A DNA stretch of 27,651 bases from IMG/VR virus record IMGVR_UViG_3300031963_015213, positions 1 to 27,651 of that record, one strand, 5' to 3'. Below the pieces are notes generated by a model that saw only the letters and a program-made list of their open reading frames with translations, was not told the DNA's origin and did no database searches. Both the position numbers and the translations under genes were made by a program. Positions 1 through 27,651 of this stretch are shown here, one piece after another. This DNA comes from a virus. The stretch's first letter is position 1; every line of letters starts with the position of its first letter.

Positions 1-171
1 CTAACCCCAGAGGAAGTGGAGGCCATCCGCCTGATCGGTGACAACACCGGCTGCATGACACTCAAAGGCGCCAGCAAACGCCACGCCACCAGTGAGCGCT
101 GTGACGAGTGGCCCATGCGCCAGGAACTCCTGGAACTCGCACAACGCGAAGGCCTGACCACCGACTGGTAA
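1..171 (+). CDS. C-terminal end of an aldo/keto reductase-like protein (partial)
   Basis: An open frame enters from the left edge and ends at TAA 169-171, giving the last 56 residues of a protein. The stretch GDNTGCMTLKGAS, followed by DEWPMR and a C-terminal DW, resembles my recollection of the tail of one aldo/keto reductase subfamily. That would be a cytoplasmic NAD(P)H-dependent oxidoreductase, but the nucleotide-binding and catalytic parts lie outside the window. It is the only host protein-coding sequence seen. It points toward the tRNA-Ser gene 115 bp downstream. The family call rests on a short segment and is tentative; the reading frame itself is clear, with an uninterrupted frame and GC-rich codons. 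Confidence 0.5.
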   Translation, partial: LTPEEVEAIRLIGDNTGCMTLKGASKRHATSERCDEWPMRQELLELAQREGLTTDW

Positions 172-229
172 GACCCGCTTCTTACCAACCGCTTCTTCCC
201 GACGGCTTCTTCCCGCCTCGGAAATTTCC

Positions 230-258
230 TTGATCTCGTTCCCCAACGAGTGCATATC
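230..258 (+). promoter_or_regulatory. Possible promoter of tRNA-Ser
   Basis: TTGATC (230-235) and CATATC (253-258) are separated by 17 nt and lie 28 nt before the tRNA. The spacer contains a perfect 6-bp inverted repeat (235-240 with 245-250). Both hexamers are imperfect, so this is a weak prediction. Confidence 0.3.
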
Positions 259-286
259 ACCCCGCGACTCACTGAGTTTTCCCAAC

Positions 287-374
287 GGAGGGGTGGTAGA
301 GTGGTCGATTGCGCCAGTCTTGAAAACTGGAGAGCCGAAAGGTTCCGTGGGTTCGAATCCCACCCCCTCCGCCA
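287..374 (+). tRNA. tRNA-Ser (anticodon TGA)
   Basis: The 88-nt sequence folds as a class II tRNA. The acceptor stem GGAGGGG pairs with CCCCTCC, the anticodon stem CCAGT/ACTGG closes the loop CTTGAAA with anticodon TGA at 321-323, a long variable arm follows, the T-arm contains GGTTCGAATCC, and the 3' end has an encoded CCA. The gene is intact. Its 3' 58 bp are the attachment-site repeat found again at 6331-6388, so insertion of the element rebuilt a complete tRNA. Confidence 0.97.
317..374 (+). repeat. Attachment-site core, left copy (3' part of tRNA-Ser)
   Basis: This 58-bp stretch, from the 3' side of the anticodon stem start to CCA, is identical to 6331-6388 (offset 6014). The flanking bases differ immediately on both sides (A/G before, C/T after). 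It marks the left boundary of element 1. Confidence 0.93.
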
Positions 375-481
375 CTTAACTCCTTTATTTTTAAAGGGTT
401 ACACGCACAAAGCCTGATCTAGGCGGTTGTCTCTCACATGCACCAAAGCGCCCCAAAATGCGGCTAATAGGATCTTTTTAG

Positions 482-500
482 TGTAAGCAAAGTGTAAGCA
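482..500 (+). repeat. Arm-type repeat near left end of element 1
   Basis: TGTAAGCA occurs twice here (482-489 and 493-500). The 17-mer TAAGCAAAGTGTAAGCA at 484-500 is repeated exactly and in the same orientation at 6279-6295, near the other end. The position inside both att cores suggests integrase arm-binding sites. Confidence 0.55.
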
Positions 501-614
501 GTTCTTGGCAGAGTTTTCGTATCTAAATAACCCAGCACCGTTCAGAAGGTCGGGTGGGGGCGGTGCGCTTTATTCGAATCCAATTAATCTGATTCTATTC
601 TCTGCCCGTTCAAA

Positions 615-644
615 GATTCCCCAAATAGGGAATCCATCTTTTTT
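615..644 (+). terminator. Terminator-like hairpin in element 1
   Basis: GATTCCC (615-621) pairs perfectly with GGGAATC (628-634) around a 6-nt loop, and a run of six T follows (639-644). No gene ends just before it, so it may block transcription coming from the tRNA side into the cargo gene. Confidence 0.45.
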
Positions 645-716
645 GGATGTTTTTCCCATCTTATCCCAGGAGGCGCGTCTCCTCTATGATTGAGGTAAAT
701 ACGATTTAGCCGCCGT

Positions 717-747
717 TTGACACTTTCTTCAGTTATCGACCTAAAAT
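717..747 (+). promoter_or_regulatory. Possible promoter of the Sel1-repeat gene
   Basis: A consensus TTGACA (717-722) is followed 19 nt later by TAAAAT (742-747), about 125 nt before the ATG at 873. The spacing is longer than ideal. Confidence 0.25.
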
Positions 748-872
748 GGCGGCAAACCGATTGATCGTTTCAATAAGAAATATGACCGTGCGCGGCTTTA
801 ATGCAATTCAACGCTCAAATAAACATAGATTATCTCCTAGCACTCTTTACAGTCTGAGCTTTTAGTTGCCTC

Positions 873-2630
873 ATGAATAAGCATTTTAATATGTGTGTTG
901 CCGCATTTTTCCTTCTTATTTATGCTTCTTATGGTGAGTTCAATCGCAAGCAGGAAGCTGAAATTACGGCTGATAATCATGATTTAGTTTATAACCCTGA
1001 GACTGAGGACTCTCCGATTACCACTGAAAATATTTCTAACCTTTTGAAAGAGTTAATAGCTGATTCAGATAAAAAATTGCATGAAGAAACCAAAAAAGCT
1101 GCAGAGTTAGGTGATTCGATTGAACAACACAACTTAGGGGTTGATTACGCAGAAGGCACAAGAGTAGCAAAAGACCATGGTGAAGCCGTCAAATGGTTCA
1201 AAAAAGCTGCGGAACAAGGAAATGAGCGCTCACAATACAATTTAGGAATTTTTTACTCACAAGGCACAGGAGTAGCAAAAGACCATAGTGAAGCAGTGAA
1301 GTGGTTCAAAAAAGCTGCGGAACAAGGAAATGCTGACGCTCAGTATAATCTTGGGTTTAGCTATGCCAACGGATTAGGCGTGCCTGAGGACCATACTGAA
1401 GCAGTGAAGTGGTTCAAAAAAGCTGCGGAACAAGGAAATGCCAATGCTCGCAATAATCTCGGTGCTTGCTACACTTGGGGGAATGGTGTTCCCAAGGATG
1501 GAGCTGAAGCAGTCAAATGGTATCGCCTAGCTGCGGAACAAGGACACGCCGATGCTCAGTATAATCTTGGGGCATGCTACGACAACGGCTATGGAGTGCC
1601 AAAAAATCATGCTGAGGCGGTCAAATGGTATCCCTTAGCTGCGAAACAGGGACATGATGCTGCTCAGTTTGATATGGGAGCACACTACTACTATGGAAAA
1701 GGGTTAGCCAAGGATAGTGCAGAGGCTGTTAAATGGTTTCGTATAGCTGCGGAAAAGGGCAATACTCCAGCACAATTACTACTCGGGGTCTGCTACAACA
1801 GCGGCGAGGGTATAGCCAAGGATAGTGCAGAGGCTGTTAAATGGTTTCGTATAGCTGCGGAAAAGGGCAATACTCCAGCACAATGTAACTTGGGCGTAGC
1901 CTATGAAAAAGGCAACGGCGTGCCTATAGATTATAGAGAAGCAGTGAAGTGGTATCGTAAAGCCGCAGAGCAAGGAAATGCCGATGCTCAAACTAACTTG
2001 GGCTTAGCTTACCAAAATGCTTCTGGCGTAGAGAGAGATCAAACAGAAGCTATCAAATGGTTCAAAAAAGCTGCGGAACAGGGCAATGCTACTGCCCAGT
2101 TATTACTCGGGGTCAGCTACACCGGCGTCGAGGGTATTCCTGCGAATGAGTATGAAGCTGTCAAATGGTTCAAAAAAGCTGCGGAACAGGGCAATGCGGC
2201 TGCACAGTTATTACTCGGGGTTTGCTACAGTTCTGGCGAAGGAGTAGTCAAGAATGAAGCCGAAGCAGTGAAGTGGTATCGCTTAGCTGCGGAACAGGGC
2301 AATGCTACTGCACAGTATAGCATTGGGCTCTGCCTTGCGAGCGGACAAGGAGTAGCCAAGAATGAAGCTGAAGCAGTCAAATGGTATCGCCTAGCTGCGG
2401 AACAAGGACACGCCGATGCTCTGCTCAATTTAGCATTATGCCACCTTAACGGCCAAGGCACAGTTAAGAACGATATGCTAGCATACACGTGGTTTAAAAT
2501 ATGTGATTCCTATAAAGATTATGATCTAGAAAGTATCTTAACGGTGCTCGAAAAGAGAATGTCACCCGAGCAAATCGCTCAAGCTCAGAGGTTGATCAGT
2601 GAGTGGGTGGAGAAACATAAGAAGGAATAA
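873..2630 (+). CDS. Secreted Sel1-like repeat protein (cargo of element 1)
   Basis: This 585-aa protein begins with a short charged stretch and a hydrophobic segment (residues about 7-20, CVAAFFLLIYASYG), read as a Sec signal peptide. From about residue 70 it is built almost entirely of Sel1/TPR-like 36-residue repeats of the form NLGxxYxxGxGVxKDxxEAVKWFKKAAEQGNA. Twelve clear EAVKW-type units and one degenerate C-terminal unit are visible. Sel1 repeats form alpha-helical solenoids that bind proteins; no catalytic domain is seen. It is the only plus-strand gene of the element, has its own upstream region, and ends at a convergent terminator. No clear Shine-Dalgarno sequence precedes the ATG. 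A role in host-surface interaction or exclusion of other phages is possible but is inference. Confidence 0.85.
   Translation: MNKHFNMCVAAFFLLIYASYGEFNRKQEAEITADNHDLVYNPETEDSPITTENISNLLKELIADSDKKLHEETKKAAELGDSIEQHNLGVDYAEGTRVAKDHGEAVKWFKKAAEQGNERSQYNLGIFYSQGTGVAKDHSEAVKWFKKAAEQGNADAQYNLGFSYANGLGVPEDHTEAVKWFKKAAEQGNANARNNLGACYTWGNGVPKDGAEAVKWYRLAAEQGHADAQYNLGACYDNGYGVPKNHAEAVKWYPLAAKQGHDAAQFDMGAHYYYGKGLAKDSAEAVKWFRIAAEKGNTPAQLLLGVCYNSGEGIAKDSAEAVKWFRIAAEKGNTPAQCNLGVAYEKGNGVPIDYREAVKWYRKAAEQGNADAQTNLGLAYQNASGVERDQTEAIKWFKKAAEQGNATAQLLLGVSYTGVEGIPANEYEAVKWFKKAAEQGNAAAQLLLGVCYSSGEGVVKNEAEAVKWYRLAAEQGNATAQYSIGLCLASGQGVAKNEAEAVKWYRLAAEQGHADALLNLALCHLNGQGTVKNDMLAYTWFKICDSYKDYDLESILTVLEKRMSPEQIAQAQRLISEWVEKHKKE
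1705..1884 (+). repeat. Exact 72-bp tandem duplication inside the Sel1 gene
   Basis: Bases 1705-1776 and 1813-1884 are identical at a period of 108 bp, which is one 36-codon repeat unit. Other units share shorter identical blocks, such as GTGGTTCAAAAAAGCTGCGG at several places. The near-identity suggests recent repeat expansion. Confidence 0.85.
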
Positions 2631-2674
2631 CCAGCACTGGCTTTAGTTTGGTTATTATCAATTTCCGAGTGATC

Positions 2675-2711
2675 GGGAACACCCCTCTTTATAGAAGAGG
2701 GGTTAGTTCCC
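2675..2711. terminator. Bidirectional hairpin between convergent genes
   Basis: CCCCTCTT (2682-2689) pairs perfectly with AAGAGGGG (2695-2702) around a 5-nt loop. The stem is extended outward by GGGAAC (2675-2680) with GTTCCC (2706-2711). It sits between the end of the Sel1 gene and the end of the minus-strand operon, where a shared terminator is expected. T-runs are short. Confidence 0.6.
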
Positions 2712-2720
2712 TTTCCCGCT

Positions 2721-3857
2721 TCACTGGAGGGAAGAGTTTTCCTTTTCCCGATATTTTCCCGCTGTTCCCGCTTGGTTCATTCCCCAAGTATAGGTGTCGA
2801 ATTTCTTAAGAACACCAAGGGTTTCAGCCTTCTGCATGCGTTTCTTCATAGTGTCCGGTAAGGTATCTTTTTCGTTCCCGCTGATTTCCTTTTCGATTTC
2901 AACGGCTTGTTTTGGAGTCATAGCGGGAAAGGCAATATTTTCCCGTTCAGCATGTTCAAAGATGGGTTCCCAAAACTTTCGCGCTTCGGTTACTGCTTTC
3001 TCTTCGCGCTGTGCTGCTTTCAGTCCTGCTGCCCGTCCTTGGAACGTGTGCATACCTTTAGTATCATCCCAGCCAAAGCAGAATCCTTGGTCTTTCGGAA
3101 TGTCACGCTTGCGCATATCGGTTCCGTAAATGGTCGAGATTCCCTCGCCATCTTTATCAATACGGATGTTTGCAAAGGCTTTGCGGTTTAACTCGCTGCC
3201 CAGGTGTCCCCGTGTCTTGGCTTCTTTGCTGCTTGGGTTCTCATGCAGGTTGGTAAAGATTGGGCAATTGTATTCATGGCATAGTGCATGGACTTGAGAG
3301 ACCAACTGCAAAGCTTCTATTTCATCGTTAGGGCTTGTGCATAGATCGGCAATGCCGTCGATAAATACGCAATCAATGCAACCCTTGGATTTTGCTTCTT
3401 TATCCATTACGCCACGCAGAATTTTCAAACGCTCTGAGCGAGCAAACAGGACAAGCGGAAATGATATAAGCCTTTCGCTGACCTCATGATGCCCTGAGCG
3501 GGTCACACTTCGATTTACTAGCGCATGCCAATCTGAGGGGCTCTGCTCGGTATCTAAGTGGATGATTGCGCCCGTTGCTTTACCCTTCCATTCGATACAA
3601 AGACAATCGGCTTCTGAATAGTATTCCCCGCGCTGTGCTGCCCCAAGTAAGGCAGAGACAACAGCGGATTTTCCCACCTTAGACTTACCTTGAATTACAG
3701 TTAGATTTCCACGAGAGGCAATTGGAACGTCTCCGATAACCATGCAAGTTTCATCCTCGGGCGGGATAACCTCAGGATCAAAAGCTAGAGCATAAGCCCG
3801 TGAGATTAAATCAGTTTCGCTATTGTCTGATGAGCTTTGAATTAGTTTTTCGTTCAT
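2721..3857 (-). CDS. RepA-like RecA-fold ATPase (AAA_25 type), probable replication helicase
   Basis: This 378-aa protein has a Walker A motif GKSKVGKS (residues 57-64), an HLDTEQ element (100-105), a Walker B strand CVFIDGIADL (about 163-172) and a TNLHENP sensor-like motif (about 202-208). That order is typical of RecA-fold ATPases of the RepA/DnaB-like helicase group carried by plasmids and satellites, which act as hexamers on DNA at the origin. A charged C-terminal region (about 290-378) may be a DNA- or partner-binding domain. The start ATG overlaps the stop of the preceding gene (ATGA, 3854-3857), so the two are translationally coupled. No origin could be identified. The exact role, replication or other ATP-driven DNA work, is inferred. 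Confidence 0.75.
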   Translation of the reverse strand: MNEKLIQSSSDNSETDLISRAYALAFDPEVIPPEDETCMVIGDVPIASRGNLTVIQGKSKVGKSAVVSALLGAAQRGEYYSEADCLCIEWKGKATGAIIHLDTEQSPSDWHALVNRSVTRSGHHEVSERLISFPLVLFARSERLKILRGVMDKEAKSKGCIDCVFIDGIADLCTSPNDEIEALQLVSQVHALCHEYNCPIFTNLHENPSSKEAKTRGHLGSELNRKAFANIRIDKDGEGISTIYGTDMRKRDIPKDQGFCFGWDDTKGMHTFQGRAAGLKAAQREEKAVTEARKFWEPIFEHAERENIAFPAMTPKQAVEIEKEISGNEKDTLPDTMKKRMQKAETLGVLKKFDTYTWGMNQAGTAGKYREKENSSLQ

Positions 3858-4060
3858 CTTGAGCCTTTCTCTTCAAAGTTTTCAGCGCGAAGGCTTTCGA
3901 CTGCTATTTCGTCTAGTTTGGCTAATAGGCGCTCCGTATCACTAGCGGCTCTGGGATTTGGCGGATAGCAGGCGGCAAGGTGATTTTCTTCGTGATCGCT
4001 GGCAATAATAACGGGAATCCGTAACGCCGGCGATTGGTTGCAAAGCTGGAGAGATTTCAT
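3854..4060 (-). CDS. Small unknown protein between HTH and ATPase genes
   Basis: The gene encodes 68 aa. I chose ATG 4060 because a strong Shine-Dalgarno sequence, GGGAGGAAAG, lies just upstream and the ATG overlaps the previous stop as ATGA. An in-frame ATG at 4081 would lose this signal. The C-terminal half (from about residue 40, ASDTERLLAKLDEIAVESLRAE) looks like an amphipathic helix. I do not recognise a family. It lies between the helix-turn-helix gene and the ATPase gene, overlapping both by 4 bp, so it is probably co-expressed with replication functions. Confidence 0.65.
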   Translation of the reverse strand: MKSLQLCNQSPALRIPVIIASDHEENHLAACYPPNPRAASDTERLLAKLDEIAVESLRAENFEEKGSR

Positions 4061-4311
4061 GCGCTCTTTCCTCCCTTCCATCCTAGGGCTTTGTTTTTTT
4101 GCCCCTCAATAAATGCGAGTAGATCGCTATGATCGAAGCGTGTGCATCTCCCGATTTTAATTTGAGCCAGCTTACGCTCGGCGGCTAGGGATTGAAGAGT
4201 GCGCTTTCCAATATTCAAAAAGGCGGCTGCCTGTGGAATAGTTAGGAGCGGGACGGAGTTGGATGCTTCTGCGGCATCGCGGCGCGTTTGGATATGCTGT
4301 GTATTCAACAT
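4057..4311 (-). CDS. AlpA/excisionase-like helix-turn-helix protein
   Basis: This 84-aa protein contains a MerR/HTH_17-type winged helix: LLTIPQAAAFLNIGKRTLQSLAAERKLAQIKIGRCTRFDHSDLLAFIE. The pattern, a helix-turn-helix followed by a short wing with an Arg-Phe-Asp core, is typical of phage excisionases and AlpA-like regulators, which bend DNA at att sites or control integrase expression. ATG 4311 was chosen; a GTG at 4317 in the same frame is an alternative. The gene is separated by a 72-bp gap from the unknown gene upstream, so a promoter may lie there. It overlaps the small gene downstream. Confidence 0.8.
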   Translation of the reverse strand: MLNTQHIQTRRDAAEASNSVPLLTIPQAAAFLNIGKRTLQSLAAERKLAQIKIGRCTRFDHSDLLAFIEGQKNKALGWKGGKSA

Positions 4312-4383
4312 GGGCACCAGCTTGCCGAACTCCGCGCTTGCTGACCGTGTATGAGACTCAGGTTATTTTACACCCATACTGAA

Positions 4384-4977
4384 TTACTTTGCGCGTTTGG
4401 CTTTTAAACTTGTTAATTGATCTAACATCTTTGTCTTGCCATGGATTAAGAATGCTCTGGGCATTTTAGAGATTCCAAAATGTCGCCGATCATTTTTAAC
4501 AGTCTCGCTGTCTATTTCCTGCGAGAGAAGTCCAGATAGAATTTTCGCAACGTCCATATCTGACCACCACATAAAACCAGGCTTTATTCCAGCATGGATA
4601 GTAAATTGGTTCCATACGAAAGCCCTTCTTCTTAATAACACGGGAGTCATTTTTGACGATTTGTTTGTATCAAAAAGCGCGCCCTTGTTTGTCCCTTTGG
4701 TTATCTGAATCATCATTGAAAGCTGTAGCTCTAGCTTTTCTTTTTCGGTAGTTTTTTCACTGAAGGAATCTAAGTTGCTCCAATAGCTGATAGGGTCATC
4801 TTTTGCATCCCAGACTAATTTGACTATTGCGTTAAATGAAGTGCTGATTGCTTTATCTACATCCACTGGCAAGGGATTTGGTTCTTCTTTCGGGCTACAC
4901 CAACTATATCCCAAATCTTCAGGCGAGATAGTGATCAAACCATTCCGATTATTTACTGGTTTCTTTTTTTTATTCAT
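4384..4977 (-). CDS. Unknown 197-aa protein downstream of integrase
   Basis: The ATG overlaps the integrase stop (ATGA, 4974-4977), so it is translated with the integrase. It has a lysine-rich N-terminus (MNKKKKP) and a basic C-terminus (LTSLKAKRAK). The middle contains tryptophan-rich segments such as FMWWSDMD and LVWDAKDDPISYW. No family is recognised. The basic ends suggest contact with nucleic acid, but that is only inference. Base composition is as AT-rich as the rest of element 1. Confidence 0.7.
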   Translation of the reverse strand: MNKKKKPVNNRNGLITISPEDLGYSWCSPKEEPNPLPVDVDKAISTSFNAIVKLVWDAKDDPISYWSNLDSFSEKTTEKEKLELQLSMMIQITKGTNKGALFDTNKSSKMTPVLLRRRAFVWNQFTIHAGIKPGFMWWSDMDVAKILSGLLSQEIDSETVKNDRRHFGISKMPRAFLIHGKTKMLDQLTSLKAKRAK

Positions 4978-6233
4978 GCCGTCCTCCTTCCGTTTTCAAT
5001 TTGGGTAACATTTTCAGCTTTCGTCTCTGGTCTGATAGCAAAGAATTTCACGGCTTCCTCAGAGGTTACAAGCTGGCGATAATGGTTTTTAATGGTTGAA
5101 ACTGAGTTTCCACACTCATCAGCAACTCTCGCAACGTCCCGAGTTTCTGCGGTGCGGTAGGAAATGAAGCTATGCCTTGCGCCATTGTTGATGGGTTTCA
5201 CTTTGGCTAAGGCGTAAAGCTCCTGCATGTGGTCAACGTGAGCGCGTGCGGATTGTGTCCATGCCTTGCCTGTCCTGCGCGGCTGTGTCGCTATCCATGC
5301 GGCGCATGTCTCTGTGTAAGGTGCCATGCGAGCGCCTGTCTTGCCAGTGGTGCGAAATTCCCCAGCTTTATCTGGTAGCTTTGAAAGATCGGTATTGAGT
5401 GCTTCTGAAACTCGCAAGCCAGCAAACATTCCCAACGCAAGCACTGGCACAAGCTCGGGCTTATGGTCGAGGGCGGTTTGCATGAGCTTCGCAACTGCTT
5501 TGGGCGTGTATGCTTCTGGCTCGCCTGTTTCAACTCTCTCAGGCTCTAGGTCAGCAAGAGGGTTTCTCTCGACCCATTTACGGGAAGGGGCTGCTGCATA
5601 GCTGAAAAAGGCGCTTAGAGCGGCTCTGTAATGGTTCCGCGACAATGAGCCAAGTAAGGGCGACTTAGGCAATTTAGCGGGATTCCTACGCGATCTGAGG
5701 GAGGTTAGCCACTGATCAATTTCTGCGGTAGTAATTGAGCGAGACTCCCTTGTGCCGAAAGTCTGAGCAAAGCGCGTTAGTTTTTCTGATATGTTCTTCA
5801 ACTGTCTCTCTCCCACGCGGCTTCGCTTGTAATCCTTAAAATCTGCAACTCCCTCGGCAACGGTCACAGCTCTATCTGTCTGAGCTTCAAAACTCTCACG
5901 TAGCTTGGCTAATGCATCGCTAACAAGCTCCTCAAACTTAGGGACGCTTGCGCCTGCCTCAGTGAGATCATGCGCTGTGTCACGGTAGAAATCGAAAGCG
6001 CGTCTCACTTCGGGGGAAATGTCGCCATAACGCACGCCATGATTTGAAACCTCACGATCTTTCTTCTCGGCAAACTCCCATGCACCTTCCTCATCAGCGA
6101 ACGATTGGAAACAACGGCGTGTCTTTCCATTCTCAACCTCTCTAGGAAACCACACTCGAAAAGGTGCGCGTGGATTCTTCACAATAGAGACTTTGCAATG
6201 GTTTAAATCTGGTCTTTTAGGCTTCCGAGGCAT
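4974..6233 (-). CDS. int: Tyrosine recombinase (integrase) of element 1
   Basis: The 419-aa protein has an N-terminal arm-binding-like region, a SAM-like core-binding region (about 125-215) and a C-terminal catalytic domain. Catalytic candidates are Arg274 (FAGLR), Lys298, Arg353-His354 in NGARHSFISY, and His384-Tyr385 in NHYRQ. The first His of the usual HxxR box is replaced by Asn350. It would catalyse site-specific integration and excision at the tRNA-Ser core. ATG 6233 (MPRKPK) was chosen; an upstream TTG at 6269 in the same frame is less likely. The gene starts about 100 bp from the 6331-6388 core with arm repeats between, a standard int-att layout. It shares RHSFISYR and HYR boxes with the prophage integrase. 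Confidence 0.92.
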   Translation of the reverse strand: MPRKPKRPDLNHCKVSIVKNPRAPFRVWFPREVENGKTRRCFQSFADEEGAWEFAEKKDREVSNHGVRYGDISPEVRRAFDFYRDTAHDLTEAGASVPKFEELVSDALAKLRESFEAQTDRAVTVAEGVADFKDYKRSRVGERQLKNISEKLTRFAQTFGTRESRSITTAEIDQWLTSLRSRRNPAKLPKSPLLGSLSRNHYRAALSAFFSYAAAPSRKWVERNPLADLEPERVETGEPEAYTPKAVAKLMQTALDHKPELVPVLALGMFAGLRVSEALNTDLSKLPDKAGEFRTTGKTGARMAPYTETCAAWIATQPRRTGKAWTQSARAHVDHMQELYALAKVKPINNGARHSFISYRTAETRDVARVADECGNSVSTIKNHYRQLVTSEEAVKFFAIRPETKAENVTQIENGRRTA

Positions 6234-6276
6234 GCGCGTAGATATGCCGCAAAGTGCATTGAAAAGCAAGATTTAG

Positions 6277-6295
6277 TTTAAGCAAAGTGTAAGCA
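6277..6295 (+). repeat. Arm-type repeat near right end of element 1
   Basis: It holds the second exact copy (6279-6295) of the 17-mer found at 484-500, in direct orientation. It lies 35 bp inside the att core, in the integrase promoter region, so integrase binding here could also repress its own gene. Confidence 0.55.
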
Positions 6296-6330
6296 AAACG
6301 TATTTTAAACGATTAAAGCTTGTTCCTTCG

Positions 6331-6388
6331 GTCTTGAAAACTGGAGAGCCGAAAGGTTCCGTGGGTTCGAATCCCACCCCCTCCGCCA
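6331..6388 (+). repeat. Attachment-site core, shared copy (tRNA-Ser 3' fragment)
   Basis: This is an exact 58-bp copy of the tRNA-Ser 3' part at 317-374, without the 5' part of the tRNA, so it is not a functional tRNA. It is both the right boundary of element 1 and the left boundary of the prophage, whose integrase starts 118 bp further on. Confidence 0.93.
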
Positions 6389-6453
6389 TCTGGTTGCTCA
6401 ATCGACGCAACTGATACGCCATCAACGACTTGCGAATCATCAGAGCAAACCGC

Positions 6454-6484
6454 GACAGGTTTTTCTGACAGTTTTTCCGACAAG
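6454..6484 (+). repeat. Short tandem repeats near prophage attachment site
   Basis: The segment reads as two adjacent imperfect copies of GACAG(G)TTTTTC followed by GACAAG. It lies between the att core and the integrase start, where arm-type integrase sites are expected. Confidence 0.4.
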
Positions 6485-6505
6485 TTGACTCGAAAGCCGG
6501 GGTCT

Positions 6506-7831
6506 ATGACCCGGAAACGCAAACGCCGCAGCAGTGTCGTGGAAATCGGCAACGGTCCCGCGAGAATCAAGATCTACACGATGAACCGTCGGGATGGTTA
6601 TCCCGAGTTCACGCTTTCATGGAAGGAAGCAGCCAGGCGCAAGACGCGCAGCTTCTCCTCGATGGATGAAGCGCGGATGATCGCCCAGCAGATCAGCGTC
6701 CGACTGACCAATGGCTGGACGGCCGCCGATGAGGCTACCCGCCGTGACATCGACCTGCTCCGCCACTGCGAGCAAGTGGCACGGGATCACGGAGTCGGTC
6801 TTTCCGCCGCGATGGACGAATGGGCCAGCGCACGGAAAGCCGCAGGTGAAATCCCGCTGTCCGATGCCGTCCGGTTCTATCAGGCGAACCGGGCCGATCT
6901 GTTCGCCGTCCGGACCAACGTCCAGGCGGCCGCCGAGTTCGTCGAGTCGCTGAAACGAAAAGGCGTGAGCGCCATCTATGTCCGGAACGCCACCAGCAGC
7001 CTCAAGCGGTTTACCGACGTCGTGGCGGGCAACATCGCGGATGTCAGCGTGGCCGACATCAACCGATTCCTTGACGGACTCAAGAGCCTTGGGCCGGTCA
7101 GCAAGAATGGCATCCGGCGAAACCTCGTCACCATGTTCGGATTCGCAAAAAAACAGGGATACCTCCACCCCGACCGGAAGACTGCTGCGGAACAGAGCGA
7201 CTCATTCAAGGAGACTGAGAAAGAGATCGAGATTTTCACGCCAGACGAGATGCGTGACATCCTGCTCGCCGCCCACGCCCGCATCCTGCCGCTCATCGCC
7301 ATCGGCGGATTTTGCGGAATCCGGTCAGCCGAGGTTGAACGCCTCACCTGGCAGGACATCAAGTGGGATCGAGGGCACATCGAGATCGCCAGCCACAAGG
7401 CGAAGACGGCGGCGCGGCGACTCGTCCCCCTCCCCGAGAACCTCAAGGCGTGGCTTGCTCCATGGCGTGAGGAAACCGGCCCGATCCTCACGATCAGCGA
7501 TGTGTCGGGTGCCTTGGGCGATACCGCCGTGAAGGCGAAAATCCCCGGCGGATGGCGTCAGAATGCCCTCAGACACTCGTTCATCAGCTATCGCGTGTCC
7601 ATGACAGGCGACGTAGCTCGAACCTCTCTGGAGGCAGGCAACTCTCCGAAAATGATCTTCCGCCACTACCGGGAAATCGTGGACGAGGAGGCGGCGCGAA
7701 CATGGTTCGGCATCACGCCTCCCGATGGCTGGATGCCGACGGGACTCAAGCACAGCCTGCGGGAACGGATGCGGCGCTTGCTGGCACAAGAAGGGACACC
7801 GCGTGTTGACAGCGAAGATAGTGCAGCATGA
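6506..7831 (+). CDS. int: Tyrosine recombinase (integrase) of the prophage
   Basis: This 441-aa protein has a basic N-terminus, a core-binding region (about 118-215) and a catalytic domain. Catalytic candidates are Arg273 (FCGIRSAEVERL), Lys300, Arg356-His357 in NALRHSFISYR and His387-Tyr388 in FRHYRE. As in the element 1 integrase, Asn (353) replaces the first His of HxxR. It would insert the phage at the tRNA-Ser core 118 bp upstream. ATG 6506 is preferred; the frame is also open from a TTG at 6485, but that TTG is part of the TTGAC motif seen before many prophage genes. Its stop overlaps the next ATG (7828-7831). GC-rich codons match the rest of the prophage. Confidence 0.92.
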   Translation: MTRKRKRRSSVVEIGNGPARIKIYTMNRRDGYPEFTLSWKEAARRKTRSFSSMDEARMIAQQISVRLTNGWTAADEATRRDIDLLRHCEQVARDHGVGLSAAMDEWASARKAAGEIPLSDAVRFYQANRADLFAVRTNVQAAAEFVESLKRKGVSAIYVRNATSSLKRFTDVVAGNIADVSVADINRFLDGLKSLGPVSKNGIRRNLVTMFGFAKKQGYLHPDRKTAAEQSDSFKETEKEIEIFTPDEMRDILLAAHARILPLIAIGGFCGIRSAEVERLTWQDIKWDRGHIEIASHKAKTAARRLVPLPENLKAWLAPWREETGPILTISDVSGALGDTAVKAKIPGGWRQNALRHSFISYRVSMTGDVARTSLEAGNSPKMIFRHYREIVDEEAARTWFGITPPDGWMPTGLKHSLRERMRRLLAQEGTPRVDSEDSAA

Positions 7832-8055
7832 ACACTGCCATTCACTCCACCAACGATCCGGCGACGAAAAACGAACCGATTCTGATCAAGAAGAAGGAAC
7901 TCGCCAAGCGTCTATCAGTCAGCCCCCACACGATTGATGCGTGGGTTCAGCGTCGTGAAATACCCTGCATCAAAGTGACGCCTCGACTTTATCTCTACGA
8001 AGTCGAGGCAGTCATGGAAGCCATCCGGAAGAAATACGAAATCAACGCCGCGTGA
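7828..8055 (+). CDS. Excisionase-like helix-turn-helix protein of the prophage
   Basis: This 75-aa protein contains LIKKKELAKRLSVSPHTIDAWVQRREIPCIKVTPRLYLYEVEAVMEAIRK, an HTH_17/MerR-type DNA-binding fold with the RRxIPxIK and YLY wing pattern of small excisionases. It is translationally coupled to the integrase (ATGA). That supports a role as a recombination directionality factor or integrase regulator, although such proteins can also be simple repressors. It is followed by a strong terminator. TTGACA (7806-7811) lies 16 nt before its start. Confidence 0.8.
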   Translation: MNTAIHSTNDPATKNEPILIKKKELAKRLSVSPHTIDAWVQRREIPCIKVTPRLYLYEVEAVMEAIRKKYEINAA

Positions 8056-8070
8056 TTCCTGAACACGACA

Positions 8071-8103
8071 AACCCCGGACGGTGAGAGCCATCCGGGGTT
8101 TTT
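8071..8103 (+). terminator. Terminator after integrase/HTH operon
   Basis: AACCCCGGACGG (8071-8082) pairs with CCATCCGGGGTT (8089-8100) with one G-T wobble around a 6-nt loop, followed by five T (8099-8103). It lies between convergent transcription units and may also stop the late operon from the other side, though the T-run on that strand is short. Confidence 0.85.
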
Positions 8104-8110
8104 CATTGGT

Positions 8111-8299
8111 TCACTTGCGCTTCAGTTTTCGAGCCATGCTGACGAGCGACATGATACCGACGGCCAGGCCCACAAGTAGGGATGCCACCCGCAGAGTCCA
8201 TTCGACTTGCTCTTGAAGAGACGTGATTACACCGAGCACCGGAGAAGCGATTCCGACGATGGCTTTGAACGTGTAGTCGATGTCGATGGGGTGGCGCAT
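8111..8299 (-). CDS. Holin-like small membrane protein
   Basis: This 62-aa protein has two predicted hydrophobic segments (about residues 11-28 and 38-54, VASLLVGLAVGIMSLVS) and a strongly basic C-terminus ARKLKRK. Small two-helix proteins with a positive tail at the end of a late operon are typical holins, which permeabilise the inner membrane at lysis. ATG 8299 (MRHPID) was chosen because it follows the previous stop and a TTGACA motif (8314-8319); a longer frame to 8347 would overlap the preceding gene. It is the last gene of the operon. The holin call rests on size, topology and position, not on a recognised family. Confidence 0.6.
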   Translation of the reverse strand: MRHPIDIDYTFKAIVGIASPVLGVITSLQEQVEWTLRVASLLVGLAVGIMSLVSMARKLKRK

Positions 8300-8315
8300 T
8301 GGTGGAGGTCGGGTG

Positions 8316-8951
8316 TCAACGCAGGCCGTCGAGATCTGGCGGATCATCTTGGCGGAGGTATTTATTGGCCCATGCCGCGTAGCGGGCGGTGAGTGCGTTA
8401 TAGGTTTCGATGTCGCCGGCCGCCTTGGCCGCGTTAATGTCCTTGAGCAGTTGATTCATCCACTGGCCGTGCGGCTTTTCCCAAATGAACTCCAGCTTGA
8501 GCCGGAACGGATCAACGGTCATCGGCGCAACGCCGGGAAGAGTCCTCACCGGGTTCGCCGCCATCAAAGCGGATGGTTTGCTGAAGATGAGCGGGACGAG
8601 CGTGCGAAGATCCACCGGGTCCGAGGTTGATGCGGCGGGATGCGGCGTGACGTTCCGGAGAGTCAATGACAGCTCGACGGCTTCCGCAGGCGTCCGGCTG
8701 AGCGGATGAGCGGGCAGCTTTTTCACCGGCAAGGCCACGAGACGATCCAGCACCGGCAACTCCACCGGCCGCCCGATTTGCATGACTGCTGGTGCTGCCG
8801 ACGGCACGGGGCTTTCCGCGTAGTAGGGAGCGTTGTGCTTGCGATCCTTGGCCGCCGTTGCCACCAGCTCATTCAACTTGGGCGCGGGCGGAAACGGCTT
8901 GGCGTGCGCAAGGGTGGCGAGCAGCGCGGCAATGAGAATGTGTGCTTTCAT
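8316..8951 (-). CDS. Exported protein of unknown function
   Basis: This 211-aa protein starts with a clear Sec signal peptide, MKAHILIAALLATLAHA, then a proline-rich stretch (KPFPPAPK). ATG 8951 was chosen because the signal peptide begins there; a longer frame runs into the upstream gene. The middle is Pro/Val/Leu-rich, and the C-terminus (about 160-205) looks helical, with EAxNALTARYAAWANKYL-like residues. No catalytic motif or family is recognised. It is the third of three consecutive exported proteins next to the holin-like gene, so a periplasmic role such as spanin, lysis accessory or exclusion factor is possible. Confidence 0.75.
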   Translation of the reverse strand: MKAHILIAALLATLAHAKPFPPAPKLNELVATAAKDRKHNAPYYAESPVPSAAPAVMQIGRPVELPVLDRLVALPVKKLPAHPLSRTPAEAVELSLTLRNVTPHPAASTSDPVDLRTLVPLIFSKPSALMAANPVRTLPGVAPMTVDPFRLKLEFIWEKPHGQWMNQLLKDINAAKAAGDIETYNALTARYAAWANKYLRQDDPPDLDGLR

Positions 8952-8980
8952 GGTCGTCTCGTGGTTGGCGTCCAGATGGA

Positions 8981-10036
8981 TCAGTCGTTGGCAATGGTCG
9001 CCAGCCTCCATGCCTCGTAAGCGGCTTCGCCTTTGACGAACATCACGCTGCCAAGTCCCTGGGCATACGATACGGACTCGCCCCATGACGTGAGGAAGTT
9101 GCCGTTGCGTTCAGCCGCCTCCTGAACCGTGGCGGCGACGGCCTCTTGCGCGGACCAGTCGAGATCGTTCGGCAGCGTGATGGGAAGTTCAAGACCGGCC
9201 ACAATTTCACGAAGACCGGCGAACTTCGGTTCCTTCAACGCGGCGAGGATGGGAGCGAATGCCGCATCGAACTCCGCCCCTTCGGTCGGAAGTCCTTGTG
9301 ACTGGCGTTTTTCAATCAGAAGCCGCGCCAGCTTGAGCATCACCTTGTCGCGGCCAGCGGTGAAGGTGGCAGGCGAAACGTGCGCTGGCTGCATGGCCAA
9401 GTCGATCCACTCGGTCACCTTCATGGAAGAAAGCCAAGAACCTGGACGGCACAGCACATTGACGTTGCGGAACTGATAGAACGCTTCGCCGCGGATCGTG
9501 CCCGAAGGCAGGAATGTGGCGATTTCGGCCATGCGGGCAGCGATGCCGGGGCGGTGGATTCCGGCATAGCGGATCACTTCGACGTCCTGCGCGATGAGCG
9601 ACGGTTTGGCTGCGATGCGGTCGAGCAACTCGGCACGCTTCATGGGACTGATGGCCTGCATGATGGTATGCGCGGTGAACTTCCAGACGGGACGAAGGTC
9701 GAAGGGCGTCTGCATGTAGCGATCCACGAGAAGGTCGTCGGGATCGGTCAGCGTGCTGGTTTCCCATGCCTCGCGCCAGTCTGGGCCGATCAGCTTGGCG
9801 ACGGGATCGACGGCTTCCGCCTGAGCCTGGGTGACTGCGGCGACGAGTTTGGGATCGACGGTGCCAGGAGGATTGGTCGCGGCAGCCGCAGCTTGGGCCT
9901 GAGTGAGCGCAGCTTGTGCGGCGGCAACCTTGGAATCCCGTGCTTTCGCGAGATCAAGGAGAGTTGGCGGAGCGGCAATCGCTTGAAGCGCGCCGATGAG
10001 GGTGAGTGCGATGGCAGTCAGTAGTTTCATTTTCAT
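8981..10036 (-). CDS. Exported alpha-helical protein of unknown function
   Basis: This 351-aa protein has a signal peptide (MKMKLLTAIALTLIGALQAIA, likely cleaved before APPTLLD). An Ala/Gln-rich predicted coiled coil follows (about residues 28-75), then a mostly helical body that includes FDLRPVWKFTAHTIMQAISP. A second start, ATG 10030, lies two codons downstream. No lysozyme, amidase or peptidase motif is seen. It is separated from its neighbours by 12 and 29 bp, so it belongs to the late operon. A virion or periplasmic function is possible; I do not recognise the family. Confidence 0.75.
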   Translation of the reverse strand: MKMKLLTAIALTLIGALQAIAAPPTLLDLAKARDSKVAAAQAALTQAQAAAAATNPPGTVDPKLVAAVTQAQAEAVDPVAKLIGPDWREAWETSTLTDPDDLLVDRYMQTPFDLRPVWKFTAHTIMQAISPMKRAELLDRIAAKPSLIAQDVEVIRYAGIHRPGIAARMAEIATFLPSGTIRGEAFYQFRNVNVLCRPGSWLSSMKVTEWIDLAMQPAHVSPATFTAGRDKVMLKLARLLIEKRQSQGLPTEGAEFDAAFAPILAALKEPKFAGLREIVAGLELPITLPNDLDWSAQEAVAATVQEAAERNGNFLTSWGESVSYAQGLGSVMFVKGEAAYEAWRLATIAND

Positions 10037-10048
10037 TGGTGGTGTTAG

Positions 10049-10960
10049 TTATGGGGTGAGAGTGATCCGATTTTTGCGCCATTCCTTCGGGTGCATGGTG
10101 TTCCAGACATCGGAGCCGTTCGGGTGCTTGGGTTTTCCGGCAGGCGATTCGACCTGATAGATCCAGACGAGCTTGTCGTGGTTCTGTTGCATCCATTCGA
10201 TGGCACCGAGGTTTCCGCGGCTCGGTTGGAATAGGACGGTGTATCCGGGGGTGCCACCGGGTTGCAGTTGGGAGGTGAGCGAAGAGTTCTGGTCCCACTT
10301 CTGCCGCTTGAACTCGGTGTTGTCGCCGGGGGTGGCTGATTGGTTGGCAATAAACACCCATGCGTCTGGATCACCGGAGCCTTGACCCCACTCGGCATCG
10401 GCGGGAGCGCCTGTGGTGCAGAACCGATAGATGAAGTATTCCTTCTGGAACGCGAAGTATCCCGGAGGTGGCGGCTGAGGCGTGACCTCTGCACCAGGCA
10501 GGATAATCGCGGTGATTTCCCCACTCGGGATGTCCCACGGTGCGAGTGCTTGATTGTCGCTCACCAAGAGCAGCGTGTCAGAGTATTGGATTTCCCAGCG
10601 GTTGCTGGCGACACTCCACTTGGCTTCATGCGTGGTGCCGAGTGCGCGATAGACTTTGCGGCCAGCGACGGTCGCTCCGGTCGGGATGTAGTTGTAAAGG
10701 TAAGTAGCGCCCGCCTTGAGCAGGAAACCCGGCTCGAAGTTGGTGAGGCTGGCGCGGACCTGGACTTCGACGTATCCCTCTGGGACGGTGATCTCGAACA
10801 CAGGAAATCCGTCCTTGGTCGTGACGCTTGGGTTGTTGATGTCGTCACCGGGCGTGAGAACAATCGAGTCGCGGTTGAGGTCGCCCAGACGCTCCTCGCC
10901 CACGACGAACGGAACCGTCGCAATGAGGGCCAGCGAGAGGATGATGGTGCGCGGCTTCAT
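10049..10960 (-). CDS. Exported protein of unknown function, beta-rich
   Basis: This 303-aa protein starts with MKPRTIILSLALIATVPFVVG, a Sec signal peptide. The body is rich in aromatic residues and beta-type stretches. A PQPPPPGY linker near residue 165 splits it into two halves, and the C-terminal half contains many Trp (EWGQGSGDPDAWVF, WNTMHPKEWRKN). The start overlaps the stop of the gene upstream (TGATG at 10960). No family is recognised. A phage-encoded exported protein inside a tail-gene operon is unusual. Confidence 0.75.
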   Translation of the reverse strand: MKPRTIILSLALIATVPFVVGEERLGDLNRDSIVLTPGDDINNPSVTTKDGFPVFEITVPEGYVEVQVRASLTNFEPGFLLKAGATYLYNYIPTGATVAGRKVYRALGTTHEAKWSVASNRWEIQYSDTLLLVSDNQALAPWDIPSGEITAIILPGAEVTPQPPPPGYFAFQKEYFIYRFCTTGAPADAEWGQGSGDPDAWVFIANQSATPGDNTEFKRQKWDQNSSLTSQLQPGGTPGYTVLFQPSRGNLGAIEWMQQNHDKLVWIYQVESPAGKPKHPNGSDVWNTMHPKEWRKNRITLTP

Positions 10961-11610
10961 CAGATGACGTTTTTTGATTTGAGTGTGGAAAGCATGGTGG
11001 CGAACGCGTCCACGAGCTGGTCAATGGTCGCCGTGTTGGCATCAAAGGATTTGAGTTCGTTGCGCAGCGTGACGACGAATCCCTCGTCGGACTTCATCAC
11101 GAACGAACTTGGCGGCGGATAAGGTGGGTCGGCATCAGTGGGCACTCCCTCGGTGCCACGGTTTACGTCGTTTTCGATGATGACGAGAAACGTGCGGGTG
11201 CTGGTCGGCTCCCCCGCTCCCTCGCGCCAAGTGATTTCACCCATCAAGGTGATTTCTGAGAGCTCCTCGGAAGTCTCTGATCCGATGTTCAACGCAGAGT
11301 TGAGTTGCAGCGTGTTGAAACTGATCACGCACCCGTAGGTTGGCGTGTCGTCGCCCTCCGATGGCATCGACCAGTCCGCGCTGTGGGCGAGGTAAGAGCG
11401 GTCGAACTGGTTGCGCAGCTTGATGCCGATCTGGATTTCCAACAGCGCCGGGTCGCCAATCGTCACGGGTGTCACGCCGTTTTCGAGAAACACGACCTGG
11501 AGACGGGCGGCATCACCACGCTTGAAACGCAGGGAGTTGATCGCGCTTCGCTGGCTCGGTCCCTGGATGAGTTGGAGCGTATCAAGATCGACGTGGAGAT
11601 TCACGCCCAT
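10960..11610 (-). CDS. Unknown protein, probable virion or tail accessory
   Basis: This 216-aa protein has no signal peptide or membrane segment. The first 150 residues look beta-rich (LRFKRGDAARLQVVFLENGVTPVTIG), the pattern of small Ig-like or fibre-associated modules that take a parameter-like input. A Pro-rich linker (PPYPPPSS) follows, then an amphipathic C-terminal helix (NELKSFDANTATIDQLVDAFATMLSTLKS) that could trimerise. It follows the zinc-finger gene and overlaps the exported-protein gene downstream. A structural role is inferred from the operon position only. A TTGACA motif (11618-11623) precedes the start by 7 nt. Confidence 0.7.
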   Translation of the reverse strand: MGVNLHVDLDTLQLIQGPSQRSAINSLRFKRGDAARLQVVFLENGVTPVTIGDPALLEIQIGIKLRNQFDRSYLAHSADWSMPSEGDDTPTYGCVISFNTLQLNSALNIGSETSEELSEITLMGEITWREGAGEPTSTRTFLVIIENDVNRGTEGVPTDADPPYPPPSSFVMKSDEGFVVTLRNELKSFDANTATIDQLVDAFATMLSTLKSKNVI

Positions 11611-11628
11611 GCGTGCCTGTCAACCGGA

Positions 11629-12125
11629 TCACTTGGCTGGCCATTTGCGCAGCGGGCAGGTCTGCGATCTGAAACGCGCCTTGGCATCGACGAAACACCC
11701 GCACTGGGCGCAAGTCCGGTTTGATCTGAGTCGGTCGCATGAGGCGCAGACGGCAAGCCGTGCCGCCACTTGCTGGGCGGACAGCATCGGCTGCCTCTGG
11801 ACCATCGCCTTGGTCTCCGCGCCGATTGCATGGGCCAAACTTCCCGCCCTCTTGAGCAAGCCGGGAGCTGCGGGTGGGCGGGTCTCGATTTCACGAGCCC
11901 CAATTCCATCGAGCGTTGCCTCAACCACTGGCAAGGCGGCATTGAGTTCGTCAACAAGTTCAGCCCCGGAATGAGTGAGAGTTCCATCTGAGCGAAACAT
12001 CCCTTCGATAGAAACCGCATCGAAGAGTAGCTGAACCTCTCGCGGCATGGATGACCTTAGCCTTCTCTCGAAGTCAGGATCAGTCCGCAACCGTCGCAAG
12101 CACTCGGGCAAGATGTCTTCCGTTT

Positions 12126-12129
<4 letters not shown>
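11629..12129 (-). CDS. Phage protein with C-terminal zinc finger
   Basis: This 166-aa protein ends in CASCDRLRSNRTCAQCGCF followed by VDAKARFRSQTCPLRKW. The C-x2-C, C-x2-C-G-C and CPxxKW pattern is a zinc-ribbon-like module that recurs at the C-terminus of small phage tail-region proteins. The N-terminal half is acidic and helical (MKTEDILPECLRRLRTDPDFERRLR). The start overlaps the stop of the Tad2-fusion gene (ATGA), so expression is coupled. Function is unknown; it might be an assembly factor rather than a virion part. Confidence 0.7.
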
Positions 12130-13882
<1,753 letters not shown>

Positions 13883-13886
<4 letters not shown>

Positions 13887-14332
13887 GGCGACTGCGTGGG
13901 TGAGGTGACAAGGCGGATGGAGTCGTAAAGCGGGACCACCGGGCACGCGCCATACTTCGAGTTTGGGTTGCTTGGATCGACAACGGGCGTGACATCAATT
14001 GGGCGCGGATACCGTTTCTTGCCCTGCTGGTAGAGGTCGGCACCCGTGATGTTCACCGAGTCGTAACAGGTCGGCGAAAGCACGGTCCAATCCTCGGCAT
14101 AGAATTCCTCAACTCCGAAATCCGTGTTGCGAATGACCCGCGTGACTTTGTTTCCGGTGCCGACTTGTCGGTAGAGCAGCCAGAACAACGCGTTTTGATA
14201 GACGACCCACCGCAGGGCGCGTCCGGTGTCGCCGAACAATTCGAGATCATCCCATCCGGCACGACGCACCGCCCACCCGCGACGGGCGTATTCGACGGCC
14301 AGAGGCCAGATCATGCCGGAGCCGTAGATCAT
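13883..14332 (-). CDS. Stand-alone Tad2 (DUF2829)-like protein in the tail operon
   Basis: ATG 14332 (MIYGSGMIWPLA) overlaps the previous stop (ATGA) and gives 149 aa; the longer frame to 14434 lies inside the neighbour. Residues about 5-90 carry the Tad2/DUF2829-like signature: YARRGWAVRRAGW at the start and NTDFGVEEFYAEDWTV at the end. Known Tad2 proteins are small cytoplasmic oligomers that sequester the cyclic nucleotide signal of Thoeris. The first 90 residues are clearly paralogous to the N-terminus of the next gene, and similarity continues into the QQGK-x2-YP segment. The C-terminus is a low-complexity tail. It could instead be a virion-associated relative with another ligand. Confidence 0.75.
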
Positions 14333-15075
14333 GGGTTCGGAACAAGGTCGCGGTCGATGGCGATGCGGAAGGTCTTGGACGAACGGATGACCTCGTCGGC
14401 CAGCGCGCCCGGTTCGAGGTAGTCCACGCGCCACTCGATTTCGGCGATGGCATCAAAGGTCGTCTGATAGTCGCCCTGATAGTTGCCCAGCGCGTTGATG
14501 AGATCCGGCGTGTCGAGATCAACCAGGATGCGGTAGCGCGGTCGGTCGCTCGTGCCGATGATCTCGATGCCGCCGTTGCTCTGGACCAGCACCGTCTCAC
14601 CCTCGAACTCGCGGATGTTCATGATGATGGAGGCCATCGCCATCGTTTGCAGTTCCTCCCCCTTGAGGAATCCGACATCGAGAAACACCTTGTCGCCGTA
14701 TTTGAGGAACATGGCGGCTTGGCTGGCCTGCGATGATGAAGGCGTGATGCCGGGAACCGATACCGCACCGGATCGCAGGTCGATGTTCACCTCGATGCCG
14801 ATACCGTCGTTGAAGTTGGTGTCTTCGATCCCCATGGCCACCTCCAGTGGCGCGGACGGACCATCGCCGTTCGTGGCTATCACCTTGATGAGATAAACGC
14901 CGGCTGCCGTCGCCGCGCCGTTGATGAGTCCGGACGAACTGATCACCATGCCGGACGGCAGACCATTCGCGGTCCATGATGTCGGCGAGTTGGTCGCCTG
15001 CATCTGATACTCGAAATACTGCCCCTTGCGATAGCCGAGGACGGAGGTGGTGTTGGAAATGACGGGAATGGCCAT
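14329..15075 (-). CDS. Tail-associated protein with N-terminal putative Ig (He_PIG-like) domain
   Basis: This 248-aa protein starts with a beta-sandwich-like module (about residues 8-85): FEYQMQATNSPTSWTANGLPSGMVISSSGLINGAATAAGVYLIKVIATN. The GLPxGMxIxxxGxIxGxxxxxGxYxIxVxAT pattern is the hallmark of putative Ig (He_PIG) domains found in phage tail and bacterial surface proteins. The rest is predicted beta-rich (VLVDLDTPDLINALGNYQGDY). It follows the large fibre gene after 2 bp. A role in the tail tip or in binding host surface sugars is inferred. Confidence 0.8.
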   Translation of the reverse strand: MAIPVISNTTSVLGYRKGQYFEYQMQATNSPTSWTANGLPSGMVISSSGLINGAATAAGVYLIKVIATNGDGPSAPLEVAMGIEDTNFNDGIGIEVNIDLRSGAVSVPGITPSSSQASQAAMFLKYGDKVFLDVGFLKGEELQTMAMASIIMNIREFEGETVLVQSNGGIEIIGTSDRPRYRILVDLDTPDLINALGNYQGDYQTTFDAIAEIEWRVDYLEPGALADEVIRSSKTFRIAIDRDLVPNP

Positions 15076-15077
15076 GA

Positions 15078-17429
15078 TTATTGGATGGTTGCTTTGCCGA
15101 GACTGTCGGGTTCATCGCCGGTAAGGGTCGCCTTCAGTCCGTTGAACGCGACGAGTCCCCGCGGGTCGGTCTGGTGGTCGTCCGTGTCGAAGCGAACGAG
15201 ACGGCCGCGCAGGATAAAGTTTGCGGTCGTCATCGTGGTTTCAGTCGCCTCGGTGGCTCCGTAGATCACACGGTCCACGACGCAGGTATCGACGGAATCG
15301 ACTGGCTTGCGGACGATGCGCAGGCCGAAGCCGTGCGATGACGGAACACTCGTGAGCATGAAGCTGTGATCGAGCGAAGGAGGCAGGAACGTGACATCCG
15401 CGATGTTGCTCGGGCTTGGCGGGTTTCCCGATGGTAAGCCGATGTCGATGGCAACGCCCCAATGAACGAGGGTGTTCGAGTTGAAGACGGCGGCGACGAA
15501 CGAGAAATCGAGCGAGAGCCGCTTGCCGAGTCGCAGTTGCTTGCCGTTGACGTGGATGCGGAACAGCTCGCGGGAGAAGTCCGTCGGGTAAAACACCTGC
15601 TCGCCCGCGATGACCTGTTCAACCTGATAAAAGCCGCGTCCGTCCCATGCGTAGAATCCCGGGGCGGTGAGCTTGGTTGAGCGGCGGCCGAGATAGCCGG
15701 GGATCACCAGAGGCGCGGCGGTGTTGGTGTATTGATAGATCACGCCGGTCGCGGGTGATGCAGGGAGGACATTGGCCGTGGTGAAGACCAGCGGATCGAC
15801 ATGCACGGCGGGCAGCAGGCCGCCCACTCGCGGAAGGTCGGCGGGTTTGATCGACGGGACATCCTTCGCCTCGATCTTCTGGCGTGTCGGAAACACCTCG
15901 AAGAGTGTCGGCAGTTCCCACGCAGCGATGACGGTTTGTGAAGTGGAGCTGACGCCGGGTGGCGAGGTAGGGATGAATGTTTCCAGGTCTTCCACGCGCT
16001 CGCCAAGGTCATCAAGGATCAGTTGCAGCCCCTCGATTTGGGCGATGGTATGACCGTGCGCCTGAAATGCCGACACCGGGCCTGCGGTGGAAATGGTGAC
16101 GACATAGCCGTTCAGCGCGGGCGCTTCCGCAAACGTGATGCTGAGATCGTCCTCGCCATCGAACGTGACGGCCAGCGGTTCGACGATGGCGCGGCTTCCT
16201 CCGTTCTGGCGCACGGTGACATGCAGGTCGCGGGTGCCAAGGTTGTGGCTGATGGTGAAGTCCGAGTTCACCCCGTCACCGACGGGGGTGACGTAATGCT
16301 GTGAGCCGGTGATGATCTGGTCGGGCGTGAACGGCACATACGTCCTGCCATAGGGCGGCCGTAACCAGTCGATGTTGGCGGCGGTTTCGAGTCCTTCCCA
16401 GTTGAGTTCACGAATCAGGGAGATCGGAGCGCGGAACGGCGTGAGCGTGTAGGTTTTGTCAGGATCGTTCTCATCTTGAATTGCGACTTCGATTTCCAAG
16501 TCGGGCTTTACTTCGGCAGCTCCGCGCAGTGCGGCGGCGATTTCGGCGGTGTTGAGATCGAGGATGACGGTCGGATCACCGGGCGGCGCGGAAAACACAG
16601 CGACTTCGATCAACTCCTGGTCAATGCCGGCCATCTCGCCGTTGAAGGTGATGTGGGCGATGTTGGTCGCCGGGTTGCTGACGGAGAAAGATCCTCCATC
16701 GTCAGCCAGCACCGTGAGCGCGTCCTGAATTTCCTCGGGTCCGTCGTCCACGGACAATTCACGGGTCTTCTTGAACCCACGGCGCAACTGATAGGTGCCC
16801 TTGAAGGTCGGCTGGATTTTGAGTGCTTGGATTTCGGGCCAGAGCGTGGTGGCCGATGCCCCGCCTGCTTGCACCTCGCTCACCGTAGGTGCGGGCGGCA
16901 CGATCAATTCAAAGCTCGCAGTCGATGCGAGCGGCGCCTGCACGAGCCGGACCTCGTGGCGATATTGTCCCGCCACCTGCGTCGAGCGAACGCGCACGAA
17001 CGAGACGGGCCGCAATTCGGAAAGCAGTCCCCCGGCGGAATATCCGGATAGGGCGATTTCCTGCAGGCCGGTGGAAATGATCCACGAGCCATCCTGTTTT
17101 CCGACCACCGCGTCATCCAAACCGATGGCGGCGAGAGCGGTTTGCACAGCGCCCGCCGTGGCATCGTGGGAAATCGACGCGGTGTCTTGGCCGTCCACAC
17201 GCAACACGAAGAAGCCAGATGTCGGACGGGCATCGACGAATCCGATGGAGGCGCGGATGTGCGTCACAATCCTCTGGACCTCGATGGGCGATCCTTCGAG
17301 CGACTCGGCGAAGCGCAGGCCGATGCGCACCTTGTCACCCTGGACGAAGGCCGGGAATGAAATCGCGCTGCCGCCAAGCGTCGTGGTCAGCCTGCGGGTG
17401 GTGAGATTGGCGTAAACGGTGGCCTGCAT
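15078..17429 (-). CDS. Large tail fibre / receptor-binding structural protein
   Basis: At 783 aa this is the largest protein in the window. Two related beta-type modules occur in the first 300 residues (SGFFVLRVDGQDTASISHDATAGAVQ... and KGTYQLRRGFKKTRELSVDDGPEEIQ...). Around residue 370-450 is a module with GDGVNSDFTISHNLGTRDLHVTVRQNG, a common phage fibre module. A short coiled coil follows (AHGHTIAQIEGLQLILDDLGERVEDLE), typical of trimeric fibres, and then a beta-rich C-terminal domain that probably binds the receptor. It lies downstream of the tape measure and tail-tip genes, as expected. The start is ATG 17429; the upstream gene ends 32 bp before. Confidence 0.8.
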   Translation of the reverse strand: MQATVYANLTTRRLTTTLGGSAISFPAFVQGDKVRIGLRFAESLEGSPIEVQRIVTHIRASIGFVDARPTSGFFVLRVDGQDTASISHDATAGAVQTALAAIGLDDAVVGKQDGSWIISTGLQEIALSGYSAGGLLSELRPVSFVRVRSTQVAGQYRHEVRLVQAPLASTASFELIVPPAPTVSEVQAGGASATTLWPEIQALKIQPTFKGTYQLRRGFKKTRELSVDDGPEEIQDALTVLADDGGSFSVSNPATNIAHITFNGEMAGIDQELIEVAVFSAPPGDPTVILDLNTAEIAAALRGAAEVKPDLEIEVAIQDENDPDKTYTLTPFRAPISLIRELNWEGLETAANIDWLRPPYGRTYVPFTPDQIITGSQHYVTPVGDGVNSDFTISHNLGTRDLHVTVRQNGGSRAIVEPLAVTFDGEDDLSITFAEAPALNGYVVTISTAGPVSAFQAHGHTIAQIEGLQLILDDLGERVEDLETFIPTSPPGVSSTSQTVIAAWELPTLFEVFPTRQKIEAKDVPSIKPADLPRVGGLLPAVHVDPLVFTTANVLPASPATGVIYQYTNTAAPLVIPGYLGRRSTKLTAPGFYAWDGRGFYQVEQVIAGEQVFYPTDFSRELFRIHVNGKQLRLGKRLSLDFSFVAAVFNSNTLVHWGVAIDIGLPSGNPPSPSNIADVTFLPPSLDHSFMLTSVPSSHGFGLRIVRKPVDSVDTCVVDRVIYGATEATETTMTTANFILRGRLVRFDTDDHQTDPRGLVAFNGLKATLTGDEPDSLGKATIQ

Positions 17430-17461
17430 GGGGATGTCCTGCCCATGCCTGCCGCGTCAAC

Positions 17462-17623
17462 TCACAGCTCGAAGTAAGCAGCGTCGAACTTCGTCATGCC
17501 GTAGGGAAACGGCGGCTCCAACCCGGCCGCCTGCTCCGCTTCCTCCTCTTCCTTGCCCAGGCGTTTGGCGAGAAGTCGCTGTTCCTTGTCGAGGCCGAAG
17601 CCGTCTTTGGTTTCATCACTCAT
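17462..17623 (-). CDS. Small 53-aa protein coupled to tail-tip gene
   Basis: A short frame starts at ATG 17623, overlaps the stop of the upstream gene as ATGA, and ends at TGA 17462-17464. The product is highly charged, with KEQRLLAKRLGKEEEEAEQAA in its first half and PPFPYGMTKFDAAYFEL at the end. Without it the operon would have a 190-bp hole in an otherwise gapless region, and the codon use is GC-rich like its neighbours. I do not recognise it. Small charged proteins between tail-tip and fibre genes are sometimes assembly factors. Confidence 0.65.
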   Translation of the reverse strand: MSDETKDGFGLDKEQRLLAKRLGKEEEEAEQAAGLEPPFPYGMTKFDAAYFEL

Positions 17624-18672
17624 AGAGACCAGAACCTCCCTGCCAGATTGCGGTTGCGCAGCACTTGGAGAGCTTCGTTGAAGGCGTCGTTGCCGGGTGC
17701 GAGCAGGGTGCTGAAAATCGAATCAGCTATGCCGCCCAAAAGGCCGGTTCGGAGTTGGATTGGCTGGATGGGTGTCGGGTCCGGAATCCGCTGTGGCGCG
17801 TGGCACAAGTTCCAGAACTGGTCATGCTTCACGAACGGGGTCCAGGTGTCATCCATCGGCAAATCGGGTGAATATCCGGGTGGCGAGAGAAAATAGATGG
17901 TGGCGATCTTGATAGCGTCGAACTCTGGATCAGCGGTTCCTTCCAGCAGGTTGCCCATATCGACCTCTACAATCGGCTTGTATTTGGATGTCACGGTCAG
18001 CCACGGGCGTTTCCGCGGAGGCGTGGATCTGCCATAGTTGATGACGAGCAACGCACTGTAACTGTCGAGGAAGGGATTTCCTTGGATGACATCCAGCTTG
18101 GCCGCCGCACGATCCACGTAGAGCACCACGTCGCATGCACTCAGAAGCGGCGACTCACCGTCCGATTCGTATTGAACCTCCTGAATGCCGGAATTGAGAT
18201 TGCCTTGGAACACGACCTTTTCATCGGTCACACCGAACTGGATGAAGAACTCGGGCACTGCCTCGAATTCCACGGCGATGTTCCCCGACATCGAAACTGA
18301 AACCGATTCGGCATCCGCTCCCTTGCCGATGATGCGTGTTCCCGTGACGATAATCTGCGGCGACTCGGTGATGAGCGCGTCCACCGATTGATCCTTTTCC
18401 GGGCGCGATCCGGTTTCCTCTTCGATCCGGTCGAGCGTGCGCTCGGTGGCGAGTATGGCCAAAGTCGAAATTTCCGGTTCCACTCCGTTGACGAAGCCGG
18501 GGCGGATGCGGAACACCCACTTTTCGGCGATGTCGCTCCATTCCGGCACGATGGTCCATGGATGCACCCAACGTCGGGATGTTCTGACAAACCGCAGCGG
18601 CAGGCGGCGCGAGACCTCGTCGATCATGGCGTTCCATGTCTTGTGATTGATGATCGGAACTTTGCGTTTCAT
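17620..18672 (-). CDS. Probable tail-tip / baseplate protein, unknown family
   Basis: This 350-aa protein has no membrane segments. Its ATG overlaps the upstream stop (ATGA). Beta-rich stretches (SVSVSMSGNIAVEFEAVPEFFIQFGVTDEKVVFQG) are followed by a region with aromatic and proline residues (FLSPPGYSPDLPMDDTWTPFVKHDQFWNLCH) and a basic C-terminus (QVLRNRNLAGRFWSL). It sits two genes after the protein next to the tape measure, where distal-tail and baseplate hub proteins usually lie. The precise part of the tail is not identifiable. Confidence 0.7.
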   Translation of the reverse strand: MKRKVPIINHKTWNAMIDEVSRRLPLRFVRTSRRWVHPWTIVPEWSDIAEKWVFRIRPGFVNGVEPEISTLAILATERTLDRIEEETGSRPEKDQSVDALITESPQIIVTGTRIIGKGADAESVSVSMSGNIAVEFEAVPEFFIQFGVTDEKVVFQGNLNSGIQEVQYESDGESPLLSACDVVLYVDRAAAKLDVIQGNPFLDSYSALLVINYGRSTPPRKRPWLTVTSKYKPIVEVDMGNLLEGTADPEFDAIKIATIYFLSPPGYSPDLPMDDTWTPFVKHDQFWNLCHAPQRIPDPTPIQPIQLRTGLLGGIADSIFSTLLAPGNDAFNEALQVLRNRNLAGRFWSL

Positions 18673-19349
18673 GTCGGGATGAACAGGTGGCGACCTGCGG
18701 CTTTCGCATTCGGGTCTTTTTTGAGATCGGCTTCGCTCGGTCGGCGCTCTTGAAATTCGTAGCGGATGTTGTGGTGAACAATCTGGAACACCTCCTCGAT
18801 GGAACCGCCGTCGCTGGATGCCCGCAGGAACGCGAGCGGATAGTAGCCGAAGCCGTCGAGCGGTCCTTTGGCTGAGTCGGTCTGAACGATTTCGACGTTC
18901 TCACTCACCTGCTCGCCGGCCTTGTTTTCCTTCACACCGGAAATCCCACCGCTCACCGACTGCTTCACCTTGAGCGAAATGTAAATCCGCCCGTCCTTTG
19001 ATGCCTTCTTTGGATCCAGCTTGAGCGCCGGATAATCCTTTCCGGTTTCGCGGTTGCCATCCTTGTCGCGGTTGTCGATGCGGCGTTTCTGCCCGCTCTC
19101 GGTGATGACTGGAATCAGATCGTTGACGGTCCCGGGCGAGACTCGCACCGATGATCCACTCACCATGACGCGGAACGGATGGCGAAACATCTGGTTATCG
19201 CGGACGCGCACGATGGTTCCGTGAGGCGTGACACGCACGTCGATCCCGTCGTCTGGGACGATTTTGAGCGAATCAACCCAGCGCACGAGGCGTTCCCACG
19301 CATCGCGCACCTTCTCGCCTTTGCGCACTTTGATTTCACGCGTCGTCAT
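18669..19349 (-). CDS. Probable tail-tip protein, unknown family
   Basis: This 226-aa protein has an acid/base-rich N-terminal helix (REIKVRKGEKVRDAWERLVRW), then a beta-type region (IDVRVTPHGTIVRVRDNQMF) and a Lys-rich C-terminal part (PSEADLKKDPNAKAAGRHLF). It overlaps both neighbours by 4 bp (ATGA). The segment FRVMVSGSSVRVSPGTVNDLIP resembles a motif common in phage proteins that carry short beta modules near the tail tip. No enzyme motif is seen. Confidence 0.7.
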   Translation of the reverse strand: MTTREIKVRKGEKVRDAWERLVRWVDSLKIVPDDGIDVRVTPHGTIVRVRDNQMFRHPFRVMVSGSSVRVSPGTVNDLIPVITESGQKRRIDNRDKDGNRETGKDYPALKLDPKKASKDGRIYISLKVKQSVSGGISGVKENKAGEQVSENVEIVQTDSAKGPLDGFGYYPLAFLRASSDGGSIEEVFQIVHHNIRYEFQERRPSEADLKKDPNAKAAGRHLFIPT

Positions 19350-20077
19350 TGCTTGCTGGCCTTTTCATAGATCTCCTCAACCCAGCCGTTCGGCGGTGAG
19401 AGCAGCCATTCGTTTTCGATGCGCCACACGTCGCCGTTCTGTGAAATCTTCGGTGGCATCGCCATCCAGGTGCGGCTGCCGAAATCGACTTCAGCAATCG
19501 AGTCCGGCGCACCCGGGATGCTGGAATAGACCTTTCCGATGTCGTTGATCGCGTTCTTGGGAATCTGCTTCGCCGACCATGTGCGCGTGACGCGGGCAGT
19601 CATCACGGCATAGGTCGAGGTGCCGAACATGGGGTTCTTCTCGCCCGGCTTGGCTTTGCCCTTACCGCCGAGACCGCCTTTGCCCTTGGCCTCCTTTGGC
19701 ATGAACTCAGGGAACTTGAGCGGGCCACCCGGTTCCTCGTAATAGCCGCCGTAGGTTGCCTTAATCTCCTTGAGATTGGGATGCGACTCAAGCGGCTCTT
19801 CGGAAAAGTCGAAGCCGAGGTTCCATTGTTCGGTTTCCGCAGGTTCGGGCTCCTCGTCACCGGCGTATCCCTTGTAGGTGACGGTGACGATCCAGCCGTC
19901 GGTGCCGTCGTTGAGTGCCTGCCAGGTCCGGCTCTGTTCGACCAGCCCGTGAAACCGAGCATGCCCGACCGTGGTGACCTCGCCGATGCTCTTGGCATGA
20001 TAAGACACGGCGAATGTCGAAATCATGTTTTCGTCCCTGCCGCCGCTCGCGCCTTCGAGGATGGTGTTCTCAGCCAT
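19346..20077 (-). CDS. Probable distal-tail protein, unknown family
   Basis: This 243-aa protein is the first gene after the tape measure, a position usually held by the distal tail protein in siphoviruses. It is rich in aromatic beta-type segments (STFAVSYHAKSIGEVTTVG, WIVTVTYKGYAG). It contains a Lys/Gly-rich loop (KEAKGKGGLGGKGKAKPGEK, about residues 129-148) that looks disordered. The C-terminal part (WRIENEWLLSPPNGWVEEIYEKASKQ) is helical. The start is ATG 20077, 3 bp after the tape measure stop. The name is by position, not by recognised domain. Confidence 0.65.
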   Translation of the reverse strand: MAENTILEGASGGRDENMISTFAVSYHAKSIGEVTTVGHARFHGLVEQSRTWQALNDGTDGWIVTVTYKGYAGDEEPEPAETEQWNLGFDFSEEPLESHPNLKEIKATYGGYYEEPGGPLKFPEFMPKEAKGKGGLGGKGKAKPGEKNPMFGTSTYAVMTARVTRTWSAKQIPKNAINDIGKVYSSIPGAPDSIAEVDFGSRTWMAMPPKISQNGDVWRIENEWLLSPPNGWVEEIYEKASKQ

Positions 20078-20080
20078 GGC

Positions 20081-21769
20081 TTACGCAAAGACCGCCTCCC
20101 CCGGTTCCGGGGTAGTGCCCCTGTTCTTGGTGTTGTCGTGAATCTTCTTGAGCCAGTCGGTCTGCCGCTTGTTTTCCTCTAGCAGCCCTGCGTTTGCGCT
20201 GCGGCCGAAGAGCATGTTCATGGATTGTGCGAAGGAGCCGAGCTGTCCTGACCCGCCCGCGATGACTGCCGGGGCCGCTGGTTTTTCGGACGCCGCCGCC
20301 ATGCCGATCTGCTTGCCAGTCTTCGCCGGAGGAATGGCCGCTTTGATGCGCTCCACGGTGTCGCCGAACTCACGCTTCATGCCGGACGTGTCGATGGCTT
20401 CCGCGGTGTTTGCGAAGGTCTCGCTGAATCGGGTCTTCACGTTCTCACCGGCTTCTGCCAGACGTTGGGCGATCTTCTGTGCGGCAGGTTCCAACAGGTC
20501 ACCGGCCTTCGAGAACCGCGCCGCCGCGTCTTCATCGAGGATCGCCGCGCTCTCGCGGATCGTCTTCTGGATGCCGTTGAACGCATCCTCCTTGCCGAAC
20601 AACTCGGCCAGCGGGCGCGCCACCTCGATGATTTCCGAGAATCCTTTTTGAAGGAAACTGATGGCTGATAGAAAAATGCCGATGATGGCATTTCCCATCC
20701 CGCTCCAGAACTCGGGAGTCGTCAGGATTTGGAAATACGTCACCGCTGTTTTGAAATACTCGACGATGTATTGGCCGGTGGCGGCGATGGTCGCCCGCAG
20801 AGTGGCCCATAGGAAATTCACGCTTTGTGCGAACGCCAGTTTGAGCGACGACCAGACAAGGTTGAGTGCCTCGCCGCTGCGGAAGATCGCGACAAGGAAC
20901 TGGCCGGCCTCTGCCAACTTGGGCTTTGCCATTTCCACGAATTCGAGGAACTGCGGCGTGATGGATGCGAGTGCTGCCGCCAGTGGTTTGCCCACTTCCT
21001 CAAATCCCTGATTCAGCGCGGCCTTGATCTGGACGGACGCGTCCGCAGTCGCCGCCGCCGTGCCGCCGACCTGCTTTTCGATGGCGGCGAGCACCAATGC
21101 TTGCGCCTCGTGCATCCGATTGGACTCGGCCAGTGCCTTGATCTTGGCCTTTTCATCCTCAGTGAAGGTGATGCCCGAACGCCGCAAGGCGGCGAGTCCG
21201 TTGATTGGATCGTTGAGTGCCTTGCCGAGTTGGACGGCGTTCTGTTCGGCGGTGCCAAACCCGGCCGCCGCCATATCCACCGCCGCCTGCGTGGCCCGAT
21301 CAAAATTACCGCCCAACTCGTCGGCGGTGTTGGCGAGTTCCTTGAAGGTGAGAAGTTTCGCCTGGGTGAGTTGGATCGCATTTCCATCCGCTCCAGTCTG
21401 CAACTCGATCTTGTCCGCGAGGTTGTTCAACCGCTCGGCCACCGCGTCGGATTGGTCGCCGAACAGCCCCATGGATTTGGCGATGTTGCGGACGCGGGCG
21501 TCGGCGGAGTTAGCCGCCTCACCCGACAGGATCAGCTTGTAGGTCAACGCGCCAATCGCCGCGCCTGCGGCGGCCACAGCGGCGGCGACAACTGCCGTTC
21601 CCTTGGCCACGGATTTCATGGCGCTGCCCATCGACGCGAAACCCTTGGATGCGCCCGACGACATGCCGGCCATCGAGTTTTTTAAGCCGCTGGTTTCCGA
21701 CTTGGCAGTCTTCAACGCGGACTGGAATCCAGCCGTATTGAGTGTCAGCAGTGCGGTGAGCTTGGCCAT
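20081..21769 (-). CDS. Tail tape measure protein
   Basis: This 562-aa protein has an N-terminal segment with alternating small and hydrophobic residues (FQSALKTAKSETSGLKNSMAG), a long Ala-rich hydrophobic segment (about 54-80), a helical middle with a second hydrophobic stretch (FWSGMGNAIIGIFLSAISFL) and a charged C-terminal tail. TMP proteins span the tail tube lumen and set its length; at the usual 1.5 angstrom per residue this one would give a tail of roughly 80-85 nm. It follows the chaperone and a minor tail protein gene, the standard siphovirus order. A TTGACA motif (21786-21791) includes the previous gene's stop and lies 16 nt before this ATG. Confidence 0.9.
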   Translation of the reverse strand: MAKLTALLTLNTAGFQSALKTAKSETSGLKNSMAGMSSGASKGFASMGSAMKSVAKGTAVVAAAVAAAGAAIGALTYKLILSGEAANSADARVRNIAKSMGLFGDQSDAVAERLNNLADKIELQTGADGNAIQLTQAKLLTFKELANTADELGGNFDRATQAAVDMAAAGFGTAEQNAVQLGKALNDPINGLAALRRSGITFTEDEKAKIKALAESNRMHEAQALVLAAIEKQVGGTAAATADASVQIKAALNQGFEEVGKPLAAALASITPQFLEFVEMAKPKLAEAGQFLVAIFRSGEALNLVWSSLKLAFAQSVNFLWATLRATIAATGQYIVEYFKTAVTYFQILTTPEFWSGMGNAIIGIFLSAISFLQKGFSEIIEVARPLAELFGKEDAFNGIQKTIRESAAILDEDAAARFSKAGDLLEPAAQKIAQRLAEAGENVKTRFSETFANTAEAIDTSGMKREFGDTVERIKAAIPPAKTGKQIGMAAASEKPAAPAVIAGGSGQLGSFAQSMNMLFGRSANAGLLEENKRQTDWLKKIHDNTKNRGTTPEPGEAVFA

Positions 21770-21787
21770 CTGGCCACGGGTGGCATG

Positions 21788-22477
21788 TCAATCGAAGCCG
21801 GACTTCCCCTTCACGTTGGCGAAGAAATAGAGCAGCCGTTTTTCCATGGAACGTGTCTGCACCCGGAGCGCGGCATTCACACGCGCCCGCAGGCCGTTGA
21901 CCTTGGCGGCCCACTCCACGGCATTGGTGATCGACGCGCTGATCTCGCCATCCTTCACCTGGATGTCGGTGCTTCCGGGCGCGGCGTGGCGCGACACCCA
22001 TGCGGGCACGCGGATCTTTCCAACGCTCTGCGCCGCGGTCGCCCATGCCGATGCCAAATAGCCGACCCGTGCCTTCTTCGCCTTGATCAGTTCTGCGATC
22101 AGCGCCTTCGGTGCCTTGAGCTTGGTGCCGCCCTTGGCCACGCGCATAGTCCCACTTTTCCGCCGCGACTTGAGCACCGAGCGCATTTGCGCCAACGAAT
22201 CCACATCAGCCCGCTTCGGATCGGACACCCCGCGAAACACGGCGCGAATGTCGCCGGTGATCGCCTGCTCGCCGAGCTTCTTTGCCTTCACCCCGCGTGT
22301 GCTGCCACGGTTGGGCGGAGTGAAATCCAACAGGTGCCGGATGAAGCCGCGGACCTGTTCCTTCATGAATGTCTCGCCGTCGCGCTTCGAGTAAGCGGCG
22401 AGGCGGTCGGCGGCCCGCTGGAACTCATCGACATGCAGTTTGAATTTCACCTCATCACCCATCGTCATCGTCGCCAT
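21788..22477 (-). CDS. Probable minor tail / head-tail protein (HK97 gp10-like position)
   Basis: This protein is about 229 aa and strongly basic, with a Lys-rich middle (GTKLKAPKALIAELIKAKKARVG) and a terminal helical segment (RTQTRSMEKRLLYFFANVKG-like). ATG 22477 overlaps the frameshifted chaperone end by 23 bp; ATG 22468 and 22462 in the same frame are possible. It lies between the chaperone and the tape measure. An N-terminal stretch, VKFKLHVDEFQRAADRLAAYSKRDGE, suits a gp10-like tail component, but this is not certain. Confidence 0.65.
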   Translation of the reverse strand: MATMTMGDEVKFKLHVDEFQRAADRLAAYSKRDGETFMKEQVRGFIRHLLDFTPPNRGSTRGVKAKKLGEQAITGDIRAVFRGVSDPKRADVDSLAQMRSVLKSRRKSGTMRVAKGGTKLKAPKALIAELIKAKKARVGYLASAWATAAQSVGKIRVPAWVSRHAAPGSTDIQVKDGEISASITNAVEWAAKVNGLRARVNAALRVQTRSMEKRLLYFFANVKGKSGFD

Positions 22478-22703
22478 CGTCAACCATGCGGTCGATGAGT
22501 CCGATCAGCTCGTCCGGCGCGAGTGCCTGCATCGTCTCTTCGGTGGGTGGTTCAAGCGTCCAGAGATTGGCCGCCTGAAGTGAGCAGTGGTAATACTGGA
22601 GGGCACGCGCCATCGGCAGCCGCCAAATGATGAAGTCCTCGCTCCAACCGGTGTCCTTGGCGATGGTGAACACCGCGCTCGCCAACCAGCCGGGGTTCAG
22701 GAC
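22455..22703 (-). CDS. Tail assembly chaperone, frameshift extension (gpT-like part)
   Basis: This is a second frame, -1 relative to the chaperone gene, with no good start of its own. It is open from well before the slip site to TGA 22455-22457. After slippage at 22703-22709 it adds 82 residues (VLNPGWLASAVFTIAKDTGW..., ending MVDDGDDDDG), giving a 220-aa fusion of 138 plus 82 residues. The segment GWSEDFIIWRLPMARALQYY resembles the T-domain of other chaperones. The fused product recruits tail tube subunits in lambda; here the role is inferred from that arrangement. Confidence 0.8.
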   Translation of the reverse strand, partial: VLNPGWLASAVFTIAKDTGWSEDFIIWRLPMARALQYYHCSLQAANLWTLEPPTEETMQALAPDELIGLIDRMVDDGDDDDG

Positions 22704-23116
22704 TTTCCCGGCGCATCGTCCTCGCTGGACGGATACTTGCTTTCGACGCGGACGCTGGATGCGGTGAGCATCGCGTTGATCCGGTTGATTTCCGCCATCA
22801 AACCCGGGAGCATGTCGAAAGTGACATTGAGAGAGAACTTGAGCACACACCGATCCACGGTGTCATCACGAACGGCGTCCGCGATGTCATCTTCATCCGC
22901 CGACTGCATCCATGCAAATGCCATGATCTGCCGCTGCTCTTCCAAATCATCAAGCTCCAACGGTGGATCATCCTTGCCACGGGTGAACATGGTGAGCTTG
23001 AGCAGATAGGCCAGTTGCATCGAGCCCATGGTGTATGGACGCAGCTTGAGGTTGCCGATCCGACGTTCACCGTTGTCGATCATGCCAGTGGCAAGTTGAA
23101 GTTCGCGGTCGTTCAT
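22697..23116 (-). CDS. Tail assembly chaperone, zero-frame product (gpG-like)
   Basis: This 139-aa protein starts at ATG 23116, 4 bp after the previous stop, and ends PGKS at TGA 22697-22699. It is acidic and helical (DDLEEQRQIMAFAWMQSADEDDIADAVRDD). Tail chaperones bind the tape measure before the tail polymerises and are not kept in the virion. A GGGAAAG slippery heptamer lies six bases before the stop, so part of the ribosomes should shift into the overlapping frame to make a longer product. Order and frameshift match the lambda G/T arrangement. Confidence 0.85.
   Translation of the reverse strand: MNDRELQLATGMIDNGERRIGNLKLRPYTMGSMQLAYLLKLTMFTRGKDDPPLELDDLEEQRQIMAFAWMQSADEDDIADAVRDDTVDRCVLKFSLNVTFDMLPGLMAEINRINAMLTASSVRVESKYPSSEDDAPGKS
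22703..22709 (-). promoter_or_regulatory. Programmed -1 ribosomal frameshift site GGGAAAG
   Basis: In the zero frame the site reads G GGA AAG, the X XXY YYZ pattern used by phage lambda in its G/GT genes. It lies 4 codons from the end of the short product, and both frames agree downstream and upstream. Confidence 0.85.
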
Positions 23117-23120
23117 AATG

Positions 23121-23588
23121 TTAGAATTCGGAAAGGATTTGCTCGCGGGTGGCCTTAGATGCCTCGTCAGAACCGCTCGGCACGATGGCGATGCGCTTGC
23201 CTTTGCGGATCAGCAGCATCGGGCGCATCGTCTTGACCTTGTCGAGCAGCCGGTTGTGCTGGTCGTTCATCGCCCGCAGGTAGGCGATGGGGTGGTTGGC
23301 GTTGGCCTCGCACCAGGTAAGTGACTCGTAACGCTTGCGGAACTCATCAAACGTGATGCTTTCCGCCACCTCGATGGGTTCAAAGCTGATTTTGGCCGCG
23401 CCGTCCATGAGCCAGGTTACGGTGCGTTTCGCGCCGTTGGGCGTCTGTTCGACCGTGTCGGAATAGGCGGCTTCGGTGGCAAACATGCCGCCGCTTGAGA
23501 GTGCCGCAGCGACAAGCCGGGTGTTGCGGCTTTCGGTGGGTTTCGTGTCGTGATCGCGCACGACGCTGATGGTGGTTCCTTCTTTCAT
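23121..23588 (-). CDS. Unknown protein between tail tube and chaperone genes
   Basis: This 155-aa protein has a basic N-terminus (VVRDHDTKPTESRNTRLVAA) and a mixed alpha/beta middle (TWLMDGAAKISFEPIEVAESITFDEFRKRYESLTWCEANANHP). It ends just 4 bp before the chaperone start. A position between tube and chaperone suggests a tail assembly or minor tail role. No family is recognised. The sequence CTGAAAATCACC just before its ATG resembles CTGAAAATTACC before the gene at 24695. Confidence 0.65.
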   Translation of the reverse strand: MKEGTTISVVRDHDTKPTESRNTRLVAAALSSGGMFATEAAYSDTVEQTPNGAKRTVTWLMDGAAKISFEPIEVAESITFDEFRKRYESLTWCEANANHPIAYLRAMNDQHNRLLDKVKTMRPMLLIRKGKRIAIVPSGSDEASKATREQILSEF

Positions 23589-23623
23589 GGGTGATTTTCA
23601 GGTGATCGTTGAAAATGGATGCG

Positions 23624-23959
23624 TCATACCGCGCCTGCGGCGGGATGGTTCACTCCCGACAGTTCGAACGAGTTGTAGTCCTCGTTGGTCTGGGAGTTCT
23701 TGACGGTGGTGATGATGGTGGTTCCGCCCGTGATCTGCTCAGGCACGTAGGCGGCGGAGGCTCCACCCAGCAGGGATTCATCAGCGACACCCCGGCCCTT
23801 GACGGTAAAGCTGAAGGACGGGTCATAGCGGTTGCCCGTCTCGAATGCGCCGTCGCTCTTCTTGATGATCTTGTGTTCGAGCTGCTTCTGCACGTCCACG
23901 CTCTCCACGAGGGCGGCGGTGACGCACTTGACTCCGATTTCGTTGAACGCGGCGGGCAT
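23624..23959 (-). CDS. Tail-tube-like protein, paralog B
   Basis: ATG 23959 (MPAAFNEIGVKC) was chosen; a longer frame to 24421 lies over the neighbouring gene. The 111-aa product shares with the upstream gene the start MPAxF, a KGxG element in the middle (FSFTVKGRGVADE), a segment with TxVK (TIITTVKNSQTNEDYNSFEL) and similar overall length. Two consecutive small paralogs after the tail terminator and before the chaperone fit major tail tube or tube-associated subunits. The family is not recognised with certainty. Confidence 0.65.
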   Translation of the reverse strand: MPAAFNEIGVKCVTAALVESVDVQKQLEHKIIKKSDGAFETGNRYDPSFSFTVKGRGVADESLLGGASAAYVPEQITGGTTIITTVKNSQTNEDYNSFELSGVNHPAAGAV

Positions 23960-23973
23960 GGAATTGTTGAATG

Positions 23974-24288
23974 TTAGATGTCGTCGTAGGCGACGGCCTG
24001 AATCTCGAAGCCGGGGAAGTCGTCGTTGCTTTCGGTCACCTTGACGGAGGTCACGAACGAGACGCCCTTGGTGATCGCCCCTGCGGCGACATCGCCAAAA
24101 TTCACGGTGCCTTTTCCGGATAGCGTGATGCTTCGGGTGATGAGCTTTTTCGGCTTCGCCACAACGGTGACGCCAAGCGAATCCCGCAGCGTAGCCACTT
24201 CGATGGATGAGTCCGCAGACGCTTCCTGGGCGTGGCCGGTTGCGGGCGCGAGTCCGTGCAGGTTGGTGACTCCGAAGGTGGCGGGCAT
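23974..24288 (-). CDS. Tail-tube-like protein, paralog A
   Basis: This 104-aa protein, MPATFGVTNLHGL..., has the beta-type core LITRSITLSGKGTVNFGDVAAG and SVKVTESNDDFPGFEIQAV. The DDFPGFEI-like segment aligns with EDYNSFEL in the next gene, so they are related duplicates. The gene starts 5 bp after the previous stop, and a TTGACA (24305-24310) lies 16 nt before its ATG. The tail-tube role is inferred from position. Confidence 0.65.
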   Translation of the reverse strand: MPATFGVTNLHGLAPATGHAQEASADSSIEVATLRDSLGVTVVAKPKKLITRSITLSGKGTVNFGDVAAGAITKGVSFVTSVKVTESNDDFPGFEIQAVAYDDI

Positions 24289-24293
24289 GACTC

Positions 24294-24695
24294 TTACGGC
24301 GTGTTGTCAACCGGCGTCCAATCCACACCGAGAATCCCCTCGATGGTGGTAAGCCAGCGGTCGTCATCCGTGATGGCGGTGGAGTTGGCTTTCGTCCTGA
24401 AACCACCAATGATGAATCCATTCGCCGCAGGCAGCACGCCTTCCATGATGCCCTTCACCGAATGGGCGAGAGTGGCGTGTTGGGTCCGGTTGTCAGTGGG
24501 TGACGACACGAGGATTTTCACCGTCGCTCGATGCAGTGGGCCGACCACGTTTTCAATCGAGTCTGCCAGCACGAGAATCGCATGAGATTCGGGCGTGCGG
24601 ATGTCGGAGGAAGTCCCGGTGAAAACCTCGGGAGTGGGAACAAGCTGCGCGGAGGTGAAAAGGCCGGCCAGGTAATCTTCGATGGCTTGGTTCAT
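24294..24695 (-). CDS. Probable tail terminator / tail completion protein
   Basis: This 133-aa protein, with N-terminus MNQAIEDYLAGLFTSAQLVP, has the helix-strand layout of small tail completion proteins (DUF3168- or gpU-like): a short N-terminal helix, a hydrophobic strand with SHAILVLADSIENVVG, and a C-terminal WxxxIEGILGVDW. These cap the tail tube and allow head attachment. It sits directly between the head-tail joining gene and the tube paralogs. The family call is by pattern and context. Confidence 0.65.
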   Translation of the reverse strand: MNQAIEDYLAGLFTSAQLVPTPEVFTGTSSDIRTPESHAILVLADSIENVVGPLHRATVKILVSSPTDNRTQHATLAHSVKGIMEGVLPAANGFIIGGFRTKANSTAITDDDRWLTTIEGILGVDWTPVDNTP

Positions 24696-24706
24696 GTTGG
24701 TAATTT

Positions 24707-25015
24707 TCAGCGGCGGGCCACCCGGTATTCGATGATGCCCGCGCCGGGCTTGCGGTTGATTTCCTCGATCTTGTGGCGCTCGCCGCCGATGAGGATCGTG
24801 TCGTTGTGGGCGGGCGGCGGAGTTGGCAGGTGTGCCACGAGCAACCTCACGGTGAGTGCGCCGTCCTGGGTAAAACCGCCTTCCTCAAGATCGACGGCCA
24901 GTCCGCTTGGCGAGACCATTGCCTGATAGTCCTTGCCACCGATGGTCACCGGCACGCCCGCGTCACGCAGGATTTCAACGAATGCCTCGGCAGCGGCGGC
25001 TTGGATCGCGTTCAC
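24707..25015 (-). CDS. Head-tail joining protein
   Basis: This 102-aa protein starts at GTG 25015 (NAIQAAAAEAF). The body pattern fits small head-completion proteins: VTIGGKDYQAMVSPSGLAVDLEEGGFTQDGALTVRLLVAHLPTPPP, then GGERHKIEEINRKPGAG ending in EYRVARR. These seal the portal and receive the tail. It ends 11 bp before the tail terminator gene. A TTGACA motif (25029-25034) lies 13 nt before the GTG. Alternative starts were not attractive. Confidence 0.7.
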   Translation of the reverse strand: MNAIQAAAAEAFVEILRDAGVPVTIGGKDYQAMVSPSGLAVDLEEGGFTQDGALTVRLLVAHLPTPPPAHNDTILIGGERHKIEEINRKPGAGIIEYRVARR

Positions 25016-25055
25016 GCACCGAGCCGCGTGTCAATCGGCTGGAACCTCTGAAATA

Positions 25056-25451
25056 TTAAGAGATTGCGGTGAACTCACCTTCGGAAAAGATTCCGTCACA
25101 TTTGAGGCACTTCTTTCCGGCGAGATCAGAAGTCCTTTCAATAGACTCTCCGCCACAATGCTTGCATACGAGAGGGTCTTTGCGTTCGTCATACTGATCA
25201 ATCTTCAAGCAGGATCGGCAAATGAAATCAGATTCGTTACCCGCATACTTTTTCAGAATATCGTCGCATTCCTGTCTTGTTGGTTCGTGCCCGACAATTG
25301 TTCGTGCGATCTCTTTGATCTGATCGACTTTCCCTGGATGGTAAAAATGATGCCGCTTTCCTTTAGGATATTCAATGTAAGGATTTCCATCGTCCCAAGC
25401 TTCAACACTGAAGCCACAGCGATCACAGGTGAATTCATAACAGGCAGCCAT
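25056..25451 (-). CDS. Zinc-ribbon protein inserted in the capsid operon (moron-like)
   Basis: ATG 25451 (MAACYEFTCDRCGF) was chosen because it has an AGGA box and matches the first zinc knuckle; a longer frame reaches 25661 over the capsid gene's end. The 131-aa product has four CxxC motifs: CDRCG near the start, CRSC and CKHCG in the middle, and CLKCDG near the end. These suggest two zinc-binding sites. It resembles a widespread small cytosolic zinc-ribbon family that carries FxVEAWDDGNPYIE and EFTAIS-like ends, but I cannot name a function. It lies right after a strong terminator, looks less GC-rich than its neighbours, and interrupts the usual capsid to head-completion order. Confidence 0.75.
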   Translation of the reverse strand: MAACYEFTCDRCGFSVEAWDDGNPYIEYPKGKRHHFYHPGKVDQIKEIARTIVGHEPTRQECDDILKKYAGNESDFICRSCLKIDQYDERKDPLVCKHCGGESIERTSDLAGKKCLKCDGIFSEGEFTAIS

Positions 25452-25602
25452 AGTTTTCCTGAAGAAAGGTTGAATTAGCTCTAGCAAACCCAGAATGCCC
25501 TCGGCAAGGCTGAAGCTCCTTTTCTTGCCCCACTCCAAACAAAACACCCCCTCCCGGTTTCCCGAGAGGGGGCTGACATGACAAACGAACCAATCAAATC
25601 GT
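25452..25602 (-). other. Intergenic region between capsid and zinc-ribbon gene
   Basis: These 151 bp are the longest non-coding gap in the visible late operon. They hold the terminator after the capsid gene and the Shine-Dalgarno-like AGGA of the zinc-ribbon gene. A weak TTGCCG with CTAGAG 17 nt downstream might be a promoter. Confidence 0.5.
25535..25572 (-). terminator. Strong terminator after the major capsid gene
   Basis: On the minus strand, CCCCCTCTCGG and CCGGGAGGGGG form an 11-bp stem with one G-T wobble, closed by a GAAA tetraloop (stem 25547-25572) and followed by a T-rich tail (TGTTTTGTTT). It would limit read-through into the tail genes and so raise capsid over downstream expression. 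Confidence 0.8.
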
Positions 25603-26502
25603 TTATGCCACCGGACGAATGATGCGCTCCAGCATCGGCTTGTTGCCCGGAGCGAAGCCATACATCAGGGTGAAGCTGACTTCCTGCTTGCCGAGGCGGC
25701 CGTCGTAACGGTCGCGGACCTGCATCGACAGACCGGTGCGCGGGTCGGTGACAACGCGGATCACGGTGTCGCCGGTGTTGGCGGGCACGTCCGGCACGCG
25801 GGCAGCCATGATGAGGGACTCGCGGATACCAGCGAAACCAACCAGACGCTCGGCGTTCTCAGGCAGCGCCGAGTATTCGATCACGGCGAACCCGTTCACG
25901 TCAGGCAGCATTCCGCTCACTACCACGTTGCTGGCAGCGGGAGTGATGTATGCCTTGTAGAGGGCTTCGTCCTTTTGCAGCGAGTTATAGTAGTCCGAGT
26001 TGACGAACATAAAGCGGCCCATGTCGGGAATGAAACGCTTGTTGAGCTTGGTGCCGATGTCCACGACCGAGTCGCGTCCGAAATCCAAGGCAGCCACTTC
26101 GGTCTTGTTGTTGAAGTTGGCGTTCACGATGAGTGCCATGAGGTCATCGCTGACCTTTCGGCCAAGCGCGTATGCCACCTTGTCGGCGTAGCGTTGGTTC
26201 AGATCAATCTCACTGGTGGAACGCTCCACGTCGGTGATCGCGTAGCCAGCGTATGCGTGCTTGTCGATCTTGACGGTGACATCGACTTGCGCCTGGTCGT
26301 CGGGGACGTAGCCGGTAGCGGGATCGAAGTCATGCGCCACGGTTGGAGTGACGATGTGGGTGACGATGTCCTGATTGAACTTCACGCTCGCGGACGAGAA
26401 ATCCGTGGCGATGCGGCTCAGGAGCGGGAACTTCGCGAGCAAGGTGTTGAGCGCCGTTTGGGCGATCAGCGGAGAATTGACGGTAGCGTTGCTATTGGAC
26501 AT
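25603..26502 (-). CDS. Major capsid protein (HK97-fold type)
   Basis: This 299-aa protein has an N-terminal segment (PLIAQTALNTLLAKFPLLSRIATDFSS) typical of capsid proteins that start with a short helix before the core. The core contains HDFDPATGYVPDDQAQVDVTVKIDKHAYAGYAITDVERS and a GRFMFVNSDYYNSL strand typical of HK97-fold proteins, and it ends with MQVRDRYDGRLGKQEVSFTLMYGF. The start follows the protease gene by only 6 bp (TAAGCCGCCATG). It precedes a strong terminator, which suits a highly expressed virion protein. The exact subgroup (P22 coat or other) is not decided. Confidence 0.85.
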   Translation of the reverse strand: MSNSNATVNSPLIAQTALNTLLAKFPLLSRIATDFSSASVKFNQDIVTHIVTPTVAHDFDPATGYVPDDQAQVDVTVKIDKHAYAGYAITDVERSTSEIDLNQRYADKVAYALGRKVSDDLMALIVNANFNNKTEVAALDFGRDSVVDIGTKLNKRFIPDMGRFMFVNSDYYNSLQKDEALYKAYITPAASNVVVSGMLPDVNGFAVIEYSALPENAERLVGFAGIRESLIMAARVPDVPANTGDTVIRVVTDPRTGLSMQVRDRYDGRLGKQEVSFTLMYGFAPGNKPMLERIIRPVA

Positions 26503-26508
26503 GGCGGC

Positions 26509-27651
26509 TTAGCGGTTGAAGTGAGTGGCGAGGTGTTGGTGATAGAAGGCGGCGGCTTCGTCGGGCTTGTTGGCGTTCACCAGGCGCGTGTATTCGGCGA
26601 CGAGGTCTTGAAGCGAAGTGGCTTGGGTGACGGCGGCCTGGTTGTCCCCTGCGGGAGTGACGCGGGCGGGCATCGTGGTGCCGGTCGAGGCGACGACGCG
26701 GGCCACCTCTGTCTGGACTCGCCGGTCGAAGTCGGCTTGCGATGCTTCAAGCTCGGTGATGCGGGATTGCAGCGCGGCGACCTGTTCGTTAGCCGCGCCG
26801 CGTTCGCCGTTGAGCGTGTCGAGCTGTGCTGAAAGCGTTTCCACTTCTCCGCGCAGGGTCGTGACGGTGGCCGCCTCTTCGTTGAGAAGTTCGGTCTGGG
26901 CTTGGTAATCCCGCTGGAGGTCGGCGACCTGCGTGCGGGCTTGGGCTAGTTCGTCTTCGATGGTTGTGTCCATTGACCGTGCGCCCGTGTCAACCGACGC
27001 ATGATAGACGCGGAGACGGTGCATGGCGTCGGCACGACCAGTAACCATGCCCGCGAGGTTGTGGCGCTGTGCCTGCTTGCCACTGAAGGTCTGGCCTTCC
27101 ATGGCTTCGGCGGGAATCGCACGACCCTTGGCGAGAACTGCCGCATGGAATTCCCCGGCGATTTCCGCGAGGTTGGAACTGATGAGTTCACGCTGGTCGT
27201 CTGTTAGCGGGGTGCCCGGTGCCCCCATCGCCTTGTATTTGCCGACGGAGAAGACTTCGACCTTGATGCCCGCCTTATCGAGAGCCGCGCTGTTGTCGAT
27301 CACGGCCTGCACCACGCCGATGGAGCCAACTTGAGCGGATGGCGTGGCGTAGATGGCGCGTGCCTGGCTTGCCACCCAATAGGCGGCGGAGCACATGAGG
27401 CCGGACGAGAACGCATAGACTGGCTTCTTCTTGTCGAGAGCGGCGACGGCATTCGCCAGTTCCGGAGTGCCGGCCACGGTTCCACCGGGAGAGTCGATGT
27501 TGAGGAACACCGCCTTGATGTCATCTCGTCCCGCGGCTTCCCGAATCGCGTCGCCGATCTCTTCGGAACTGGTAGCGCCGAAGAAGATACGGGCGAACAG
27601 ATCGGGCTTGCGAAGAATCGGGCCTTCGATGGCGACCACGCCGATGCCATC
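26509..27651 (-). CDS. S49 (SppA/ClpP-fold) capsid maturation protease with coiled-coil C-terminus, partial at right edge
   Basis: The frame is open to the window edge (DGIG before GTG 27639), so the start is outside. Numbering from that GTG, the S49 hallmarks are NIDSPGG (47-53), the nucleophile in CSAAYW (Ser84) and GKYKAMG with the likely general base Lys136. S49 proteases such as lambda gpC cut the portal or scaffold during capsid maturation. The last half (about 225-310) is a charged coiled coil (DLQRDYQAQTELLNEEAATVTTLR...), as in fused scaffold proteins, and an in-frame ATG at 26973 could start a 154-aa scaffold. The capsid gene follows by 6 bp. Confidence 0.9.
   Translation of the reverse strand, partial: DGIGVVAIEGPILRKPDLFARIFFGATSSEEIGDAIREAAGRDDIKAVFLNIDSPGGTVAGTPELANAVAALDKKKPVYAFSSGLMCSAAYWVASQARAIYATPSAQVGSIGVVQAVIDNSAALDKAGIKVEVFSVGKYKAMGAPGTPLTDDQRELISSNLAEIAGEFHAAVLAKGRAIPAEAMEGQTFSGKQAQRHNLAGMVTGRADAMHRLRVYHASVDTGARSMDTTIEDELAQARTQVADLQRDYQAQTELLNEEAATVTTLRGEVETLSAQLDTLNGERGAANEQVAALQSRITELEASQADFDRRVQTEVARVVASTGTTMPARVTPAGDNQAAVTQATSLQDLVAEYTRLVNANKPDEAAAFYHQHLATHFNR

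Follow-up and report, generated by a model that had tools for sequence, protein, structure and literature searches.

A possible exported host-recognition module in the tail-fibre slot of a Verrucomicrobia phage

Results

Organisation of the cassette

The analysis covered a linear virus record of 27,651 bases, referred to as the window, which starts inside an S49 protease gene; the host of the virus belongs to the freshwater Verrucomicrobia. On the minus strand of the window lie, in this order, a gene for a 216-aa anchor protein (10960-11610), three genes whose products are predicted to be exported, namely P1 (303 aa, 10049-10960), P2 (351 aa, 8981-10036) and P3 (211 aa, 8316-8951), and a gene for a two-helix holin-like protein of 62 aa (8111-8299). 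They are followed by a terminator-like hairpin (8070-8102), which separates the 62-aa gene from a convergent excisionase-like/integrase pair, the excisionase-like gene being at 7828-8055. The anchor gene overlaps the P1 gene by one base (TGATG) and the remaining intergenic gaps in the cassette are 12, 29 and 16 nt; this spacing suggests that the five genes close the late operon. The cassette is one gene longer than first described, as the 216-aa anchor gene is included in the unit. The hairpin has z values of -5.9 and -4.7; a stricter terminator scan called none, the loop limit of that scan being shorter than the loop found here.

The original prediction placed three consecutive signal-peptide genes in 8111-10960, and this is borne out by the ORFs of 303, 351 and 211 aa, all of which pass a signal-peptide rule (a home-made rule, not SignalP). 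The N-terminus of each has K/R and then a hydrophobic run, with a cleavage site of small residues. The 62-aa protein and the 216-aa anchor, which is without a signal peptide, both fail the same rule. PADLOC gave no defence-system match to any part of the cassette, and its candidacy as a defence system was dropped for this reason.

The two-helix membrane protein predicted to end the operon has the anatomy described for it, while its length is most likely 62 aa, not 78 aa. The 78-aa ORF starts at 8347; a start at 8299 avoids overlap with the preceding P3 gene, and this start methionine is the same in all four other rows of the alignment (A5). The protein consists of two hydrophobic helices (read by eye) and a charged, basic C-terminal tail. 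Members of its family occur at 46 viral loci, 40 of which have enough downstream sequence to be testable; in 17 of these 40 an M15_4 endolysin is encoded at most 1.6 kb downstream on the same strand, although the 17 represent two lineages only (L050/L051, and 15 close relatives including L058). Class II holins are small, two-helix proteins. The window protein is like such holins in its two hydrophobic helices, its basic tail and the M15_4 endolysins beside its relatives, but differs in that the endolysin of the window's close relatives adjoins the terminase instead. It is best read as a holin-like protein of a lysis-associated family.

The endolysin and the lysin interpretation

No endolysin is visible in the window, as had been noted from the sequence: none was detected by Pfam scans of most window genes, and a tblastn search of the window with the relatives' endolysin gave no match. 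In all four larger relatives an M15 peptidase endolysin (144 aa; Pfam PF08291, E 7.9e-19 in G002) is encoded between the large terminase and portal genes, a position upstream of the S49 protease gene, where the window record begins. The endolysin is missing from the window because the record is cut off and begins downstream of this position; as its absence reflects truncation of the record, the interpretation of the cassette as a source of new lysins loses its main support. Direct reading also shows that in three of the four larger relatives the M15 gene is preceded by that of a membrane protein of 125 aa, which has a lipobox-like stretch. The post-terminase protein of 125 aa in L015 (6248-6625) has three hydrophobic stretches and a FLASC lipobox, so that it looks like a holin-type protein joined to a lipoprotein start, and may possibly be a holin-spanin fusion. 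Relatives of its first part adjoin the 62-aa gene in other phages; in L144, L154 and L163 such a relative lies closely downstream of that gene.

P1, P2 and P3 contain no peptidoglycan hydrolase domain and gave no lysin match in Pfam, PHROG or NCBIfam. Direct reading of the predicted cleavage sites found no cysteine and no o-spanin lipobox. The earlier suggestion that one of these proteins may be a new lysin or spanin type is therefore not supported, in view both of this lack of lysin motif or lipobox together with the M15 endolysin found elsewhere in 4/4 larger relatives, and of the contents of the same slot (the region between the anchor gene and the 62-aa holin-like gene) in relatives, where it holds fibre/chaperone genes or other genes without lysin motifs. 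It is very improbable that the three proteins are a set of new lysins, spanins or other lysis factors. In favour of such a role, the cassette adjoins a holin-like gene whose relatives precede M15_4 endolysins at 17 of the 40 testable loci, in two lineages. The terminase-linked endolysin and the absence of lysin motifs or lipoboxes from P1-P3 argue against it, as does the fact that 36 of 55 relatives have other genes in the slot; a fold search with P2 gave no lysin-like match, nor any other match at E <=0.001.

The anchor and the contents of the slot

The anchor has a conserved N-terminal domain, to which relatives add a C-terminal fibre-like domain; the anchor of the window is short. Searches with this N-terminal domain located 59 viral loci and 33 in genomes, and all 33 of the latter are labelled Verrucomicrobia, Akkermansiaceae, Verrucomicrobiaceae, Akkermansia muciniphila or a related Verrucomicrobiota name. 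In complete slots the anchor ranges in length from 196 to 754 aa with the same N-terminal domain throughout, so that the tail-fibre module pattern of a conserved N-terminal anchor domain and a variable C-terminal part is present. With the window included there are 93 anchor loci, of which 59 have a downstream 62-aa gene, and 55 remained after near-copies were removed. The anchor loci outside the 59 are mostly cut contigs by their appearance; L127, L132-L134 and L136, also outside the 59, are distant slots without the 62-aa gene. Gene calls in the loci are our own.

The length of the anchor and the content of the slot are associated. Short anchors (<=280 aa) are followed by three exported genes in 18 of 19 loci, the nineteenth (L159) having a truncated P1 remnant only, whereas this is the case for none of the 36 long anchors (>280 aa, with extra C-terminal sequence). 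Of the long anchors, 34 are followed by no exported gene and two by one small exported FN3-like protein (FN3 assigned by eye). Fisher's test on three exported genes beside short and long anchors gives p = 1.3e-13 with relatedness ignored and with a 280-aa cut-off that was chosen after the lengths were seen; two of the “long” anchors have just 281 and 290 aa, and the former looks like a truncated 421-aa gene. Each of the 18 triads has three proteins that pass the signal-peptide rule, against a background of 11 out of 252 genes that pass it farther upstream in these loci.

The exported triads fall into versions A, B and C. In the tree of the anchor domain one clade of 11 (SH-aLRT 100) mixes loci with version A (4), version B (3) and long anchors (4). 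Parsimony on this tree gives 10 changes between the exported and long states, and the starred branches alone force 2. Since A, B and long versions are mixed within one anchor clade, slot contents have been exchanged. A second slot search covered 260 genomes of one family, 36 of which have the anchor, and returned 30 loci; no anchor was found in 17 of these, probably because the plus strand alone was read, 8 were duplicates and 5 were new. None of the 5 new loci, some of which are fragments, has the three exported genes or the 62-aa gene.

Several slots of long-anchor relatives contain genes that are cytidylyltransferase-like or glycosyltransferase-like (L032 6265-7605, L098 7199-8620, L104, L145 and L155). 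The gene in L032, a long-anchor locus, looks by eye like one for a sugar-nucleotide cytidylyltransferase, and in some long-anchor relatives the slot gene encodes a 471-aa glycosyltransferase-like protein (a weak Pfam match). In L055 one ORF (1837-2460) combines the start of a tail protein, a fragment of a version A P1 and the end of the 62-aa protein, and looks like a deletion joint spanning the whole slot.

Three versions of the exported triad

Version A is present in the window and 8 other loci (P1 283-303, P2 305-354 and P3 about 167-243 aa as called), version B at 6 loci (P1 234-239, P2 211-233, P3 120-136 aa) and version C at 3 loci (P1 335-336, P2 296, P3 201-206 aa). The P1 proteins of B and C share an N-terminal part (hhalign 99%). 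Comparison of version A with B and C by hhalign gave noise-level results at all three positions, and a relationship of the version A proteins to versions B/C or to chaperones was dropped on this account. For window P1 the values were under 1% against versions B and C and against long-anchor fibres. Searches of a phage collection by tblastn with window P2 and with the version B proteins gave no match.

Version C provides the link to tail fibres. Residues 180-336 of its P1 match PHROG 11393 “tail fiber protein” (E 3.2e-15), and this tip also matches 8 phage records, 4 of them annotated as tail fibre. Its P3 matches D_130, D_138 and E_118 (hhalign 97.9, 96.7 and 98.7%), which are slot proteins of 118-138 aa without a signal peptide, encoded next to long anchors; D_130 has a Pfam DUF4376 match above the cutoff. 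Both version C proteins have signal peptides. Because P1 matches PHROG 11393 and P3 has DUF4376 relatives, a fibre tip and a chaperone thus both carry signal peptides in version C. In Alteromonas phages V22 and A5, DUF4376 proteins are tail-fibre chaperones, and the fibre gene is followed by that of the DUF4376 chaperone (PMC7289586, PMC10579305). Relatives of the window keep this arrangement in the same slot. The window differs in that its proteins are three and have signal peptides, and in that version A lacks fibre or chaperone homology: window P3 gave hhalign values under 1% against D_130, D_138 and E_118, with no DUF4376 homology, and profile searches with version A P1 gave no match to fibre domains.

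An alignment of 12 version A sequences shows that window P1 is conserved at residues 23-93 and 173-303, with a swapped central region at 94-172. Its identity to the P1 of L083 is 85% (23-93), 28% (94-172) and 93% (173-303). Within 94-172, L083 and L092 are 78% identical, and the alleles of this region cut across the groups defined by the conserved flanks. Swapping of the central domain in this way is the pattern expected of a receptor-binding protein. P1 was modelled poorly (pLDDT 46), and its best fold-search hit (Z 4.1) was not used. P2 is modelled as all-helical (pLDDT 88, pTM 0.79); fold searches with it gave no match at E <=0.001 and a best Z of 5.5 on a short stretch, results that speak neither for nor against lysin, TPR or HEAT relatives. 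P3 has a proline-rich variable middle and a conserved C-terminus. PDB sequence searches gave no matches, or chance antibody matches. In L137 (11023-12085), a version A slot in an Akkermansiaceae MAG, P2 is split into two frames, and this slot is perhaps a decayed copy.

Independent occurrences

The AT-rich viral contig L176 has other downstream genes, which we take to resemble a T4-type neck region, and encodes version B P1, P2 and P3, all with signal peptides, P2 having 34% identity. In L136 a single ORF combines the anchor domain with a P1-like part of the version B type and has the hydrophobic stretch inside it. No ATG immediately precedes this stretch; one gene further on come P2 and P3, both predicted to be exported. 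The fusion links P1 to the anchor and, furthermore, shows that such a hydrophobic stretch can sit within a protein.

A comparable layout is seen in two cultured phages. The proteins gp19 of Burkholderia phage BcepC6B and orf035 of Xanthomonas phage PBR31 start with a MKKLIA-type signal peptide and end in the version C fibre tip, and each gene lies directly before a holin gene. They are like the window in the signal peptide and in this position, and have the fibre-tip C-terminus in common with version C. They differ in being a single exported gene without P2 or P3, preceded by a separate fibre or tailspike gene, and no homology was seen between gp19 or orf035 and window P1. PPWS1 and Mulvp2 have the same tip on ordinary fibres without a signal peptide. 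The part of the PBR31 paper that was available mentions a signal peptide for another protein alone.

Discussion

The cassette is tentatively interpreted as an exported host-recognition module that occupies the tail-fibre slot of a Verrucomicrobia phage and replaces the fibre domain, a reading to which we give somewhat less than an even chance. It is proposed because three exported genes accompany 18/19 short but 0/36 long anchors, because slot contents have been exchanged within one anchor clade of 11, and because in version C the fibre-tip P1 and the chaperone homologue P3 both have signal peptides. It is also consistent with L176, which keeps three version B genes, with the fusion of the anchor to a P1-like part in L136, with the pairing of signal peptide and fibre tip before a holin gene in BcepC6B gp19 and PBR31 orf035, and with the central domain swapping of window P1. 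For version A, the proposed fibre identity is based on position, gene pattern and the swapped central domain, not on homology, and its job is presumed to be the same as that of version C.

On this proposal the 216-aa protein would be a virion anchor without a receptor domain of its own. P1, P2 and P3 would cross the inner membrane by Sec, and their N-termini suggest that export does take place. P1 would be the receptor-binding part with a swappable centre, P2 a helical partner and P3 an assembly or chaperone-like partner, with P3 or P2 aiding the folding of P1. The 62-aa protein would be the holin-like part of the lysis system, for which relatives encode the M15 endolysin beside their terminase gene. 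Most likely the exported module would join the virion anchor once holin and endolysin have opened the cell, and we infer docking on virions rather than action as a decoy.

Several observations count against the proposal. Searches with the version A proteins detected no homologue among fibres, chaperones or versions B/C, the model of P1 is poor (pLDDT 46), and P2 and P3 of L136 retain signal peptides despite the fusion of the P1-like part to the anchor. The real receptor binder could be another tail protein of the window, for example that at 15078-17429. Furthermore, virion assembly in tailed phages is cytoplasmic, so that docking after export is conjectural, and we know of no exported fibre in a tailed phage. 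The main rival interpretation is that P1-P3 are exported and never join the virion; they might coat or mask the receptor, giving superinfection exclusion or protecting progeny from debris, or modify the envelope in the manner of Lom. The earlier suggestion of an envelope-modifying or exclusion factor falls under this rival. The signal peptides on all three proteins are in keeping with this, and the fibre-tip homology of version C P1 would fit a receptor-binding decoy equally well. There is also a precedent in lambda Lom, which according to PMC12309495 is an exported protein encoded in a tail-fibre region; the window cassette is alike in having exported proteins encoded among fibre genes. Lom differs in being an outer-membrane beta-barrel, a single gene and expressed in lysogeny, while window P2 is all-helical in its model. 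However, the triads occur only beside anchors without a C-terminal domain of their own, a rule that a free-standing extra gene need not respect, and in version C a chaperone homologue is co-exported. The promoter scan of the cassette was at chance level and the genes are spaced as in a late operon, so lysogeny expression is not indicated. A role outside the virion is regarded as less likely than the proposed module, though as its strongest rival.

Alternatively, the hydrophobic N-termini may not be used for Sec at all, and P1-P3 could be ordinary fibre, spacer and chaperone proteins of the cytoplasm, with a hydrophobic start that has a function in assembly. Such a segment does sit inside the fused anchor-P1 protein of L136, and the rule behind the signal-peptide calls is home-made. 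Against this, three signal-peptide proteins were called in 18/18 triads with a background of 11/252; the N-terminal stretch of version A P1 is low and variable in identity (8-82%) and yet keeps a constant pattern, and the non-exported chaperone homologues lack such a start. This explanation is considered improbable.

It is assumed that tailed phages fold their tail fibres and mount them in the cytoplasm, and full-text searches of a library of open-licence papers turned up no tail fibre exported by Sec in a tailed phage. If three Sec-exported proteins do repeatedly take turns in the fibre slot with a fibre and chaperone that stay in the cytoplasm, this would point to a second route of virion assembly or to receptor decoys made by the phage. 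The exported host-recognition module proposed here would mean that a virus may send its host-recognition parts out of the cell before it leaves. The broader claim that some tailed phages export fibre and chaperone by Sec, with the fibre maturing in the periplasm and joining a short anchor at lysis in a slot that alternates with a cytoplasmic form, is doubtful at present. BcepC6B and PBR31, as two cultured phages with an exported fibre-tip protein before the holin, make either reading testable.

Other features of the window

A 58-base exact direct repeat (317-374 and 6331-6388) corresponds to the 3' part of a tRNA-Ser gene (287-374). The 6-kb element between the repeats encodes an integrase-like protein (4974-6269), an AAA_25-like protein (2721-3857) and a Sel1-repeat-like protein (873-2630); it adjoins the phage integrase, an arrangement of a satellite-like element in tandem with a prophage. 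The neighbouring genes 12126-13886 and 13883-14338 have a common N-terminal domain (GMIWPLAAEYARRGWAVRRAGW...), which gave no Pfam match and which we take to resemble DUF2829/Tad2. The product of 12126-13886 also contains Cys-Pro-rich repeats and a long glycine run.
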